The position numbers and the translations under genes were made by a program. The notes beneath the pieces were generated by a model that saw nothing but the letters and a program-made list of their open reading frames with translations, did no database searches and was not told the origin of the DNA. This document shows, one piece after another, positions 1-64,000 of a stretch of 64,000 bases of DNA. Every line of letters starts with the position of its first letter. The stretch's first letter is position 1. The stretch lies in the NCBI GenBank assembly GCA_017431225.1, contig JAFRLM010000004.1, forward strand, positions 1 to 64,000, read 5' to 3'. The stretch is from Erysipelotrichaceae bacterium. GTDB taxonomy: Bacteria > Bacillota_I > Bacilli_A > Erysipelotrichales > Erysipelotrichaceae.

Positions 1-37
1 ATGAACCGAGCGCTCTAGCCAACTAAGCTACCTCGCC
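1..37 (-). tRNA. tRNA-Met (CAT), partial
   Basis: The 5' half of a tRNA read on the minus strand: acceptor strand GGCGAGG, a D-arm with GTTGGCTAGAGC, and an anticodon stem ending in TTCAT. The window edge falls inside the anticodon loop, so the CAT anticodon is the last thing visible. The body resembles Firmicutes elongator tRNA-Met. It is the last member of a five-gene cluster. Confidence 0.85.
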
Positions 38-50
38 ATGTGTACTCAAG

Positions 51-127
51 TGGTCGGGATGGCAGGATTCGAACCTGTGACATCCTGCTCCCAAAGCAGG
101 CACTCTACCAAACTGAGCTACATCCCG
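51..127 (-). tRNA. tRNA-Pro (TGG)
   Basis: A 77-nt cloverleaf with acceptor CGGGATG/CATCCCG, anticodon loop TTTGGGA (anticodon TGG), T-arm GGTTCGAATCC and a genome-encoded CCA end. Confidence 0.97.
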
Positions 128-136
128 ACAAAACAA

Positions 137-213
<77 letters not shown>

Positions 214-226
214 ACAATGTTACAGT

Positions 227-313
227 TGGTGGGGATGAAGGGACTTGAACCCTTACGGTATTGCTACCGCCGGATTTTAAGTCCGACGCGTCTACCGATT
301 CCGCCACATCCCC
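227..313 (-). tRNA. tRNA-Leu (TAA)
   Basis: An 87-nt class II tRNA with acceptor GGGGATG/CATCCCC, anticodon loop CTTAAAA (anticodon TAA), a long variable arm and encoded CCA. Confidence 0.97.
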
Positions 314-320
314 GGTGTAG

Positions 321-394
321 TGGAGGTACCTACCAGATTCGAACTGGTGATCACAGAGTTGCAGTCTATTGCCTTACCACTTGGCTAAGGTACC
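321..394 (-). tRNA. tRNA-Cys (GCA)
   Basis: A 74-nt cloverleaf with acceptor GGTACCT/AGGTACC, anticodon loop CTGCAAC (anticodon GCA), discriminator T and encoded CCA. It is the first gene of the cluster in transcription order. Confidence 0.97.
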
Positions 395-410
395 GCTACC
401 ATGCCTATAT

Positions 411-439
411 ATAGTAACAAAACAAAATCCAAAAAGCAA
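411..439 (-). promoter_or_regulatory. Promoter of tRNA cluster
   Basis: On the minus strand a -35 TTGCTT (439-434) and a -10 TACTAT (416-411) are 17 bp apart, with TG upstream of the -10. It lies just before tRNA-Cys and is divergent from the livK promoter. Confidence 0.6.
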
Positions 440-501
440 TACCAATTAAAAGAAAGTTCAATTCGTGAACTTTTTGAAAATGAAAGAATGAAAATGAATT
501 G

Positions 502-550
502 AAAAGTGATTGAAAATTATGTAAATAAATGTGAAAAAGTGATTGAAAAT
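502..550 (+). repeat. Two 16-bp direct repeats upstream of livK
   Basis: The same 16 bases (AAAAGTGATTGAAAAT) occur at 502-517 and 535-550, so the copies are 33 bp apart, about three helical turns. The second copy covers the livK -35 element. This is a plausible operator pair for a regulator of branched-chain amino acid uptake; no regulator gene adjoins it. Confidence 0.65.
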
Positions 551-571
551 CCTTCTTTAACCCAATATAAT
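543..571 (+). promoter_or_regulatory. livK promoter
   Basis: A -35 TTGAAA (543-548) and a consensus -10 TATAAT (566-571) are separated by 17 bp, about 30 bp before the livK start. Confidence 0.8.
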
Positions 572-602
572 TAGTACATCTTTATCAAGAAGGAGAAGAA
601 AG

Positions 603-1778
603 ATGAAAGTAAAAAGCTTTATGAAAGGAGTGATCACGCTGGCCGTAGTCATGACTATGGCGGCATGTACCTCCGGCGGCCAGAATGATGGCGCAACTCC
701 CAATGCCGATGCGAACGCATATGTTCCGGCAGGCGATATGACTTCTTACAAGATCGGTACTTTTGGTCCGACGACCGGCGACTATAAAGTCTATGGTCTT
801 GCTGTTACCAATGCCGCTGTTCTCGCAGTTGAAGACTGGAACGCTGAACACGGCACAAACATTTCTGTTGTCGTAGAAGATACACAGGGTGACTCCGCGC
901 AGGCGATGAACGTCTACAACAAGTTCACGACCAGCGATAATGTCGCAGCGATCATCGGCGGCACGCTTTCCGGTGAATCCACGACGGTTGCCCAGGCTAC
1001 CCAGGACAGCATCCGTATCCCGATGGTCTCTCCGTCCGCTACGGCTGCTGCTTTCACAGATACAACAGACGTCAACGTTTTCCGTGCTTGCTACACCGAT
1101 CCGCAGCAGGCAGCTCTCGTCGCTGACTTCGCGTTCGATACATTAGGCGCTATGACAGCTGCGATCATCTACAACGGTGATGATGATTACTCCGTAGGTC
1201 TTGAAGCTTCCTTTAAGGCACAGTTCGAATCCAAGGGCGGCACAGTCGTTGCATCCGAAGTCTTCGCTACCGAAGATACAGACTACACGACACAGCTGAC
1301 CAAGATCGCCGCAAATGACATCGATGTTCTGTTCGTTCCGAACTATTACGAAGCAGATACACGTATCGCTTCCCAGGCACGCCAGGTCGGTATCGACGCA
1401 CAGCTGCTCGGCTGTGATGGCTGGGATGGTGTCTTAAGCGTTGCCAACGATGCTGACAAGGCAGCTCTTGAAGGCGCGATCTTCATCAACCAGTACTCCC
1501 CGGATATGGAATCCGTTCAGGATATCATGACGAGATACAAGGAAAAATTCGGCGAAGAGATCAACTCTTTCGGTATCAACTCCTATGATGCTACTATGAT
1601 GATGCTCGAAGCGATCGAATCCGCCGGTGAATTAAACATCGATAAGATCAACGCTGCAGTCGCAAGCGCAAATCACAGCGGTATCCTCGGACAGCTGAGC
1701 TTTGACGCTAACGGTGACCCGATCAAGACTCCGGTCTATGTCACTATCAAAGACGGCGCATACGTTTCCTACAAATAA
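603..1778 (+). CDS. livK: Branched-chain amino acid ABC transporter, substrate-binding lipoprotein
   Basis: This is the extracellular binding component of a Leu/Ile/Val importer. The 391-residue protein starts with a lipoprotein signal peptide with lipobox MAAC (Cys22), so it is tethered to the outer face of the membrane. The mature part has the periplasmic-binding type I (Leu/Ile/Val) fold, with features such as KIGTFGPTTGDYKVYG near the N-terminus and GDDDYSVG in the hinge half. A good ribosome site (AAGGAGAAG) precedes the ATG. It heads the cluster and is separated from the permease genes by a terminator-like hairpin, which would let the binding protein be made in excess. Family certain; exact ligand inferred. 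Confidence 0.92.
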   Translation: MKVKSFMKGVITLAVVMTMAACTSGGQNDGATPNADANAYVPAGDMTSYKIGTFGPTTGDYKVYGLAVTNAAVLAVEDWNAEHGTNISVVVEDTQGDSAQAMNVYNKFTTSDNVAAIIGGTLSGESTTVAQATQDSIRIPMVSPSATAAAFTDTTDVNVFRACYTDPQQAALVADFAFDTLGAMTAAIIYNGDDDYSVGLEASFKAQFESKGGTVVASEVFATEDTDYTTQLTKIAANDIDVLFVPNYYEADTRIASQARQVGIDAQLLGCDGWDGVLSVANDADKAALEGAIFINQYSPDMESVQDIMTRYKEKFGEEINSFGINSYDATMMMLEAIESAGELNIDKINAAVASANHSGILGQLSFDANGDPIKTPVYVTIKDGAYVSYK

Positions 1779-1800
1779 TCACGCTACATATCGATTTTGA

Positions 1801-1834
1801 CAGGGGATGGACAAGTGCCCATCCCCTGTTTTTC
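1801..1834 (+). terminator. Terminator-like hairpin between livK and livH
   Basis: A perfect 10-bp stem (CAGGGGATGG/CCATCCCCTG) with an 8-nt loop is followed by TTTTTCTT. livH has no obvious promoter of its own, so partial read-through is expected. Confidence 0.85.
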
Positions 1835-1852
1835 TTGAAAGGAGGATGACCG

Positions 1853-2737
1853 ATGTCTGGTATCAACCAATTTCTGATGCAGCTGATCAACGGCCTGAAT
1901 ATCGGCTCGATCTACGCGCTGATCGCATTGGGATATACGATGGTATATGGTATCGCAAAACTGATCAACTTCGCTCACGGTGACATCATTATGGTCGGAG
2001 CGTATGTTTCCCTGCTTTGCTTAAATTCCGGAATGCCATGGTTTATCGCCTGCATCGTTTCGATCCTGGCCTGCGCCGTTTTTGGCGTGGTCATGGAGAA
2101 ACTGGCTTACAAGCCTCTGCGCAAGGCGTCCCGTATCTCGCTTCTGATCACCGCGATCGGTGTGAGCTACCTGCTTGAGAACGCATTCCAGCTGATCTTT
2201 TCCGCAAACCCGAAACCGTATCCGGGCTTTATTACATTGCCCGCGATCAAGATCGGCAGCGTATCGATCGCAGCCAACTACTATGTAACGTTCATCGTTT
2301 CTGTTGTGCTGATGATCGTTTTAAACCTCTTCGTTCAGAAAACCAACATGGGCAAGGCGATGCGCGCCGTCTCCGAAGACGAGGGCGCAGCCCGGCTGAT
2401 GGGCATCAATGTCGACAATACGATCAGTCTGACATTCGCGATCGGTTCAGCTCTGGCGGCCATTGCCGGTATCTTATATAGTAACTGCTATTCGCCGATC
2501 AACCCCTTCATGGGTTCTCTGCCCGGCATCAAGGCGTTCATCGCCGCGGTCCTGGGCGGGATCGGTTCGATCCCCGGTGCTGTCTTAGGCGGCTTTATTC
2601 TGGGAATGATCGAAACGATGGTCAAAGCGTATATCTCTTCCCAGCTTCTTGACTCGATCGTCTTCACGATCCTGATCCTGATGCTGGCGCTGAAGCCTTC
2701 GGGCATCCTTGGCAAGAGCGTCAAGGAGAAGGTCTAG
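1853..2737 (+). CDS. livH: Branched-chain amino acid ABC transporter permease LivH
   Basis: Inner-membrane permease of the Leu/Ile/Val importer, 294 residues with about eight hydrophobic segments. The N-terminus has the LivH signature NGLNIGSIYALIALGYTMVYG followed by INFAHGD; the C-terminal part has FIAAVLGGIGSIPGA, the cytoplasmic loop that contacts the ATPases. It starts at ATG 1853 after AAAGGAGGATG. Transcription probably depends on read-through of the upstream hairpin, and livM follows after 12 bp. Confidence 0.95.
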   Translation: MSGINQFLMQLINGLNIGSIYALIALGYTMVYGIAKLINFAHGDIIMVGAYVSLLCLNSGMPWFIACIVSILACAVFGVVMEKLAYKPLRKASRISLLITAIGVSYLLENAFQLIFSANPKPYPGFITLPAIKIGSVSIAANYYVTFIVSVVLMIVLNLFVQKTNMGKAMRAVSEDEGAARLMGINVDNTISLTFAIGSALAAIAGILYSNCYSPINPFMGSLPGIKAFIAAVLGGIGSIPGAVLGGFILGMIETMVKAYISSQLLDSIVFTILILMLALKPSGILGKSVKEKV

Positions 2738-2749
2738 GGAGGTGCTGTC

Positions 2750-3709
2750 ATGAAAGAGAAATTTAAAAAACAGCTCCTGATCGATGTGCTGACCGTCGTT
2801 GTCGGCTATGTCGCCCTGAGCCTGCTGATGCGTTTCGGTGTGATCAACGACTACGTCAAGGGCATCCTGCTGATGGCCTGCATCAATATCATCTTGACGG
2901 TATCTCTGAATATCACCAGCGGTTTCCTCGGTGAGCTGGCGCTTGGTCATGCCGGTTTTATGGCGGTAGGCGCCTACGCGGCCGCTCTCTTCAGCAAATC
3001 CCTGAGCCTGATCCCGGCAGTCGAATTCCCGCTCGCGATCCTGGTCGGCGGTTTCGCCGCTCTGATCGCCGGCTATATCGTCTCCATTCCGGCTCTGCGT
3101 CTGAAAGGTGACTATCTCGCGATCATCACGCTGGCGGCAGGGGAGATCATCCGTAATATCCTGAAGAACCTCGATATCGTCGGCGGTACCAAGGGTTATA
3201 CCGGCATCCCCGGCTATACGAACTTTGCCTGGGCGTATTTCGTTGCGGTGATCTGCATCTTCGCTTCCAAGTCACTGATCCAGTCACGTCACGGACGTTC
3301 GATCATCTCGATCCGTGAGGATGAGATCGCGGCTGAAGCTTCCGGTGTCGATACCAACCGCTATAAGATCATCGGCTTCATCTTCTCGGCTTTCTTTGCC
3401 GGCGTGGGCGGCGCGCTCTACGCACACTATCTGCGTTTCCTGCAGCCGGGTATCTTCACTCTGAACAAATCGATCGAGATCCTGGTCATGGTCGTCTTAG
3501 GCGGCATGGGTTCGATCCGCGGATCGATCATCTCGGCTGTCATCCTTACGGTACTTCCGGAAATGCTGCGCGGCTTCTCCGATTACCGTATGCTCGTTTA
3601 CTCGCTGGCGCTGATCTTCATGATGCTGGCAAAACATTCCGAAAAGATCCGTCATCTTCTTGCCGGATTCCGGCCTGCCGTAAAACGAAAGGAGACCGCT
3701 CATGAGTAA
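2750..3709 (+). CDS. livM: Branched-chain amino acid ABC transporter permease LivM
   Basis: Second permease subunit, 319 residues with about nine membrane segments. It shows the LivM hallmarks NITSGFLGELALGHAGFMAVGAY in the N-terminal half and LVMVVLGGMGSIRGS in the ATPase-contact loop. Ribosome site GGGAGGTG precedes the ATG. Its 3' end overlaps livG by 8 bp, indicating coupled translation. Confidence 0.95.
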   Translation: MKEKFKKQLLIDVLTVVVGYVALSLLMRFGVINDYVKGILLMACINIILTVSLNITSGFLGELALGHAGFMAVGAYAAALFSKSLSLIPAVEFPLAILVGGFAALIAGYIVSIPALRLKGDYLAIITLAAGEIIRNILKNLDIVGGTKGYTGIPGYTNFAWAYFVAVICIFASKSLIQSRHGRSIISIREDEIAAEASGVDTNRYKIIGFIFSAFFAGVGGALYAHYLRFLQPGIFTLNKSIEILVMVVLGGMGSIRGSIISAVILTVLPEMLRGFSDYRMLVYSLALIFMMLAKHSEKIRHLLAGFRPAVKRKETAHE

Positions 3710-4466
3710 TGTAGTTCTTGAAGTACGTGATCTCGGCATCAACTTCGGCGGTCTGCGCGCGGTCGACGGTCTGAATATCGATGTCGAGAAGAACCAGCTT
3801 TACGGTCTGATTGGTCCCAACGGCGCCGGCAAGACGACGGTCTTCAATATGCTGACAGGCGTCTATGAGCCGAGCGACGGCACGATCAAACTCAACGGTG
3901 AGCTTCTCAATAAGAAAAAACCGCACGAGATCGCCCGCAAAGGCGTTTCCCGTACATTCCAGAATATCCGTCTTTTCAAGGATCTGACCGTTCTGGAAAA
4001 TGTCCTGATCGCTCTCGACACCCAGGCGGATTACAGCATCCTGACCGGGATCCTGAAGATGCCGAAATTCTTCCGTCAGGAAAAGGAGATGGAAGAAGAG
4101 GCGATGCGTTTGCTGGCTGTCTTCGGACTTGACGGCGACGCTCAGACCCTGGCCCGCAACCTGCCGTACGGCAAACAGCGCGAGCTCGAGATCGTGCGCG
4201 CCCTGGGGACCCACCCCAAACTGCTGCTGCTCGATGAGCCGGCTGCCGGCATGAATCCGCAGGAGACCCAGAACCTGATGGACGCGATCGAAACGCTGCG
4301 CAATACCTTCGATATCTCGGTCCTGCTGATCGAACACGATATGAAACTCGTCATGGGTATCTGCGAAAAGATCACAGTCATCAACTACGGGACCCTGCTT
4401 GCCTGCGGGACCCCGGAAGAGATCCAGAAAAATCCGCAGGTCATCAAGGCGTATTTAGGAGAATGA
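3702..4466 (+). CDS. livG: Branched-chain amino acid ABC transporter ATP-binding protein LivG
   Basis: Cytoplasmic ATPase of the importer, 254 residues. Walker A is GPNGAGKTT near residue 38 and Walker B is LLLLDEPAAG. The ABC signature is the degenerate NLPYGKQRELE typical of LivG. The switch histidine lies in IEHDM. The conserved SRTFQNIRLF motif (Q-loop region) is present, and the C-terminus ends with the usual NPQVIKAYLGE. It pairs with LivF as a heterodimer under LivH/LivM. Confidence 0.95.
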   Translation: MSNVVLEVRDLGINFGGLRAVDGLNIDVEKNQLYGLIGPNGAGKTTVFNMLTGVYEPSDGTIKLNGELLNKKKPHEIARKGVSRTFQNIRLFKDLTVLENVLIALDTQADYSILTGILKMPKFFRQEKEMEEEAMRLLAVFGLDGDAQTLARNLPYGKQRELEIVRALGTHPKLLLLDEPAAGMNPQETQNLMDAIETLRNTFDISVLLIEHDMKLVMGICEKITVINYGTLLACGTPEEIQKNPQVIKAYLGE

Positions 4467-4470
4467 TGCT

Positions 4471-5175
4471 ATGCTGAAAGTAGAGAACTTAGTCGTAAAA
4501 TACGGCGTGATCGAAGCCATCAAGGGCATCTCCTTTGAAGTCGGTGACGGACAGATCGTCACCCTGATCGGTGCCAACGGCGCCGGCAAGACAACGACCC
4601 TGCAGACGATCTCCGGACTTGTCCGTCCGCAGAGCGGAAAGATCCTGCTCAACGATAAGGACATCAGCCACGAGGCGACTGAAAAGATCGTAAGAAGCGG
4701 ACTCGTACAGGTGCCGGAAGGAAGACGCGTCTTCCAGCAGGAGACAGTCGAGGAAAACCTGATCCTGGGCGCCTATACCCGCAAGGACAAAGACGGGATC
4801 AAAGCGGATCTCGAAAAAGTCTATGAGCGTTTCCCGCGTCTGAAGGAACGTCATCAGCAGCTTGCCGGGACTTTATCCGGCGGTGAGCAGCAGATGCTGG
4901 CGATCGGCCGGGCACTGATGGCGAAACCGAAGATCATGCTGATGGACGAACCCAGTATGGGTCTTTCGCCGCTCCTGGTACGCGAGATCTTCTCGATCAT
5001 CCGTGAGATCAACCGTGACGGAACGACGATCCTGCTGGTCGAACAGAATGCCAAGATGGCGCTGTCGATCGCAAATCATGCCTATGTTCTGAAAAACGGC
5101 TCCATCGTCCTCGATGGGACCGGCGAAGAGCTGCTGCGCAGTGAAGAAGTGCAGAAAGCTTATCTGGGAGGATAA
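4471..5175 (+). CDS. livF: Branched-chain amino acid ABC transporter ATP-binding protein LivF
   Basis: Second ATPase, 234 residues. Walker A is GANGAGKTT, the signature is LSGGEQQM, Walker B is IMLMDEPSMG and the switch region is LVEQNA. The VPEGRRVF motif and the terminal EVQKAYLGG are LivF hallmarks. It lies four bases after livG and ends one base before the next gene. Confidence 0.95.
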   Translation: MLKVENLVVKYGVIEAIKGISFEVGDGQIVTLIGANGAGKTTTLQTISGLVRPQSGKILLNDKDISHEATEKIVRSGLVQVPEGRRVFQQETVEENLILGAYTRKDKDGIKADLEKVYERFPRLKERHQQLAGTLSGGEQQMLAIGRALMAKPKIMLMDEPSMGLSPLLVREIFSIIREINRDGTTILLVEQNAKMALSIANHAYVLKNGSIVLDGTGEELLRSEEVQKAYLGG

Positions 5176-5176
5176 T

Positions 5177-5809
5177 ATGTACGTAAAAGACAGAATGGTG
5201 AAGGATCCGGTGTGCATCGGTCCGGATACCAAGATCTCCGATGCTCTGAACAAGATGATCGATTTCCACCGTATGCCGGTCGTTGATGACCAGCATCATC
5301 TGCTCGGACTTGTCTCCGCGGGAATGATCGAGGAAAGCACAGCGACCAAGACCACTTCCTTATCCATCTACGAACTGAACTATCTTCTGCATAAAATGTC
5401 CGTAGAGGAAATCATGATCCGCGATGTCGTCACGATCTCGCCGGACGCGCTGCTCGAAGAAGCGGCCGTGCTGATGCGCAAGAAGAATGTCGGCTGTCTG
5501 CCGGTCGTCGACCCGGAAGGGAAGGTCATCGGTATCATCACCCATAACGATATCTTTGAAGCCTTCATCGACCTGCTCGGGTACTATCAGAAGGGTGCCC
5601 GCTATGTCATCCTGGTCGATGAGGACAAGATCGGTGTCCTGGCAAGCATTTCCGCCTGCCTGCGGGATATGGGCGCCAGCATCTCCAACCTGGCTGTTTA
5701 CCACACAGACAGAGGTATCGAAGTCGTCGTGATCGCTTCCAAGACCGACTGCAAGGAAGGCCTTGAGAAAGCGGGTTACAACGTCACTTCCGTCATCGAA
5801 AGAAACTGA
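5177..5809 (+). CDS. CBS-domain pair + ACT-domain protein (AcuB-like)
   Basis: A 210-residue cytoplasmic protein. Two CBS domains occupy roughly residues 1-60 and 75-130 (motifs DPVCIGPD, RMPVVDD, VGCLPVVD, GIITHNDIF). An ACT-like domain covers 140-210 (ILVDEDKIGVLASISACL). CBS pairs usually bind adenosine nucleotides and ACT domains usually bind amino acids. I chose ATG 5177, one base after livF, because GGGAGGATA gives a ribosome site there; a longer frame from 5114 would sit inside livF. As the last gene of the liv operon it may sense branched-chain amino acids or energy state; that role is inferred. The architecture resembles AcuB, whose function is poorly defined. Confidence 0.82.
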   Translation: MYVKDRMVKDPVCIGPDTKISDALNKMIDFHRMPVVDDQHHLLGLVSAGMIEESTATKTTSLSIYELNYLLHKMSVEEIMIRDVVTISPDALLEEAAVLMRKKNVGCLPVVDPEGKVIGIITHNDIFEAFIDLLGYYQKGARYVILVDEDKIGVLASISACLRDMGASISNLAVYHTDRGIEVVVIASKTDCKEGLEKAGYNVTSVIERN

Positions 5810-5816
5810 CAGAATC

Positions 5817-5845
5817 GCCGGCAGCATACGTTGCCGGCTTTTGTT
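5817..5845 (+). terminator. Terminator of liv operon
   Basis: Stem GCCGGCA/TGCCGGC with an 8-nt loop is followed by TTTTGTTTTT, eight bases after the CBS-ACT stop codon. Confidence 0.9.
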
Positions 5846-5909
5846 TTTGACAGATCATGCAAAATGTTGTGCAGACAGGCAAAAAGCTGAAAAACTTTCT
5901 GAAAATGCA

Positions 5910-5937
5910 TTGCAATCTAGTGAAAATCTGTTAAAAT
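5910..5937 (+). promoter_or_regulatory. Promoter of T-box operon
   Basis: A -35 TTGCAA (5910-5915) and a -10 TAAAAT (5932-5937) are 16 bp apart, placed just upstream of stem I of the T-box leader. Confidence 0.6.
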
Positions 5938-5954
5938 CAATACAAATCAGGGAA

Positions 5955-6165
5955 AAAGGATAGTAGTATCCAGACCGTTTGCCAGCGAGTCCGGCAGAGT
6001 GGAAGCGGACGAAACAGGCGGATACGAACGCACTTTGGAGATTTCCGGAGGAAAACAGTATTCCGGAACGCGGAGATCGGCGTTACAGATGAGGTGGTCT
6101 GCCATATGTGCAGGCAAGAAGAGTGGTACCGCGAATCGATCGTCTCTTTTGAGACGATTTTTTAT
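5955..6165 (+). promoter_or_regulatory. T-box riboswitch, arginine specifier (CGC)
   Basis: A tRNA-sensing leader. Stem I begins near 5957 and contains AGTA (5962-5965), followed by GTATCC pairing with GGATAC (6020-6025). The opposite strand of the specifier loop reads GAA-CGC-A, placing the specifier codon CGC (Arg) at 6029-6031. The conserved T-box AGTGGTACCGCG lies at 6122-6133, with the acceptor-binding bulge TGGT at 6124-6127. AAGAG (6119-6123) can pair with CTCTT (6144-6148) to form the antiterminator, which excludes the terminator stem. Uncharged tRNA-Arg would thus switch on the downstream transporter genes. T-box identity is firm; the Arg assignment follows from the standard position of the codon after GAA. 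Confidence 0.88.
6139..6165 (+). terminator. T-box intrinsic terminator
   Basis: Stem ATCGTCTC/GAGACGAT with loop TTTT is followed by TTTTTTATTT; its left arm competes with the antiterminator. Confidence 0.88.
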
Positions 6166-6188
6166 TTCATCGGAGAAAGGAGAAAAGA

Positions 6189-7022
6189 ATGGACTGGGAA
6201 AATGTAAGAGAACAGTATCAGCAGTTCAAAGAAGTCAAACAATCACAACCATGGTTCAAGGTCTATGACATAGGCCATGACATCCTGGCCATCTACGAAC
6301 CGTATCATTTCCAGGAAGTGATCTCCTATCTGATCAAGGATGAGGAAAAGGCGCTGCTCTGGGATACCGGACTGGGTGTCGGTGATATGAAAAAATGCGT
6401 TGAGGAGCTCTGGGACAAGGAATACATCGTCGTCAACTCCCATCATCATTTCGACCATATCGGCGATAACTGGCAGTTCGACAAGGTCTATGTCTTTGAT
6501 CATCCGGACATGATCAAGGCAGTGAGCGAACCGCTCGCGGACAGCTATGTCCTGCCGCAGTTCACCGACGATCAGTTCGCGGACAACGCGCCGATCCGGA
6601 CCCACACCTATGAATTCCGTCCGATCCGCTACGAACTCTTTACCGAAGGTAAGGTGTTCGACCTGGGACGACGACGATTCCGCGTCATCCACACACCGGG
6701 ACACGCGAAAGACGCGATCATGCTGGTGAACGAGGAGGAAAAACTGCTCTTCACCGGAGATACGTATTATCCGGCCCCGCTCTACTGCTTCGAAGACACC
6801 TTCGATGAGTACGTTGCGACGATGAAATATCTCAGCGAGGAATTCGGTGATTACCAGCTGATCACATCGCACAACGAACCTTACCGTCCGGGAAGCATCT
6901 TCCCGTCGATCTATCAGGGCTTCCTGAAGATCCAGAACAAAGAGATCTGCCCCGTAAAAGAATTCGGGGAAAGAGAAATGTATGAATTCGAAACATTCTC
7001 TTTAATAAAGAAGAAAGGATAA
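6189..7022 (+). CDS. Metallo-beta-lactamase-fold hydrolase
   Basis: A 277-residue cytoplasmic protein of the MBL superfamily. The metal-binding motif HHHFDH has His85, His87, Asp89 and His90; further ligands lie in HTPGH, FTGDTYY and TSHNEP. The substrate is not evident. AAAGGAG precedes ATG 6189. It is the first gene under the arginine T-box and sits four bases before the binding-protein gene, so it is co-expressed with amino acid uptake. A hydrolase acting on an arginine-containing peptide, lactam or ester would fit, but that is inference. Confidence 0.88.
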   Translation: MDWENVREQYQQFKEVKQSQPWFKVYDIGHDILAIYEPYHFQEVISYLIKDEEKALLWDTGLGVGDMKKCVEELWDKEYIVVNSHHHFDHIGDNWQFDKVYVFDHPDMIKAVSEPLADSYVLPQFTDDQFADNAPIRTHTYEFRPIRYELFTEGKVFDLGRRRFRVIHTPGHAKDAIMLVNEEEKLLFTGDTYYPAPLYCFEDTFDEYVATMKYLSEEFGDYQLITSHNEPYRPGSIFPSIYQGFLKIQNKEICPVKEFGEREMYEFETFSLIKKKG

Positions 7023-7026
7023 ACAA

Positions 7027-7815
7027 ATGAAAAAGTTATTAACAATCTGTCTGACACTCTGCCTCGTCCTCGGCCTCGCAGCCTGCGGATCCTCCAGCAA
7101 TAACGAAACACCTGCCGCTAATCCGTTAGATGAAGCGCTTCTGACATCCGGAAAGATCATCGTTGGTACTTCCCCGGACTATCCGCCGTTCGAATCTCTG
7201 AACGCAGCCGGCGAAGTTGAAGGTTTTGAAGTTGACCTGCTCAACGGCGTCATGGAAGTCCTCAACCAGCAGAATGGCACAAGCTACACAGTTGAACTGA
7301 AGCAGATGGATTTCTCCACGATCATCTCCGCTCTGCAGGCTAACCAGATCGATGTCGGTATGTCCGGTTTCACATACTCTCCGGATAGAGACTGCATCTT
7401 CGCAACACCGCACCTCGTATCCAAGCAGGTCATCGTAACGAGAGAAGATACAGGCATCAACGGACCGGAAGACCTCGTTGGCAAGAAGGTCGCTGCCGGA
7501 ACAGGCACGACCGGCGCAGAAGCCCTCGGCGAAGTCATCGGTGCGGAAAATGTCCTTTATCCGGGTGACTACACTGTTATGTACCAGTCACTGGCTGCCG
7601 GTCAGCTCGACGCTGTCGTTTCCGATGAAGCTGTCGGTGATAACTATGTCAAGGAATTCGGTCTGAAGAAGTGTGAAACACCGCTCGTCAACGAAGAGAT
7701 GTCTTTCATCATCAAGACCGGCAACACTGTTCTTGCGGATGCTTTCAACAAAGCACTGGAAGAATTCATGAAGACGGACGCCTATAAGGCTCTCCTGGAC
7801 AAATACGGACTGTAA
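7027..7815 (+). CDS. Polar amino acid ABC transporter, substrate-binding lipoprotein (arginine predicted)
   Basis: A 262-residue binding protein of the SBP_bac_3 family. The signal peptide ends in lipobox LAAC (Cys20). The mature N-terminus carries the family motif GTSPDYPPFE and then GFEVDLL; the second lobe has KVAAGTGTTG and the C-terminus KALLDKYGL. Family members bind Arg, Lys, His, Gln or Cys. The arginine T-box upstream makes arginine the most likely ligand. It follows the MBL gene by four bases and precedes the permease by three. Confidence 0.9.
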   Translation: MKKLLTICLTLCLVLGLAACGSSSNNETPAANPLDEALLTSGKIIVGTSPDYPPFESLNAAGEVEGFEVDLLNGVMEVLNQQNGTSYTVELKQMDFSTIISALQANQIDVGMSGFTYSPDRDCIFATPHLVSKQVIVTREDTGINGPEDLVGKKVAAGTGTTGAEALGEVIGAENVLYPGDYTVMYQSLAAGQLDAVVSDEAVGDNYVKEFGLKKCETPLVNEEMSFIIKTGNTVLADAFNKALEEFMKTDAYKALLDKYGL

Positions 7816-7818
7816 TAC

Positions 7819-8502
7819 ATGTGGGAGACCATTGTAAGAATATTCGCGCCTGAGAACATCCTCTTCATGCTGCGAGGGATGCGTATCTCGATCGTCGTTG
7901 CCGTCTGCGCAACGGTGATGGGCATCCTTCTCGGCATCGTGGGTGCTGTCTGCAAGATGTCACGCTCCAAGGCTCTGCGTGTTCTCGGCAACGTTTATGT
8001 TGAATTCATCCGGGGAACGCCGATGCTCCTGCAGCTTTCCTTCTTTTATCTCGGCATCCCGATGCTGTACCAGATGATCACCGGTAAATATCTTGAAGTC
8101 AACCCGCTGTTTATGGGTATCCTGGCGATCGGTATCAACTCGGGCGCCTACAGCTGTGAGCTGATCCGCAGTTCGATCAACGCGATCGATAAGGGACAGT
8201 GGGAAGCCGGCATGTCGATCGGCCTGACCCGTTCCAAGATCCTGAAGAAGATCATTCTTCCGCAGTCTTTCAAGCGGATCATCCCGCCTCTCACAAGTGA
8301 GTTCATCACTCTGATCAAGGACTCGAGCCTTGTATCGACGATCGGTGTCGTCGACCTGATGAAGTCCTCCAATATCCTCGGCGCAAGATACTACAACTAT
8401 TTCTTCCCGATGATCGGAGCGGCTCTCATTTACCTCGTGCTGACCCTGACGATCTCGAAGTTTACGGGACAACTGGAAAGGAAGCTGGCGGAAAGTGATT
8501 AA
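7819..8502 (+). CDS. Polar amino acid ABC transporter permease
   Basis: A 227-residue HisM/GlnP-type permease with about five membrane segments. The typical motifs [20 protein letters not shown] and [14 protein letters not shown] are present, as is the EAA-like loop [14 protein letters not shown] followed by [13 protein letters not shown]. The ribosome site is weak, so translation may be coupled to the preceding gene. It overlaps the ATPase gene by 8 bp. Confidence 0.93.
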
Positions 8503-9220
8503 TATCGAACACGTATACAAGAAATTTCCGGGCGTTGTCGCGCTGGATGATGTCAGCATCCGGATCAAGAAGAATGAGATCGTCTGTCTGATCGGACCTT
8601 CCGGTTCCGGTAAATCGACGCTGCTGCGTTCGATCAACGGTCTGGAAGCGATCGACCAGGGAAAGATCTATTTCGATGACGAACTTATCAACGCGGATAA
8701 CGAGGAGCAGATGTGCCGCATCCGCACAAAGATGGGTTTTGTCTTCCAGCATTTCAATCTTTTCCCGCATCTCACCGTCATGCAGAACCTGACGCTGGGA
8801 CCGACGGAAGTTCTCGGAATGTCGGAAGAGGACGCTAAAAAAGAAGGTCTGCGCCTTCTGGAAAGAGTCGGCCTGAAAGACAAGGCGGACCAGTATGTCA
8901 ACAAACTTTCCGGCGGACAGAAACAGAGAGTCGCGATCGTTCGCGCGCTCTGCATGAAACCGGAAGTCATGCTGTTTGACGAACCGACTTCCGCTCTTGA
9001 CCCGGAAATGGTCAAGGAAGTTCTGGACGTCATGCGCGGTCTGGCGGAAGAGAATATGACGATGGTCATCGTTACACACGAAATGAACTTCGCGAAAGAA
9101 GTCGCTTCCCGTATCGTCTTCATGGACGGAGGCAAGATCGTGGAAGAGAATACTCCGGAAGAATTCTTCCGGGAACCGAAAGAGGAGAGAACGAAGCTCT
9201 TCCTCAGCAAAGTGCTTTAA
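8495..9220 (+). CDS. Polar amino acid ABC transporter ATP-binding protein
   Basis: A 241-residue GlnQ/ArtM-type ATPase starting at GTG 8495 inside the permease stop region, with GGAAAGGAAG upstream as ribosome site. Walker A is GPSGSGKST, the signature is LSGGQKQRV, Walker B is [10 protein letters not shown] and the switch is VTHEM. It completes the transporter under the arginine T-box. A GAGAAACG/CGTTTCTC stem directly after the stop (9221-9239) lacks a strong T-run. Confidence 0.94.
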
Positions 9221-9305
9221 GAGAAACGAAACGTTTCTCCTGGCAGAACAGCCGGATAACTGTGACAGAACAGAAAAGCCTGTACATTAAAGCAGATATT
9301 CTCTG

Positions 9306-9336
9306 TTGACAAGCACGCTATCGGTTGTGTTATATT
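9306..9336 (+). promoter_or_regulatory. Promoter of lysine-riboswitch operon 1
   Basis: A consensus -35 TTGACA (9306-9311) is followed by TTATATT around 9330-9336; spacing is 18-19 bp depending on the hexamer chosen. It lies directly before the riboswitch. Confidence 0.65.
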
Positions 9337-9346
9337 CACTATATAT

Positions 9347-9510
9347 CAATAGAGGTAGCGGTGCAGATGAGTACCTTCCGGAGCAGGCATGCGTCGAAAG
9401 AAGGGAAAGGCAACCACCGCCGAACGGAAGAACGCGGCAGTGTTCCTTCGTGGGGTCACAGAATAAGATCTGTGACACTCCTGCAAAATGCAGAGGTGCT
9501 ATGTCATAAG
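9347..9510 (+). promoter_or_regulatory. Lysine riboswitch (L-box) 1
   Basis: All conserved L-box core blocks are present in order: AGAGGTAGC (from 9351), GATGAGTA, GGGAAAGGCAACCACCGCCGAA, GTGGGGT, a CACAG/CTGTG arm and the closing AGAGGTGCTAT (9493-9503). The layout matches the second copy at 41757. It precedes a terminator and the yfcC gene, so lysine should switch the operon off. Confidence 0.92.
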
Positions 9511-9517
9511 GAGTAGG

Positions 9518-9548
9518 ATCCGTCGGCATAGTAGCCGGCGGATTTTTT
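9518..9548 (+). terminator. Expression-platform terminator of lysine riboswitch 1
   Basis: Stem ATCCGTCGGC/GCCGGCGGAT with loop ATAGTA and a run of Ts; it lies between the aptamer and the start of yfcC. Confidence 0.88.
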
Positions 9549-9604
9549 AGGAGACCGCCTTTCTTGATCCAATGTCATGGGGGAGAATTCCCGGAGGTTA
9601 ATGT

Positions 9605-11005
9605 ATGACAGAGAAAAAGAAATTCAAACTGGAAGTACCGCACACCTACGTCCTGCTGCTGGTCATGGTGCTTATCTGCGCTGTTCTGGCGCTGATCATC
9701 CCGGCAGGCGCTTATGAGACAGCTGTTGACGCAGCTACCGGTAAAACGATCAAAGTGCCGGGAACCTTCCAGTTCCTTCCGGCAGGCAGCGCTCTTAGTT
9801 TCTTCGATGTGATGAAGGAATTCGTCTTCGGTATGGAGAGCTCTTCCGATATCATCTTCTTTATCTTTATTCTCGGCGGCGCCTTTACGATCGTTCAGGA
9901 CACCGGCGCAATGGCCGGAGGTATCCACGCGATGGTCAAACGCTTCGGCAAACAGCAGAATCTGATCCTGATCCTCTTCATCTTCGTCTTCTCTGTTTTC
10001 GGAGGGACGATCGGTATGGCTGAGGAAGTCATCGTATTCGTACCGCTGGTCGTCATGTTATGCAAGCAGTTCAAGCTTGACCGTATGGTCGCTCTTGCTG
10101 TCTGCATGATCGGTGCCCGTGTCGGTTTTACGACCGGTCTGCTCAATCCGTTTACTGTCGGTGTTGCCCAGGGTATCGCCGGTCTGCCGCTTTACTCCGG
10201 ACTCGGCTTCCGTCTTATCTGGTACGCGCTGATCTTAGTCGTTACCTGCATCTACATCCTGCGCTATGCGAAAAAGATCCAGGACGACCCGACCAAGAGC
10301 ATCATGTACGGCGTTACTGTTGAGGAAGATGAAACTCCGGATGAGGAAGTTGCGCTTACCGGACGTCATATCGCTGTTCTTCTGCTTTTCTTCGCGACGA
10401 TGGTCTTTATGGTCTTCGGCGTCTTCCGGTACGACTGGTACATGGAAGAGATCGCGACGATCTTCCTGATCATGGGTATCCTGGCGGGTATCATCGGCGG
10501 ACTCGGTGCCAACGGTACCGCGAAATCCTTCGTCAAAGGCGCAAAGGATATGACCTATGCCGCTCTGATGGTCGGTATCGCGAAGGCGATCCTGCTCGTT
10601 CTGCAGGACGGCGGTATCATCGATACGATCATCTATTACTGCGCCGGCAGCCTGGAACATCTTCCGAAGATGGTCGCTGCCTGGGGCATGTATATCTTCC
10701 AGCTCGTTCTTAACTTCTTCATTCCTTCCGGTTCCGGACAGGCAGCCGCTACGATGCCGATCATGGCTCCTTTAGCGGACATGCTGGGGATCACTCGTCA
10801 GACAGCCGTTCTCTGCTTCCATTACGGTGACGGATTCACCAACCTGGTCGTCCCGACACTCGGTTCCTTAATGGGCGCGGTCGCTGTCTCCAAGGTTCCG
10901 TTTGACCGTTATCTCAAATGGGTCACGCCTTTATGCGCGATCTGGTGCGTGATCGGTCTGATCTCGGTCACTGTTGCGGTCCTGATCGGCTTCGGACCGT
11001 TCTAA
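9605..11005 (+). CDS. yfcC: YfcC/ArcD-like basic amino acid (or derivative) membrane carrier
   Basis: A 466-residue polytopic membrane protein of the YfcC family, with about twelve hydrophobic segments. Motifs include FGGTIGMAEE and GFTTGLLNPFTVGVAQGIAG in the first half, and FIPSGSGQAAATMPIMAPLAD plus FHYGDGFTNLVVPT in the second, the last two typical of this carrier family. Members are annotated as basic amino acid antiporters or peptide carriers on weak evidence. The lysine riboswitch upstream indicates lysine or a lysine-containing compound as cargo. GGAGGTTAATG gives the start. The M20 peptidase gene follows after 9 bp. Confidence 0.88.
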   Translation: MTEKKKFKLEVPHTYVLLLVMVLICAVLALIIPAGAYETAVDAATGKTIKVPGTFQFLPAGSALSFFDVMKEFVFGMESSSDIIFFIFILGGAFTIVQDTGAMAGGIHAMVKRFGKQQNLILILFIFVFSVFGGTIGMAEEVIVFVPLVVMLCKQFKLDRMVALAVCMIGARVGFTTGLLNPFTVGVAQGIAGLPLYSGLGFRLIWYALILVVTCIYILRYAKKIQDDPTKSIMYGVTVEEDETPDEEVALTGRHIAVLLLFFATMVFMVFGVFRYDWYMEEIATIFLIMGILAGIIGGLGANGTAKSFVKGAKDMTYAALMVGIAKAILLVLQDGGIIDTIIYYCAGSLEHLPKMVAAWGMYIFQLVLNFFIPSGSGQAAATMPIMAPLADMLGITRQTAVLCFHYGDGFTNLVVPTLGSLMGAVAVSKVPFDRYLKWVTPLCAIWCVIGLISVTVAVLIGFGPF

Positions 11006-11014
11006 GGAGAGTAT

Positions 11015-12199
11015 ATGCTGTATACACAGGAACTTGACAGTAAGATCCGGGAATACATCGACGCAAACCGCGATGAGGCGCTTGCCTTCTGGAAGGATCT
11101 TGTCAATCATGAAGGACAGCACGGAGAAAAGGAATATCTTCTGCAGACCGCCGGTTTTCTCAAAACGAAATTCGAGGAACTGGGTCTGAAGGTGGATGTT
11201 CTGGATGCCGGGGAAAACAACGCCCCGGTCGTCACCGCACTCTTGAATCCGGACGCACCCGGGAGACCGGTCGTCTTCAGCGGTCACTATGATACCGTCT
11301 TTGCGGCTTTATCCCGCGGCAAGGATCCCTTCCGTGTCGAAGACGGGATCGTCTACGGTCCCGGCTGCTGCGACATGAAGGGCGGTATCGCGATCGCCTA
11401 CAATGTCGTAAAGACACTGATCCATCTCGGCTTCAGGGAATGCCCGGTACGGCTCTTCTTTGTCGGCGACGAGGAAGTGAACCATATCGGTGGGACCGCG
11501 ATCAGCCTGATCAAGGAATATACGACCGACATCCTGGTCGCCTTCAACATGGAGAACCGCTATGAAAGCGGCGAAGTCTGTGTCGGCAGAAAGGGGGACT
11601 ATGAATATAAAGTCGTTACCCGCGGTGTCGGCTCCCATCCGGGACACGCCTTCGACGCCGGACGCAACGCGATCGAGGAGATGGCATATAAGATCATCGG
11701 TCTGCAGCAGTGTACGCCGAAGGAAAAAGACCGTGATTTCTCCGTCAGTGTGGATGTCATCCGCGGCGGTACAGTCACCAATGTCATCCCCGATTACTGC
11801 GAAGTGATGGTCGATGTCCGTATACGCTCCCTGGATGCTCTCGCGGAAGCGGAGAGAAGGATGAACGAGGTGATCGCGCAGCAACATGTGCCGGATACAA
11901 CGACCGAGCTGATCCTGTGCGACGCGATGCCTCCCTTCGAGAATACACCGCAGGTCAATGAGGCTTACGCTACTCTGAAAGCGATCAGCGACACGATCGG
12001 CAGCAACATCACCGGACCGATACAGGTCGGCGGCGCTTCCGATTCGGCGCATATGCCGGCCGGTACCAAGATCGTCTGCCAGTGCGGTGTTATGGGCGGA
12101 CTAACCCACAATATCGGGGAATATGCCCGTCTTGACAGCCTTTACGAAGGCATACGTCTCTTCACCTTTGCGGTATTGAACCACCAGTTATTTGAATAG
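11015..12199 (+). CDS. M20 family metallopeptidase (carboxypeptidase G2-like)
   Basis: A 394-residue cytoplasmic dinuclear-metal amidohydrolase. The metal site is visible as SGHYDT (His, Asp), GPGCCDMKGG, the catalytic GDEEVN, and the C-terminal histidine in GGLTHNIGEYA. The central dimerisation domain contains GVGSHPGHAFDAGRNAIEEM. Family members cleave C-terminal amino acids, acyl amino acids or dipeptides. Being co-transcribed with a carrier under a lysine riboswitch, it probably releases lysine from an imported conjugate; this is inference. AAGGAG precedes the ATG. Confidence 0.9.
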   Translation: MLYTQELDSKIREYIDANRDEALAFWKDLVNHEGQHGEKEYLLQTAGFLKTKFEELGLKVDVLDAGENNAPVVTALLNPDAPGRPVVFSGHYDTVFAALSRGKDPFRVEDGIVYGPGCCDMKGGIAIAYNVVKTLIHLGFRECPVRLFFVGDEEVNHIGGTAISLIKEYTTDILVAFNMENRYESGEVCVGRKGDYEYKVVTRGVGSHPGHAFDAGRNAIEEMAYKIIGLQQCTPKEKDRDFSVSVDVIRGGTVTNVIPDYCEVMVDVRIRSLDALAEAERRMNEVIAQQHVPDTTTELILCDAMPPFENTPQVNEAYATLKAISDTIGSNITGPIQVGGASDSAHMPAGTKIVCQCGVMGGLTHNIGEYARLDSLYEGIRLFTFAVLNHQLFE

Positions 12200-12204
12200 G
12201 AATG

Positions 12205-12233
12205 AGCCGGTATCCAAAGATGCCGGCTTTTCG
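12205..12233 (+). terminator. Terminator after M20 peptidase gene
   Basis: Stem AGCCGGTATC/GATGCCGGCT, with one mismatch, is followed by TTTTCGTTT. Confidence 0.85.
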
Positions 12234-12255
12234 TTTGGGAAGCAGGAAACAAATC

Positions 12256-12320
12256 TTAACAACGCCGATAAAAAAAGCGTATCCTAATAGTAGCGTTAAA
12301 AAGAACGGCTTCCTAAGCCG
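12256..12320 (+). promoter_or_regulatory. Leader of GT2-MarR operon: repeats, possible promoter and hairpin
   Basis: TTAACA (12256-12261) and TATCCT (12280-12285), 18 bp apart, could be the promoter. The same stretch holds ACGC (12262), GCGT (12277) and GCGTTAA (12293-12299); TTAACAACGC and GCGTTAA form an interrupted inverted repeat. A CGGCTT/AAGCCG hairpin (12306-12320) follows, 13 bp before the ribosome site. This could be an autoregulatory site for the MarR-like domain encoded downstream. Confidence 0.4.
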
Positions 12321-12346
12321 GTGATAAATGTATAGAGGTGAAGAAG

Positions 12347-13657
12347 ATGCCGAAAGTAAGTGTGATCGTACCTGTTTATAATGCGCAGAATGCGCTGCGC
12401 AGATGTCTTGACAGTATCCTGAATCAGGAATTCAAAGACCTGGAGCTGATCGCCGTCGATGACGGCTCCAAAGACGGTTCACCGGAGATCCTGGATGAAT
12501 ACGCCGCGAAAGACCCGCGTGTCATCGTGGTCCATAAGGAGAATTCCGGTGTTTCCGATACCCGTAATAAGGCGCTTGAACTGGCGCAGGGCGAATATAT
12601 CCAGTTCCTCGATGCCGATGACTGGATCACAGCGGATTCCACCAAATCCCTGGTCCGGGCCATGGAGGAAAACAATGTCGATCTCGTTGTCGCGGACTTC
12701 TACCGGGTCGTCGGTGAGAATCTTTCCCGTAAGGGAAGCATATACGATTCCAAGGTCTTAAGCCGTGAGGAATATGCCCAGTGGATGATGGAATCCCCGG
12801 CGGACTATTATTACGGTGTGATCTGGAACAAGCTCTACTGCCGTTCGATCATCCGTGAATACGGACTGAAGATGGATGAGTCCCTGAGCTTCTGTGAGGA
12901 TTTCGTCTTTAACCTGGAATACATCCTGCACTGCAAGAAGATCTTCCCGCTGCAGATCCCGGTCTATTATTACGTCAAGACAGACGGATCACTGGTCGCG
13001 CAGAATCTTGATCTGGTCAAGATCGTCAAAATGAAGACCAGCATCTATGAATACTATGACAAGTTCTTCCGCAACATCCTCGATGAAAAGGAATATGCGG
13101 GAGAACGCATCAATATCGCCCGTTTCCTGATCGCGGTCGCCAACGACAGCCTCGCGGTGCCGTATATGCCGGGAACGAAGAAGCTTGGCGAGGAGAAAGT
13201 AGCGGTGCCGGTGAATGTGACCGGACGCCCGGATCCGATCGCGGCGACCTATTATATAAATAAACTCTTCGATAATTATCTCAATACGATCGCATTAAAA
13301 TACAATCTCGATCTGAAGGATATCCGTGTATTCTACGCGCTGCGCGAGGCAGGACGGACGAATACTCAGAAAGATCTGACGGATTTTACCGGCTTTACGC
13401 TGCCGCAGGTCGTTTTATCGCTGCAGAAGCTGGCGCTGCATAAGTTCATCACCACCAAATTCGACATGAACGGCGTTACCGCCTCGATCAACGATTCCGC
13501 TGCTGAGCTTTCCAAGGATATCGACGATGCCCTGAAGGATTACGGCAATAACGTCTTTGCGGAATTCTCCGAGGAGGAACGTGCTCGTTTCGAGAAGGAA
13601 TCAGACCGTGTGTACTACCGGATCAAGCAGATCCTGGAAAGTTATGAAGCCCAATAA
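12347..13657 (+). CDS. GT2 glycosyltransferase fused to a MarR-like winged-helix domain
   Basis: A 436-residue protein with two parts. Residues 1 to about 230 are a GT-A family 2 glycosyltransferase: it opens with VSVIVPVYN and has the nucleotide-binding DDGSKDG and the metal-binding DADDW. Residues from about 310 to the end look like a MarR regulator: DIRVFYALREAG, then TQKDLTDFTGFTLPQVVLSLQKL (recognition helix region), a wing, and a final helix FSEEERARFEK. I chose ATG 12347 because AGAGGTG at 12334-12340 sits correctly for it; a GTG at 12338 would lie inside that site. The 3' end overlaps the GH3 gene by 14 bp, so the two act together. No membrane segment is evident. Confidence 0.8.
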   Translation: MPKVSVIVPVYNAQNALRRCLDSILNQEFKDLELIAVDDGSKDGSPEILDEYAAKDPRVIVVHKENSGVSDTRNKALELAQGEYIQFLDADDWITADSTKSLVRAMEENNVDLVVADFYRVVGENLSRKGSIYDSKVLSREEYAQWMMESPADYYYGVIWNKLYCRSIIREYGLKMDESLSFCEDFVFNLEYILHCKKIFPLQIPVYYYVKTDGSLVAQNLDLVKIVKMKTSIYEYYDKFFRNILDEKEYAGERINIARFLIAVANDSLAVPYMPGTKKLGEEKVAVPVNVTGRPDPIAATYYINKLFDNYLNTIALKYNLDLKDIRVFYALREAGRTNTQKDLTDFTGFTLPQVVLSLQKLALHKFITTKFDMNGVTASINDSAAELSKDIDDALKDYGNNVFAEFSEEERARFEKESDRVYYRIKQILESYEAQ

Positions 13658-15989
13658 GAAACTGACAGCCGAAGAGAGCGCGAAGCTTTTTGTCGGCGAG
13701 GATAAATGGCATATCCGCGGTCTTCCGGAAAAAGATATTCCAAGCCTGCGTATGGCGGACGGACCTTCGGGCCTGCGTATCGAGAAGAATAACGCTCTCG
13801 GTTTTCCGGAATCGGTCGAAGCGATCGCTTATCCCTGCGCCTGTGCTCTGGCCTGCAGTTTTGACCCGGAACTGATGAAAAAGTTCGGGAAGATACTGGC
13901 AGAGGAATGTGCGCGCTACGGAGTCGATATCCTTCTGGGACCCGGCGTCAATCACAAACGCAGTCCACTGTGCGGACGCAATTTTGAATACTTCTCCGAG
14001 GACCCGATCCTTTCTTCCGATCTTGCTGCCGCATACATCGAAGGTCTGCAGGAAAACGGGATCGGTGCTTCTTTAAAACATTTTGCCGGGAACTCACGGG
14101 AGACGGCGCGTATGGTCGAGAACAGCGTGATCGATCCGCGCACACTGCAGGAGATCTATCTGCGTCAGTTTGAACGCACAGTGCGTAAAGCGCAGCCCTG
14201 GACAGTTATGGCTGCCTATAACCGTTTAAATGGCAAATACTGCACGGAAAACAAAGAGCTGCTCGAAGATACGCTCCGCAAGAGATGGGGCTATCAGGGG
14301 ATCGTCGTTTCAGACTGGGGCGCACTGAGTGATCCGGCAAGAGCCATCAATGCCGGCACGGATCTCGAGATGCCGGGCGGCGATCACGGGACCTCTGACG
14401 AACTCCTGGAAGCACTGGGAAAAGGGCACCTGAAAGAGGAGACTCTGCAGGAAAGCAGCTGCAGGATGCTGGAGCTTGCGGAAAAGTGTTCGCATAAAAA
14501 GCCTGCTGAATACGATGAGAAAGCCCATTTCGCCTTCGCTGGGGAACTGGCGGAGCGCAGCATCGTTTTACTGAAGAACGAAGGCATGCTGCCGCTTACG
14601 GAGAATGAGAAGATCGCGGTGATCGGAGCTTTTGCGGAACATCCCCGTTTCCAGGGCACCGGCTCCAGCAAAGTCAACTGTCCCCGCCATGACTGTTTCC
14701 TCGACGCTTTGGAAGAAAATGAACTGCCGTATGTATACGCGCAGGGCTATCATATACTGTTTGATCAGGAAGATCCGCTGCTCAGCGAAGAAGCGCTGCG
14801 GATCGCAAAAGAATGCCGGAAGACCATCGTCTTTGCCGGTTTGCCGGACGGGAAGGAAGCGGAAGGCTATGACCGCGAAAACATGCGTCTGCCGAACTGT
14901 CAGAACCGGCTGATCGAGAAACTGTGCGAAGTCAGTGACGAAGTGACTGTCGTACTGCAGTGCGGCGCCCCGGTCGAGATGCCCTGGGCAGAAAAGGTGC
15001 AGGGGATCGTCATGACCTATCTCAGCGGCTGCCGCGGCGGCGGAGCGCTGAAACGTATCCTGTATGGCGAGATCTCTCCCTCAGGAAAACTGGCGGAAAG
15101 TTTCCCACTGAAAGAAGAAGATGTTCCCTGTGTTCGCTATTTCCGCGATGATATCTTCACCTGTACATATCGCGAAGGGATCTACAGCGGTTACCGTTAC
15201 TACAGCTCCTTTGCCAAGCCTGTCCGTTTTCCCTTTGGCTACGGACTGAGCTATACCGAATTCACCTATCAGGATCTGTGTCTGAAAAAAGAAAAGGATG
15301 CTGTTGCGCTTTCTTTGAAAGTCCGGAACAGCGGTACGCGCGAGGGACGCGAGATCGTGCAGATCTATGTCTCGCTGCCGGAAAGCCGGATCGCAAGACC
15401 GCTGCGGGAGCTGAAAGCATTCGCTTCAGTGGAGCTTCTGCCGGGAGAGACAAAGGGAGTTTCGTTAAAGATCGATCTTCAGGATCTCAAATACTATGAT
15501 GTGCTGCTTGAACGTTATGAGCTTGAGGACGGACTGTACCGTTTTGAAGCCGCTGCCTCAAGTGAGGATATCCGCTTATCTTCCGAGATCCGGATAGCAG
15601 GCTATACAAATCCCTGTTCCACGCTGAAAAAGGAATATCTGCAGGAAGAAGAGGGGATGGTCCTGGTCTCGGATGAAGATTTCGCAAAGACGCTGGGAGC
15701 ACCGCTGCAAAAGGAGGAACGCAAACGTTTCACCCGTGATTCGATCGTCTTCGAACTTGGTTCCAGACATCTTGGTCGAAGGATCCATCATTACATCGAC
15801 CGTTATCTGCGCCGGAAAAAGCTGCACGATGTTTCCCGGTCGATGGTATTCGAATCGCCGCTGCGCATGATCCTGATGGCCAGCGACCGCTTTACCTGGA
15901 AGACTGTCGATGCGATCGCCGATCTCTTCAACGGACACTTCCTGGGGATCATCCGCCGTCTTCTGCGATCACTAAAAAAGAAGAATTAA
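13644..15989 (+). CDS. Glycoside hydrolase family 3 (beta-glucosidase-like)
   Basis: A 781-residue cytoplasmic enzyme (no signal peptide). The N-terminal TIM-barrel domain has MADGPSGLR, GPGVNHKRSPLCGRNFEYFSED, KHFAGN and the nucleophile aspartate in VVSDWGA. The C-terminal alpha/beta sandwich has GTGSSKVN and SGCRGGGA. A fibronectin-III-like domain (RNSGTREGREIVQIYV) follows. About 120 further residues, with a basic last helix, form a tail that I recall from other Firmicutes GH3 enzymes. The start was set at ATG 13644 (GGAAAG upstream); the longer frame from 13557 lies within the glycosyltransferase. Substrate probably a beta-glucoside or beta-xyloside; undetermined. Confidence 0.92.
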   Translation: MKPNKKLTAEESAKLFVGEDKWHIRGLPEKDIPSLRMADGPSGLRIEKNNALGFPESVEAIAYPCACALACSFDPELMKKFGKILAEECARYGVDILLGPGVNHKRSPLCGRNFEYFSEDPILSSDLAAAYIEGLQENGIGASLKHFAGNSRETARMVENSVIDPRTLQEIYLRQFERTVRKAQPWTVMAAYNRLNGKYCTENKELLEDTLRKRWGYQGIVVSDWGALSDPARAINAGTDLEMPGGDHGTSDELLEALGKGHLKEETLQESSCRMLELAEKCSHKKPAEYDEKAHFAFAGELAERSIVLLKNEGMLPLTENEKIAVIGAFAEHPRFQGTGSSKVNCPRHDCFLDALEENELPYVYAQGYHILFDQEDPLLSEEALRIAKECRKTIVFAGLPDGKEAEGYDRENMRLPNCQNRLIEKLCEVSDEVTVVLQCGAPVEMPWAEKVQGIVMTYLSGCRGGGALKRILYGEISPSGKLAESFPLKEEDVPCVRYFRDDIFTCTYREGIYSGYRYYSSFAKPVRFPFGYGLSYTEFTYQDLCLKKEKDAVALSLKVRNSGTREGREIVQIYVSLPESRIARPLRELKAFASVELLPGETKGVSLKIDLQDLKYYDVLLERYELEDGLYRFEAAASSEDIRLSSEIRIAGYTNPCSTLKKEYLQEEEGMVLVSDEDFAKTLGAPLQKEERKRFTRDSIVFELGSRHLGRRIHHYIDRYLRRKKLHDVSRSMVFESPLRMILMASDRFTWKTVDAIADLFNGHFLGIIRRLLRSLKKKN

Positions 15990-15991
15990 TT

Positions 15992-16030
15992 AAAAAGACT
16001 CCGCCTTCAGATCGAAACGGAGTCTATTTT
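15992..16030. terminator. Bidirectional terminator between GH3 and SNF2 genes
   Basis: Stem AGACTCCG/CGGAGTCT (15996-16003 and 16018-16025) is flanked by a run of As on the left and ATTTTG on the right. It can serve both convergent genes, better on the minus strand. Confidence 0.8.
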
Positions 16031-16033
16031 GTA

Positions 16034-19000
16034 TTATCCCAGCAGGTCAAGCAGCTCCTCGCGGCTGAGCGATGTGATCGATGTATGTTCCTCGGAGATG
16101 ATCGAATCTGCCAGATCCTTTTTACTGGACTGGAGCTCGAGGATCTTTTCCTCGATCGTATCCTTGGCGATCAGCTTGAAAACGCTGACGATCTTTTCCT
16201 GACCGATCCGGTGGGCACGGTCCGTTGCTTGGTTCTGGGCAGCTACGTTCCACCAGGGATCGTAATGGATCACGATATCGGCGCCGGTCAGATTCAGTCC
16301 GGTGCCGCCGGCTTTCAGAGAGATCAGAAAGAGCGGTGTATCATCTTCGTTGAACTGATGGACGAGGCGCAGACGTTCTTCCTTGGGTGTGGAACCGGTG
16401 ATCTTGTAGTAGGAGAGTGAACGTTCCTGCAGCTCCTTTTCCAGGATCTCCAGCATGCTGGTGAACTGGGAGAAGAGCAGGATCTTATGACCGCCGTCGA
16501 TCGCGGATTCGATCAGCTGCATGCAGGCCTCTTTCTTTGCGCTCTCACCATGATAATTCTCATACAGCAGAGACGGGTCACAGCAGATCTGGCGTATTTT
16601 CGTCAGTTCCGCAAGGATACGGATCTTCGCGCTGCCGCTGTTTTCATCCAGCATATTGACCATCTGCTTCATACGCAGCAGCTGTCCGTCATAGACCTGC
16701 TGCTGGTCTTTGTCGAAACGGGCGTAACGGACTTCCTCGATCTTGTCCGGGAGTTCTTTCAAAACATCTTTCTTGCTGCGGCGCAGGATGAAGGGGCTGA
16801 CCATCTGACGCAGCCTTTCGGTCTGTCCTTCATCGTGATCGCGCACGATGTAATTCTCAAATTCATTCCGGAACCGGTCATAGCTGTAAAGGAAGCCCGG
16901 CATCAGGAAATCAAAGATCGACCATAACTCGCTGAGACGATTCTCGATGGGGGTGCCGGTCAGAACGAAACGGTGGGCGCTCTTGATGATCTTGACTGCT
17001 TTGGAGATGACAGCTTTTGGATTCTTGATATACTGGCCTTCATCCAGGACCTCATAGGAGAATACCTTGTCCTCATAGAGATCGATATCGCGTTTGAGCA
17101 GGTCATAGGAAGTGATCAGGACATCATAGTCTTTTCGTGCCAGGATCTTTTTGCGTTCGCCGACACTTCCGGCCATGACGGCGGTCTGCAGCTGCGGCGC
17201 AAAACGTCTGCATTCCTCCTCCCAGTTATAGACCAGTGAAGCCGGACATACGATCAGTGCCGGCAGGATGAGCTCATACTCTTCTTTCCGGGCAAGGAGA
17301 AGGGTGATCAGCTGCAGGGTCTTGCCGAGGCCCATATCGTCCGCCAGGATCCCGCCGAAATTCAGATCGCTGAGCGTATGCAGCCACTGATATCCGTATA
17401 CCTGGTAGCCGCGGAGAACACCGTTCAAGGAAGCAGGCACCTCATATTCGGAATCTTTGACGGAATTGAAATTCCGGATCAGCCCGCGGAAGCTGCGGTC
17501 ACGGTCAGCCGCGATCTCCTCATGTTCCTCAAGGAGACGGTTGATATAAAGCGAACGGTATACCGGCAGGTGCATCTTGCCTTTGACGAAATCCTGCAGG
17601 GAAATATTCAGTGTATCAAGCAGCTGCCCGATCGTTTCAAGAGATTCAGCGTTTTCAAAAGAAACGAACTCGCCGTTTTTCAGCTTATGGTATTTTTTGC
17701 GCCGGCGGTAACTCTGCAAAAGCGACAGCAGTTCCTCGCTGTCCATTTCGGAAGAGAGGATATCAAGATCAAGCAGATCGTGATCGACGGATAAGCCGAC
17801 AGAGAAAACAGGCGGTTTGCGGATCTTCAGGCGCTCAAAGGCGTCGCTTGTATGGACATCGCCGTAAGTCATCAGCTCTTCGACTCCTTCGTTGAGCAGA
17901 TCGTACAGTTTGTCATCGTCCTTTTCTTCGACAAAGCATCCGCCTTCTTCGTCGTAGAAGGGGAAATACTTTTTAACACAGTTCAGAACAGTTGTCTCCG
18001 CCGGGACATCGCGGTATCTTTCCAGCGGAAAATCCTCATCCCGCAGTTCTTTCAAGGGCAGTTCTGTTTCGTCATAACGGATCGTTCCCCGGCAGAGGAC
18101 CTGTTCATCCTCGCGGTCCAGATAAAAGGAGAATTCCGCTTCCGGCGTCAGCATGGACGCGATCGTTTCCGCTTCGTTTTCCGTAACTGTGATCTGCGGA
18201 TCGTTTTTCAGCTGCGGCAGGATCCGGTAATAGAACTCGGTCAGATGTTTTTCGCCGATCACCGTGGAATGCCTGTTTTTATCAGCGGTGTTCAGAAGCG
18301 GTGCCAGCGTCTGCTCGCTCTTTTCCGACAGACGGGCGAGAACACCGTCTTTCAGATAATAATGGTGGTGTGCCCCGTAAAACATACGCGGCGTATCGTA
18401 ATCGAGCACGATCCCCTTGACTTCTCCCTGTTCGGTCCGGTAGGGGCTGACCGAAAGCGAAAGCTTCAGATCCTGTTCACCGATCTTCAGCCGGTGGATG
18501 CGCTTGTCGGTACAGTTGTAGTCGACTGACTTCCCGCATGTCAGATCATAAAAATCATCCAGCGCTTTTCCGCTCAGTTCGATCGTGTTCTTCAGGGAGA
18601 GATCAAGGTCATAGGTGTGGCGGAAGTGCTTTGTCCAGGCATCTGCCTCGGAGACACGTTCTTCGATGAAACGATAATAGGGCAGAGAGGGATCGCTGAA
18701 ATCCTGTCTGCGGAAATAGAGATCATGGTCAACACCGAGGCTCATCGTTTCCTTTTTCCAGTAAAGGGAGACGAGCGAGCTGAGGTTCTTCACGACATAA
18801 AGCTTATCGATGCCGATGCGGAAGGAGAGGGATAATTCCTCGCCCCGGTCCGTGATGCGTGGTTCAAGCTGGATCACTTTGGCGGTCTTTCCGTTATCAT
18901 CTTCACTGTTCAGGGTAAGAAGACGCTGTCTGGCAAAACGGTCCAGCAGAGCCTGGCCGTTCTGGCTCGTCTCATCCCCCGGATCGTAGCGGCGCACATA

Positions 19001-19624
19001 GTCGCCGGTCTCCAGCATCAGTGCCAGCATGTGTTCACAGACATAGCCGTGGTATCTGTCGATGTAGTTGCCGCAGACCGAACAGTGTCCGTTTTCAAGC
19101 TCCTGCGGACGGAAGTTCAGGAAAGTGCGGCCGCCGTAATAGGTCTCTTCCTGATCTGCTTCAACAGAGAGGCAGAGAGTATCGCTGTTGAAAGGATAAT
19201 CCGTTTCGATCTTTCCGATCGTCATCCCGTGCTCTTCACGGATCCTCTGCGCTTCCGCGAGGATCCTCTGTTCGATCCGCATCGGTTCCGCGGCACGGTA
19301 AAGATCGAAATAACAGTTTTCAAAATCCTCTCTTTTGAAAGGATTCACGTAATGTTTGCTCGCTTTTTCCTTTTCTTTTTCCCATTGGAAAAGCGTGGCG
19401 GCCATGTGCTTGCAGTTGTTGCCCTGGCTCGCGAACTGACAGTCACAGTTCATGTGGTAGTCGCCGAAAACATCCTTGCGGATACGCACATGATAGCGGT
19501 GGCTGCCGACAACGATCGCGCTGCAGGAATCCGCGTCGTACTGCAGATTCACGACAAAACCGCGGTAGAAATAATCTCTGCCGCGCTGCAGGATCGTATT
19601 GTAGAAAAGATTCTGCCAGCTCAT
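16034..19624 (-). CDS. SWIM zinc-finger SNF2-family ATPase
   Basis: A 1196-residue double-stranded DNA translocase-like protein. The N-terminus has a SWIM zinc finger (CDC...CKH, about residues 58-73). The middle (about 80-700) is a long poorly conserved region typical of this family. The C-terminus is an SNF2 motor: motif I DDMGLGKT, motif II DEGQ, and the helicase C half with SLKAGGTGLNL and DRAHRIGQ. Relatives are common in Firmicutes and are thought to act on transcription or chromosome structure, but the biological role is unknown. A TGA-TAAAAT -10 box ends eight bases before the ATG, with no ribosome site. Confidence 0.93.
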   Translation of the reverse strand: MSWQNLFYNTILQRGRDYFYRGFVVNLQYDADSCSAIVVGSHRYHVRIRKDVFGDYHMNCDCQFASQGNNCKHMAATLFQWEKEKEKASKHYVNPFKREDFENCYFDLYRAAEPMRIEQRILAEAQRIREEHGMTIGKIETDYPFNSDTLCLSVEADQEETYYGGRTFLNFRPQELENGHCSVCGNYIDRYHGYVCEHMLALMLETGDYVRRYDPGDETSQNGQALLDRFARQRLLTLNSEDDNGKTAKVIQLEPRITDRGEELSLSFRIGIDKLYVVKNLSSLVSLYWKKETMSLGVDHDLYFRRQDFSDPSLPYYRFIEERVSEADAWTKHFRHTYDLDLSLKNTIELSGKALDDFYDLTCGKSVDYNCTDKRIHRLKIGEQDLKLSLSVSPYRTEQGEVKGIVLDYDTPRMFYGAHHHYYLKDGVLARLSEKSEQTLAPLLNTADKNRHSTVIGEKHLTEFYYRILPQLKNDPQITVTENEAETIASMLTPEAEFSFYLDREDEQVLCRGTIRYDETELPLKELRDEDFPLERYRDVPAETTVLNCVKKYFPFYDEEGGCFVEEKDDDKLYDLLNEGVEELMTYGDVHTSDAFERLKIRKPPVFSVGLSVDHDLLDLDILSSEMDSEELLSLLQSYRRRKKYHKLKNGEFVSFENAESLETIGQLLDTLNISLQDFVKGKMHLPVYRSLYINRLLEEHEEIAADRDRSFRGLIRNFNSVKDSEYEVPASLNGVLRGYQVYGYQWLHTLSDLNFGGILADDMGLGKTLQLITLLLARKEEYELILPALIVCPASLVYNWEEECRRFAPQLQTAVMAGSVGERKKILARKDYDVLITSYDLLKRDIDLYEDKVFSYEVLDEGQYIKNPKAVISKAVKIIKSAHRFVLTGTPIENRLSELWSIFDFLMPGFLYSYDRFRNEFENYIVRDHDEGQTERLRQMVSPFILRRSKKDVLKELPDKIEEVRYARFDKDQQQVYDGQLLRMKQMVNMLDENSGSAKIRILAELTKIRQICCDPSLLYENYHGESAKKEACMQLIESAIDGGHKILLFSQFTSMLEILEKELQERSLSYYKITGSTPKEERLRLVHQFNEDDTPLFLISLKAGGTGLNLTGADIVIHYDPWWNVAAQNQATDRAHRIGQEKIVSVFKLIAKDTIEEKILELQSSKKDLADSIISEEHTSITSLSREELLDLLG

Positions 19625-19632
19625 ATCACTTT

Positions 19633-19641
19633 ATTTTATCA
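19633..19641 (-). promoter_or_regulatory. Extended -10 of SNF2 gene (near-leaderless)
   Basis: TGA-TAAAAT on the minus strand with an 8-nt gap to the ATG; no Shine-Dalgarno sequence. Confidence 0.55.
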
Positions 19642-19732
19642 TTACCGGAAATGTTCTGAATAGAAGCGGGGCCGGAAAAGTTTCTTATATTCCTTTAAGA
19701 AGAACGAAAAGAATGCGCAATAAAGGAAAGTC

Positions 19733-19741
19733 TGTTACAAT
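19733..19741 (+). promoter_or_regulatory. Extended -10 of membrane-protein gene 19750 (near-leaderless)
   Basis: TGT-TACAAT with an 8-nt gap to the ATG. GAGGG lies in the gap, but the predicted start point would fall after it. Confidence 0.55.
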
Positions 19742-19749
19742 AGAGGGCG

Positions 19750-20244
19750 ATGAAAAAAGCAAAGAATCTTTTCGCAGCCGCTACAGTATTCATGATCGCG
19801 CTGGCGGCCGCTGTCTATTATGTATACCGCAAGGAGATCACCTCGACGAAGATGCAGCTGCTTTTCGCTGCGGTCATCTCACTGCTAGCGATCCTGACTT
19901 TCCTGTCATTCTACTTCAGCGCGGCTGCCGCTAAAGAAAGCAAGCAGACCGGTAAAGCTGCAAAAGTCGAGGAGCTGGTGATCCGGACTCTGTTCCGTTT
20001 ATTCCTGACTGCTCTGTTCTTCCTGCTCCTGTATCTCGTTCTCTTTGTCCTGAACCTGATCTTCCCATGGATCGTTCCGAACTTCCTAAACGATAACCTG
20101 AGCCTCGCCCGGATCCCGCAGTTCGTCAAACTGTTCGCCGTCGTCTTCGGCGCGGTGGGTGTCCTGCAGGTCCTTGCGGAATTCTACTTCCTGTTCACTT
20201 CCTTCAGCGGAAGCGCCAAGAAGAGCGAAACCAAGAAAGCATAA
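19750..20244 (+). CDS. Small integral membrane protein, unknown function
   Basis: A 164-residue protein I do not recognise. Four hydrophobic stretches are visible: residues about 8-25, 35-58, 78-105 and 125-152. Basic and small-residue loops (AAAAKESKQTGKAAK) separate them, and the C-terminus is lysine-rich. It stands alone, divergent from the SNF2 gene, with a terminator directly behind it. The ATG is preceded by TGT-TACAAT, suggesting a very short or absent 5' leader. Confidence 0.7.
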   Translation: MKKAKNLFAAATVFMIALAAAVYYVYRKEITSTKMQLLFAAVISLLAILTFLSFYFSAAAAKESKQTGKAAKVEELVIRTLFRLFLTALFFLLLYLVLFVLNLIFPWIVPNFLNDNLSLARIPQFVKLFAVVFGAVGVLQVLAEFYFLFTSFSGSAKKSETKKA

Positions 20245-20245
20245 G

Positions 20246-20271
20246 AAAAATCAGCGTGAGCTGATTTTTTT
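20246..20271. terminator. Bidirectional terminator between 19750 gene and frlB
   Basis: Perfect stem AAAAATCAGC/GCTGATTTTT with loop GTGA; T-runs on both strands. Serves the two convergent genes. Confidence 0.88.
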
Positions 20272-21304
20272 AATAGTTGAACTGCCGGTAATAACGGCGG
20301 ATATCCAGGGAATGATCAAGATCGTATTCAAGCCACGCATCGATCCGGTCGTTGAGGGCACGGAAGATCAGATGGGTGACCGAGGGACGGTATTTTTCAT
20401 CGATGCCGGGAAGCGGATAGTCCGCGGAATCCAGGAACAGATGATTGGAATTGATCTTTTCAAGGAATGCTTTGACTCTGAGGGAAAGCGGACGTTCGTT
20501 TCCTTCCTCGATAAAGAGGGTGACCGGGGTATTCTCGTCGATCACTTCCAGCAGGCCGTGGAAGAACTCGGCGGAATGAACGACACGGGTGCGGATCCAT
20601 AACTGTTCCTCCCAGTAGCACATTCCGTGGGAGACCGCGGCGCCGTACTGAGTGCCTGCAGCAACGAAATAATGCGGCATCTCCGGATGCTGCTTCAGCC
20701 ATGCGCATTTCTGATGCGCGTAAGCTTTCGCCTGTTCCTCAAAGCTTTCGCTGATATCGGCCAGGCCTTTTGCCAGGTATTCTTCCATCTGCGCATTATA
20801 GCGGTCATAGTCCGGGAACAGGCCGTTCCTTTTCAGCAGATAGTTGCAGATCATGAAGAATTTCAGCTGTTCGTTTTTGGGCGAGCAGACGCAGTAGTCC
20901 GCGCTGTTCGCCAGCGGGGTGTCCGGTGTATCGACGAACGCGAGAAGGGTGATCCCTTTTTCTTTTGCTTTTGCGGTCATCTCGACCATCTCCTTCGTTG
21001 TTCCGGAGACAGAGGAATAGATGAACAGATCGCCTTTTCCCGCTTTCTGTTTTCCGCCGCAGTTGAAGACCGCGGCGCTCAGGGCAAAAACATTCAGTGC
21101 GCAGCGGCTCTGGATATAGGTCTCCGCCTGCATCGCTGAGGCGAGTGTGCCGCCGATCCCGACGAAATAGATGTCCCGGACCTCTTTTTCAAAGATCTTG
21201 TCAAGGATGCTTTCGATCTCGGTGCGCAGCGCGAGTCCGCTGTTGATCTGGGAGATGTATGCATCACGGTCAAATCTCCGCGGTGCAAGGATACTTCTTG
21301 TCAT
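20270..21304 (-). CDS. frlB: SIS-domain fructoselysine-6-phosphate deglycase (FrlB-like)
   Basis: A 344-residue sugar isomerase (SIS) domain protein. It has two SIS modules, with YFVGIGGTLASA and YSSVSGTTKE (phosphosugar binding) in the first and HSAEFFHGLLE in the second. The C-terminus DIRRYYRQFNY matches the end of E. coli FrlB. The enzyme would split fructoselysine 6-phosphate into glucose 6-phosphate and lysine. I chose ATG 21304, overlapping the frlD stop as ATGA with AGGAGGG six bases upstream, over a TTG at 21310. The kinase partner lies immediately upstream; no transporter gene adjoins. Confidence 0.85.
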   Translation of the reverse strand: MTRSILAPRRFDRDAYISQINSGLALRTEIESILDKIFEKEVRDIYFVGIGGTLASAMQAETYIQSRCALNVFALSAAVFNCGGKQKAGKGDLFIYSSVSGTTKEMVEMTAKAKEKGITLLAFVDTPDTPLANSADYCVCSPKNEQLKFFMICNYLLKRNGLFPDYDRYNAQMEEYLAKGLADISESFEEQAKAYAHQKCAWLKQHPEMPHYFVAAGTQYGAAVSHGMCYWEEQLWIRTRVVHSAEFFHGLLEVIDENTPVTLFIEEGNERPLSLRVKAFLEKINSNHLFLDSADYPLPGIDEKYRPSVTHLIFRALNDRIDAWLEYDLDHSLDIRRYYRQFNY

Positions 21305-22101
21305 AAACAACCCTCCTGGGGGAATGCCCCGTAATATGCCAAGGTGGATGAAGCCTCTTTCGCTGCCTTTTCCAGGCAGACAGAGACCGGTTCGTTGTTC
21401 AGATAAGCAGCCAGGAAAGCCCCGATAAAGGAATCTCCGGCGCCGAGCGTGTCCACGACCTTTTTGCAGGGGACCGCTTTGCCGCGGGTAAAGCAGCCGT
21501 CATAGGTGATACTGCCGTTTTCCCCGAGAGTCGCTACAACTAAGGATGGCCCGCTTTTATATAACCCGGTCATCTTATTTTCAAGATCTTCGACACCGCT
21601 TCCCGAGAAGAAAAGGATATCGATCTCCGGCAGAAGCTCTTTGACTGTTCCGACCCGGTCCGCCGCGTCGAAGGCAAGCTTCGCGCCGTTCTGACGCAAG
21701 GCGTGGAAATGCTTTTCCTGGTGTCCCCAGTAATCTGTCAGAAGCATGTCACAGTCCTGCAGAAAGGCAATGTCCTCCGCATCGAGCGAGAAGGAAGCGT
21801 ATACGCCTTCCTCATAGTCTCCCAAAAGACGTTCATTACCGTCAAGCGTGACTTCACACAGGGCGCTTTTTCCCTCGAGCACATGCAGCCGGCTGCCGTC
21901 GATCTGATAGCGTTCAAGAACACGCTGATAGCCCATACCGTAAGCATCATTGCCGACCGCGCTGAGAAACGCGGTATGGATCCCCTTGCCGGAGGCATGG
22001 ACCGCGGAGTTCAGAGGTCCGCCGCCGATAAAGGCTTTTCCGCCCTGCAGGTTGGTGTAATAGTCGATGCAGCCGGAACCGAAACAACCGAGTTTTTTCA
22101 T
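21301..22101 (-). CDS. frlD: PfkB-family fructoselysine 6-kinase (FrlD-like)
   Basis: A 266-residue ribokinase-family sugar kinase. The N-terminal GGGPLNSAVHASGKG and the C-terminal DTLGAGDSFIGAFL with catalytic Asp are PfkB signatures. Internal motifs GDYEEGVYASFSLDAEDIAFL and YWGHQEKHF closely follow E. coli FrlD. It would phosphorylate fructoselysine, an Amadori product of glycated protein, before cleavage by FrlB. No ribosome site precedes the ATG; AATAAT ends seven bases upstream, suggesting a leaderless mRNA. Confidence 0.86.
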   Translation of the reverse strand: MKKLGCFGSGCIDYYTNLQGGKAFIGGGPLNSAVHASGKGIHTAFLSAVGNDAYGMGYQRVLERYQIDGSRLHVLEGKSALCEVTLDGNERLLGDYEEGVYASFSLDAEDIAFLQDCDMLLTDYWGHQEKHFHALRQNGAKLAFDAADRVGTVKELLPEIDILFFSGSGVEDLENKMTGLYKSGPSLVVATLGENGSITYDGCFTRGKAVPCKKVVDTLGAGDSFIGAFLAAYLNNEPVSVCLEKAAKEASSTLAYYGAFPQEGCL

Positions 22102-22108
22102 AGTTCTT

Positions 22109-22114
22109 ATTATT
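22109..22114 (-). promoter_or_regulatory. Candidate -10 of frlD (leaderless)
   Basis: AATAAT on the minus strand, 7 nt before the ATG; no Shine-Dalgarno sequence. Confidence 0.4.
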
Positions 22115-22147
22115 CATGATTTGCTGCCGAAAGGAAACAACAATGCA

Positions 22148-22172
22148 TAAAAAAACGCTGAATTTCAGCGTT
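22148..22172 (-). terminator. Terminator of DUF1836 gene
   Basis: Stem AACGCTGA/TCAGCGTT with a run of Ts on the minus strand, ten bases past the stop codon. Confidence 0.85.
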
Positions 22173-22181
22173 ATAAGGCGA

Positions 22182-22655
22182 TCATTCGACGAAACGGGAA
22201 TCGATATATGTTTTATAGACCGAACTCGTTACGACCGTCTGCAGCAGTTCCGGGAGCTCTGTTTTGATCTCAGTGCTTTCCCTGAAGAAGATCTCACGCA
22301 GTTTGGCTTCGTAATAGGGCGCAAACTGGAGATACTGCTTCTCGATCAGTTCGGGTTCCTTAGGGATGATCTTGCCGAGATCCTCCAGGATCACGGAGTT
22401 CTTGTAGACGGAGATCAGGAAAAGGGCAGCGATCTGGGAACGGTCATACTGTTTGCGGATCGGGTTGCGGATCAGATTTTTCTTGACATAATTCGCGATC
22501 ATCGAGGATGTGCAGGTGATGTTGCCGAGAGGATATAGGCTCGTGGAGATATATTTGCTGACCTGATCGAGAAACAGCCCGACATCCGGGATCTCGGTAT
22601 AGGTCGGCAGGCGGAAGCCTTCCAGATCTGCTTTGCGGCGCATTTCCTTCTTCAT
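22182..22655 (-). CDS. DUF1836 family protein
   Basis: A 157-residue cytoplasmic protein recognised as DUF1836, a small Firmicutes family with a MerR-like helical DNA-binding appearance. Typical features are LPTYTEIPDVGLFLDQV near the N-terminus, SMIANYVKKNLI in a helix-turn-helix-like stretch, and IAALFLISVYK. Its function is unknown; a transcriptional role is inferred. The start shows TGT-TACAAT exactly six bases before the ATG. A second in-frame ATG exists four codons later. Confidence 0.78.
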   Translation of the reverse strand: MKKEMRRKADLEGFRLPTYTEIPDVGLFLDQVSKYISTSLYPLGNITCTSSMIANYVKKNLIRNPIRKQYDRSQIAALFLISVYKNSVILEDLGKIIPKEPELIEKQYLQFAPYYEAKLREIFFRESTEIKTELPELLQTVVTSSVYKTYIDSRFVE

Positions 22656-22661
22656 GGTTTC

Positions 22662-22670
22662 ATTGTAACA
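22662..22670 (-). promoter_or_regulatory. Extended -10 of DUF1836 gene (leaderless)
   Basis: TGT-TACAAT on the minus strand, 6-nt gap to the ATG, so transcription should begin at the A of the ATG. Confidence 0.65.
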
Positions 22671-22688
22671 CAGAGAAAAGAATACGGA

Positions 22689-22717
22689 TTGACATATTGT
22701 ATTAAAAGAATTACTAT
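22689..22717 (+). promoter_or_regulatory. Promoter of gene 22759
   Basis: Consensus -35 TTGACA (22689-22694) with -10 TACTAT (22712-22717), 17 bp apart. Confidence 0.7.
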
Positions 22718-22758
22718 AACTTTAGAAGAGTTATCTAATAACCGATGGAGGATTAGAC

Positions 22759-23097
22759 ATGAAGCGTTATACGGAATCTGAAATGATGCTTCTGAATGAG
22801 ATCGAAGCATCCTGCAACGAGGCGGAAGCCACGGAAGAGGAAAAGAAACAGGTCTTTGCCCTTTATCTTCCTCATACCCATCTTTTACGCGGCATGCGTG
22901 CCGAGAATCTTTTCCAGAAGATGAAAAAGGCAGGCTACGCCGGCGGCAAGGTGCGTATCGTCTATGATAACTGCATGGAGGAGCTGAACCGGCTGATCAG
23001 CCGGCTGCGGGTCGAATTCCCGTACTGCGACATCCTGATCAAGAATGCCTTCTTCCCGCAGAAAGGCATCCAGATCGCCTTCGAAGATAACCGTTAG
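22759..23097 (+). CDS. Hypothetical protein, 112 aa
   Basis: I do not recognise this protein. It is soluble, highly charged and mainly helical in its first two thirds (EIEASCNEAEATEEEKKQ, then NLFQKMKKAGY). A more beta-like end follows, with FPYCDILIKNAFFPQKGIQIAF. It has a consensus promoter, a GATGGAGGATT ribosome site and its own terminator, so it is a genuine monocistronic gene. Nothing nearby suggests a role. Confidence 0.75.
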   Translation: MKRYTESEMMLLNEIEASCNEAEATEEEKKQVFALYLPHTHLLRGMRAENLFQKMKKAGYAGGKVRIVYDNCMEELNRLISRLRVEFPYCDILIKNAFFPQKGIQIAFEDNR

Positions 23098-23130
23098 AAG
23101 AGACAGCAATGTCTCTTTTCTTTTTGTTTT
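23098..23130 (+). terminator. Terminator of gene 22759
   Basis: Stem AAGAGACA/TGTCTCTT with loop GCAA and T-rich tail. The tail leads directly into the mnmE promoter. Confidence 0.88.
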
Positions 23131-23131
23131 C

Positions 23132-23140
23132 TGTTACTAT
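23132..23140 (+). promoter_or_regulatory. Extended -10 of mnmE (leaderless)
   Basis: TGT-TACTAT with a 6-nt gap to the ATG. The intervening TGAGGT resembles a ribosome site but would lie upstream of the predicted transcript start. Confidence 0.65.
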
Positions 23141-23146
23141 TGAGGT

Positions 23147-24460
23147 ATGGAAGATACGATTTGTGCAATATCCACCGCTTTGCAGAAAGGGGCGATCGCG
23201 ATCGTCCGTCTGAGCGGTCCGGACACATTCCCGATCATTCGTCAGATCAGTGATCTGCAGGGGGAATATGAACCGAATACGATCCGTTACGGACATGTTT
23301 ATGATGAACAGGAGCAGCTGGATGAAGTGCTGATCTCCTTTTTTAAAGCGCCGCGATCCTATACCGGGGAAGATCTGGCAGAGATCAACTGCCATGGTTC
23401 TCCCTTTACCGCGCGCCGGATCCTGAAAGTCCTGCTGCGTCATGCGCGGGCCGCGGAACCGGGCGAATTCACCCGCCGTGCCTATTTGAACGGCCGCATC
23501 ACATTAGCCCAGGCGGAAGCGGCAAATGATATGGTCAACTCCTTCAACATCCTGCAGTCGCGTTCAGCCCTGCGCGGTCTTGACGGAAGTGTCAGCCGGC
23601 TTCTTGAACCGCTGATGGAGGATATGCGTCAGGTCCTTTCGATGATCGAAGTGAATATCGATTATCCGGAATACGAAGATGAAAAACAGATGGATGAGGA
23701 TGTCATCCGTCCGGAAGTGGAAAAATGGATCCTCCGTATGGAGGAGATGATCCGCCAGGCGGAACGTTTCCTGGAGGTCAAGGACGGCTTAAAGACGGCC
23801 ATCATCGGTAAGCCGAATGTCGGCAAGAGTTCCTTGCTGAATGCGCTGAGCGCCAAGGAAAAGGCGATCGTGACTGACGTCGCCGGAACGACCAGAGACC
23901 TGATCGAGGAGAATGTCGATCTGGGGTCGCTTTCGCTGCATCTGATCGATACCGCCGGTATCCGTGAGAGCGAGGATAAAGTCGAGAAGATCGGTATCGA
24001 ACGCTCCCGCAAAGCGATCGCGGAAGCGGACCTGATCCTGCTCGTGCTTGATGGTTCGGCGCCTCTCGACGAGGAAGACCGGGCGCTTCTGAAAATGACC
24101 GAAGACAAGGAAAGGATCATTCTCTACAATAAAGCGGATATCCTGCGTTCGGAAGAAGAGGGGATCCATATCTCCGCCAAGGAAAATGACCTTCAGGAGC
24201 TCATCAGCTATCTGGAGGAAAAATATGAACCGGCTTATTCTCTGGCAGACCAGGATGTTTTGACGAGCACCCGTCAGGTATCGCTCATGCAGAGAGCGAA
24301 ACAGTGTCTGCAGGAGTATCTGGCGAGCGAGGATCTGCCGCTGGATATCGCCGGTGAGGAGCTGACGGAAAGCTACTCTTATCTGAGTGAGATCCTGGGA
24401 AAGGAATACCGGGAGGATCTGATCGATCATATGTTCAGAAACTTCTGCCTCGGTAAATAG
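23147..24460 (+). CDS. mnmE: tRNA modification GTPase MnmE
   Basis: A 437-residue GTPase that, with MnmG, adds the carboxymethylaminomethyl group to wobble U34 of certain tRNAs. The N-terminal folate-binding domain begins with EDTICAIST and contains PGEFTRRAYLNGRI. The G domain has GKPNVGKSS, VAGTTRD, DTAG and NKAD. The C-terminus ends in FCLGK, matching the catalytic-Cys motif C(I/L)GK. It is the first gene of a run with tatD, an S66 peptidase and an SDR gene. mnmG is not in the window. Confidence 0.97.
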   Translation: MEDTICAISTALQKGAIAIVRLSGPDTFPIIRQISDLQGEYEPNTIRYGHVYDEQEQLDEVLISFFKAPRSYTGEDLAEINCHGSPFTARRILKVLLRHARAAEPGEFTRRAYLNGRITLAQAEAANDMVNSFNILQSRSALRGLDGSVSRLLEPLMEDMRQVLSMIEVNIDYPEYEDEKQMDEDVIRPEVEKWILRMEEMIRQAERFLEVKDGLKTAIIGKPNVGKSSLLNALSAKEKAIVTDVAGTTRDLIEENVDLGSLSLHLIDTAGIRESEDKVEKIGIERSRKAIAEADLILLVLDGSAPLDEEDRALLKMTEDKERIILYNKADILRSEEEGIHISAKENDLQELISYLEEKYEPAYSLADQDVLTSTRQVSLMQRAKQCLQEYLASEDLPLDIAGEELTESYSYLSEILGKEYREDLIDHMFRNFCLGK

Positions 24461-24461
24461 A

Positions 24462-25217
24462 ATGCGGATCGACGCGCACTGTCATCTCGGTTCCTGTCAG
24501 TTCGATACGGACCGTGAAGAAGTCTTCGCAAGGATGCTGGAGGAGCAGGTCGAAGGGGCGATCCTGATCTGCTGCAATATAGACGACTACCGGAAAGCGC
24601 TTGTTTATAAGAAGAAACATCCGCTTTTTAAGATCGCCGTCGGGATCCATCCGCAGGATCTCGAAGAAGATGACAGCGAGGAACGGCTGCAGGATTTCTG
24701 CGCGTTCGTGCGGAAGGAAAAACCGGATATGATCGGTGAGATCGGGCTGGATTATTATTCCCATCCGCACACGAAGGAGAGCCAGCTCCGCTTTTTTCAT
24801 GCACAGCTTGCGCTGGCGCAGGAACTCGGGCTTCCGGTGGATATCCACAGCCGCAAAGCAGTGAAGGATACCCAGGATATCCTGAAACAATATCGATCAA
24901 AGATAATCATGCACAGTTTCAGCGGATCGGTCGAGACCGCAAGGGAATACCTGAAAGCGGGCTATTATCTGTCGTTCGGGGCAAGCGTTCTGTTTCCCAA
25001 TGCGAAACGTCCGGAGGAAGTTGTCCGCGCTGTTCCGGCGAAAAGAATGCTGCTGGAGACCGATGCCCCGTATCAGAGTCCGGTAAAGGATCACCGGCAT
25101 GAACCGGCGGATGTCGTCAATATCTACCGCAGGGTAAGTGAGATCAAGAATATCCCGCTTCCGGAACTGGAAGCGATCATTGAAAAGAACTATAAAGAAG
25201 TATTTGGGGAGGAATAA
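24462..25217 (+). CDS. tatD: TatD family metal-dependent DNase/deacylase
   Basis: A 251-residue TIM-barrel hydrolase. The TatD signatures are all present: DAHCHL at the N-terminus, IGEIGLDYY in the middle, HSRKA, and MLLETDAPY near the end, giving the metal ligands. It starts one base after mnmE. Enzymes of this family remove D-amino acids from tRNA or act as 3'-5' nucleases; which applies here is unknown. Confidence 0.94.
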   Translation: MRIDAHCHLGSCQFDTDREEVFARMLEEQVEGAILICCNIDDYRKALVYKKKHPLFKIAVGIHPQDLEEDDSEERLQDFCAFVRKEKPDMIGEIGLDYYSHPHTKESQLRFFHAQLALAQELGLPVDIHSRKAVKDTQDILKQYRSKIIMHSFSGSVETAREYLKAGYYLSFGASVLFPNAKRPEEVVRAVPAKRMLLETDAPYQSPVKDHRHEPADVVNIYRRVSEIKNIPLPELEAIIEKNYKEVFGEE

Positions 25218-25218
25218 G

Positions 25219-26199
25219 GTGTATTATCCGAAGTTTATTGAAAAAGGACAGACGATCGGGATCTGCGCCCCGTCTGCCGGAGTCGGCAACAAACTGGAAC
25301 ATTTTGATAAAGCGCTGGATTATCTGAAGGAGCAGGGTTTCGTGATCAAGGAATCCGCTTCGGTCCGTAAAGACGCGCTTGTCTCCGCGACCGCCAGAAA
25401 ACGCGCGAAGGAATTCAAGGAGATGTTCACCGATCCTGAGGTCGATCTCGTCTTATGCGCGGCAGGCGGCGATTTCCTGATGGAGATGCTGCCGTATACC
25501 GATTTTGAAACGATCGTTAAGAATCCGAAATGGTTCGTGGGCATGAGCGATCCTTCGACGCTTCTGTTCATCCTGCCGACGAAATATGACATCGCGACGA
25601 TCTATGGCATCAATGCCGGCGGCTTTGACTGCGATAAGATCTGCAGACGCAGTGTCCGCACGGCAGTCGATCATATGCAGGGCAAATGGTCACTTCAGCA
25701 TTCCTACAAGCAGTATCTTGTGGGGATCGGCGCCGAGGATCTGCCGAAAGCGCCTGTACAGTATAAGGCGTATCCCGGAGACTTCAGGTTTGAGGGCCGT
25801 CTGATCGGCGGCTGTATCGATGCGCTGCGGGATATCATCGGCAGCGATATGGATGCGGTACGCGACTTTAATGAACGCTATAAGGACGAAGGCATCGTCT
25901 GGTTCTTCGACAACTTCGCGCTCTCCGCGGAAGATTTCTATCATACTCTGTTTGCCATGAAACAGAATCACTGGTTCGATCACGTCAGTGCCGTCTTGAT
26001 GGGACGCACGCTGTTTGAGAGCACGATGATCGGTTTTACCTATAAGGAAGCGCTTCAGAAGATCTTCGGAAAGAAGATCCCGGTCGCGATGGAGATGGAT
26101 ATCGGACATACCAGTCCGTATTTCACCTTGGTCAACGGTTCTTATGTCAAGGGTGAGATCCGTGACGGAAAGGGCAGTCTGCGCTGCATTCAGAAATGA
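25219..26199 (+). CDS. S66 family LD-carboxypeptidase-like protein
   Basis: A 326-residue serine peptidase of the LdcA/MccF family. It begins GQTIGICAPSAG. The nucleophile serine is in VGMSDPS, the glycine-rich RLIGGCID follows, and the catalytic histidine is in DIGHTSP. Family members trim murein tetrapeptides or cleave microcin C-like acyl-sulfamoyl nucleotides. The GTG start at 25219 has GGGGAGGAA upstream; a frame from 25138 would overlap tatD. It overlaps the SDR gene as ATGA. No signal peptide, so it acts in the cytoplasm. Confidence 0.88.
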   Translation: MYYPKFIEKGQTIGICAPSAGVGNKLEHFDKALDYLKEQGFVIKESASVRKDALVSATARKRAKEFKEMFTDPEVDLVLCAAGGDFLMEMLPYTDFETIVKNPKWFVGMSDPSTLLFILPTKYDIATIYGINAGGFDCDKICRRSVRTAVDHMQGKWSLQHSYKQYLVGIGAEDLPKAPVQYKAYPGDFRFEGRLIGGCIDALRDIIGSDMDAVRDFNERYKDEGIVWFFDNFALSAEDFYHTLFAMKQNHWFDHVSAVLMGRTLFESTMIGFTYKEALQKIFGKKIPVAMEMDIGHTSPYFTLVNGSYVKGEIRDGKGSLRCIQK

Positions 26200-26975
26200 G
26201 AGACGTCGTTCTGATCACCGGTGCCAGCAGCGGGATCGGCACCTCCTTTGCCCGCCTTTACGGGAAGGAAAAGGATCTCTATCTCATCGGAAGAAATACC
26301 ACAGCCCTTAATGACCTGAAGGAAGAGATCGAAAACACATACGGACACAAAGTCTACACGCAGTCGATCGATCTGACTTTAAATGACGGTCCCGAAAGGA
26401 TCTACGAAGCTGTTCAGAAGGAAGGCCTTTTTGTCCGGACACTGATCAATAATGCCGGCTTCGGGACCTACGGCAGTTTCGCGGACGGGAAGGTCGAAGA
26501 CTATAAGAAGATGATCGACCTCAACGACCGGGCGCTTGTAGAGATGACCTATCTGTTTTTAAAAGATATGCAGAAAGAGAAAAGAGGGGAGATCCTGAAT
26601 GTCGCTTCGATCGCCTCGTTCTTCCCGGGTCCGGGGATGGCAGTCTATTACGCAACAAAAGCTTTCGTTCTTTCGTTCTCACGTGCTCTGCATGAGGAAG
26701 TCCGGAAAGACAGGATCGTTGTTTCCTGCCTGTGTCCGGGTCCGGTAAATACGAACTTTGCGAAGACAGCCGGCGCGGACCAGGCAAAATTCTTCTCGTC
26801 CGGTCTTGTCCACGGTCCGGATCAGGTCGCCCGCTATGGCAAATATCTGCTCGATCATAAGCGCTCCTACGGTACCGAAGGGCTGCTCAATAAGACCGGG
26901 GTGTTCCTCGGCAGTCTTCTGCCGTCACCGCTGGACGCGCGGATCCTGGGATTTGTCCAGTCTTTGAAAAAGTGA
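26196..26975 (+). CDS. Short-chain dehydrogenase/reductase
   Basis: A 259-residue SDR. The cofactor site is TGASSGIG, the NNAG motif is present in NNAGFGTYG, and the catalytic residues are Ser in NVASIASF and YxxxK in YYATKAF. The C-terminus resembles the DltE-like group. Substrate unknown. Coupled to the S66 gene by an ATGA overlap. Confidence 0.92.
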   Translation: MRDVVLITGASSGIGTSFARLYGKEKDLYLIGRNTTALNDLKEEIENTYGHKVYTQSIDLTLNDGPERIYEAVQKEGLFVRTLINNAGFGTYGSFADGKVEDYKKMIDLNDRALVEMTYLFLKDMQKEKRGEILNVASIASFFPGPGMAVYYATKAFVLSFSRALHEEVRKDRIVVSCLCPGPVNTNFAKTAGADQAKFFSSGLVHGPDQVARYGKYLLDHKRSYGTEGLLNKTGVFLGSLLPSPLDARILGFVQSLKK

Positions 26976-27274
26976 GGAAGCATCGAGAATTGCTGTCATC
27001 AGCAAACACGCAATGACCGGTGATGCAGCACGGCAGCTCCGCATGATCAAAGAGGCGTTCGGCCTCTTTTTCTGAATAAGTATCATCCTATAACAGGAAA
27101 GACTATAAGCAATACTGTCAGGCGACAGGAGAGATAACAGGAAAGAGCGGATCGGTGAATGACAGATATTCCTTTATTTACGGTGTTTTCAGCGTTTTAT
27201 AGGTTTAAGAAACGTTTTGTTAAAGAAGAAGATAAGGTATAATAATACATGCAAAATAAAAAGGAGATCGACAA
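26976..27274. other. Intergenic region with terminator and a 13-bp repeat pair
   Basis: After the SDR gene there is a terminator (27049-27071: stem AAAGAGGC/GCCTCTTT, loop GTTCG). The 13-mer ATAACAGGAAAGA then occurs twice, at 27090-27102 and 27134-27146, 44 bp apart, with a CTGTC/GACAG mini-hairpin between. A promoter-like TTGTTA (27217) and TATAATAAT (27238-27246) precede the next gene. No coding sequence is seen. Confidence 0.6.
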
Positions 27275-28210
27275 ATGGGTAATACGATACTTTATATTCT
27301 GATCGTTGTAGCGATATACATGACTGTTATGAACTTCCGTATGGCGAAAAGAAACCGCAATTCCTCCGGCTATGTCAGCTGCGCCAATGCACTTTTCAAA
27401 GGGGATGCGGATGCCGGTGCTCAGATCGATAAGTATCTTGAAAAGGAGACTGTCGAGGAATACCGCCAGAAGACGCAGATCTTCAAGCTTTACCAGAAAC
27501 TGCGTGATGAACAGGATTGTGCTATAACACTGGAAAACTTCTCACCCGCGCTTCTTTTGGAACGCAAGGGTGTTTTTGATCCGCAGAGCGTGATCACCAA
27601 CAGCGACAGCTTTGTCTGGGCCTGCATCCTGCTGAATAAAGCCGGTGCGCTTGGCGACAACGAGTTCATCCGGAAATTCATGGAAAAGTTCGCTTCCCAT
27701 AAGGAAGAGCTTTCCAAATTTGTTGAATACAAGGTCATGGAAGCTACCGCAGACCTCTATACTGCTGAAAACGATGACTGGAAGGTCTTCTGCCGCAATC
27801 TGCTTGCCGGCGATTACGAAGGCTTCCGTTATGAAAGAAAACTGATCGGCTTCTTCAAGCGGATTGCACAGTTCCTGCTTGCGGAAAGCGGAGAGGAACT
27901 TGATGAACAGGCGCAGGAAGACATGACTGCGTTCGCCAATTCTTCTGTCGGCAAGATGATGATGAATGACAGAGGCGTCTATACGAAGTACGCCGCGCCG
28001 GTCGAAGAAGAAGGCGAAGAGACCGAGAATACCGATCCCGAAGAAGAAACCGCTTCTGAAGAACCGGAAGGCGAGGAAGCTGCCGTTGTTGAAGAAACTC
28101 CGGTAGAAGAAGAAGTTGCAGCTGAAGAAGTTCCAGCGGAAACTGTGGAAGAGGCTCCGGAAACAGCCGCGGAAGAAACGCCTGAAAAGAAGGAAAACGA
28201 GGGAGAATGA
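27275..28210 (+). CDS. Membrane-anchored protein with acidic C-terminal tail, unknown
   Basis: A 311-residue protein I do not recognise. Residues 3-21 form one membrane helix (TILYILIVVAIYMTVM). The next ~220 residues are soluble, helical and charged, with TPR-like character but no clear repeat. The last ~75 residues are almost only Glu, Pro, Ala, Val and Thr. AAAAGGAGATC provides the ribosome site. It heads an operon with pth, mfd, rqcP and divIC, overlapping pth as ATGA, so it may serve in translation quality control or at the divisome; that is only positional. Confidence 0.78.
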   Translation: MGNTILYILIVVAIYMTVMNFRMAKRNRNSSGYVSCANALFKGDADAGAQIDKYLEKETVEEYRQKTQIFKLYQKLRDEQDCAITLENFSPALLLERKGVFDPQSVITNSDSFVWACILLNKAGALGDNEFIRKFMEKFASHKEELSKFVEYKVMEATADLYTAENDDWKVFCRNLLAGDYEGFRYERKLIGFFKRIAQFLLAESGEELDEQAQEDMTAFANSSVGKMMMNDRGVYTKYAAPVEEEGEETENTDPEEETASEEPEGEEAAVVEETPVEEEVAAEEVPAETVEEAPETAAEETPEKKENEGE

Positions 28211-28764
28211 AGCTCTTTGTAGGCTTAGGAAATCCCGGAAGAGAATATGCTAAAACCCGTCATAATGCGGGTTTTATGGTGTTGGAGCGTTTTTGCGAGA
28301 AAAACGGGATCCGTCTTGACCGGGAGAAATTCGAAGGTCTTTTTACGAAGACCAGACTTCACGGTGAGGATCTGATCGTTCTCAAACCGCTGACATATAT
28401 GAACAATTCCGGAAACGCGGTCGGCCAGTTCGTCCGTTATTTCTCGATCGATCCGGAAGATATCATCATCGTCCATGACGATCTGGATCTGCCGGTAGGA
28501 AAGATCCGCCTGCGTCCGAAAGGGTCAAGCGGCGGTCAGAAGGGAATGGCTTCGATCATCGACCAGCTGCACACTTCCGAACTGAACCGCATCCGGGTCG
28601 GTATCGGAAAGGATCCGCTGATCCCGACGGTCGATTATGTCCTCGGAAAGATCCCGGAGGATCAGCTTGCCGAATTCAACGAAAGTCTTGATAAAGCCGC
28701 TGACGCGCTGACGTTCGCGCTTGATCATCCTTTTTCGCTGACAATGAATAAATTCAACTCATGA
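28207..28764 (+). CDS. pth: Peptidyl-tRNA hydrolase
   Basis: A 185-residue enzyme that recycles peptidyl-tRNA released by stalled ribosomes. The N-terminus has GLGNPGREYAKTRHNAGF with the catalytic His, then LTYMNNSG and VHDDLDLPVGKIRL, and SSGGQKGMASI. Start and stop both overlap neighbours by four bases, showing translational coupling from the acidic membrane protein and into mfd. Confidence 0.97.
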   Translation: MKLFVGLGNPGREYAKTRHNAGFMVLERFCEKNGIRLDREKFEGLFTKTRLHGEDLIVLKPLTYMNNSGNAVGQFVRYFSIDPEDIIIVHDDLDLPVGKIRLRPKGSSGGQKGMASIIDQLHTSELNRIRVGIGKDPLIPTVDYVLGKIPEDQLAEFNESLDKAADALTFALDHPFSLTMNKFNS

Positions 28765-31700
28765 AAGATAAATGGCTGTTAAAGGCTCTGGAGGAGATCG
28801 CCGGCAGTCACGATCTTCGCGCGTATTCCTCGCTCGTTGAGGAAGCGCTTAAGATCGCCTATACGGTCTCCCGGAGAGACGGCGTGACCGTCGTTGTCAA
28901 AGAGAATATGTTCATGGCTTCGCATCTCGCGGAGCTTTTGATGCCTCTTTTTGAAGACGGGGAAGTCATCGCTTATCTCCCGGAAGAGTCTTTGCGTGCT
29001 GAAGCGATCGCGGCTTCTTACGAGAACCGGGCCGAGCGTCTTTACAGCCTCTATCAGATCCTGAACGGACATCCGAAGATCATCGTCGTAACTCCTTACG
29101 GCCTGATCCGTCATCTGCCCCGTTTGAAAACGCTGAAACAGTTCATCCTGCCCATGAAGACAGGTGGGATCCTGGAACGCGATGATCTGATCGACTGGCT
29201 CAACCGTGCCGGATATGAGAGAGTGTCACATATCGAGCAGGCTCTGAGCTATGCGGTCCGCGGTTCGATCGTCGATGTTTTTTCCGTGAACTACTCGCGG
29301 CCGCTCCGTATCGAATTCTTTGATAACGAGATCGATTCCCTGCGTTTCTTTGATATCAATACCCAAAGCACGATCGAGACCGTCCCGGAAGCGACGATCT
29401 GTTTTGCCAAGGATGTCTTCTTCTCTGAGGAAGACAGAGAGAAGATCCTGAACGCGATCCGCAATCCTGTCGGCGCGGTCGAACTGGATCTTGAATTCAT
29501 CCGTGAGGATGTCTACAGTCCGAAACTGTATGCCTACCTTTCCTACGTTGAGAGTGATCATCTTCTGGATTATCTTCCGGAAGCGCGCCTGTATCTTTCT
29601 GACGTCAGCCGGATTGAGGAACATCTTAAGTTCGTGACGGATGAAACGGTAGCCTACATTCAGGAAATGAACGAAGAGAATGAACTTCCTTTAAAGTTCT
29701 ATCAATATGCGGATTTTGACCGCGAATGCGATAAAGTCAGCCGATATACCGGAAAACCATTCAGCGAAAGTGTGCCCATGGCGACCGAAGTCGATCTGCC
29801 GTACGCGCCTCTGAAGGAACTTCTGAAGATCCTTTCCCGCGAGGAGAACGAGTATACGGTCCTTGCCTTGGAAGCCAAGGAACTGGCGCTGGTGAGTGAG
29901 ACCCTGATCGAGCTCGATATCCCCTATACGATGCTCGAGAACAAGCTGAAAGAGGGAATACAGCTGATGCTGTCGCCACTCCCGCAGGGATTCTCGCTGC
30001 CGGAGCTTGGTATCCGGGTCTTTACCTCGGCGGAGCTGTTTGACAAGAAACCGCGCAAAGGACGTTTTGCCCTGCAGTACGCGGAAGCTTTAACGCTCAA
30101 CTCCTATGATGAGCTTGCGACCGGCGACTATGTCGTTCACCGTCAGTACGGTATCGGCCAGTATCTCGGCATTGAGCAGCGCGAAGTGAACAACATCCGT
30201 CTAGACTATCTGAAGATCGTCTATGCCGGCAATGATGTTCTGCTGGTCCCGCTTTCCCAGTTCTCGCTGGTACGTAAATATGTCTCCAAAGAGGGTGTCG
30301 TCCCCAAACTGCATAAACTCGGCTCCAAACAGTGGGCCAACACGAAGGAAAGGGTCAAGGAGGATATCGACCGCCTGGCGTCCCGCCTGATCGAACTCTA
30401 CAGTATCCGTGATAAGAAAACCGGTTTTGCCTTCAGCAAGGATACGCCTCTTCAACATGAATTTGAACGCGCCTTTACCTTCGATCTGACACCGGACCAG
30501 TTCCGGGCGATCGCGGAAGTCAAGGCGGATATGGAATCGCCAAAACCGATGGACCGTCTTTTGTGCGGAGATGTCGGCTTCGGCAAGACAGAAGTCGCCC
30601 TGCGGGCCGCTTTCAAAGCTGCTCTCGATCATAAGCAGATCGCTTATCTCTGCCCGACGACCGTCCTTTCGCTTCAGCACTACCGCACTTTTACCGACCG
30701 TCTGAAGGAATTCCCGGTCGAAGTTGCGCTCCTGAACCGGTATACGCCGCCGGCAGAACAGAAACAGGTGCTGCAGCGTCTGAAAGAGGGGAAGATCGAT
30801 ATCGTCATCGGTACCCACCGTCTGCTTTCCTCGGATGTTTCCTTCAATGATCTCGGGCTGCTGATCATCGATGAGGAACAGCGTTTCGGTGTTGAGCATA
30901 AGGAAAAGATCAAGGAGATCAAGAATACGATCGACGTGCTGTCTTTAAGCGCGACGCCGATCCCGCGCACGCTGCAGATGTCGCTCGTCGGCATCTACGG
31001 TCTGTCGACGCTGGACACACCTCCGCAGAACCGTTATCCGATCCAGACCTATGTTGTCGAGAAGAATGAGGATCTTGTAAAAGAGGTCATCATGCGCGAG
31101 CTGAACCGCGGCGGTCAGGTTTTCTATCTCTATAACGATATCGCCCGTATCTATCAGATCGCCCACAAACTGGAACAGACGATCCCGTATGCCAAGGTCG
31201 CTGTTGCCCACGGACAGATGAACCGCGAGGAGATCGAGGATGTCATGATGTCCTTCTATCAGGGACAGAACAATATCCTGATCTGCACGACGATCATCGA
31301 GACCGGTATCGATATTCCCAATGCCAACACGATCCTGGTCGAACATGCCGAGAATTTCGGTCTGTCCCAGCTTTATCAGATCAAGGGCCGTGTCGGCCGC
31401 GGCGATAAGATCGCCTATGCTTATCTGCTGGTCCCGCCGCGCCGTCAGTTATCCGAAAAGAGCGAGAAACGTCTCAACGCGATCAAGGAATTCACGGCTC
31501 TGGGCAGCGGCTACAAGATCGCCATGCGTGACCTGGCGATCCGCGGAGCAGGTGACCTTCTGGGCTCCAAACAGTCCGGATTTATCGATAATGTCGGCCT
31601 CGACCTGTATCTGTCCATGCTGCAGGAATCGATCGATGAAAAGACCGGAAAGATCGTTAAAAAGGAAGAGGAAGTCAAACCGCAGATCCCGATCTCTTCC

Positions 31701-32126
31701 TATATCCCGGAACAGTTCTCCGAGAACGACTATGATAAGCTCAGCATCTATCATCGTCTTGACGAAATCGACGGACATGACGAGCTGATGAGCTATGAGA
31801 AACAGCTGAGTGATGAATACGGACATCTGCCGCAGGAGATCGTCGCTCTGTTCGATAAGAAGCGGATCGAGCTGCTGATGAAGAATCACGAGATCGAAAG
31901 CACGAAGGTCTACCAGAAGTCTTTCGTCCTGACTCTCAGCAAGGAAGCTTCCGACCGGATCGACGGCTACAAGCTTTTTGAGTATTGCAACCGTCTTTCA
32001 AAAGATATAAAAATAAGCTATACTCAAGACAGACTCAGTCTGATGACGACCAACCGCAAGGAGGACGTCTACAAGCTGATCCGTCTGAGTGAAGATCTCA
32101 AGGAGCTGGAAAAGGATGCGAATTGA
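28761..32126 (+). CDS. mfd: Transcription-repair coupling factor Mfd
   Basis: An 1121-residue ATPase that removes RNA polymerase stalled at DNA damage and recruits UvrA. In order: UvrB-like N-terminal module; RNA-polymerase interaction domain (DYVVHRQYGIGQYLGI); RecG-like motor with GDVGFGKTEVALRAAF and DEEQRFGVEHKE; second motor half with QIKGRVGRGDKIAYAYL; and a C-terminal TRCF domain. The pth-mfd-rqcP-divIC order is common in Firmicutes. Confidence 0.97.
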   Translation: MKDKWLLKALEEIAGSHDLRAYSSLVEEALKIAYTVSRRDGVTVVVKENMFMASHLAELLMPLFEDGEVIAYLPEESLRAEAIAASYENRAERLYSLYQILNGHPKIIVVTPYGLIRHLPRLKTLKQFILPMKTGGILERDDLIDWLNRAGYERVSHIEQALSYAVRGSIVDVFSVNYSRPLRIEFFDNEIDSLRFFDINTQSTIETVPEATICFAKDVFFSEEDREKILNAIRNPVGAVELDLEFIREDVYSPKLYAYLSYVESDHLLDYLPEARLYLSDVSRIEEHLKFVTDETVAYIQEMNEENELPLKFYQYADFDRECDKVSRYTGKPFSESVPMATEVDLPYAPLKELLKILSREENEYTVLALEAKELALVSETLIELDIPYTMLENKLKEGIQLMLSPLPQGFSLPELGIRVFTSAELFDKKPRKGRFALQYAEALTLNSYDELATGDYVVHRQYGIGQYLGIEQREVNNIRLDYLKIVYAGNDVLLVPLSQFSLVRKYVSKEGVVPKLHKLGSKQWANTKERVKEDIDRLASRLIELYSIRDKKTGFAFSKDTPLQHEFERAFTFDLTPDQFRAIAEVKADMESPKPMDRLLCGDVGFGKTEVALRAAFKAALDHKQIAYLCPTTVLSLQHYRTFTDRLKEFPVEVALLNRYTPPAEQKQVLQRLKEGKIDIVIGTHRLLSSDVSFNDLGLLIIDEEQRFGVEHKEKIKEIKNTIDVLSLSATPIPRTLQMSLVGIYGLSTLDTPPQNRYPIQTYVVEKNEDLVKEVIMRELNRGGQVFYLYNDIARIYQIAHKLEQTIPYAKVAVAHGQMNREEIEDVMMSFYQGQNNILICTTIIETGIDIPNANTILVEHAENFGLSQLYQIKGRVGRGDKIAYAYLLVPPRRQLSEKSEKRLNAIKEFTALGSGYKIAMRDLAIRGAGDLLGSKQSGFIDNVGLDLYLSMLQESIDEKTGKIVKKEEEVKPQIPISSYIPEQFSENDYDKLSIYHRLDEIDGHDELMSYEKQLSDEYGHLPQEIVALFDKKRIELLMKNHEIESTKVYQKSFVLTLSKEASDRIDGYKLFEYCNRLSKDIKISYTQDRLSLMTTNRKEDVYKLIRLSEDLKELEKDAN

Positions 32127-32406
32127 TAAGTATCTGAAAGTCGCGCGCGTTCTGAAACGCCGCTCGACCGGGAAAAATCTTGCAGACAATGAGAGGCTCT
32201 ACGTCAACGGCCGGCGCGCCAAGGCAGCTGCTCAGGTCAAGCCGGGAGATGAGATAACAGTTGTATTCGGACAGCGCAAGCTGGTGATCCGTGTTCTTTC
32301 CACACCGGATCATGTCCGCAAGGAAGAAGCGGCATCGCTGTTTGAAGTTCTTGATGAAGGTATATACGAGGAAAAAGATGAGCACGAAGAAGAGAAGACG
32401 CAGTAA
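32116..32406 (+). CDS. rqcP: S4-domain ribosome-associated quality control factor RqcP
   Basis: A 96-residue S4 RNA-binding protein of the YabO/RqcP type, starting MRIDKYLKVARVLKRRS, with VNGRRAKAAAQVKPGDEI and VIRVL. RqcP works with RqcH to drive poly-alanine tailing of stalled nascent chains on the 50S subunit; rqcH is also in this window at 39445-41073. The start is ATG 32116, overlapping mfd by 11 bp; an upstream frame from 32089 lacks S4 homology at its start. Confidence 0.92.
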   Translation: MRIDKYLKVARVLKRRSTGKNLADNERLYVNGRRAKAAAQVKPGDEITVVFGQRKLVIRVLSTPDHVRKEEAASLFEVLDEGIYEEKDEHEEEKTQ

Positions 32407-32731
32407 AGTAGTTCCGAAACTGATCGCCTGTGTATTATTGGCGGTAGCGATCTATCTTTTCGTCGGCGTTGGCAAGCAGATCTTTACGACCCTGCGGCTG
32501 CAGCGTCAGAAGGATCTGGTCGAAGCGGAACTGAAGGCGCTTGAGGAAGAAAATGCTTCCCTGGTCGCCCAGAAGACAAAACTGGAAGATCCGAATTATA
32601 TCGAGACCTACGCCAGAGGAGAGTACATGTTCTCGAAGGATGATGAAAAGGTATTCTATCTTCCTTCTGTCAGCGAGGATGAGGCTCCTGCGGAAACGCC
32701 GTCCGCAACAGCGGAGAGTGAAACCAAGTAA
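32378..32731 (+). CDS. divIC: Septum formation initiator, DivIC/FtsB family
   Basis: A 117-residue bitopic cell-division protein. A basic N-terminus (KKRRRSK) is followed by one membrane helix at about residues 14-32, a short extracellular coiled coil (LRLQRQKDLVEAELKALEEEN) and the family motif DPNYIETYARGEYMF. The C-terminus is acidic and Pro/Ala/Thr-rich. Start set at ATG 32378 (GAGGAAAAAG upstream), overlapping rqcP by 29 bp. Confidence 0.9.
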   Translation: MSTKKRRRSKVVPKLIACVLLAVAIYLFVGVGKQIFTTLRLQRQKDLVEAELKALEEENASLVAQKTKLEDPNYIETYARGEYMFSKDDEKVFYLPSVSEDEAPAETPSATAESETK

Positions 32732-32757
32732 GAGAAGTGATACTTCTCTTTTCTTTT
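32730..32757 (+). terminator. Terminator after divIC
   Basis: Stem AAGAGAAGT/ACTTCTCTT with loop GAT and tail TTCTTTT, overlapping the divIC stop codon. Confidence 0.87.
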
Positions 32758-32766
32758 GCCCGGGAA

Positions 32767-32772
32767 TACAAT
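32767..32772 (+). promoter_or_regulatory. -10 of EndoU lipoprotein gene (leaderless)
   Basis: TACAAT with a 6-nt gap to the ATG; no Shine-Dalgarno sequence nearby. Confidence 0.55.
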
Positions 32773-32778
32773 ATAGAC

Positions 32779-33453
32779 ATGAAGAATAAACGCAATCTTG
32801 TAACTCTGGCAGTACTGGCTGTTTTGCTGCTGGTGTGTTTAAATGCCTGTCAGCTGTTTGCCCCGAAACCGGAGCCGACCATTGAACCGGTCAACACCGT
32901 CGAAACGACGCCGACACCGGAACCGACAAAAACACCAAAACCCACAAAGACACCGGAACCGACAAAGAAGCCGGATCCGACGCCTACGCCCACACCGACT
33001 CCGGAGCCGACCGCGACCCCGGAAACAGAGACGGTCTATTACGCGGAAGATCTCGAGGATCTTGAGAACCTTGAGCACTTTTCCAAAAACGCGGTCGAGC
33101 ATATCTTCCTGGGCTCCGTCAACAGCAAGGGGAACGGCAGCGGCTATCATTACGATATGATCGTCGACAGTCCCGGCGAGATCGTCGGAGACCGTTCCGA
33201 ACCGGACAGCTTTGGCGTCTATACCGCGCGGGTCGAAGTCCGAGGGCATGCCAAGAGCGGAAATAAGGGGTACTCCTCGTTCTTCCCGGATGATATGAGT
33301 CCGCAGGAAGTCGTTGACGCGATCAATGAAGCGTATGAGAATTCCTCGAAAAAGAACGGCACCATTCACGGACTGACCAAGGACGGAATGGAGATCGAGA
33401 TGTATGTCGAAAAGAAAAAGATCGTGACCGCTTATCCGATCATGGAGGACTGA
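32779..33453 (+). CDS. Lipoprotein with Pro/Thr-rich stalk and EndoU-like RNase domain
   Basis: A 224-residue exported protein. Residues 1-24 are a lipoprotein signal (lipobox LNAC, Cys24). Residues 30-83 are a low-complexity Pro-Thr-Glu-Lys stalk, long enough to cross cell wall. Residues about 98-224 look like the bacterial EndoU nuclease family: EHIFLGSVNSKGNGSGYHYD gives two histidines (108 and 124) at the usual spacing, Lys159 or Lys163 precedes SSFFPDDMSPQEVVDAINEAY. EndoU enzymes cleave RNA, often tRNA, and serve as toxins in contact-dependent systems. The gene starts at ATG 32779 and is followed after one base by a small gene. The domain call is by motif recognition. Confidence 0.75.
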   Translation: MKNKRNLVTLAVLAVLLLVCLNACQLFAPKPEPTIEPVNTVETTPTPEPTKTPKPTKTPEPTKKPDPTPTPTPTPEPTATPETETVYYAEDLEDLENLEHFSKNAVEHIFLGSVNSKGNGSGYHYDMIVDSPGEIVGDRSEPDSFGVYTARVEVRGHAKSGNKGYSSFFPDDMSPQEVVDAINEAYENSSKKNGTIHGLTKDGMEIEMYVEKKKIVTAYPIMED

Positions 33454-33454
33454 G

Positions 33455-33805
33455 ATGCTGAATTATAAATACGAAACAGAAGTGCTGGAGAATAACGGTC
33501 ACCGCAAGGAGATCGTAAAAGTCCGCTTTGATAAGGAAAACAAAATGCTGGAGGAGTTCTTCGGAACCGAGATCCGCAATTTCAAGACAGCGGTCTACGC
33601 GATCCTGAACGAGATCGATGAATGCGACCGCAGCTGGCTGAGCTTCAACGGCAACCGTTTCCATATGCTGGTGAGCCGCAAGGTCGTATATATCGATGAC
33701 AACTATCAGGAACGTCCGGGGATCACAGTTGCGACTGCCGACCTGCGCGATCTGGTATACGAATACATTGAAAAGACGACCCGCAGTAAAATGAAGGAAC
33801 AATAA
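33455..33805 (+). CDS. Small cytoplasmic protein, candidate EndoU immunity partner
   Basis: A 116-residue soluble protein that I do not recognise. It has no signal peptide or membrane segment and mixed alpha/beta character (YKYETEVLENNGHRKEIV, DRSWLSFNGNRFHMLVSRK, a C-terminal basic helix). It begins one base after the EndoU lipoprotein gene and ends at a terminator, so the two form a transcription unit. The arrangement (exported nuclease, then small cytoplasmic protein) matches toxin-immunity pairs; the immunity role is inference. Confidence 0.7.
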   Translation: MLNYKYETEVLENNGHRKEIVKVRFDKENKMLEEFFGTEIRNFKTAVYAILNEIDECDRSWLSFNGNRFHMLVSRKVVYIDDNYQERPGITVATADLRDLVYEYIEKTTRSKMKEQ

Positions 33806-33832
33806 AAAGAACGCCATAACGCGTTCTTTTTT
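33805..33832 (+). terminator. Terminator of EndoU operon
   Basis: Stem AAAAGAACGC/GCGTTCTTTT with loop CATAAC and a T-run. A second hairpin, GCAGGCA/TGCCTGC at 33840-33854 followed by TTTTATTTTT, backs it up. Confidence 0.88.
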
Positions 33833-33869
33833 GGACTATGCAGGCAATGCCTGCTTTTATTTTTCGCAA

Positions 33870-33902
33870 AGAAAAAGGTCAGAAGAGATTTCTGACCTTT
33901 GT
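33870..33902 (-). terminator. Terminator of PBP1A gene
   Basis: An 11-bp stem AAAGGTCAGAA/TTCTGACCTTT with T-runs on both sides, just past the PBP stop on the minus strand. Confidence 0.85.
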
Positions 33903-33906
33903 TTGA

Positions 33907-36531
33907 TTATTTGGTTGCATCTCCACACTTCTGTTCGGAAGAAGAGGAAGTATAGCCACAGACAGTGACTGTGCTTCCGGAATCAACATGGACCGAAGCG
34001 GTGTAGTACGGGGAATCGGAAGAGATCGAATGATGGATGCTTCCGTTTACATAGATGTCCGCGTAATACGTCGACGGGTTGATGAAGATGTAGCGGTTGA
34101 AGTAGCTGCGGCCGGTCGCGTGCGTTGTTTCGCCGTAGATGTTGGTCGCGGAGATATCGACTGTGTCGCCTCCGCCGCCGCCGCCGAAGCCCTGCCATAC
34201 GATGTTGAGGTCATCGCCATCACCGAAGCTGACACCCATTCCGGCTAGTACGCCTTTCTTCTCTTCACGCGGAACTTTGGAAAGATCCGTGAGTTCATAG
34301 AATTCTTCCTTGATCAGACCGGTGACCGGTGTGCCTGCTGTCGGGTAGCAGTAGGGGTAGACACCCTTGATGTGGGTGATCTCAACGATATCATCCGGGC
34401 GTTCGACCATTACCGGTTCGTACTGGTAGTAGTCGTAGAGCTCATCGAGCATCATTCGGCCGATCTGGCCCTTTGTATTGAGACGGTCGTCCGTCAGTGT
34501 GAAGTAATGACCTTCGCCGACCTGGTCGAAGCCGATCCAGATCGAGATGGTGTAGTTGGATGTCTGGCAGACGAGCCATGCGTCTTTCGCAGCACCCTGC
34601 GGGATACCGTAGCTTAAGCCGGCCTTGCCCCAGTCGGTCGTGCCGGTCTTGGCAAATACCGGATAATCACTGCGCAGGATCTGCATGTAGTTATAGAACG
34701 GACCGGAAACGTTGTATTCCTCACAGTATGCCGCGAGGTAGGCAGCACCCGGTGAGAGGACCTGTTTACCTTCGGTATCGGCGATGTATTTCGATCCGTC
34801 AGCAAATTCAATGTAGTTGATCGTATGCGGTTCGATATATTTACCCTTGTTGATCAGCATGCCGTGTGCGCCGGCCAGCTGTACCGGTGTAACGACGAGA
34901 CGGTTTCCGCCGATCGCGAACTGCAGGTCGAAGTCTTCGTATTCAACATCGAAGCCGATCGATTTCATGTAGTCAACGACTGCCTGTTCGCCTCTTTCAT
35001 CAACGACTGCCATCAGCGCCTGTACCGCCGGGGTATTCAGGGAGCGGGCGATCGCTTCGGTCACCAGCATGTCGCCGTAATAAGGCTGACCGTTGGCGTT
35101 AACGACGAGGTTATGGCCGTTGTACAGATAGATCGGACGGTCGGTGATCGTGTAGCTGGTCGACCAGCCGAGCCATTCGAAGGCAAGCGCGTATTCCAGG
35201 ACCGGTTTGATCGTGGAACCCGGCTGGATGTAGGCGGAAGTCGCACGGTTGAACATACGGGCTTCTGTCTGGTCACGTCCGCCGCCGAGGGCGATCAGGG
35301 CGCCGTTCTGGTTATTCATAAGAACGATCGCGTTCTGGGATTCCGGTTTGCGGAAGTAGATATCTGTGTTTCCGTTCTGAATATCATAGACGAAACGCTG
35401 CATATGCTGATCCATGTTGGAGTAGATCTTCATGGATGTCGTATACGGATCGCGTCCGGTCTTCTTGGCAGCTTCCTCGATGACAGCATCGATGTAGCTC
35501 TGATAGTATTCGCTCTTTTCGGACCATTTCTCAGACAGACCACTGAGCAGATCCTCCATGCGGACGCTCTTGGCAAGCGCGGCTTCTTCCTCGGTGATAT
35601 AACCGTGCAGTACCATCAGGTCAAGGACCTGGTCCTTACGTACCTGCGCGTTCTGCAGATATTCCATATCCGGATCCAGATACTGGTTGACACCGAGGTT
35701 CTTGGACAGGTCGTTGTAGGGGTTGAAGTTGTTCGGTGAGTTGATGATACCGGCCAGGAAGGCGCTTTCCGGAAGGTTCAGTTCGGAAGCGCTCTTGCCG
35801 AAGTAGTACTGCGAAGCTTTTTCAACACCGCGGATCTTATTACCGAAGTTGATCTTGTTCAGGAACAGGGCGAAGATCTCTTTCTTGGGTTGGGACTGGT
35901 CCAGTTCAATGGCCAGCACGATCTCCTGCAGCTTACGCTTGATACCGGAAGAACCTTCACGGTCAGCGATCGTGGAATCGGAACCGGCATCGACCTGGAA
36001 GTAGGAGTTCTTGACAAGCTGCATGGTGACTGTGGAGCCGCCTTGCGAGAAGTCTCCGGATTTCAGGTTAGTGATCGCCGCCTGTGTGAATCGCGGGATA
36101 TCAAATCCGAAATGGGTGAAGTAACGGGAGTCCTCGATCGCCAGGAAGGCATCGATCAGGGATGTCGGCATATCGTCGTATTCGATGTTTTCACGCAGAT
36201 AGAGACCGAGCTCGATGATAACGTTTCCTTCGCTGTCGTAGATCGTCGTGGAATCCGGCGACTGCAGTTTGGCGATATCAAGTTCCGGTTTGTCTTTTAA
36301 CATATCCTTGCTCATGAGGAGAGCAAAGACGCAGGCTGTGATCCCGAGGAATACTCCGACCCACACGGCCGCGGCCGCGATCTTGGTGATCAGCATGGAC
36401 TTCGGACGCGCATTCGGATTCGCATTCGCCGCATCTTTACGGATGCTGACGTATGCTTCGCTTTCCGTAGCGTTGGTATCTATATTCCCCTGAGTAGTTG
36501 CTTTTGTTTTCTTCGTTGTTTTTTTACTCAT
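33907..36531 (-). CDS. Class A penicillin-binding protein (PBP1A-type)
   Basis: An 874-residue bifunctional peptidoglycan synthase. A Lys/Thr-rich cytoplasmic N-terminus is followed by one membrane helix (about residues 47-72). The GT51 glycosyltransferase domain has EDSRYFTHFGFD with the catalytic Glu and GGSTVTMQLVKN. The transpeptidase domain has the nucleophile serine in PGSTIKP, SLN as the SxN motif and KTGTTDWG. A glycine-rich linker and a Cys-containing beta-rich tail of about 100 residues end the protein. A short leader carries AAGGG as ribosome site, and a TGC-TAGAAT promoter lies about 22 bp upstream. Confidence 0.95.
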   Translation of the reverse strand: MSKKTTKKTKATTQGNIDTNATESEAYVSIRKDAANANPNARPKSMLITKIAAAAVWVGVFLGITACVFALLMSKDMLKDKPELDIAKLQSPDSTTIYDSEGNVIIELGLYLRENIEYDDMPTSLIDAFLAIEDSRYFTHFGFDIPRFTQAAITNLKSGDFSQGGSTVTMQLVKNSYFQVDAGSDSTIADREGSSGIKRKLQEIVLAIELDQSQPKKEIFALFLNKINFGNKIRGVEKASQYYFGKSASELNLPESAFLAGIINSPNNFNPYNDLSKNLGVNQYLDPDMEYLQNAQVRKDQVLDLMVLHGYITEEEAALAKSVRMEDLLSGLSEKWSEKSEYYQSYIDAVIEEAAKKTGRDPYTTSMKIYSNMDQHMQRFVYDIQNGNTDIYFRKPESQNAIVLMNNQNGALIALGGGRDQTEARMFNRATSAYIQPGSTIKPVLEYALAFEWLGWSTSYTITDRPIYLYNGHNLVVNANGQPYYGDMLVTEAIARSLNTPAVQALMAVVDERGEQAVVDYMKSIGFDVEYEDFDLQFAIGGNRLVVTPVQLAGAHGMLINKGKYIEPHTINYIEFADGSKYIADTEGKQVLSPGAAYLAAYCEEYNVSGPFYNYMQILRSDYPVFAKTGTTDWGKAGLSYGIPQGAAKDAWLVCQTSNYTISIWIGFDQVGEGHYFTLTDDRLNTKGQIGRMMLDELYDYYQYEPVMVERPDDIVEITHIKGVYPYCYPTAGTPVTGLIKEEFYELTDLSKVPREEKKGVLAGMGVSFGDGDDLNIVWQGFGGGGGGDTVDISATNIYGETTHATGRSYFNRYIFINPSTYYADIYVNGSIHHSISSDSPYYTASVHVDSGSTVTVCGYTSSSSEQKCGDATK

Positions 36532-36694
36532 AGCTGTACCCTTATAATCACCCTATTCTAGCACATTTTATACCGTGGATAAACAATACATTCCGCTCCG
36601 GATGTCGTAGAAACCTTAAGATTTTCGTGTTTCAGACAGGATTTCCGTCTGTCGCGAAGAGAAAACAGCGGAATTCGTTTTTTCGTGGACAAAA

Positions 36695-36706
36695 TGTTAC
36701 TATTAT
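36695..36706 (+). promoter_or_regulatory. -10 region of gene 36713 (leaderless)
   Basis: Overlapping TGT-TACTAT (9-nt gap) and TATTAT (6-nt gap) before the ATG; no ribosome site. Confidence 0.5.
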
Positions 36707-36712
36707 TAATAT

Positions 36713-39436
36713 ATGAAAAGATTTTTTCTGGTTTTTCTTGTGTTCTTTCTTTTGTGTCCGGCTGTAAAGGCAGAGGAGGAAGAGAAGTACCTGCTGGCGG
36801 ATGCTTCCGCAGGTTCTTACCGCACGATCGAAGAATACGAGACATACCGCGAAGCGGCATATGCTTTCGGGGAACAGCAGGAAGAATACGATAATCTCGT
36901 GATCCTGCAGGGCGACAAGGTCCTGAAGATGGAGTACGGGATCGTCGAGTTCCTGGTCAACGAAGGCTGCAGTCTGAACCAGGCATATACGAATGAACAC
37001 GGCGAAGAGAGCTACACCAACGGCTGTTACGCGATCGACGCCCTGTATCTGGATACTTCCCGTGACGGAAGCGTGGTTTATTTTGCGCTTTCCGGAGACC
37101 GCGGCGAGATCACGCAGGAACAGGTCCTGCTTCATCCTCTGGAGACGCTGGATGTCCGTATCAGCATGTATACGGTCCAGAACGGCGCTCTTTACCATGA
37201 GGTCAAAAGCCAGCTGAAGACCGATTTCTATTACGCGATGATCCTTCTGGGCGACGCCCCGTCTTTTCTGAAGGAAGGGAAGGATTACTACAGCTATGAC
37301 GGTCACTACTTCTATGAGGACCTTCTTCTGATGAGTGATGATTACCGGGCGGAGATCCATGAGAACGCAGTCAACCCGGAAGAACCTTATTATAATTACT
37401 TCCAGTATCTGCCGCATCGTTCGCTGTCTGCCTATTCCGGCGAGGAAGTGGATGCCTATTTCCGTGACAGCCTGATGTATACCAAGCGTCCGACGAACTT
37501 CCTGGATCTCGGCGAGGATCATGTCGCCGACAGCCTGAACGCCAGCCAGCTTTCCGGAAATGTCGACGCGTTCTTCACGTATCAGTATCTTTACGGTTCA
37601 AACGCGATGATGATGCTTTCCCAGGCCGTGAATGAATCGGCTTCCGGAAAATCCTATGCATCCTATAACCGCAACAATCTTTTCAGCCACGCTGCCTATG
37701 ACAGCGATGAGGAGCGCAACGCCTCGCGTTACCGCAGTGTCCGCCGTTCGGTCTATGCGCACGCGAAATATTACATTTCTCATACCTATTCCTCGATCTA
37801 CAATTCCAACTTCATGGGTTCCTTCTTCGGCAACAAGGCCAGCGGAATGAACGTTTACTATTCGACAGACCCGTACTGGGGTGAAAAGGCGGCTTCCCGC
37901 TATTACCGTCTGGACCAGTCGCTGGGCGGAAAAGACAACAATCGCTATGCGATCGGTATCATTGAGGAAGATACACAGATCTCCTTTTACCGGGATGCTT
38001 CACTGCGCTCACGCCGCTTCCGTTTGAACGACATCTATCCTTTCGCGGTGATCCTTCTCGGAGAGGAGGAAGGGGTCTCCAAGGTGCAGATCGAACCGAG
38101 CTTCCGCGAGAACTATTATTTTGATTTTGCCGAGGATACAGCCTATGTGTCTTCTTCGCTGATCACGCAGATCCTCAATCCGGCTAAGATCGGCGAACAG
38201 GAGTATATCACTCTCACTTTCGATGCCGGAGAAGGTGTTTTCGATGAGGAACAGAATACCGTCGCGATGAAGGTCCCGAAAGGGCAGACACCTTCCTGTC
38301 CGGTCCCGGAAAGGGAAGGCTATGTCTTCACCGGTTACGATAAGGAAATGCAGCCAGCTAAGACTGAAACGGTCTATACGGCGCAGTATAAAAAGGTAAA
38401 TGATTTCACCGTCAACGGCTTCCCGAAAAGAACTGTGCGCAATGATGCGTTGCGTTTTCCGGGCGCGACTTTAACGGTCACTTACGAGGACGGAACGCAG
38501 GAGGATATTCCGCTGACGAGCGATCAGGTCGGTTTCCTCAATACTTCCGTTCCGGGCAGTCAGGACATCACTATCCGCTATGCCGGGATCTCCAAGACCC
38601 TGTCGGTCATCGTGTCACAGGAACTGGAGAAGGAGAACTCCGATATCCGTGAGAAATCCGAGATCCTTCGCCACGCCTACCGTCTGAACAGCACCTATTA
38701 TCTGGATGAACTCAAATATGTCCGCGAGAAACTGCAGGAAGTAGGGGATGCTTATCCGCTCGATATGGACGAGATCCATGATCTTGACCAGATGTTCCTG
38801 GATGAATACCGCGAAGGGGTGGATTTCCTGATCGAGGATGAGCTCGGCGCGGACGCCTCTGTTTCCGGTATGGCGCTGGCGCTCAATGTCAGCGAAGAGG
38901 ATTATTCCGATTTCTTCCTGAAGAATGTCTACCGTTTCGTCGTGAAGGCGGCCCCGGAAGAAACGGCTGCTGTCTCTGACGCGATCGCGGCAAATTACGG
39001 ATACGATAAAGTCCTGGATTTTGCGGTGGAATTCAAGCGCAACCGCAAAGCGGTCGAGGCAAGTCTTCCGTTCGTCGTCCAGCTGCAGGTGCCGGACATG
39101 GAACTTACCAAGGTCTATTCTGTTTATTCTCTCGACGACAACGGCGAGATCGTTTCGCTGCCGTGCCGCCGCAGCAGCAATTATGTCCGTTTCCTGGCGG
39201 TCAATGAGGGGCCATATATGGTCATGTCCCGCAATACGGATGACAATTATGCCCTGGAAGATGTTCCCGAGACGATCAATTCCCTGAATATGGACAGAGA
39301 TAACCAGCGGATCTTCTTCCTTTCCGCTTCTTACGGGATGCTCACTCTTTATGACGCGCTGATGATCGGTACATTCCGGCGTGAACGCAAAAAGAAAAAA
39401 CAGATCCGTTACGGTTTCCGCAACACCGTTTGCTGA
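36713..39436 (+). CDS. Large cell-surface protein with glucosaminidase-like, InlB-repeat and Ig-like domains
   Basis: A 907-residue exported protein. The signal peptide is residues 1-20. Residues about 275-410 resemble the GH73/LytD glucosaminidase fold: AVNESASGKS would hold the catalytic Glu, then NRNNLFSHAAYD and DPYWGEKAASRYY. Around 500-562 is an InlB/Flg_new beta-repeat (TLTFDAGEGVFDEEQNT, GYVFTGYD). Around 562-636 is a bacterial Ig-like domain (LTVTYEDGTQEDIPL). Near the C-terminus a short hydrophobic stretch precedes RRERKKKKQ, a possible anchor. It likely cuts or binds peptidoglycan. The neighbouring divergent PBP1A gene supports a wall-remodelling role. Confidence 0.78.
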   Translation: MKRFFLVFLVFFLLCPAVKAEEEEKYLLADASAGSYRTIEEYETYREAAYAFGEQQEEYDNLVILQGDKVLKMEYGIVEFLVNEGCSLNQAYTNEHGEESYTNGCYAIDALYLDTSRDGSVVYFALSGDRGEITQEQVLLHPLETLDVRISMYTVQNGALYHEVKSQLKTDFYYAMILLGDAPSFLKEGKDYYSYDGHYFYEDLLLMSDDYRAEIHENAVNPEEPYYNYFQYLPHRSLSAYSGEEVDAYFRDSLMYTKRPTNFLDLGEDHVADSLNASQLSGNVDAFFTYQYLYGSNAMMMLSQAVNESASGKSYASYNRNNLFSHAAYDSDEERNASRYRSVRRSVYAHAKYYISHTYSSIYNSNFMGSFFGNKASGMNVYYSTDPYWGEKAASRYYRLDQSLGGKDNNRYAIGIIEEDTQISFYRDASLRSRRFRLNDIYPFAVILLGEEEGVSKVQIEPSFRENYYFDFAEDTAYVSSSLITQILNPAKIGEQEYITLTFDAGEGVFDEEQNTVAMKVPKGQTPSCPVPEREGYVFTGYDKEMQPAKTETVYTAQYKKVNDFTVNGFPKRTVRNDALRFPGATLTVTYEDGTQEDIPLTSDQVGFLNTSVPGSQDITIRYAGISKTLSVIVSQELEKENSDIREKSEILRHAYRLNSTYYLDELKYVREKLQEVGDAYPLDMDEIHDLDQMFLDEYREGVDFLIEDELGADASVSGMALALNVSEEDYSDFFLKNVYRFVVKAAPEETAAVSDAIAANYGYDKVLDFAVEFKRNRKAVEASLPFVVQLQVPDMELTKVYSVYSLDDNGEIVSLPCRRSSNYVRFLAVNEGPYMVMSRNTDDNYALEDVPETINSLNMDRDNQRIFFLSASYGMLTLYDALMIGTFRRERKKKKQIRYGFRNTVC

Positions 39437-39447
39437 TCTGTTTCTCA
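39398..39447. terminator. Bidirectional terminator between gene 36713 and rqcH
   Basis: Outer stem AAACAGATC/GATCTGTTT with an inner ACGGT/ACCGT stem; A-run on the left and TTTCT on the right. It lies across the 3' end of the surface-protein gene. Confidence 0.65.
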
Positions 39448-41073
39448 GTTGTATTTGATGACGAGTTCCGGATCCAGTTCCGGATCGATATAGATCGTTT
39501 TCTGATTTCGGATCGAGACGTAGCCCGAACGGGCTCCCTTGATCTTTTTTATATCTCTTACTTTACAGTAGTCTACCGGTACGGAGCTCGAATAGCGCCC
39601 TTTGGAGAAATATGCGGCCAGATTCGCGCATAAGCGGATCGTTTCCTCGTCCGCCTCGCCGGAGAGGACAAGATGACTTCCGTGATAACCCTGGGCATGG
39701 AACCAGAGATCATTGGCGCCGGCGACTTTGAATGTCAGGTATTCGTTCTGGATATTGTTTTTGCCGAAGCGGATCCGCGCGCCTTTGTACTCCAGCTCAT
39801 ACAGCTTGATCTTCTTGACCTTGCCGCCGCGCTGGGGACGTCCCTTGGCACGGAGATACCCGGCTTTTACAAGTTCTTCACGGATGCCGAGAGCGTCCTG
39901 GTAATTCGCGAAGCTCAGCTGCTCATCGATCATCTCCAGATAATCCAGTTCTTCCTGTGTCAGCAGGATCTGGTTTTCGATGTGTTCCTTGCCTTTGCGC
40001 TTCTTGCGGTAGGCCTGGAAGTATTTGTTCGCGTTCTCTTTGATCGAAAGACGCGGATTCAGTTTTACGGTGACTGTATTACCCTCGTAGTCTTCCACTT
40101 CGACCTGGCTGAGGCCTTTCTTCTCAAGATCGCCGTAAGTGAAAAGAAGCTCACCGCTGGTACGTTCATTTTCCGGATGAAGCGCTTCCTCAAGCGATTC
40201 CTGCAGTTTGACCAGCTTGGTCTGATAATGCTTCATCTGCCGGCGGACGAAACGGTAGAGATCGGAAGTGACTTCCTTGATCTGCTCCTTTTCCTCAAGA
40301 TCGGCATAGAGCTGTTCGAATCCGTCGAAGAGAGGGTAGGAACGTCCTTCCCCGAGATGCGTCAGGGGCAGGATATGGTATTCGTCCTTATTGGGAAGGG
40401 AATGGATATAGAGACGCTCGGAGTTTTGAATCTCCTGCATGATCTCGGAAAAACTCTGCTTCTGCAGACGGTAACGGACTTCCTGTTCCAATAACTTGGA
40501 AAAGCCGGCCAGCTGGGCGACGAGCGATTCATTCAGATCGATCTGCGGGTCATTAAAGGGATCCTGTTTTCCCTGCGCTTCCGGCAGCGTGAAAACAGCT
40601 CCCGAAAGGATCGTACGGCGGGTATTCTCAAAAGGCGGGATACGTTTCAAGGCATCCAGGATGCGGCCGGTATCCTCATCTACCAGTACCAGATTGGCGT
40701 ATTTTCCCATCAGTTCAACGGAAAGCAGGAAATGACGCTCATCATACAGCTCATCGCGGGTGCGGATATGCAGCAGCAGATAGCGGTCATAGCAGTTCTG
40801 GTCGATCTGCTCGATGATGCCGTTGTTCAGATGCTTGCGCAGCAGCATGACGAAACCGCCCGGATTATCGCTGCTGCTGAGCTGGCGCTTCGTCAGAGCG
40901 ATCCGGTTGTAATTGCTGTGAAGGGAGATCAGAAGATTCGTCCGCTCACGGTTCGCGAGGACCTGAAAGACGACCTCTGTCGAGCTGAGTTCACTGATCT
41001 TGTTGATGCGCATCGGCAGCTGTGCGTCGAGCTCTTTCTTGATGCAGGAAAGAATGATTCCGTCTAAAGTCAT
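39445..41073 (-). CDS. rqcH: Ribosome quality control factor RqcH (NFACT family)
   Basis: A 542-residue NEMF/Tae2/RqcH protein (also annotated as fibronectin-binding). The NFACT-N domain begins MTLDGIILSCIKKELDAQL; a helix-hairpin-helix and long coiled coil follow; the NFACT-R domain has DLWFHAQGYHGSHLVL. It recruits tRNA-Ala to obstructed 50S subunits and adds alanine tails for degradation. The start is ATG 41073 because TATAAT ends six bases upstream; a longer frame to 41229 runs into gmk. It is divergent from gmk with only 35 bp between starts. Confidence 0.93.
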   Translation of the reverse strand: MTLDGIILSCIKKELDAQLPMRINKISELSSTEVVFQVLANRERTNLLISLHSNYNRIALTKRQLSSSDNPGGFVMLLRKHLNNGIIEQIDQNCYDRYLLLHIRTRDELYDERHFLLSVELMGKYANLVLVDEDTGRILDALKRIPPFENTRRTILSGAVFTLPEAQGKQDPFNDPQIDLNESLVAQLAGFSKLLEQEVRYRLQKQSFSEIMQEIQNSERLYIHSLPNKDEYHILPLTHLGEGRSYPLFDGFEQLYADLEEKEQIKEVTSDLYRFVRRQMKHYQTKLVKLQESLEEALHPENERTSGELLFTYGDLEKKGLSQVEVEDYEGNTVTVKLNPRLSIKENANKYFQAYRKKRKGKEHIENQILLTQEELDYLEMIDEQLSFANYQDALGIREELVKAGYLRAKGRPQRGGKVKKIKLYELEYKGARIRFGKNNIQNEYLTFKVAGANDLWFHAQGYHGSHLVLSGEADEETIRLCANLAAYFSKGRYSSSVPVDYCKVRDIKKIKGARSGYVSIRNQKTIYIDPELDPELVIKYN

Positions 41074-41079
41074 AGCACC

Positions 41080-41102
41080 ATTATACGGGATTGTTGTAGA
41101 AT
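41080..41102. promoter_or_regulatory. Divergent leaderless promoters of rqcH and gmk
   Basis: On the minus strand TATAAT (41085-41080) ends 6 nt before the rqcH ATG. On the plus strand TAGAAT (41097-41102) ends 6 nt before the gmk ATG. The two -10 boxes are only 11 bp apart. Confidence 0.65.
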
Positions 41103-41108
41103 TAAGAC

Positions 41109-41696
41109 ATGAAAAAAGGACTGTTGATTGTATTTTCCGGCCCCAGCGGCGTAGGCAAGGGGACGATCCTGAAGGAACTCCAGAAGGACGAAAATCTGAA
41201 ACTCGTATATTCCGTTTCCATGACGACAAGAAAGCCCAGGGAAGGAGAAGTCGACGGCGTCAATTATTTCTTTGTCACAAAGAAACGCTTCAGGGAAGCG
41301 ATCAAAAACAATGAGCTTCTGGAATATGCTGAATATGTAAAGAACTATTACGGAACGCCCCGTTTCTTCGTCGAGGAACAGCGCGCGAAGGGCAACAATG
41401 TGATCCTCGAGATCGAGATCCAGGGCGCCAAGCAGATCATCGCGAAAGAAAAAGACATCGTCAGTGTCTTCATCACACCGCCAAGCCTCGAAGAACTCGA
41501 AGCCCGTATCCGCGGACGCAAGAGCGGCGAGACGGACGAGATCATCGAAGCCCGGATCAATCAGGCAAGGGAAGAGCTGGCGAACGTTTCGATCTATGAC
41601 CATGTTGTCTGCAATGACGATCTGGCCAAGGCGATCGAGGATGTTCGCAACGTTCTGCTCGAAGAGATCGCGAAAAACGAAGAAAATGAAGAATAA
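41109..41696 (+). CDS. gmk: Guanylate kinase
   Basis: A 195-residue enzyme phosphorylating GMP/dGMP. P-loop GPSGVGKGT lies at the N-terminus, followed by SMTTRKPREGEVDGVNYFF (GMP-binding region) and EYAEYVKNYYGTP. The C-terminal helix is acidic. A TAGAAT box ends exactly six bases before the ATG. It is a single gene followed by the second lysine riboswitch. Confidence 0.96.
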   Translation: MKKGLLIVFSGPSGVGKGTILKELQKDENLKLVYSVSMTTRKPREGEVDGVNYFFVTKKRFREAIKNNELLEYAEYVKNYYGTPRFFVEEQRAKGNNVILEIEIQGAKQIIAKEKDIVSVFITPPSLEELEARIRGRKSGETDEIIEARINQAREELANVSIYDHVVCNDDLAKAIEDVRNVLLEEIAKNEENEE

Positions 41697-41699
41697 TTC

Positions 41700-41728
41700 T
41701 TGACAGGTTTTCAGTTTTACACAATAAT
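41700..41728 (+). promoter_or_regulatory. Promoter of lysine-riboswitch operon 2
   Basis: -35 TTGACA (41700-41705) and -10 AATAAT (41723-41728), 17 bp apart, directly after the gmk stop. Confidence 0.7.
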
Positions 41729-41756
41729 AGTCACGTATAAAAATTGCTATGTCTAC

Positions 41757-41915
41757 GTAGAGGTAGCGGTGTAAATGAGTACGATGCGGAGCCGGCAGGC
41801 TGGGAAACATCGGAAAGGTAATCACCGCCGAACGGTTTCTCCCGGCAGGGACGGATCGTGGGGTTGCAGAGAACATCTGCAACACTCCTTCGAAAGAAGA
41901 GGTGCTATTGCAGAG
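41757..41915 (+). promoter_or_regulatory. Lysine riboswitch (L-box) 2
   Basis: The same conserved blocks as copy 1: GTAGAGGTAGCGGTG, AATGAGTA, GGAAAGGTAATCACCGCCGAACGG, GTGGGGTTGCAG, and the closing AAGAGGTGCTATTGC. It controls the ABC importer at 41979-44282, making lysine the probable substrate. Confidence 0.92.
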
Positions 41916-41923
41916 GGATGAAT

Positions 41924-41955
41924 AATCGCATGCGGTAGCGCATGCGATTTTTATA
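41924..41955 (+). terminator. Expression-platform terminator of lysine riboswitch 2
   Basis: Perfect 11-bp stem AATCGCATGCG/CGCATGCGATT with loop GTAG and a T-run. Confidence 0.9.
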
Positions 41956-41978
41956 CCTTAAAAAAGAGGTATAGAAAA

Positions 41979-42794
41979 ATGAAGAGAATCCTGACTGCAC
42001 TACTCGTCCTCGTACTGTTCGGCTGCTCCGGCGGTGCTTCCAACAATGAACCTGCAACGGATAATTCCCTGAAAGTCGGCATGGAATGCAACTATGCTCC
42101 GTTTAACTGGACCCAGGTAGAAAGTAGCGACACCGCGCTGCCGATCTCCGAAGTTGACTACTGCGACGGTTACGATGTTCAGATCGCCAGAACCCTCGGC
42201 GAAGCTCTCGGCCGCGATGTCACGATCGTAAAACTGGACTGGGATTCCCTGATCCCGGCTCTTGACAATGGCCAGATCGATCTCGTTATCGCCGGTATGA
42301 CCGATACTCCGGAAAGAAGAGAATCCGTTGATTTCACAACTCCGTACTATGAATCGCAGATGGTCGTCATCGTCCGCGGTGACAGTGATCTGACTTCCAT
42401 CACCGATATCCAGCAGCTCAGCGGCCGCAAGGTCCTCGGTCAGATCAATACTACCTATGATGAGATCATCGACCAGATCGAAGGCGTTGAACACTTAACA
42501 CCTTTAGCAAACTATCCGCGTATGATCCTTTCCTTACAGAGCGGCGAAGCTGACGCGATCACAGCGGAACTTCCGGTCGCTGTCGGCGTTGTTTCCGCGA
42601 ACCCGGATCTCGCGATCGTCTATTTTGAGGAAGGCCACGGTTTTGATGTCGATACTTCTGTTTCCATCGCTGTCAAGAAAGGCAACGCAGAGCTCCTGAA
42701 CAGTGTTCAGACAGCACTGGATGCGATCGATGCAGACACCAGACTGCAGCTGATGCTGGACGCAACGAACAGACAGCCGGCCGTCGAGGAATAA
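41979..42794 (+). CDS. Lysine-type ABC transporter, substrate-binding lipoprotein
   Basis: A 271-residue SBP_bac_3 protein. The short signal peptide ends in lipobox LFGC (Cys16). The mature part shows VGMECNYAPFNW, then CDGYDVQIARTLGEALG and DLVIAGMTDTPERRE, the usual ligand-contact segments. Lysine specificity is inferred from the riboswitch. AAAAGAGGT supplies the ribosome site, and the permease gene follows after one base. Confidence 0.9.
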   Translation: MKRILTALLVLVLFGCSGGASNNEPATDNSLKVGMECNYAPFNWTQVESSDTALPISEVDYCDGYDVQIARTLGEALGRDVTIVKLDWDSLIPALDNGQIDLVIAGMTDTPERRESVDFTTPYYESQMVVIVRGDSDLTSITDIQQLSGRKVLGQINTTYDEIIDQIEGVEHLTPLANYPRMILSLQSGEADAITAELPVAVGVVSANPDLAIVYFEEGHGFDVDTSVSIAVKKGNAELLNSVQTALDAIDADTRLQLMLDATNRQPAVEE

Positions 42795-42795
42795 G

Positions 42796-43551
42796 ATGTC
42801 TCTGCAGCGCTGTCTTGAGATCTTTCTGAAATATCTGCCGAGTTTCCTGCTGGGCATCCGGACGACGCTGGTCCTTTCTCTGGCCGGCACACTGATCGGC
42901 CTTCTGCTGGGACTGCTTGTCGGCGGACTGAAAGCGATCCGCATCGATGACAATGCGTCCGCTCTGCTGAAATTTCTCAAAAAACTCTTTAATATCCTGG
43001 CGACTGTCTATATCGAGATCTTCCGCGGAACGCCGATGATGGTCCAGGCGGTCTTCATCTACTATCTTGTGTATATGAATATCTTCCCGTGGAACAAATT
43101 CGTAGCCGCGTTATTCGTCATCTCGATCAACACCGGTGCCTATATGTCGGAGATTATCCGTTCCGGTATCCAGGCTGTTGACCGCGGACAGACAGAAGCA
43201 GCCAGAGCGCTGGGATTCACGAATGCACAGACGATGTTCGATGTCGTTCTGCCGCAGGCAGTCAAGAACGCCTTTCCGGCGATCGGCAACGAATTCATCG
43301 TCAATATCAAGGACAGCTCGGTATTGATGATCATCTCGATCACCGAACTGATGTTCCAGTCCAGCTCGATCGCGGGCACGACCTACCGTTTTACGGAAAC
43401 CTATTTCGTAACGGCCTGTGTCTATCTGCTGCTGACGACAGTCACCAGCGTGATCCTGCATATCGTCGAAAACCGTATGAGTCACACAAATACATCCATT
43501 CCGCAGTCGGACACCGATCCGGCAAATATGAAACTTGCGAGAGGTAAATAA
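42796..43551 (+). CDS. Lysine-type ABC transporter permease
   Basis: A 251-residue HisM/GlnP-type permease with about five membrane segments. [17 protein letters not shown] and [14 protein letters not shown] are typical, as is the ATPase-contact loop [12 protein letters not shown] followed by [13 protein letters not shown]. The hydrophilic C-terminal tail is somewhat long. It lies between the binding protein and the ATPase with gaps of one and two bases. Confidence 0.93.
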
Positions 43552-43553
43552 CG

Positions 43554-44282
43554 ATGGCGATCATTGAAGTAAAAGACCTGCGCAAGAGTTTCGGTAATCT
43601 TGATGTCCTGTGCGGGATCAGCTTTGAAGTTGAGAAAGGGGAGGTAATCTCTGTCATAGGTCCTTCCGGCAGCGGAAAGTCCACCATGTTGCGGTGCATG
43701 AACGCGCTGGAGACCTATGACAGCGGTTCGATCCGTATTCTTGGACAGGAAGTCAAAACGACGCCGGATATCAACGGTCTGCGCAAGCATGTCGGCATGG
43801 TATTCCAGCAGTTCAACCTGTTCAATCATAAGAATGTACTGGAAAACTGCGTTATGCCGCAGGTGAAGGTACTGAAAAAGTCCAGAGCTGAAGCTGTGGA
43901 AGAAGCGATGATCCAGCTCGGCAAAGTCGGTCTGAAGGAATTCGCGCATGCTTATCCGGATACGCTGTCCGGCGGTCAGAAACAGCGCGTGGCGATCGCC
44001 CGGGCGATCTGCATGCATCCCGATATCCTGCTGTTTGATGAGCCGACCAGCGCGCTTGATCCGGAGATGGTAGGCGAAGTCCTGAAAACGATGGAAGACC
44101 TCGCGGAAGAAGGACTGACGATGGTCGTCGTCACCCACGAGATGTCTTTTGCCAGAGACGCTTCGGACAGAGTGATCTTTATGGCGGATGGCCTCGTTGT
44201 CGAGGAAGGAACGCCGGAAGAGATCTTCGGCGCGCCGAAGCAGGAACGCACGAAAGCCTTCCTGGCAAAGATCCTGCGCTGA
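43554..44282 (+). CDS. Lysine-type ABC transporter ATP-binding protein
   Basis: A 242-residue polar amino acid ATPase. Walker A is GPSGSGKST, the signature is LSGGQKQRV, Walker B is [10 protein letters not shown] and the switch is VTHEM. The sequence is clearly related to, but distinct from, the ATPase at 8495-9220. GAGAGGTAA precedes the ATG. It ends the operon. Confidence 0.94.
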
Positions 44283-44307
44283 TGCACGGATCCATATAAA
44301 GGTTTTT

Positions 44308-44336
44308 AAAGACCGGAGGTACATCCGGTCTTTCCT
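44308..44336 (+). terminator. Terminator 1 after lysine ABC operon
   Basis: Stem AAAGACCGGA/TCCGGTCTTT with loop GGTACA. Confidence 0.87.
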
Positions 44337-44342
44337 TACAAG

Positions 44343-44388
44343 AAAAGCGGAACTTCCGGCTTATTCACTGATAGTTCCGCTTTTTTAT
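44343..44388. terminator. Terminator 2, shared with the tRNA-Ile/Ala unit
   Basis: 12-bp stem AAAAGCGGAACT/AGTTCCGCTTTT with T-runs on both strands; it can also end the minus-strand tRNA transcript. Confidence 0.8.
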
Positions 44389-44458
44389 ATTAGATAGTGT
44401 TCTTTGGATCGCTCCGGGCATAAAAAAATCACCTTTACAGGCGATCATGACGTTCTAA

Positions 44459-44534
44459 TGGTGGAGCATAGCGGGATCGAACCGCTGACCCCCTGCTTGC
44501 AAAGCAGGTGCTCTCCCAGCTGAGCTAATACCCC
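44459..44534 (-). tRNA. tRNA-Ala (TGC)
   Basis: A 76-nt cloverleaf: acceptor GGGGTAT/ATGCTCC (with two G-U pairs), anticodon loop TTTGCAA (anticodon TGC), T-arm CGGTTCGATCCCG and encoded CCA. Confidence 0.97.
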
Positions 44535-44551
44535 ATATATTTTCAGTTCGA

Positions 44552-44628
<77 letters not shown>

Positions 44629-44649
44629 ATATTCATCGAACGCTTATTT

Positions 44650-44678
44650 ATATTACGAAACTATAAGGGATATGTCAA
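44650..44678 (-). promoter_or_regulatory. Promoter of tRNA-Ile/Ala
   Basis: Minus-strand -35 TTGACA (44678-44673) and -10 TAATAT (44655-44650), 17 bp apart. The rest of the gap up to 44753 is AT-rich with no other feature seen. Confidence 0.75.
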
Positions 44679-44753
44679 TAGATTTTTAAAAATTTTTTAC
44701 AAATTTTATCTTGTTTGTATTTTGCGCAAAAAAGGGGTCCCGGACGCAGGATA

Positions 44754-45005
44754 TCAGTAGGGTTTTGTGGATTCGATGAACCAGCGGTTCCGTTCGTAGA
44801 ACAGTTTCCGGACCTTTCCGGTGATCATGCATTCATAAAGCACACCGCAGCCGCCGACCTGGGAGGAGGCCTGACGGACGTGCAGGATCCTGTCGACTTT
44901 GTATTTGCGGGTCCCGCGCTCATCCGCCCAGATGATGAAGAGGGGAGTGACTTCGCCTTCCTTGCCGATCAGGCTGATGACGGGTATATATCTTTTATAT
45001 AACAT
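44754..45005 (-). CDS. Small protein downstream of dinB, unknown
   Basis: An 83-residue protein, basic and mostly beta-like (YIPVISLIGKEGEVTPLFIIWADERGT, KYKVDRILHVRQASS). I do not recognise a named family. Its ATG lies one base after the dinB stop, so it is almost surely co-translated with it. A damage-response accessory role is plausible from position only. Confidence 0.72.
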   Translation of the reverse strand: MLYKRYIPVISLIGKEGEVTPLFIIWADERGTRKYKVDRILHVRQASSQVGGCGVLYECMITGKVRKLFYERNRWFIESTKPY

Positions 45006-45006
45006 A

Positions 45007-46260
45007 TCAGAGCCAGCTTTCCGGATGGATCAGATGGTCTTCCTTCGGGTGGAAGTCTGTCAGCTTTCTGTCCATCATGACTGCCAGACGGCAGATCTTT
45101 TCCGGACCATAGTGGTCACGGATCGCTTCCATCGTGCTTTCCAGAACATTCTCGCGTTTGCGTTTTTCCTCGACCCCGCACAGATCGCAGAGATACAGAT
45201 CATCTTTCTTGTGAAGAGAGGAAACGCCCACGCTGACACTGCGCAGCGGTTTTTCCGGAAAACAGGTGGCGGGGTATCTCTGCTTCAGCAGCAGCTCACA
45301 GTTCTTGACGATCTCCTCGGCCAGATCGGTGGGATGGCTGATCTTCTTCTGCATCGAGCAGGCGTATAATTCGTTGTCACGCAGATAAAGCGATACGACC
45401 TGTCCCTCAAGCTCTTCCTCACGCAGTTTCGCGGCGATCGCTTCGCAGAGAACGATCAGGATCATATGCAGGTCCTCGTAGTTTTTCAGATCGCGTACAG
45501 CCGTGATCCCGTGGCTGATCGATTTGCGCTCCCTGCTCTCGCCGCAGCGCTTTACCGGGGAATCCTCATGACCGCAGGCATAATGCCAGATCAGCAGTCC
45601 GTTCTTTCCGAAACGTCTTTTCAGAAGCACCGGATCGGCATTGCGCAGTTCGCCGATCGTTGTGATCCCCAGCTCTCCCAGCTTGCGGGTCGTTGCGCCG
45701 CCGATAAAGATCAGACTGTCTACGCTCAGGTCTTCCGTGACCTCCCGGAAATTGTCCTCGCTGATCACGGTGAAGCCTTTGCGTTTATCAAGATCGCTTC
45801 CCAGCTTGGCGAAGACCTTATTGAAGCTGATGCCCATCGAGACGCTTAATCCGAGCTCGTTATAAACTCTTTCCTGCATGGTCCTGGCCGTCAGCAGCGG
45901 ATCGCCGAAAAGGGAGGTGGTATGGGTCAGATCGATCCAGGCTTCATCCAGTCCGAAGCTCTCGACCCGGTCACTGTATTCACGGTAGATGTCCTTGACC
46001 TTTTCGGTGTAGTACATATAGTCGCCGTAATTCGGATGAATGATCAGCAGTTCCGGACATTTCCGGTAGGCGTCACGAAGCGTTTCGGCCGTCTTGATCC
46101 CGTATTCCTTGGCCTTATCGTTTTTCGCCAGAATGATCCCGTGACGGCTTTCCTCGTGTCCGCCGACCGCCATCGGAACATTACGCAAAGCCGGATATTT
46201 CATCTCCTCGATCTGGGCATAACAATGATTGAGATCTGCATGAACAATGGTCCGTTTCAT
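45007..46260 (-). CDS. dinB: DNA polymerase IV (Y-family, DinB)
   Basis: A 417-residue translesion polymerase. The N-terminal palm has HADLNHCYAQIEE with the first catalytic Asp, VGGHEESRHGI, and the second catalytic site in ESFGLDEAWIDLT. The little-finger domain follows; a helix-hairpin-helix part contains LGELGITTIGEL. The first palm motif replaces the usual DMDAFFAS with DLNHCYAQ, as in the UvrX-like Firmicutes branch. It is divergent from the LexA-like gene at 46359, across a region with repeated TGCAT boxes, so damage-inducible control is likely. Confidence 0.92.
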   Translation of the reverse strand: MKRTIVHADLNHCYAQIEEMKYPALRNVPMAVGGHEESRHGIILAKNDKAKEYGIKTAETLRDAYRKCPELLIIHPNYGDYMYYTEKVKDIYREYSDRVESFGLDEAWIDLTHTTSLFGDPLLTARTMQERVYNELGLSVSMGISFNKVFAKLGSDLDKRKGFTVISEDNFREVTEDLSVDSLIFIGGATTRKLGELGITTIGELRNADPVLLKRRFGKNGLLIWHYACGHEDSPVKRCGESRERKSISHGITAVRDLKNYEDLHMILIVLCEAIAAKLREEELEGQVVSLYLRDNELYACSMQKKISHPTDLAEEIVKNCELLLKQRYPATCFPEKPLRSVSVGVSSLHKKDDLYLCDLCGVEEKRKRENVLESTMEAIRDHYGPEKICRLAVMMDRKLTDFHPKEDHLIHPESWL

Positions 46261-46269
46261 GATTCAAGT

Positions 46270-46359
46270 GTTGCATAATCATTGAATAAATGCAACCTAA
46301 TTTCAAAATTTCTTTTTTATGTGTTAGAATAAGTGCATAAATAAAAAAGGTGTGCATTA
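46270..46359. promoter_or_regulatory. Shared dinB / XRE-S24 regulatory region with TGCAT boxes
   Basis: Four related boxes lie between the divergent genes: GTTGCAT (46270-46276) and ATGCAAC (46290-46296), forming an inverted repeat; GTGCATAA (46333-46340) directly after the plus-strand TGT-TAGAAT -10 (46322-46330); and GTGCATTA (46352-46359) at the regulator's start codon. They are good candidate operators for the XRE-S24 protein. Confidence 0.6.
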
Positions 46360-46952
46360 TGGAACTGAAAGAACTGATCCTGGAGATCAAGCTCAAGGAA
46401 GGCTTCAGCAACGAGGAGCTCGCAAAACGCCTCGGTGTCAATAAAACAACGGTCGGCCGCTGGCTGAAAGGGGAGGTCAAGACCCTTCAGGAAGAAACGG
46501 CTGCCAGGCTCAATGAACTGCTCGGTTTTGACGCGGACGGTTTCCTCAAAGGGAAAGCCGTGACTTTCAAAAGACCGGTCGTCGGTGTCGTCAAGGCCGG
46601 CTACGATCTCTTCGCGGACCAGAACTATCTGGGCGAGGAGGAAGTGGATTATAACGATTATAAACGTGGAGACTTCTTTTTAAAGGTCACCGGGAATTCC
46701 ATGATCGGCTCCGGCATCATGAACGGCAGCATGGTCTATGTGCAGCGTACGGAAAGCCTTGAAAACGGCGATATCGGCGTCTTTCTGATCGGAGACGAGG
46801 TAACGGTCAAACGCATCGAATACCGTCCGGAAACGGTCATTCTGGAGGCCAGCAATCCGGAAGTGCCGAACCGCTATTTCTCGAAGAAGGAGATCGAGGA
46901 GCTGCCGCTGCGGGTCCTCGGCAAAGTTCTCTACTGCAAGACTTCGTTCTGA
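46359..46952 (+). CDS. LexA-like self-cleaving repressor (XRE HTH + S24 peptidase)
   Basis: A 197-residue regulator. Residues 5-60 are an XRE-type helix-turn-helix (NEELAKRLGVNKTTVGRWLKG) rather than the winged helix of classical LexA. Residues 70-197 are an S24 peptidase: the cleavage site Ala80-Gly81, Ser114 in GNSMIG and Lys151 in VTVKRI have LexA-like spacing. It should be inactivated by RecA-stimulated self-cleavage. Start set at ATG 46359 (AAAAAAGG upstream) rather than GTG 46350. Divergent from dinB, its likely target. Confidence 0.87.
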   Translation: MELKELILEIKLKEGFSNEELAKRLGVNKTTVGRWLKGEVKTLQEETAARLNELLGFDADGFLKGKAVTFKRPVVGVVKAGYDLFADQNYLGEEEVDYNDYKRGDFFLKVTGNSMIGSGIMNGSMVYVQRTESLENGDIGVFLIGDEVTVKRIEYRPETVILEASNPEVPNRYFSKKEIEELPLRVLGKVLYCKTSF

Positions 46953-46978
46953 ACGAATAAGAATAAAAAAGGGTAAAA

Positions 46979-47012
46979 GAAAAGGCCATATCTTCGTGAT
47001 ATGACCTTTTTC
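46979..47012. terminator. Bidirectional terminator
   Basis: AAAGG-CATATC paired with GATATG-CCTTT (one internal mismatch), loop TTCGT, T-run after. It lies between two convergent genes. Confidence 0.82.
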
Positions 47013-47020
47013 GATCAGAA

Positions 47021-47851
47021 TTAATGACCGGAGCAGCGGCGGAACTGCGGAGCGCTGCCGTTGATGTAGACGCTGCGGATGACGGTCGTGCCGAGCCAGT
47101 TGCCCTGGAGCGACATCTCTCCGCCCAGATAGATCGCGTAGTGCTGGTAGCCGGTGCCGCCGTCGGAATAGAAGACAACGTCACCCGGCTGCGCATTTGC
47201 CGGATCGATATCGTAGGTGTCAAAGCAGTTGGACCCGTCGCCGTAATACAGCGCCAGGAAGGTGTTTGCGACATCGGTGCAGTAGCCGCCCATGCCGATC
47301 AGGCTTTCAGCGATCGCGTAAGCGTCACCGCCGACTCCTACGCCGCTGGCGGAGAGACGGCTGACGATCTCATCGTAGGACCAGTAGAGGTAGGGATCCA
47401 TTACCGGTTCTTCAATGACTTCGACCGCAACGTTCTTGCTGACAGAGTTGCCGTTCTTATCAACGGCGATCAGTTTCAGGGGGTAGATGCCGAGTTCCTC
47501 GAGGTTGTATTCCCCGTAAGAGAGAACTCTGCAGTCATCGGAATCGTCCTTGACTTCGATATAATCGGTCAGGACGAAGTCTTCGGAATCGACCCAGACA
47601 ACGATGGTGTCCATGGCTTCACGCGCGGTGTAGTCACTTTCGCCTTCGTGCTCGGCGTTTTCCTCTTCAATCTCTTCTCTGACTTCTTCCTCAGTTTTAA
47701 TACTGACGTTATCATGTTCATCATCTTCTTTTTTGATGACGAGAATCTCAGGGATCTGATCTTCAGATTGGATTGAATCTTTACTCGCTACCTGGAGACC
47801 GGCCGGCGCAAACAGCTGCAGGGCGATCAGGGAGCATAATAAGAACTTCAT
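47021..47851 (-). CDS. Secreted NlpC/P60-like cysteine peptidase
   Basis: A 276-residue exported protein. A signal peptide of about 22 residues is followed by a very acidic segment (residues ~35-70, rich in Glu and Asp). A beta-rich region follows (DYIEVKDDSDDCRVLSYGEYN). The C-terminal ~110 residues have NlpC/P60 features: nucleophile Cys in GGYCTDVA, GDVVFYSD, and His in YQHYAIYLGG. Likely a peptidoglycan endopeptidase. AAAGGAGAAG gives the start. Promoter TTGCAT (47945-47940) with TATAAT (47923-47918), 16 bp apart, lies upstream. Confidence 0.78.
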   Translation of the reverse strand: MKFLLCSLIALQLFAPAGLQVASKDSIQSEDQIPEILVIKKEDDEHDNVSIKTEEEVREEIEEENAEHEGESDYTAREAMDTIVVWVDSEDFVLTDYIEVKDDSDDCRVLSYGEYNLEELGIYPLKLIAVDKNGNSVSKNVAVEVIEEPVMDPYLYWSYDEIVSRLSASGVGVGGDAYAIAESLIGMGGYCTDVANTFLALYYGDGSNCFDTYDIDPANAQPGDVVFYSDGGTGYQHYAIYLGGEMSLQGNWLGTTVIRSVYINGSAPQFRRCSGH

Positions 47852-47917
47852 ATCTTCTCCTTTTTTTCTTTTGTTTCTATCTATAAAAAAGATCCTATTA
47901 AAAGAATCTACTCTACT

Positions 47918-47945
47918 ATTATATAGCTTTTACGGTGGAATGCAA
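47918..47945 (-). promoter_or_regulatory. Promoter of NlpC/P60-like gene
   Basis: Minus-strand -35 TTGCAT and -10 TATAAT with 16-bp spacing. The adjoining AT-rich stretch (47945-48000) holds an imperfect inverted repeat: ATTCTTTGCGATTCTTT versus AAAGTATCGCAGAAT. Confidence 0.6.
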
Positions 47946-48047
47946 ATTTTTCGCTATTCTTTGCGATTCTTTAAGAAATAACTCACAAAGTATCGCAGAA
48001 TTTCCGCATTCTTCGGTTTTGCCTTTTTCTTTCCTTCTGAAGGTTAT

Positions 48048-48077
48048 TTGGCATTTTAAAACAGACTGTGGTATTCT
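48048..48077 (+). promoter_or_regulatory. Promoter of gene 48086 (near-leaderless)
   Basis: TTGGCA, 18 bp, then TGG-TATTCT; the -10 ends 8 nt before the ATG. Confidence 0.5.
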
Positions 48078-48085
48078 TGAGGTGC

Positions 48086-48724
48086 ATGAAAAAGAACCTG
48101 TGTTTTTTAATTTTACTGTGTTTCTTTCTGTGCGGTTTTGGTGAGGGAGACTCAGATTTTTCGCTGGACGGCCTGAAAGATTACGAAAAGGAATATGAGA
48201 GCGAGGATGTCGGCGTCTGTGCCTACACTTCCAGCAAGTCCTACATGGATTACCGCGCCATCACCGCGACCGATTCCCGTCAGTACTGGTATATCCGGGA
48301 ATACATGACCGTGGATGATACCGGACTGCTGCTGGATGAGGACGGTTTCATCGGTGTTGCTCTGGGTTCTTATTACGGTGTGATCGGCGACCGCTATTAC
48401 TTCACGTTGGATACCGGCATCGTGCTGCCGCTCGTCAAAGTCGAAGAGAAGGCGGATGAGGATACGACCGGCGGCTGTTACCATTCCGACGGTTCGGTGC
48501 TGGAATTCGTCGTCGACAAGGATCTGGCCGGAAACTTCTTCGGCGTCTACGAGAACGGTCTTGTCCTGAGCGGCAACTTCAACAACAGTCCCTATTTCAA
48601 CGGCGTCATCCAGTCGGTCGAGAAAGTCGGACCGGAGCTGAATGAGCACCGTGTCACCTACGAAGAGAAAGAAGACGTCGCTTTCGACAATCTCGATATC
48701 TTCGCCTATGAAAATACATATTAA
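48086..48724 (+). CDS. Exported protein of unknown function
   Basis: A 212-residue protein with a short signal peptide (NLCFLILLCFFLCGFG, cleavage or lipidation near residue 18). The body is acidic and beta-rich. The stretch IGVALGSYYGVIGDRYYFTLDTG and the later GSVLEFVVDKD recall the double-psi barrel (3D-like) domains attached to wall hydrolases in related bacteria; this is a weak resemblance. It is divergent from the NlpC/P60-like gene, so the two may act together at the cell surface. Start chosen at ATG 48086, which follows a TGG-TATTCT box by eight bases; an earlier frame from 48068 lacks a signal-like start. Confidence 0.65.
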   Translation: MKKNLCFLILLCFFLCGFGEGDSDFSLDGLKDYEKEYESEDVGVCAYTSSKSYMDYRAITATDSRQYWYIREYMTVDDTGLLLDEDGFIGVALGSYYGVIGDRYYFTLDTGIVLPLVKVEEKADEDTTGGCYHSDGSVLEFVVDKDLAGNFFGVYENGLVLSGNFNNSPYFNGVIQSVEKVGPELNEHRVTYEEKEDVAFDNLDIFAYENTY

Positions 48725-48742
48725 GGTCTTCGGACCTTTTTT
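48723..48742 (+). terminator. Terminator of gene 48086
   Basis: Stem AAGGTC/GACCTT with a TTCG tetraloop and T-run; it leads straight into the miaA -10 box. Confidence 0.88.
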
Positions 48743-48750
48743 GTTATAGA
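48742..48750 (+). promoter_or_regulatory. Extended -10 of miaA (leaderless)
   Basis: TGT-TATAGA with a 6-nt gap to ATG 48757. Confidence 0.6.
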
Positions 48751-48756
48751 ATATTC

Positions 48757-49653
48757 ATGATGCAGAAAGTACTGGTGCTTGCCGGTCCGACCGCTGTCGG
48801 CAAAACCGAACTCAGCCTCCGTCTTGCGGAGCTTTTTGATTGTGAGATCATTTCCGGAGATTCGATCCAGATCTACCGCGGTTTTGATATTGGTTCCGCC
48901 AAGGCAACAGAGGCTGAACGGGCAAGAGTGCAGCACTATCTGATCGATGAAAAAGAACCCGGTGACCGTTACAGCGTGGCGGAATTCCAGCAGCGGGCGA
49001 GGGCGTGTATCGAAGATATCGCCTCCCGCAACAAACTGCCGTTCATCGTCGGCGGTACCGGTCTTTATATCCGGGCATGTCTGTATGACTACGATTTCCC
49101 GGAAGAGGAAGGGCAGGATGATCCGCTGGAGGAATACAGCGGCGAGGAGCTCTACCGCCGTCTGCAGGAAGTCGATCCGCTTTCCGCGGAGAAGATCCAT
49201 CCCAATAACCGCAAACGCCTGGTGCGCGCCTATAACGTCTACCTGAAAGAGGGGAAGACGGTGTCGGAGCGTATCGCTTCCCAGACCCATGAACCGGTTT
49301 ACGATATCAAGATCATCGGTCTGACCCTGGACCGTCAGGAACTGTATCAGAGAGTCCATATCCGCATGCAGCAGATGCTGGAGGACGGACTGATCGAAGA
49401 GATCCGCGGACTTCTGGACAGCGGCGTGACCTTCCGCGATCAGGCGATGCAGGGCATCGGCTATAAGGAGTTTGAAGCGTATTTCAACGGCACTTCCACG
49501 CTTGAGGAATGTCTTGCGGAAGCCGAGAAGCATACCCGCCAGTTCATCAAACGCCAGTATACCTGGTTCAACCATCAGCTGCCCGTGAGCTGGCATGACC
49601 CGAAAGAAAAAGAAGAGATCATCGAGGAGATCCGCCAATGGCTGAAGAACTGA
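48757..49653 (+). CDS. miaA: tRNA dimethylallyltransferase MiaA
   Basis: A 298-residue enzyme adding the isopentenyl group to A37 of tRNAs reading UNN codons. P-loop GPTAVGKTE, then ISGDSIQIYRGFDIGSAK, and FIVGGTGLYI; the C-terminal half has DQAMQGIGYKE and FIKRQYTWF. Two ATGs are adjacent; the first is six bases from a TATAGA box. It overlaps tcdA by 16 bp. Confidence 0.96.
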   Translation: MMQKVLVLAGPTAVGKTELSLRLAELFDCEIISGDSIQIYRGFDIGSAKATEAERARVQHYLIDEKEPGDRYSVAEFQQRARACIEDIASRNKLPFIVGGTGLYIRACLYDYDFPEEEGQDDPLEEYSGEELYRRLQEVDPLSAEKIHPNNRKRLVRAYNVYLKEGKTVSERIASQTHEPVYDIKIIGLTLDRQELYQRVHIRMQQMLEDGLIEEIRGLLDSGVTFRDQAMQGIGYKEFEAYFNGTSTLEECLAEAEKHTRQFIKRQYTWFNHQLPVSWHDPKEKEEIIEEIRQWLKN

Positions 49654-50351
49654 CACGCATGAAGATCCTGCTGGGTGAGGAAAGAGTTGCTCTCCTGGCG
49701 AAAAAGACGGTACTGATCGCCGGCGTCGGCGGAGTCGGTTCCTTTGTCACCGAAGCGCTTGCCCGCAGCGGGGTAGGCAGACTGATCCTGGTCGACAGCG
49801 ATGAGGTGGAGATCTCCAATCTCAACCGTCAGCTGATGAGCGGCTATGACAATGTCGGCCGTCCGAAGGTCGAGGTCATGAAGGAAAGGATCGCTTCCTA
49901 TTCCCGTGCAGCGCACGTTGAGGCGCGGCAGCTGTTCATCGATGACAGCTTTGAGATCGGTGAAGGCGTGGATTACGTCGCCGACTGCATCGATACGCTT
50001 GCCGGAAAGATGGCGCTCGCGGAAAAGACACATACCGCCGGCATTCCGCTGATCAGCGCGATGGGCGCTGCCAGACGTATCTCTACCGGGGAACTCATCA
50101 TAACCACACTGGATAAGACCAGCGGTGACCCGCTGGCCCGGAAATACCGTCAGCTGTGCCGCAAACGCGGCTTTGACGCCCGCAACATCCGGGTCGTCAT
50201 CAATACCTCGCCTACACTGGAATATGAAGCACCGGCGAGAGAAGAAGATACACATACAAGGACACCGCTGGGATCCTCGATCTTCCCGGTCGGGATCCTG
50301 GGCTTAAAGATCGCCGAGATCATCGTGAATGATCTGCTTGAGATCAAATAA
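49638..50351 (+). CDS. tcdA: tRNA threonylcarbamoyladenosine dehydratase TcdA (ThiF family)
   Basis: A 237-residue E1-like ATPase that converts t6A37 in tRNA to its cyclic form. The nucleotide site is IAGVGGVGSF followed by ILVDSDEVEISNLNRQL, and DCIDTLAGK lies further on. The C-terminus SSIFPVGILGLKIAE is typical. The start at 49638 uses GAGGAGATCC within miaA. Coupling with miaA groups two position-37 tRNA modification enzymes. Confidence 0.92.
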   Translation: MAEELTRMKILLGEERVALLAKKTVLIAGVGGVGSFVTEALARSGVGRLILVDSDEVEISNLNRQLMSGYDNVGRPKVEVMKERIASYSRAAHVEARQLFIDDSFEIGEGVDYVADCIDTLAGKMALAEKTHTAGIPLISAMGAARRISTGELIITTLDKTSGDPLARKYRQLCRKRGFDARNIRVVINTSPTLEYEAPAREEDTHTRTPLGSSIFPVGILGLKIAEIIVNDLLEIK

Positions 50352-50365
50352 CAGAGGAGAAGAAG

Positions 50366-52054
50366 ATGAAATTTAAAGATTTTCCGTATACTCATCTGAG
50401 CTACGAAGAGATCCGTGAGGCATATGAGAACGGACTGAAGAAACTGGAAGAAGCAAAAGATCCGCAGGCATTCCGCGCGGCTTTTGATGAATTCAACCGT
50501 TTCCGCGGACATGTGGATACTGAGATGACGCTCGTTTCCGTACGTCATTCGATCAATACCGCGGATGAGTTCTATAAGAAGGAACAGGAATACTGGGATG
50601 AGACGGGACCATTGGTACAGGCCCTGGAAGACAGATTCTACAGCATCTGTCTCGCGTATCCCGAAAGGGAAGCGACCGGCATCCCGGAAGTCTTCTTTGA
50701 ACTTGCTTCCTTTGCCAAGGAGTCCTTTTCCGAAGAGATCATTCCCGATCTGCAGGAAGAGAATAAAGTCACGAATGAGTACGATGTCTTAAAGGCATCC
50801 GCCAAGATCGAGTTTGACGGAGAGATCCACAACCTCGCTTCCCTCGGCCCGAAACTCAGCTCCACCGACCGTGAAGTCCGCTCCCGCGCTTATGCCGCTG
50901 TCAACGATTTCTATACAGCCCATGAGCAGGAGTTTGATGACATCTATGACCGTCTGGTCAAGGTGCGTACCCGTATCGCTCACAAGCTCGGCTATCCGAG
51001 TTTTACCGAACTGGCCTATAAGCGGATGAACCGCTTCGACTACAACGAGGATGACGTTGCACGATATCGTAAGATGATACTTGAGGAAGTCGTCCCGCTG
51101 ACAAGAAAGCTGTATGCGAGCCAGGCAAAGCGTCTTGGCCTTGAAAAGCTTGCCTGCTATGATGAGAGCCTGATCTTTGCGGACGGCAACCCGCTTCCGA
51201 AGGGGAACCGCGAAGAGCTCGTCGCGGCAGCGGCGGAGATGTATCACGAGATGTCGCCGGAGACCGATGAATTCTTCACGAAGATGCGTGAGCAGGAACT
51301 CTTTGATCTCGAGACCAAGCCCAACAAGCAGATGGGCGGCTACTGCACCGGTGTTTATGATTATGGCGTCCCGTTCATCTTCTCGAACTTCAACGGCACC
51401 CGCGGGGACGTTGACGTCCTGACCCATGAGGCCGGTCATGCCTTCCAGATGTATCAGACAAGAAAACATGTCGATATCCCGGATCTGGCGTTCCCGACCT
51501 ATGAGAGCTGCGAGATCCATTCGATGTCGATGGAATTCTTTGCCCATCCGTGGATGGAATTCTTCTTTAAAGAAGATGAGGATAAATATCTTTACACGCA
51601 TATCCGCGAAGCCTTTACCTTCCTGCCGTACGGCTGCCTCGTCGACCATTTCCAGCATGAGGTCTACCGTCATCCGGAATACAGCTGTGAGGAAAGAAAA
51701 CAGCTCTGGCGCGATCTTGAGAAGCAGTATAAGCCTCTGACCGATTACAGCGGTTTCCCACTGCTTGAGAAGGGCGGCTGGTTCTACCGTCAGGGCCATA
51801 TCTTCTCTTCGCCGTTCTACTACATCGACTACACACTTGCCCAGGTCTGCGCCTTGCAGTTCTTCAAACGCACCCTGGAGCAGGATCCCGATACCTGGAA
51901 AGACTACCTCCATCTCTGCTCACTCGGCGGCACGATGAGCTTCGTCTCGCTCGTGAAGGAAGCCGGTCTGCGCTCACCCTTCGAGGGCGGCTGTCTGACA
52001 GACACACTGCAGAAAGTCGGCGCCGAACTCGCGCGTCTGGAACAAAACCTTTGA
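50366..52054 (+). CDS. pepF: M3 family oligoendopeptidase
   Basis: A 562-residue zinc peptidase cutting short peptides in the cytoplasm. The zinc motif is THEAGHAFQ (HExxH) and the third ligand lies in YESCEIHSMSMEFF. The N-terminal half is helical, as in PepF. AGAGGAGAAG precedes the ATG and the gap to tcdA is 14 bp. Confidence 0.95.
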   Translation: MKFKDFPYTHLSYEEIREAYENGLKKLEEAKDPQAFRAAFDEFNRFRGHVDTEMTLVSVRHSINTADEFYKKEQEYWDETGPLVQALEDRFYSICLAYPEREATGIPEVFFELASFAKESFSEEIIPDLQEENKVTNEYDVLKASAKIEFDGEIHNLASLGPKLSSTDREVRSRAYAAVNDFYTAHEQEFDDIYDRLVKVRTRIAHKLGYPSFTELAYKRMNRFDYNEDDVARYRKMILEEVVPLTRKLYASQAKRLGLEKLACYDESLIFADGNPLPKGNREELVAAAAEMYHEMSPETDEFFTKMREQELFDLETKPNKQMGGYCTGVYDYGVPFIFSNFNGTRGDVDVLTHEAGHAFQMYQTRKHVDIPDLAFPTYESCEIHSMSMEFFAHPWMEFFFKEDEDKYLYTHIREAFTFLPYGCLVDHFQHEVYRHPEYSCEERKQLWRDLEKQYKPLTDYSGFPLLEKGGWFYRQGHIFSSPFYYIDYTLAQVCALQFFKRTLEQDPDTWKDYLHLCSLGGTMSFVSLVKEAGLRSPFEGGCLTDTLQKVGAELARLEQNL

Positions 52055-52067
52055 ATATTTTCGAAAG

Positions 52068-52076
52068 TGATATAAT
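52068..52076 (+). promoter_or_regulatory. Extended -10 of Bax-inhibitor gene (leaderless)
   Basis: TGA-TATAAT with a 6-nt gap to ATG 52083; the clearest leaderless promoter in the window. Confidence 0.7.
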
Positions 52077-52082
52077 AAAAGT

Positions 52083-52775
52083 ATGAACAATCTATTTGAA
52101 CAAACTGAAATGGGGAATCAGAGCACTTACAATGAATTCCTCTCCAAAGTCTTTCTGAATATCTGCGTCGGACTGGTGATCACTTTTGCTGTGGCTTCCG
52201 TCTGCTATATGACCGGCAATGTTTTCTTAAGCGTCGCGCATCCGTTCGCGGTGATCATTGCCCAGCTCGGACTGGCCTGGCTGTTCACCTATTCGCTTTA
52301 CCGCATGCCGAAAGCGGTCATGTATGTCTGTTACGTACTGTATTCAGCTTTGCTGGGCGTGACCTTCTCGATCCTGCCGCTGCTTTATGACGGCACCAGC
52401 ATCACGTTCGCCATCGGTCTGACCGCCGTGATCTTTGCCTGCATGGCTTTCATCGGTCATAACACGCACATCGATCTCAGCCGTTATTCGACCTACATGG
52501 TCATCGGTCTCATCAGCATCATCGCGATCACACTGCTGAACATCTTCTTCATTCACAGCGGCGGTCTCGATCTGCTTCTTACCTATGTCGGTGTCCTGCT
52601 GTTCCTGGCGATCACCGCCTGGGATGTGCAGCGTCTGCGCGCCATGTATCTGCAGAGCTACAGCGACAGCGAACTGAGTTCCAAGATCGTCCTCTACGGG
52701 GCATTCCAGTTATATCTCGACTTCGTCAACCTCTTCATCCGGATCCTGCAGATCTTCGGCAGAAGAAAGAACTAA
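52083..52775 (+). CDS. Bax inhibitor-1 family (UPF0005) membrane protein
   Basis: A 230-residue protein with seven hydrophobic helices and the BI-1 pattern. The N-terminal soluble part contains TYNEFLSKVFLNICVGL, and the last two helices hold TAWDVQRLRAMY and LYLDFVNLFIRILQIFG. Related YetJ is a pH-dependent calcium leak channel. The gene stands alone between its own extended -10 and a terminator. Confidence 0.92.
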   Translation: MNNLFEQTEMGNQSTYNEFLSKVFLNICVGLVITFAVASVCYMTGNVFLSVAHPFAVIIAQLGLAWLFTYSLYRMPKAVMYVCYVLYSALLGVTFSILPLLYDGTSITFAIGLTAVIFACMAFIGHNTHIDLSRYSTYMVIGLISIIAITLLNIFFIHSGGLDLLLTYVGVLLFLAITAWDVQRLRAMYLQSYSDSELSSKIVLYGAFQLYLDFVNLFIRILQIFGRRKN

Positions 52776-52782
52776 GCACTGA

Positions 52783-52806
52783 AGCAGGCCATGGCCTGCT
52801 TTTTTT
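52783..52806 (+). terminator. Terminator of Bax-inhibitor gene
   Basis: Stem AGCAGGCC/GGCCTGCT with loop AT and six Ts. Confidence 0.9.
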
Positions 52807-52807
52807 A

Positions 52808-52816
52808 TGGTACGAT
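52808..52816 (+). promoter_or_regulatory. Extended -10 of rsmF (leaderless)
   Basis: TGG-TACGAT with a 6-nt gap to ATG 52823. Confidence 0.55.
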
Positions 52817-52822
52817 TAGGCT

Positions 52823-54154
52823 ATGACAGCGAAACTCAGCGACAGTTATCTGTGGGAGGCAAGACAGCTTTTCGGAAAGGACTTTCCGGACTATCTTGAT
52901 TCCTTTAAGGAAGAAAGCACACCCTCATTACGTATCAATACGACCAAGATCTCCGTGGAGGAGTTTTTAAAGATCGCGCCGTTCAAACTGGAACCGGTGC
53001 CCTGGACGGACAACGGCTTTTACTATGACCCGGAAGACCGTCCCGCTCTGCATCCGTACTATTATGCAGGTCTGTATTATCTGCAGGAAGCTTCAGCGAT
53101 GGTGCCGGCAGCCTTTCTGCCGGTAGAGGAAGGTGACAAAGTCCTCGACTGCTGCGCCGCTCCCGGAGGAAAAGCGACCGAACTGCTGAACAAACTGAAA
53201 AACAGCGGCTCCCTGATCGCGAATGATATTTCCGCGACCCGGGCGGCTACGCTTCTGCACAATGTCGAAAGCTGGGGCTGTGAGAATTACGCGGTGACCG
53301 CGGAGGATCTGCGCAAGCTCGCGCAGCGCTGGCCTCTTACGTTTGAGCGCATCCTGCTTGATGCACCCTGTTCCGGACAGGGCATGTTCCGCAAGGATCC
53401 GGCTCTGATCCGCTCCTACAACGAAAAAGACAGCAAAGCCTATGTGCCGCTGCAGCAGGAACTGCTCGACTGCGCCCTGGGCATGTTGAAGGAGGGCGGA
53501 ACGCTCCTGTATTCGACCTGCACGTTCTCGATCTGTGAGAATGAGAGCGTGATCGCTTACGCTCTGGAAAAACACCCGGATGTGCATCTTCTGCCGTTAC
53601 CGAAATATCCCGGATTCATGCCGGGAAGAAACGGAATGGAGGAGTGCGTGCGTCTGTATCCTCATAAACTGCGTGGAGAGGGCCATTTTGCGGCCTTACT
53701 GGAAAAGACGGGAGAGAATGCTCCGAAACCGGAAAAGCCCGGAAAACAGGCTGAGATCCCTGATGTGCTGAAGACATTCCGTCATCCTTTTACTAACGGC
53801 AGTTTCCGCCGGATCGGCGAGAAGCTTTATTTCCTGCCGGAAGAACTGGAAGGTCTTGAGAAACTGCGTGTCCTGCGCTCCGGTCTTTTGATCGGCGAAT
53901 ACAGCAGAGACCGTTTTGAATATGCGCACAGCTTCGCCCTGGCGATGAAAAAAGAAGAGTTCGACAATGTCCTGGATCTCTCTGCGAACGATATCCGGAC
54001 ATTGAAATATCTCAAAGGGGAGACGATCGAGGCAGAGAAAGATCTTAAGGACGGACTGGTGCTCGTCTGCGTTGATTCCTTTCCCCTCGGCTTCGCCCAG
54101 AACAAAAACGGGACCCTCAAGAATAAGTACCCGAAAGAAAGAAGGATGCGCTGA
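52823..54154 (+). CDS. rsmF: RsmF/RsmB-type rRNA m5C methyltransferase
   Basis: A 443-residue S-adenosylmethionine-dependent enzyme. The NOP2/Sun core has AAPGGKATEL (SAM binding), DAPCSGQGMFRKD with one catalytic Cys and STCTFS with the second. The last ~130 residues are the RsmF-type C-terminal domain (GEYSRDRFEYAHS). The probable target is 16S rRNA. It overlaps rsuA at a TGATG. Confidence 0.92.
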   Translation: MTAKLSDSYLWEARQLFGKDFPDYLDSFKEESTPSLRINTTKISVEEFLKIAPFKLEPVPWTDNGFYYDPEDRPALHPYYYAGLYYLQEASAMVPAAFLPVEEGDKVLDCCAAPGGKATELLNKLKNSGSLIANDISATRAATLLHNVESWGCENYAVTAEDLRKLAQRWPLTFERILLDAPCSGQGMFRKDPALIRSYNEKDSKAYVPLQQELLDCALGMLKEGGTLLYSTCTFSICENESVIAYALEKHPDVHLLPLPKYPGFMPGRNGMEECVRLYPHKLRGEGHFAALLEKTGENAPKPEKPGKQAEIPDVLKTFRHPFTNGSFRRIGEKLYFLPEELEGLEKLRVLRSGLLIGEYSRDRFEYAHSFALAMKKEEFDNVLDLSANDIRTLKYLKGETIEAEKDLKDGLVLVCVDSFPLGFAQNKNGTLKNKYPKERRMR

Positions 54155-54852
54155 TGCGGCTCGATAAATATCTGGCGGACATGTCCCTGGGGACCCGCAG
54201 CGAAGTGAAGGATCTGATCCGCAAGGGAAAGATCACCGTCAACGAAAAGACCGTCAAGGATGCCTCTTATCAGGTCAAGGACAGCGACATCGTCGCCTGC
54301 AGCGGACAGGAAGTCTCTTATGTGGAATATGAATACTATCTTCTGAACAAACCGCAGGGCTATATCTGTGCCCTGGAGGATAAACGCCATCCGGTGATCA
54401 TGGAACTGATCCGCTCAAAGCGCAAGGATCTCGTTCCGGTCGGCAGGCTTGATCTTGATACGGAAGGGGCGATCCTGATCACCAATGACGGACATCTGAA
54501 TCATTTCCTGCTGTCGCCGAAAAACCACGTTCCCAAGACCTATTATGTTGAAACAGATAAAGCGATCCCGGAAACAGCTGTTGAACTGTTTGCGCAGGGC
54601 GTCGATCTAGGTGATTTTACCGCCGCTCCGGCGGAACTCCGGCTGCTGGAGGAACGCAAAGCCGAGCTGACGATCCATGAGGGAAAATTTCATCAGGTGA
54701 AGCGGATGTTTGAAAAAGCCGGCTGCACCGTGACCTTCTTAAAGCGTCTGCGTTTCGGACCGCTGGATCTGCAAGGACTCCCGACCGGGGAATACCGCAG
54801 CCTGAGCGAAGAAGAGATCAACGAATTAAAAAAAGATCAGCCAAGCGACTGA
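54154..54852 (+). CDS. rsuA: 16S rRNA pseudouridine synthase, RsuA family
   Basis: A 232-residue enzyme with an N-terminal S4 domain (MRLDKYLADMSLGTRSEV) and a pseudouridine synthase domain whose catalytic Asp is in GRLDLDTEGAILITNDG. The C-terminal KFHQVKRMFEKAG is also typical. It may modify U516 in 16S rRNA, but RluB/E-type specificity cannot be excluded. Its 3' end overlaps the convergent GH2 gene by 16 bp. Confidence 0.92.
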   Translation: MRLDKYLADMSLGTRSEVKDLIRKGKITVNEKTVKDASYQVKDSDIVACSGQEVSYVEYEYYLLNKPQGYICALEDKRHPVIMELIRSKRKDLVPVGRLDLDTEGAILITNDGHLNHFLLSPKNHVPKTYYVETDKAIPETAVELFAQGVDLGDFTAAPAELRLLEERKAELTIHEGKFHQVKRMFEKAGCTVTFLKRLRFGPLDLQGLPTGEYRSLSEEEINELKKDQPSD

Positions 54853-56558
54853 TACAGCGCGAGGTTGATCTTTTTCATTCTCTGTTTATCGACTTTGCAG
54901 ACCGCGCGGTCATAGGTGAATAAGCCGTTGCATTCGTCTTCGACGTCACTCACCTGGGTGTAGATCGCGCCGCAGAGACCTTTGGGGATATGGGCGCGGA
55001 CATCACGCTCATAGAGCTTCTCAAGCCCTGCCATATAGGCTTCCTGGTCTTTATAGTTCTTATAGCCGCCCGGATGCGCGGATTCGACATGTTCCTTATC
55101 GACGAAGGCATAGCCGCCGAATTCGCTCAGCAGGACGATCCTGCCGCCTTTATCGGGCCGGAAAGCATAGGGACGGAAATAGATATGTTTGGAGAGAAAA
55201 TCCCCGGTATTCTGATCGAACCAGCCGCTGGTCGAATCGATCAGACGGTATGGATCTTTCTGTCGGAAAAATTCCGTGACTTTGACTGCGTCAAACTGTC
55301 CCCAGCCCTCATTGAACGGAACCCAGCCGCAGAGCGAGACGCAGTCATGCAGTTGTTTTAAGATCTCTTCCGCTTCCCGGTAGTACTGTTCCTGGCCGCT
55401 GAGACTTTCACGGGCGAAGCGTTTATACTGATCGTCTTTATGGGCGATGCCGAGCGTTCCTTCGACCATCGTCAGCAGTTTGGAATACGTACTGCCGCCG
55501 TTGGGAATATCCTGGAAGACCAGGATGCCGAGACGGTCGCAGTGGTAGTACCAGCGCCGGCATTCTACTTTGACGTGTTTGCGCAGGAAATTGAAACCCA
55601 TCTCCTTAATGGCTTCCAGTTCATCCGTGAGCGCTTTTTCACAGGGGAAGGTGTAGATGCTTTCGGAAATATAACCCTGATCGAGCAGACCGCTCAGGAA
55701 GACCGGCTTATGATTGAGACAGAAACGTTCGAGACCGCTGCGGTCTCTTTCTTTGGTGAAGCAGCGCATGCCGAAGTAGGAGCGGACCTCATCCTCCCCG
55801 GTATTGATGATCAGGTCATACAGGAACGGATCCTCGGTCGTCCAGGGCCGGAAACCGGGCAGGGAGATGGAGAAGTCCTTTTCGGCGCTCGCGATCTCGG
55901 TGACGGTCTTTCCTTCCGCCAGTACCTTGACATGAACATTATGGAAGTTTCCCTTCAGACGCAGAGCGACTTTCTCCTTGTCGAAAAGAGGAATGATCTT
56001 TATTTCTTCGACCGCTTCTTCCGACAGCTCCTCGATCCAGACGCTCTGCCAGATCCCGGCTGTGGGGGTATAGAAGATCCCGCCGTGCTTTAAAGCCTGT
56101 TTGCCGTAAAGGCAGTCACCGGTATTGGTATAGTCGCGTACCCGGACTTCCAGGAGATTGTTTTCCTCTAAAAGATCACCGATCTCAAAGGCGAAAGCGG
56201 TATAGCCGCCGCTGTGACTGCCGAGCCGTTTCCCGTTCAGTGTGACTTCTGCGATCTGATCGACTGCTTCAAAATGCAGCAGCGCCCGTTTCTTTGTCTT
56301 CGTAAAGGTGAATTCCTTCTTATAGAACAAAATCTCCTGCGGCTGCAGGATGTGTTCAACCCCGGAAAGCGGGGAACCGGCCGGGAAGGGTACGAGGATC
56401 TCTCCTTCTTCCAGAGAGCCTCCATTACCGTCCAGGATCGAATACTGCCAGCTTCCGTTCAGACAGAAGAAAGAATCGCGTACGAACTGCGGACGCGGAT
56501 ATTCGCTCAATGGACAGCTGCGGTCAATGGTATTGCTGTAAGGTGTTTTCAGTTTCAT
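54837..56558 (-). CDS. Glycoside hydrolase family 2 (beta-galactosidase/glucuronidase-like)
   Basis: A 573-residue cytoplasmic enzyme. The N-terminal sugar-binding domain has FFCLNGSWQYS; an Ig-like domain follows; the TIM barrel has the acid/base Glu in PFNEGWGQFD and the nucleophile Glu in LLSEFGGYAF. It is compact compared with LacZ. The start is the second of two nearby ATGs, since the first lies inside TATAAT; this gives a 7-nt gap and a leaderless transcript. The longer frame to 56804 runs antisense to the Nudix gene. Substrate unknown. Confidence 0.9.
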   Translation of the reverse strand: MKLKTPYSNTIDRSCPLSEYPRPQFVRDSFFCLNGSWQYSILDGNGGSLEEGEILVPFPAGSPLSGVEHILQPQEILFYKKEFTFTKTKKRALLHFEAVDQIAEVTLNGKRLGSHSGGYTAFAFEIGDLLEENNLLEVRVRDYTNTGDCLYGKQALKHGGIFYTPTAGIWQSVWIEELSEEAVEEIKIIPLFDKEKVALRLKGNFHNVHVKVLAEGKTVTEIASAEKDFSISLPGFRPWTTEDPFLYDLIINTGEDEVRSYFGMRCFTKERDRSGLERFCLNHKPVFLSGLLDQGYISESIYTFPCEKALTDELEAIKEMGFNFLRKHVKVECRRWYYHCDRLGILVFQDIPNGGSTYSKLLTMVEGTLGIAHKDDQYKRFARESLSGQEQYYREAEEILKQLHDCVSLCGWVPFNEGWGQFDAVKVTEFFRQKDPYRLIDSTSGWFDQNTGDFLSKHIYFRPYAFRPDKGGRIVLLSEFGGYAFVDKEHVESAHPGGYKNYKDQEAYMAGLEKLYERDVRAHIPKGLCGAIYTQVSDVEDECNGLFTYDRAVCKVDKQRMKKINLALYQSLG

Positions 56559-56565
56559 CAGTTTC

Positions 56566-56571
56566 ATTATA
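56566..56571 (-). promoter_or_regulatory. -10 of GH2 gene (leaderless)
   Basis: TATAAT on the minus strand ends 7 nt before ATG 56558. Confidence 0.6.
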
Positions 56572-56631
56572 ACCCAAAGCAGGGGAACACATTTTGACAG
56601 GAAGCGAAAAACAGAAGAAAATGAATGAGAT

Positions 56632-57039
56632 ATGAAAACGATCGAAGTCGTGGCGGCCGTGATCCGCGCGCAGAACAAAGTCTTCGCGACCCAGCGGGGG
56701 TATGGCGAATTCAAGGATGGCTGGGAGTTTCCCGGCGGCAAGATCGAAGAAGGGGAGACTCCGGAAGAAGCTCTGCGAAGAGAGATAAAGGAGGAGCTTT
56801 CCACGGAGATCGCTGTCGGCGGACATATCCTGAGCGTTGAGCAGGATTATCCTTCTTTTCATCTGCGAATGCATTGTTACTGGGCAGAGATCCTCAAAGG
56901 AGAGCTTGAGCTTCTCGAAGCAGAGAATGCCTGCTGGCTAACTGCGGAGGAACTCTATTCCGTGGACTGGCTGCCTGCGGACCTTGAGGTCGTAAAAACC
57001 GTTGAAAAAGCGTTAAAAGGAAAGGAAACCAAGGAATGA
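56632..57039 (+). CDS. Nudix (MutT-like) hydrolase
   Basis: A 135-residue enzyme with a perfect Nudix box: GGKIEEGETPEEALRREIKEEL. It begins IEVVAAVIRAQNKVFATQRG, as in MutT-type 8-oxo-dGTP pyrophosphatases. TTGACA (56594) and GAAAAT (56617-56622) are 17 bp apart, nine bases before the ATG. It overlaps the next gene by ATGA. Confidence 0.93.
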   Translation: MKTIEVVAAVIRAQNKVFATQRGYGEFKDGWEFPGGKIEEGETPEEALRREIKEELSTEIAVGGHILSVEQDYPSFHLRMHCYWAEILKGELELLEAENACWLTAEELYSVDWLPADLEVVKTVEKALKGKETKE

Positions 57040-57512
57040 GCACCTGGATCGCATCGGATGCAGTCGTTTTCGGGGATGTCCGTTTCGGAGAAGACTGCTC
57101 TGTCTATTATCACTGCGTTGTCCGCACCGAGGAAGGAAAGATCGTGTTCGGAGAGAAGACGAATCTGCAGGACAACTGTATCGTCCATAACGAAAAAGAA
57201 TACCCCGTCATCATCGGTGACCGTGTGACCGTCGGCCACGGCTGTATCCTGCATGGCTGCCAGGTCGGCGATGATTCTTTGATCGGGATGGGTTCGATAT
57301 TGCTGAATGGCGCGAAGATCGGCAAGAACTGTCTGATCGGGGCCGGCAGTCTGATCTCGGGAAACACCGTGATCCCGGATGGCAGCGTTGCCTATGGACG
57401 TCCGGCCAGAGTCATCCGTCCGATCCGTGAGGATGAGATAAAAATGATCGCGGACGAGGCGGAATACTATCTGAAGATCAAGCCGCTTCATGCGCAGAAA
57501 GACAGGAAATAA
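57036..57512 (+). CDS. Gamma-carbonic anhydrase-like hexapeptide-repeat protein
   Basis: A 158-residue left-handed beta-helix trimer protein. Its hexapeptide repeats run from FGDVRFGEDC to the GNTVIPDGSVAYGRPARV cap. The three metal-binding histidines are in CIVHNE and VGHGCILHG. Family members are annotated as carbonic anhydrases, though many are inactive. Translationally coupled to the Nudix gene. Confidence 0.9.
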   Translation: MSTWIASDAVVFGDVRFGEDCSVYYHCVVRTEEGKIVFGEKTNLQDNCIVHNEKEYPVIIGDRVTVGHGCILHGCQVGDDSLIGMGSILLNGAKIGKNCLIGAGSLISGNTVIPDGSVAYGRPARVIRPIREDEIKMIADEAEYYLKIKPLHAQKDRK

Positions 57513-57556
57513 AAAAGATCCGTCTGTCCGGTATCCGGAGTGGACGGTCTTTTTTC
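57511..57556. terminator. Bidirectional terminator
   Basis: A long interrupted stem (AAAAAAGA, CCGTC and TCCGG arms) with T-runs on both strands, between convergent genes. Confidence 0.85.
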
Positions 57557-58367
57557 ATAACATGCGTTTATAGATATCCAAGGTGCTCTTCATCTGGTAG
57601 CCCAGAAGCCAGGCAGCGTCGTTGTATTCCGTTGTCTTTTTCAGGACATCCAGAAGGGGAAGGATGTCTTTTTCGGTCTCCTCGATGTATTCACAGATCT
57701 TGCTGCGGCTGAAGCCCCAGGACATCGTCGTCAGGTTGTTGCAGCGGTCGAGGCATTTGATCAGCGCTGCTTTGGGGTTTTCCTTCAGACCGGCGAAATA
57801 CTTCTTCAGCATTTCCGCTTTGTCCGGATCGTCCTTCTTTTTGGTCATCCTGGCGACCAGATCCTTCGCTTCCCCGCTGACCGGCAGGTCCTCCAGCGTA
57901 TATTCCGTATCTTCGACGACATCGTGCAGAAGGCAGGCGGCGATCAGGGCGTCATCGTGGAAGCCCAGGGCAAGGGCATGACAGGCAACATTCAGCGGGT
58001 GGTAGATGTAGGGGATATCGGTGTTCTTGCGTCTCTTGCCTCTATGCGCCATTTCCGCGAAGTCGACGGCTTTCAGGGTATCCGCCATCCGGAAACTCTT
58101 GGCGGTCGTCTTGATGAATGTCTTCATGTGCGTCCAGTCATACAGCGCGTCGGTCGTTTTGAAATCGTAGATCCTCTCTTCTGTCAGATAGGACAGGGAT
58201 ACATCGAATTCTTTTGCCAGAGCGATCAGCTTGGCGGTATCCGGCAGATATTCATCCCGTTCCCAGGAAGAGACTGCCTGAAAGGATACATTCAGTTTTT
58301 CTCCCAGCTTTTCCTGTGTCAGACCTTTTTCCTCGCGCAGACCGCGGATCCTGCTTCCCAGACTCAT
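57555..58367 (-). CDS. XRE helix-turn-helix fused to RelA/SpoT-like HD hydrolase domain
   Basis: A 270-residue protein. Residues 4-62 are an XRE DNA-binding domain (LTQEKLGEKLNVSFQAVSSWER). Residues about 95-245 resemble the hydrolase half of RelA/SpoT or MESH1: AHRGKRR (His108), PYIYHPLNVA, LLHDVVEDT (His148-Asp149) and CLDRCNNL. No synthetase domain is present. It could degrade (p)ppGpp or a similar nucleotide and couple this to transcription; that is inference. Start set at ATG 58367, nine bases from GGAGGTG; TATAAT at 58395-58390 is the -10. Confidence 0.82.
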   Translation of the reverse strand: MSLGSRIRGLREEKGLTQEKLGEKLNVSFQAVSSWERDEYLPDTAKLIALAKEFDVSLSYLTEERIYDFKTTDALYDWTHMKTFIKTTAKSFRMADTLKAVDFAEMAHRGKRRKNTDIPYIYHPLNVACHALALGFHDDALIAACLLHDVVEDTEYTLEDLPVSGEAKDLVARMTKKKDDPDKAEMLKKYFAGLKENPKAALIKCLDRCNNLTTMSWGFSRSKICEYIEETEKDILPLLDVLKKTTEYNDAAWLLGYQMKSTLDIYKRML

Positions 58368-58501
58368 ACGATCACCTCCGTACACTTACATTATAAAGTA
58401 TGCTTACTATTCCTTCCATCGTGCGGAACGGGAAAAGAACGGAACGGATTCAAGTCACACTTGAGATCATCTGAGAGAATATACAATGTTCATCCGGTCA
58501 A

Positions 58502-58533
58502 AAAAACAGACCTTGTTATGAAGGTCTGTTTTT
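58502..58533 (-). terminator. Terminator of feo operon
   Basis: 13-bp stem AAAAACAGACCTT/AAGGTCTGTTTTT with loop GTTATG, six bases past the stop of the small Cys-rich gene. Confidence 0.9.
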
Positions 58534-58538
58534 CAAAC

Positions 58539-58706
58539 TTATACAATCAACTGTTTATGCTTGGCTTTATTACAGTGTTTGCCGATCGGGCAGGTCGTAC
58601 AGGAGACTCTATCGCTCCGCAGTTCTCTGACTGCCCAGAAGATGACGAGTCCAAGGACGATCAGTACCGCGATCGTTCCCAGATTGTCGATCAGGAGCTT
58701 AAGCAT
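58539..58706 (-). CDS. FeoB-associated Cys-rich membrane protein
   Basis: A 55-residue protein read directly from the sequence. One membrane helix spans about residues 9-26 (LGTIAVLIVLGLVIFWAV). The cytoplasmic tail has the cysteine cluster CTTCPIGKHC. Small proteins of this kind (FeoB_associated family) accompany FeoB in Firmicutes and may handle Fe(II) or electrons, as FeoC does in enterobacteria. It overlaps the feoB stop by 8 bp. Confidence 0.87.
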   Translation of the reverse strand: MLKLLIDNLGTIAVLIVLGLVIFWAVRELRSDRVSCTTCPIGKHCNKAKHKQLIV

Positions 58707-60858
58707 GTACAGCTTCTAAATTGCGGCGCGGTTTGCGCACCAGAGCCCAGACAAAGGCGGCCAGAACTGCGACAGCGACGATCGTCCAGACATTGAAGAT
58801 CTTGTAGACCAGAAGGTTTCCGAGATGGTAGATGATGAAGGCGATGACATAGGCGTAACCGCATTCCCACGCGATCGCGAACCAAGTCCACTTGCGGTCG
58901 TTCATTTCTCTCTTTATCGCGCCGATCGCTGCGAAGCAGGGAGCGCATAAGAGGTTGAAGGCTAACAGCGAGTAAGCAGCGGTCTTTGTGTAGCTGGCTG
59001 CGAACTGTGCCCAGAACTCAACACCTTCCTCGGATTCAACGATCGTACGGAAGAGGATACCGAAGGTACCGACAACGTTTTCTTTCGCAACGAGGCCAGT
59101 AAGGGTAGCTACGGTGGAGCGCCAGTCACCGAATCCGAGCGGAACGAAGATCAGACCGAAGACGCTGCCGAGCTTAGCGGCAATGGAACCGTCAACAAGA
59201 CCGGCTTCGATCGCTTCTTCGGCATCGATATCAAGATATCCGAAGGCACCGTTGTTCCAGCCGAAGTGAGTGATGACATGAACGAAGATCGTGGATAAGA
59301 GGATGATCGTTCCTGCCTTTTTGACGAAAGCAGCCGCTCTTTCCCAGACGGAATGGAAGACGTTGCTTAAACGCGGCATATGGTAAGCCGGCAGTTCCAT
59401 AACGAACGGCGCCGGGTCACCCTCGAACAGTTTGGTCTTCTTCAGGATGATACCGGAGGTAACGATCGCGAAGACACCCAGGAAGTAGGCGCTGACACCG
59501 ACAAGACCGGATTCTCCGAAGACCGCGCCGGCGATCATGGCGATGACCGGAAGTTTCGCGGAGCAGGGGATGAAGGTCGTTGTCATAACTGTCATACGAC
59601 GGTCTCTTTCGGATTCGATCGTACGGCTTGCCATAACACCGGGCACGCCGCAACCGGTACCGATCATCATTGGGATGAAGGATTTACCGCTTAAACCGAA
59701 ACGACGGAAGATACGGTCCATGATGAAGGCGATACGCGCCATGTAGCCGCATTCCTCAAGCAGCGCCAGGCAGACGAATAAGACGATCATCTGCGGCAGG
59801 AAGCCGAGGACAGCGCCGACGCCGGCGACGATACCGTTGACGATCAGTGAGCTCAGCCATTCCGCACAGTTGATGCTGGCGAGGAAGGACTCGATGGCCG
59901 GCGGGATGATCTCGCCGAACAGGACATCATTGACCCAGTCGGTACCGATCGTACCGATGGTCTGGATCGAGAGATAGTAGACCAGGAACATGACGACCGC
60001 GAAGATCGGCAGAGCCGCGAAACGGTTGGTAACGATACGGTCGATCTTATCGGATGTCGTCAGATTGCCTCTGTTCTTTTTCTTGTAGGAGGCGGCGGTG
60101 ACTTTTTCGATGTATTCGTAGCGGTTGCCGGTGATGATGGATTCCGCGTCATCATCGTATTTTTCCTCTACGGATTTGATCTCTTTCTCGATGTGATCAA
60201 GAACGGACTTGGAGACACCAAGCTTCTCGATCGCTTTTTCATCTCTTTCGAAGAGCTTGATCGAATAGAATCGCTTCTTGGAATCCGGGACGTTCTGCAG
60301 CGCGCTTTCCTCAATGTGAGCGAGGCAGTGTTCGACTTCGGCATTGAAGGGATGTTCGCTGCGCGGAGCGCTCTTCTTGGTGATCAGTTCGCGTACAGCA
60401 CTTACCGCGTCATCAGTATTGGTCCTGTTGACGGCGGACATCAGAACGACTTTGGCTCCGAAGGCTTTTTCGAGTTCCGCTGTGTTGACCGTGTCACCGT
60501 TCTTTTCGATGACATCCGCCATGTTGATGGCGATGACCATCGGGATGTTCAGCTCGGTGAGCTGTGTTGTCAGATAAAGGTTACGCTCAAGGTTCGTACC
60601 GTCGACGATATTGATGATACCGTCCGGATCTTCATCGAGCAGATAGTTACGGGCTACGACTTCCTCCAGTGTATACGGGGAAAGGGAGTAGATACCCGGA
60701 AGGTCTGTGATGATGACATCTTTATCTTTACGGTAGCGGCCTTCTTTCTTTTCGACAGTAACACCCGGCCAGTTGCCGACGTACTGATTCGAACCAGTCA
60801 GCGCATTGAATAAGGTTGTTTTACCACTGTTCGGGTTACCGGCTAATGCGATCTTCAT
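58699..60858 (-). CDS. feoB: Ferrous iron transporter FeoB
   Basis: A 719-residue Fe(II) transporter. The N-terminal G domain has GNPNSGKTTLFN, the TDLPGIYSLSPYTLEE motif and INMADV. The membrane part has two gate regions: VLGFLPQMIVLF with EECGYMARIAF, and GTGCGVPGVMASRT. The C-terminus is polytopic. It overlaps the upstream feoA as ATGA and is placed under three DtxR-type operator boxes. Confidence 0.97.
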   Translation of the reverse strand: MKIALAGNPNSGKTTLFNALTGSNQYVGNWPGVTVEKKEGRYRKDKDVIITDLPGIYSLSPYTLEEVVARNYLLDEDPDGIINIVDGTNLERNLYLTTQLTELNIPMVIAINMADVIEKNGDTVNTAELEKAFGAKVVLMSAVNRTNTDDAVSAVRELITKKSAPRSEHPFNAEVEHCLAHIEESALQNVPDSKKRFYSIKLFERDEKAIEKLGVSKSVLDHIEKEIKSVEEKYDDDAESIITGNRYEYIEKVTAASYKKKNRGNLTTSDKIDRIVTNRFAALPIFAVVMFLVYYLSIQTIGTIGTDWVNDVLFGEIIPPAIESFLASINCAEWLSSLIVNGIVAGVGAVLGFLPQMIVLFVCLALLEECGYMARIAFIMDRIFRRFGLSGKSFIPMMIGTGCGVPGVMASRTIESERDRRMTVMTTTFIPCSAKLPVIAMIAGAVFGESGLVGVSAYFLGVFAIVTSGIILKKTKLFEGDPAPFVMELPAYHMPRLSNVFHSVWERAAAFVKKAGTIILLSTIFVHVITHFGWNNGAFGYLDIDAEEAIEAGLVDGSIAAKLGSVFGLIFVPLGFGDWRSTVATLTGLVAKENVVGTFGILFRTIVESEEGVEFWAQFAASYTKTAAYSLLAFNLLCAPCFAAIGAIKREMNDRKWTWFAIAWECGYAYVIAFIIYHLGNLLVYKIFNVWTIVAVAVLAAFVWALVRKPRRNLEAVHA

Positions 60859-61085
60859 TCTGCAATTACCTCAACTTCCACCTGTTCAGCATCTTCCTTA
60901 CGGATGCTGAGTTCATATCCGCGGATATTCAGCTCGATCGGGTCTCCGAGCGGTGCTACTTTACGGACAAAGATCTCGACCCCCTTGGTGATGCCCATGT
61001 CCATAATGCGGCGGCGTACAGCTCCGGCGCCGTGGATCTTGACCACTTTCGCGCTTTCGCCGACATTTACTTCTTTTAACGTCAT
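60855..61085 (-). CDS. feoA: FeoA domain protein (second copy)
   Basis: A 76-residue SH3-like protein: LKEVNVGESAKVVKIHG, then RIMDMGITKGVEIFVRKVAPLGDPIEL. FeoA assists FeoB in the cytoplasm. Coupled to feoB by an ATGA overlap. Ribosome site TAGGAGGG lies upstream. Confidence 0.92.
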   Translation of the reverse strand: MTLKEVNVGESAKVVKIHGAGAVRRRIMDMGITKGVEIFVRKVAPLGDPIELNIRGYELSIRKEDAEQVEVEVIAE

Positions 61086-61097
61086 AGATTCTCCCTC

Positions 61098-61307
61098 CTA
61101 GACTATGATCTTCATCGCCATTTCCTTGGAGATGGCGACCCTAGATTCCTTAATGTTGACAATGATGTTCCCGTCGATCCGGGTGATGATCCGGACGAAG
61201 GCGCCGACGACAAAGCCGAGCTTCTCCAGATGGAGACGCAGATCCTGGCTTCCGCCGATCCGCTTTATCATCAGTTCCTCATTGATGTTTGCAAGAGCTA
61301 ATGGCAT
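61098..61307 (-). CDS. feoA: FeoA domain protein (first copy)
   Basis: A 69-residue SH3-like protein, more diverged: LRLHLEKLGFVVGAFVRIITRIDGNIIVNIKESRVAI. It is first in the feo operon. Two FeoA genes before feoB are common in Firmicutes and the pair may form a complex. GAAGGAG precedes the ATG. Confidence 0.9.
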   Translation of the reverse strand: MPLALANINEELMIKRIGGSQDLRLHLEKLGFVVGAFVRIITRIDGNIIVNIKESRVAISKEMAMKIIV

Positions 61308-61324
61308 ATTTACTCCTTCAGGTA

Positions 61325-61396
61325 GTTAGAAATACCTAACAAGAAGTTAGCACGCACTAACACAATTGTCAATGATTTTTATTAGTAGAACCTAAC
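61325..61396. promoter_or_regulatory. Three DtxR/MntR-type operator boxes
   Basis: Imperfect 16-bp palindromes with the pattern TTAG-N7-CTAA: GTTAGAAATACCTAAC (61325-61340), GTTAGCACGCACTAAC (61346-61361) and ATTAGTAGAACCTAAC (61381-61396). Boxes 1 and 2 are 21 bp apart, two helical turns, and cover the feo promoter. Confidence 0.82.
61344..61372 (-). promoter_or_regulatory. feo operon promoter
   Basis: Minus-strand -35 TTGACA (61372-61367) and -10 TAACTT (61349-61344), 17 bp apart. The -10 lies inside operator box 2. Confidence 0.7.
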
Positions 61397-61474
61397 ATCC
61401 TGCCAACTTCCGGAAAAGGTCGAAAGACTGGAAAAAACATGCATTTAAGGTAAAATAAATACAAGGAGCAACTC

Positions 61475-61843
61475 ATGACAAAAACAGAATCACTTGAGGA
61501 CTATCTGAAGGCGATCTATACGCTTTCCCAGGAGAAGAAAACGGTCCGCGCGATCGACATCGCGAAACATTTCTCCTTTTCCAGACCAACTGTTTCAGTC
61601 GCTTTGAAGCAGTACAAAAATGAAGGGTATATCACGATCGACGATTACGCGATCCATCTCACGGATAAGGGACTGGAGATCGCGCTCAATGTGTTCGAAC
61701 GGCACGAAGTTCTGGAACAGATCCTCATGAAACTCGGCGTCGATAAGGATACGGCGCATCATGACGCTCATCTGCTGGAACATGACCTCAGTGATAAGAG
61801 CTTCGAGGCGATCCACAAAGCCGCAAAGAAAATGCTGAAATAA
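61475..61843 (+). CDS. DtxR/MntR-family metal-dependent repressor
   Basis: A 122-residue regulator. The N-terminal winged helix is MTKTESLEDYLKAIYTLSQE with RAIDIAKHFSFSRPTVSVALKQY. The dimerisation/metal domain has HEVLEQILMKLGV and AHHDAHLLEHDLS. The SH3-like third domain is absent, as in MntR. Divergence from the feo operon and the three boxes between them indicate iron-dependent repression of feo. CAAGGAG precedes the ATG. Confidence 0.92.
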   Translation: MTKTESLEDYLKAIYTLSQEKKTVRAIDIAKHFSFSRPTVSVALKQYKNEGYITIDDYAIHLTDKGLEIALNVFERHEVLEQILMKLGVDKDTAHHDAHLLEHDLSDKSFEAIHKAAKKMLK

Positions 61844-61868
61844 AAAAAGCAGGGAAACCTGCTTTTCG
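61844..61868 (+). terminator. Terminator of DtxR gene
   Basis: Stem AAAAGCAGG/CCTGCTTTT with loop GAAA. Confidence 0.87.
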
Positions 61869-61891
61869 TTTTTCAAAAATTCCATTACTTC

Positions 61892-63127
61892 TCAGTCAGC
61901 GTCGATCAGCGCGACGGTCAGGTCGTTGATATTGGTTCCGGTCGGTCCGGTGAACAGCAGCTGTCCGACTGCTTCAAAAGCGTGATAGGAATCGTTTTCC
62001 GCAAGATACAGGGCGGGATCGATCCCTTTTTCTTTCATGGCAGACAGTGTGTCGCCATCCGCGTAGGCGCCGGCCGCATCGGTCGGTCCGTCAGTCCCAT
62101 CGGAGCCGAGGGAGAACACGGCAGCATTGTGTCCGGCAAGTGTTTCGACAGCCGCCAGGGCAAGTTCCTGGTTCCTGCCGCCAAGGCCTTTTCCGCGCAA
62201 AGTAACGACGGTCTCACCGCCCTCGATCAGGGCGATCTTCGTATGGGTCTTTTTCGCGAGCTGTACCGCTTTTTCAGCAAGTTCCTTTCCGGCGACCCTC
62301 GCTTCTCCCTGCAGGGCAAGGTTCAGGACACGGGTCTCGTAGCCGAGCTTCTTGCAGATCTCCTCCGCTTTCTGACAGAGGATCGCGATATTGCCGGCAA
62401 GGGCAGTCGCGACGTTCCCAAGTTCTTTGGGAGTCTCTTCTTTTAAGAGAGCGAGAGTCTTCTCATCGATCTGAAGCTTATATTTTTCAACGATCCGCAG
62501 AGCGTCCTCACAGGTCGAGGAATCGGGATAAGCGGGACCGCTGCCGATCATATCGAGTGGATCACCGAGGATATCGCTGAGTATAATGCTGAAGACATGA
62601 GCCGGAGCGCATTTCAGGGCGAAACGGCCGCCTTTGACCGCGCTGAGGCGTTTACGCAAAGTATTGATCTCTTCGATCGAAGCGCCGCATGCCAGAAGCT
62701 GGCGGTTGAGATCCTGCAGTGTCTCAAGAGGTATAAGAGGCAGTTCAAAAAGGGCGCTCGCCCCTCCGGAGAGAAGGAAAAGGATGGTATCTTCTTCCTT
62801 CAGGTCACTGACGAGCAAAAGAGCTTCTTCAGCGGCTTTCAGGCTGTTTTCGTCCAGGACCGGGTGTCCCGCCTCGAAGATCTCACAGTTCGCGAGGGGA
62901 CCTTTCGCGTGACCGTATTTGGTGATCACGATGCCCCGGTCAACGGTGATCTCTTTTAAAGCGGCGCCGGCCATCTGCCATGCTGCCTTTCCGACAGCGA
63001 CCAGGATCGTTCTGCCCGCGGTTTTTTTGAATTTGCTTAAAGCCTCCCTGACTGCCTGGTCCGGAAGGATCGCGTCTAATGTGTAACGGATGATCTGTCC
63101 GGCATCTTTGTATAGCTTCGCATTCAT
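61892..63127 (-). CDS. Glycerate 2-kinase, GckA/MOFRL family
   Basis: A 411-residue kinase that phosphorylates glycerate. The N-terminal DUF4147 domain has VAVGKAAWQMA and GHPVLDENS, then FLLSGGASALFELP and LLACGASIEEINTLRK. The C-terminal MOFRL domain has GGRNQELALA and GSDGTDGPTDAAGAY. The start is ATG 63127, six bases from TATAAT; the much longer frame to 63919 is antisense to the hydrolase gene. Confidence 0.92.
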   Translation of the reverse strand: MNAKLYKDAGQIIRYTLDAILPDQAVREALSKFKKTAGRTILVAVGKAAWQMAGAALKEITVDRGIVITKYGHAKGPLANCEIFEAGHPVLDENSLKAAEEALLLVSDLKEEDTILFLLSGGASALFELPLIPLETLQDLNRQLLACGASIEEINTLRKRLSAVKGGRFALKCAPAHVFSIILSDILGDPLDMIGSGPAYPDSSTCEDALRIVEKYKLQIDEKTLALLKEETPKELGNVATALAGNIAILCQKAEEICKKLGYETRVLNLALQGEARVAGKELAEKAVQLAKKTHTKIALIEGGETVVTLRGKGLGGRNQELALAAVETLAGHNAAVFSLGSDGTDGPTDAAGAYADGDTLSAMKEKGIDPALYLAENDSYHAFEAVGQLLFTGPTGTNINDLTVALIDAD

Positions 63128-63133
63128 ACTTTC

Positions 63134-63139
63134 ATTATA
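63134..63139 (-). promoter_or_regulatory. -10 of glycerate kinase gene (leaderless)
   Basis: TATAAT on the minus strand with a 6-nt gap to the ATG; no Shine-Dalgarno sequence. Confidence 0.62.
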
Positions 63140-63217
63140 GCGTGCCTGCTGATTTTTCAGCCATTGATGCGGAAATACGCTAAAATAATAGTAAGAAATA
63201 CAAGAGGATATAATTCT

Positions 63218-64000
63218 ATGAAAAAAACCGGTAAATCTCTGGCGATGCTGCTGATTTGCCTTGTTCTGGCATCGGTATGCATGTTTGCGGCGAACCGTAT
63301 CCAGCAAAGCAATGGCACCGTAACGATCAGTGACGGAACGACAGTGCGCTACAAACTTTACAAGCCTGTCTCGGCGACCGAGACCAGTAAAGCCCCGGCC
63401 GTACTTCTTCTGCACGGCTATCAGAACGACCATGAGACCTGCGCGGCTTACGCGATCGAACTCTCCAAAAGGGGATACGTCGTTCTTTCCCTGGATGAAT
63501 ACGGTCACGGCGCTTCTACGACAGGTCTGCTCAACCGCGGGTACGTCAATCATAAAGTCACTGTCAACTACGGTAACGACTCCGAAGCCGACGGCACCTA
63601 TGTAAAGATCGGCGGCGCGGACCGCTACAAGCTGATGATGAACTTCTCGAATCTGTCCTTCTTCAACGATCATTATTCCAAGGACGAAGAGGGCAACGCG
63701 ATCAGCGATTCGAGCTGCGGCGGGATCGAAGCTTACCGCATCCTTTCCGAACTGCCTTATGTCGATAATACAAAGATGGCAGTCAGTGGACATTCCATGG
63801 GCACCTGGTCCAGCTGGAGCGTAGCCGCTGCCTATTCCGGTACGCCGATCGAACCGGTCGCAGTCGTTCTGCAGTGCGGTGAACTGTTCCGCAACAGCGT
63901 CTACGATCCCTCGATCCATTTCAATAATGTGCTGCTTCTGCAGGCGAAATACGATGAATTCTCCTATTTCCGCGATTATGAGCCGATCGTCAGCGACGCG
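63218..64000 (+). CDS. Exported alpha/beta hydrolase, partial (3' end beyond window)
   Basis: At least 261 codons, open to the window end. The N-terminal 25 residues are a signal peptide or membrane anchor (SLAMLLICLVLASVCMFAA). The hydrolase part has the oxyanion motif LLLHGYQN, then SLDEYGHGAS, and the nucleophile elbow SGHSMGTWS. The catalytic Asp/His are not all visible because the 3' end is missing. AGAGGA lies nine bases before the ATG. Substrate unknown; an ester or peptide hydrolase at the cell surface is likely. Confidence 0.85.
   Translation, partial: MKKTGKSLAMLLICLVLASVCMFAANRIQQSNGTVTISDGTTVRYKLYKPVSATETSKAPAVLLLHGYQNDHETCAAYAIELSKRGYVVLSLDEYGHGASTTGLLNRGYVNHKVTVNYGNDSEADGTYVKIGGADRYKLMMNFSNLSFFNDHYSKDEEGNAISDSSCGGIEAYRILSELPYVDNTKMAVSGHSMGTWSSWSVAAAYSGTPIEPVAVVLQCGELFRNSVYDPSIHFNNVLLLQAKYDEFSYFRDYEPIVSDA

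Follow-up and report, generated by a model that had tools for sequence, protein, structure and literature searches.

Several described systems resemble parts of the protein considered here. The GT2 wall-polymer enzymes TarS, TarP, RmlT and CgT are soluble, with a GT-A catalytic domain and an extra C-terminal part that drives oligomerisation or acceptor binding. Regulators of the MarR family (PF12802/PF01047; 3nrv, 3s2w, 3bpx, SCO3205) have the fold α1-α2-β1-α3-α4-β2-wing-β3-α5-α6. Chains that unite an enzyme with a helix-turn-helix (HTH) also exist, as in BirA, where a winged helix accompanies the enzyme, and in the MarR-GNAT proteins. In the GtrA/GtrB and CsbB-GtcA-YfhO systems of transmembrane glycosylation, a GT2 enzyme stands beside a GtrA-type membrane protein. 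Finally, GmaR of Listeria chains a GT2 domain to a C-terminal domain related to gene regulation, one that binds the repressor MogR (PMC3150276).

How does the present locus compare with these? In the window, by which we mean the whole stretch of 64,000 nucleotides that was analysed, a frame of 436 amino acids runs on the plus strand from the ATG at 12347 to the stop codon at 13655–13657 (12347..13657). Just as the original prediction had it, this single frame holds both a GT2 domain (DDGSKDG, DADDW) and a MarR-type winged helix. The GT2 domain occupies residues 1–222 (12347..13012, plus strand), a helical linker residues 223–290 (13013..13216, plus strand) and a complete MarR fold residues ~297–436 (13235..13654, plus strand). 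A plain ‘glycosyltransferase’ annotation conceals the last of these. The literature searched yielded no paper describing a GT2–MarR fusion, a search for plasmid copies no close match covering 80% of the protein, and PADLOC no defence-system match worth the name.

The GT2 domain (PF00535, E = 9.6e-41) adopts a GT-A fold and carries the motifs DDGS and DADD; D39, D89, D91 and D92 are invariant among 23 relatives. A Foldseek search with the full-length model gave useful matches for the GT2 part only, the structural matches being CgT, TarS, TarP and RmlT; their C-terminal part, unlike that of the fusion, is not a MarR fold. At a mean entropy of 1.15 bits the GT part is far better conserved than the wing, at 3.26 bits; the linker, assigned from AlphaFold secondary structure, is moderately conserved (1.60 bits). 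The domain lacks an evident membrane segment, and we read it from its motifs as a catalytically intact, soluble enzyme.

Homology of the C-terminal domain to MarR extends over the entire fold. Its elements are α1 (residues 297–318), α2 (323–334), β1/α3 (338–348), α4 (352–364), β2-wing-β3 (368–381), α5 (383–403) and α6 (409–435). A profile built from 23 relatives matched MarR proteins in the PDB (3nrv, E = 1.5e-7), and 16 of the 23 relatives matched Pfam MarR_2, the best at 8.9e-7. The profile search that had been proposed as a check succeeds with the relatives and not with the single sequence: the window protein alone scores E = 0.02 against MarR_2, under the cut-off, and its C-terminal sequence used singly found no match in the PDB. 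The AlphaFold model of the domain has a pLDDT of 92.7, and its 50 best Foldseek matches are all MarR-type regulators (TM up to ~0.8). D346 is conserved, as is the HTH core, and the hydrophobic pattern of α1, α5 and α6 is retained.

Is this architecture peculiar to one genome? In some 16 GC-rich loci the frames called automatically were wrong, and domain presence was therefore recounted from the raw frames. Both domains share one frame in 79 of the 80 best relatives, and the remaining one ends with its contig. These 80 span Erysipelotrichaceae, Lachnospiraceae, Oscillospiraceae, Bifidobacteriaceae and Olsenella. A GT2 enzyme with a transcription-factor fold attached has persisted across numerous gut Firmicutes and in some Actinobacteria. 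Full-length copies that are 96%, 76%, 53%, 47% and 44% identical occur in separate assemblies.

Can the MarR fold still read DNA? The family is large, and some of its members bind DNA without the full wing motif. The motif D..(D/N/E)(R/K)(R/K) occurs in none of the 39 Erysipelotrichaceae fusions, the window protein included, as against 13 of 16 ordinary MarRs of the relatives, three of these references failing the regular expression. In a solved MarR–DNA complex the equivalent Asp/Arg pair of the wing places the arginine in the minor groove (PMC3737563). The number of lysines plus arginines in the HTH and wing is halved, at 4.95 in the Erysipelotrichaceae fusions versus 9.0 in the MarRs. Between this genome and the relative G003 the reading head (residues 335–382) is 54% identical, compared with 82% for the GT2 domain and 76% for helices α1, α5 and α6; five pairs of true MarR orthologues from the same two genomes are 85–94% identical. 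Over 30 non-overlapping pairs the identities are 81% for the GT2 domain, 55% for the dimer helices and 47% for α4 plus wing (Wilcoxon p 0.0003). The fusion thus differs from the MarR regulators in sitting behind a GT2 domain, in lacking, in this branch, the wing motif that carries the minor-groove arginine, and in a poorly conserved head. We conclude that in the Erysipelotrichaceae branch the MarR fold most likely no longer binds DNA in a sequence-specific manner. In the clostridial relatives, among them those from Oliverpabstia and Anaerostipes, the wing is long and basic and the charge of the head is MarR-like, so that binding of DNA, or of a polyanion, may persist there. Changing operators could also give a fast-changing head; the true MarRs of the same genomes show no such change.

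With the DNA-reading part apparently worn away, pairing or control of the enzyme is the likelier role of the tail. The account that we favour, with moderate confidence, is that of an active GT2 enzyme whose MarR fold serves for dimerisation, for allostery or for both, having most likely lost DNA binding, and which works with a GH3 glycosidase, and sometimes a GtrA-type protein, on envelope glycans. The MarR fold would pair two GT2 units, and it may sense a ligand allosterically and so tune them. The domain composition, its conservation, the operon link in Erysipelotrichaceae and the wearing away of the head are computed results, whereas dimerisation, allostery, an envelope-glycan substrate and the loss of DNA binding are inferences. 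The probable target would be a cell-envelope glycan or a lipid-linked precursor at the inner face of the membrane.

The foremost alternative, which we regard as unlikely, is a trigger enzyme: the MarR domain would bind DNA, and the fusion, sensing its glycan product or substrate, would regulate the operon it belongs to or further glycan genes. The completeness of the fold, with D346 and the HTH core intact, the basic clostridial wings and the general precedent of BirA and MarR-GNAT speak for it; the fusion departs from these last in its different enzyme, its C-terminal HTH and its eroded head. It is this erosion that tells against the proposal, made in the original prediction, of a DNA-binding, product-sensing regulator: the wing motif is missing, the basicity is halved and the head evolves fastest, the opposite of what the five true MarRs do. 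Many of the relatives' fusion genes, moreover, are members of other operons and follow closely on the gene upstream.

Nor does the upstream region offer an operator. The leader does contain the repeats TTAACAACGC / GCGTTAA that had been proposed as one, and the 64 kb contain a single occurrence of the gapped pattern (0.02 expected), a pattern picked after the match was seen. The repeats overlap a predicted sigma-70-like promoter on the plus strand (12256..12285), TTAACA (12256–12261) and TATCCT (12280–12285) separated by 18 nt, found by a pattern scan with 9 of 12 positions matching. In the closest relative (G002, 96% identical) both promoter hexamers are identical and the half TTAACAACGC reads TTAACAACAGC; the repeat is lost there, and also in G003. 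No palindrome or half-site in the region near the gene is shared among 37 relatives. Their upstream regions do hold 58 palindromes versus 22.7 in shuffles, without a common half-site, a surplus that we take for terminator hairpins. The inverted repeat being unconserved and coincident with the promoter, we reject a conserved operator at 12256–12299. The leader RNA has no unusual structure (z −0.41) and no Rfam match. Should DNA binding nevertheless persist, likeliest in the clostridial members with basic wings, the fusions would form a widespread family of trigger enzymes, glycosyltransferases that directly couple the synthesis of envelope glycans to transcription through a MarR domain of their own; we hold this to be a doubtful prospect.

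Might the winged helix instead recruit the substrate, binding an acceptor (a peptide, a protein or a polyanionic polymer, teichoic acid for instance) and presenting it to the GT2 active site? The nearest folds of the whole protein belong to acceptor-binding teichoic-acid enzymes (TarS, TarP, RmlT), and a fast-changing wing, together with the basic clostridial wings, could track a changing acceptor. Winged helices with a peptide-binding role are known, the RiPP recognition elements (PMC12710340). The domain, however, is a full MarR fold and not such an element, and the loci examined revealed no peptide-like gene conserved as a neighbour; we consider recruitment rather improbable.

Less credible still is that the fusion acts as GmaR does and controls transcription as an anti-repressor, its target being not DNA but another regulator, for instance a true MarR with which it would heterodimerise. 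Intact dimer helices beside a worn head would fit the role of a dominant-negative partner, and GmaR supplies the precedent of a GT2 enzyme with a MogR-binding C-terminal domain. But GmaR, with TPRs and a MogR-binding domain (~290 residues), has no MarR fold; GmaR 22ao is matched by fusion residues 2–110 only, that is within the GT2 part; and the loci examined have no MarR partner gene as a regular neighbour. Membership of the GmaR type was rejected, the C-terminal part being unrelated to the MogR-binding domain and its profile finding MarR proteins.

That a frameshift or misassembly joined two genes, a notion with nothing in its favour beyond the odd architecture, can be given practically no credence, refuted as it is by the single frames of relatives from several families and by the five separately assembled copies. 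A GT2 gene and a MarR gene that stand separately in the same genome (L002 and L003) were rejected as a split version of the fusion: they are a distant paralogous GT2 (31% identical) and an ordinary MarR.

What do the neighbouring genes add to the favoured reading, that of an enzyme paired or tuned by its MarR fold? The next gene is, as predicted, a GH3 glycosidase (13644..15989, plus strand; 781 aa, ATG 13644; PF00933, PF01915 and the Fn3-like PF14310), whose frame overlaps that of the glycosyltransferase by 14 bp. Inspection of its N-terminus by eye revealed no signal peptide. The nearest NCBIfam model is NF041610 (exo-alpha-(1->6)-L-arabinopyranosidase); at 669 bits against a curated cut-off of 1300, membership was rejected. 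Of 41 Erysipelotrichaceae loci, 22 have a GH3 gene immediately behind the fusion, usually overlapping it by 4–14 bp and in varied surroundings, and the identities of the two proteins rise together (Spearman 0.68, 210 pairs). Outside the family the linkage is hardly ever found, the neighbour counts there being lower bounds in view of the miscalled frames, and on the tree it needs about seven changes. The glycosyltransferase therefore works without GH3, and regulation of that glycosidase cannot be the general role of the fusion; of the coupling originally proposed, the operon link within Erysipelotrichaceae survives.

A GtrA-like gene (PF04138; 1.2e-7 and 3.9e-5 in the two copies tested) is paired with the fusion in 8 of the 41 loci, and in several loci it stands directly upstream. 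None lies beside the window's copy, where no GT-C partner was seen either, and a GtrA/GtrB system was rejected for it. The fusion would be co-translated with the cytoplasmic GH3 and, in some relatives, with the GtrA-type protein, so that the probable task of the unit is to build an envelope glycan and to trim or recycle it; in Erysipelotrichaceae, gut bacteria that have been little studied, the GT2–GH3 pair suggests a small glycan pathway of the make-and-trim kind. The M20 peptidase gene upstream has a hairpin resembling an intrinsic terminator (12204..12229, plus strand; 11-pair stem, T-rich tail), which sets the pair off as a separate unit. At the other end, where the GH3 gene and an SNF2-helicase gene converge, lies a second hairpin (15996..16025; 11-pair stem, T tail on the minus strand), likely a shared terminator.

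The fusion gene (12347–13657, forward strand) encodes 436 residues in one frame. Residues 1–222 form a GT2 domain (PF00535, E 9.6e-41), with PDB relatives that include 5hea and 3bcv, and a helical linker (residues 223–290) joins it to the C-terminal part. What is this C-terminal part? In the AlphaFold model, residues 297–436 run a1-a2-b1-a3-a4-b2-wing-b3-a5-a6, the MarR topology. Taken singly, the C-terminal sequence reached MarR_2 at E 0.02, below the Pfam cut-off, and found no match in the PDB. The top PDB matches of a profile from 23 relatives were all MarR proteins (best E 1.5e-7, positions 18–139 of 149), 16 of the 23 relatives matched MarR_2 themselves, and all of the 50 best listed Foldseek matches of the C-terminal model alone were MarR-type regulators, at TM up to about 0.8. 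On this evidence the original prediction of a MarR-type domain behind the GT2 was correct.

Full-length copies occur within the taxonomic family at 96, 76, 53, 47 and 44% identity. Across 273 genomes, matches to the C-terminal part lay mostly inside frames of 420–470 residues; most of the others, which were weaker, fell in frames about 150 residues long, matching a stand-alone MarR regulator in length. The 80 best relatives in named genomes belong to Erysipelotrichaceae (Solobacterium and others), Lachnospiraceae, Oscillospiraceae, Bifidobacteriaceae and Olsenella. GT2 and MarR share one frame in 79 of these, the remaining copy ending with its contig, which shows that the fusion is conserved and rules out a sequencing error as its origin. 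The fusion is old.

Does the MarR part read DNA, as first proposed? The wing motif D..(D/N/E)(R/K)(R/K) was found in none of 39 Erysipelotrichaceae fusions, as against 13 of 16 MarRs of related genomes. In the SCO3205–DNA structure (PMC3737563), the wing pair Asp96/Arg98 inserts its arginine into the minor groove. Lysines and arginines in the HTH plus wing number 4.95 in these fusions and 9.0 in the MarRs; the net-charge difference is weak taken alone (p 0.05). Between the window's genome and that of a relative (G003), identity is 54% in the reading head (residues 335–382), 76% in the dimer helices (a1/a5/a6) and 82% in the GT2, whereas five true MarR orthologue pairs from these two genomes keep 85–94%. 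Over 30 non-overlapping pairs, not all independent since some loci entered the set twice, their genome being in two collections, identity was 47% in a4 plus wing, 55% in the dimer helices (p 0.0003) and 81% in the GT2; the gap between the whole HTH plus wing and the dimer helices was small (p 0.03). The leader repeats (12256–12299), read originally as an operator, overlap a putative sigma-70-like promoter, TTAACA-18-TATCCT. In a second relative (G002; protein 96% identical) both hexamers are kept and a repeat half is altered, and no common half-site was found across 37 upstream regions. An operator is thus not borne out, and the absent wing motif, the fast-evolving head, the promoter and the lack of a shared half-site together speak against a DNA-binding regulator in the Erysipelotrichaceae branch.

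In clostridial relatives DNA or polyanion binding may survive, since their wings are long and basic and their head charge is similar to that of MarRs; the domain possibly has a different function there. Lachnospiraceae and Oscillospiraceae fusions (L133–L182) carry a long K/R-rich wing insert, unlike those of Erysipelotrichaceae. The window's genome also holds a separate GT2 gene (L002, G000:C20:109166-109837, minus strand, 354 aa) and, about 220 bp downstream, a stand-alone MarR gene (L003, G000:C20:108160-108504, minus strand) whose product has the complete wing motif, a pairing reminiscent of the fusion, yet this GT2 is just 31% identical.

What, then, might the MarR part do? The enzyme is probably active, given that its catalytic residues are invariant and the GT part is under strong constraint. 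Since the helices through which MarR proteins dimerise keep their hydrophobic pattern in the MarR part while the reading head appears lost, a dimerisation or allosteric role would fit. The nearest structures of the whole protein (Foldseek) are soluble wall-polymer GT2 enzymes with accessory C-terminal parts. GmaR is likewise a GT2 carrying a gene-regulatory part (PMC3150276), but differs in fold and mechanism. A literature search, with subscription journals and domain databases outside its scope, returned nothing relevant on GT–MarR fusions; the architecture may be catalogued elsewhere.

The GH3 glycosidase gene (13644–15989, forward strand) starts within the GT gene. GH3 lies immediately downstream of the fusion in 22 of 41 Erysipelotrichaceae loci, mostly with an overlap of 4–14 bp, and more distant neighbours vary. 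In a tree built from 39 GT proteins the linkage is clustered and requires some seven gains or losses, and GT and GH3 identities correlate (Spearman 0.68, 210 non-independent pairs). GH3 is a lineage-specific partner, because outside Erysipelotrichaceae it hardly ever adjoins the fusion, a lower bound since some GC-rich loci defeated the simple gene caller. Its nearest NCBIfam model is an arabinopyranosidase, at half the cut-off score. A gene for a GtrA-type membrane protein (PF04138) lies immediately upstream of the fusion in several loci, whether or not GH3 is present. GtrA/GtcA systems are linked to membrane-related glycans, and by analogy this suggests that the glycan of the fusion enzyme would be membrane-related too.

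Fusion genes of a second group (L079, L081, L085, L087, L090 and L093) lack GH3 and sit in a syntenic block ahead of HisZ-, HisG- and HisD-like genes, some with a LarA-like or SerA-like gene ahead of the fusion (names by eye). In another relative (G001; L006, about 2816–3142), the gene after the fusion is not GH3 and encodes a small protein in which an LLGEDGK-type motif recurs. Upstream of the GT–GH3 unit, window positions 9605–12199 encode a DcuC-family carrier (PF03606) and then an M20 peptidase, likely a transport-and-hydrolysis pair; at 16034–19624, convergent with GH3, lies an SNF2 helicase with SWIM and SNF2_assoc domains.
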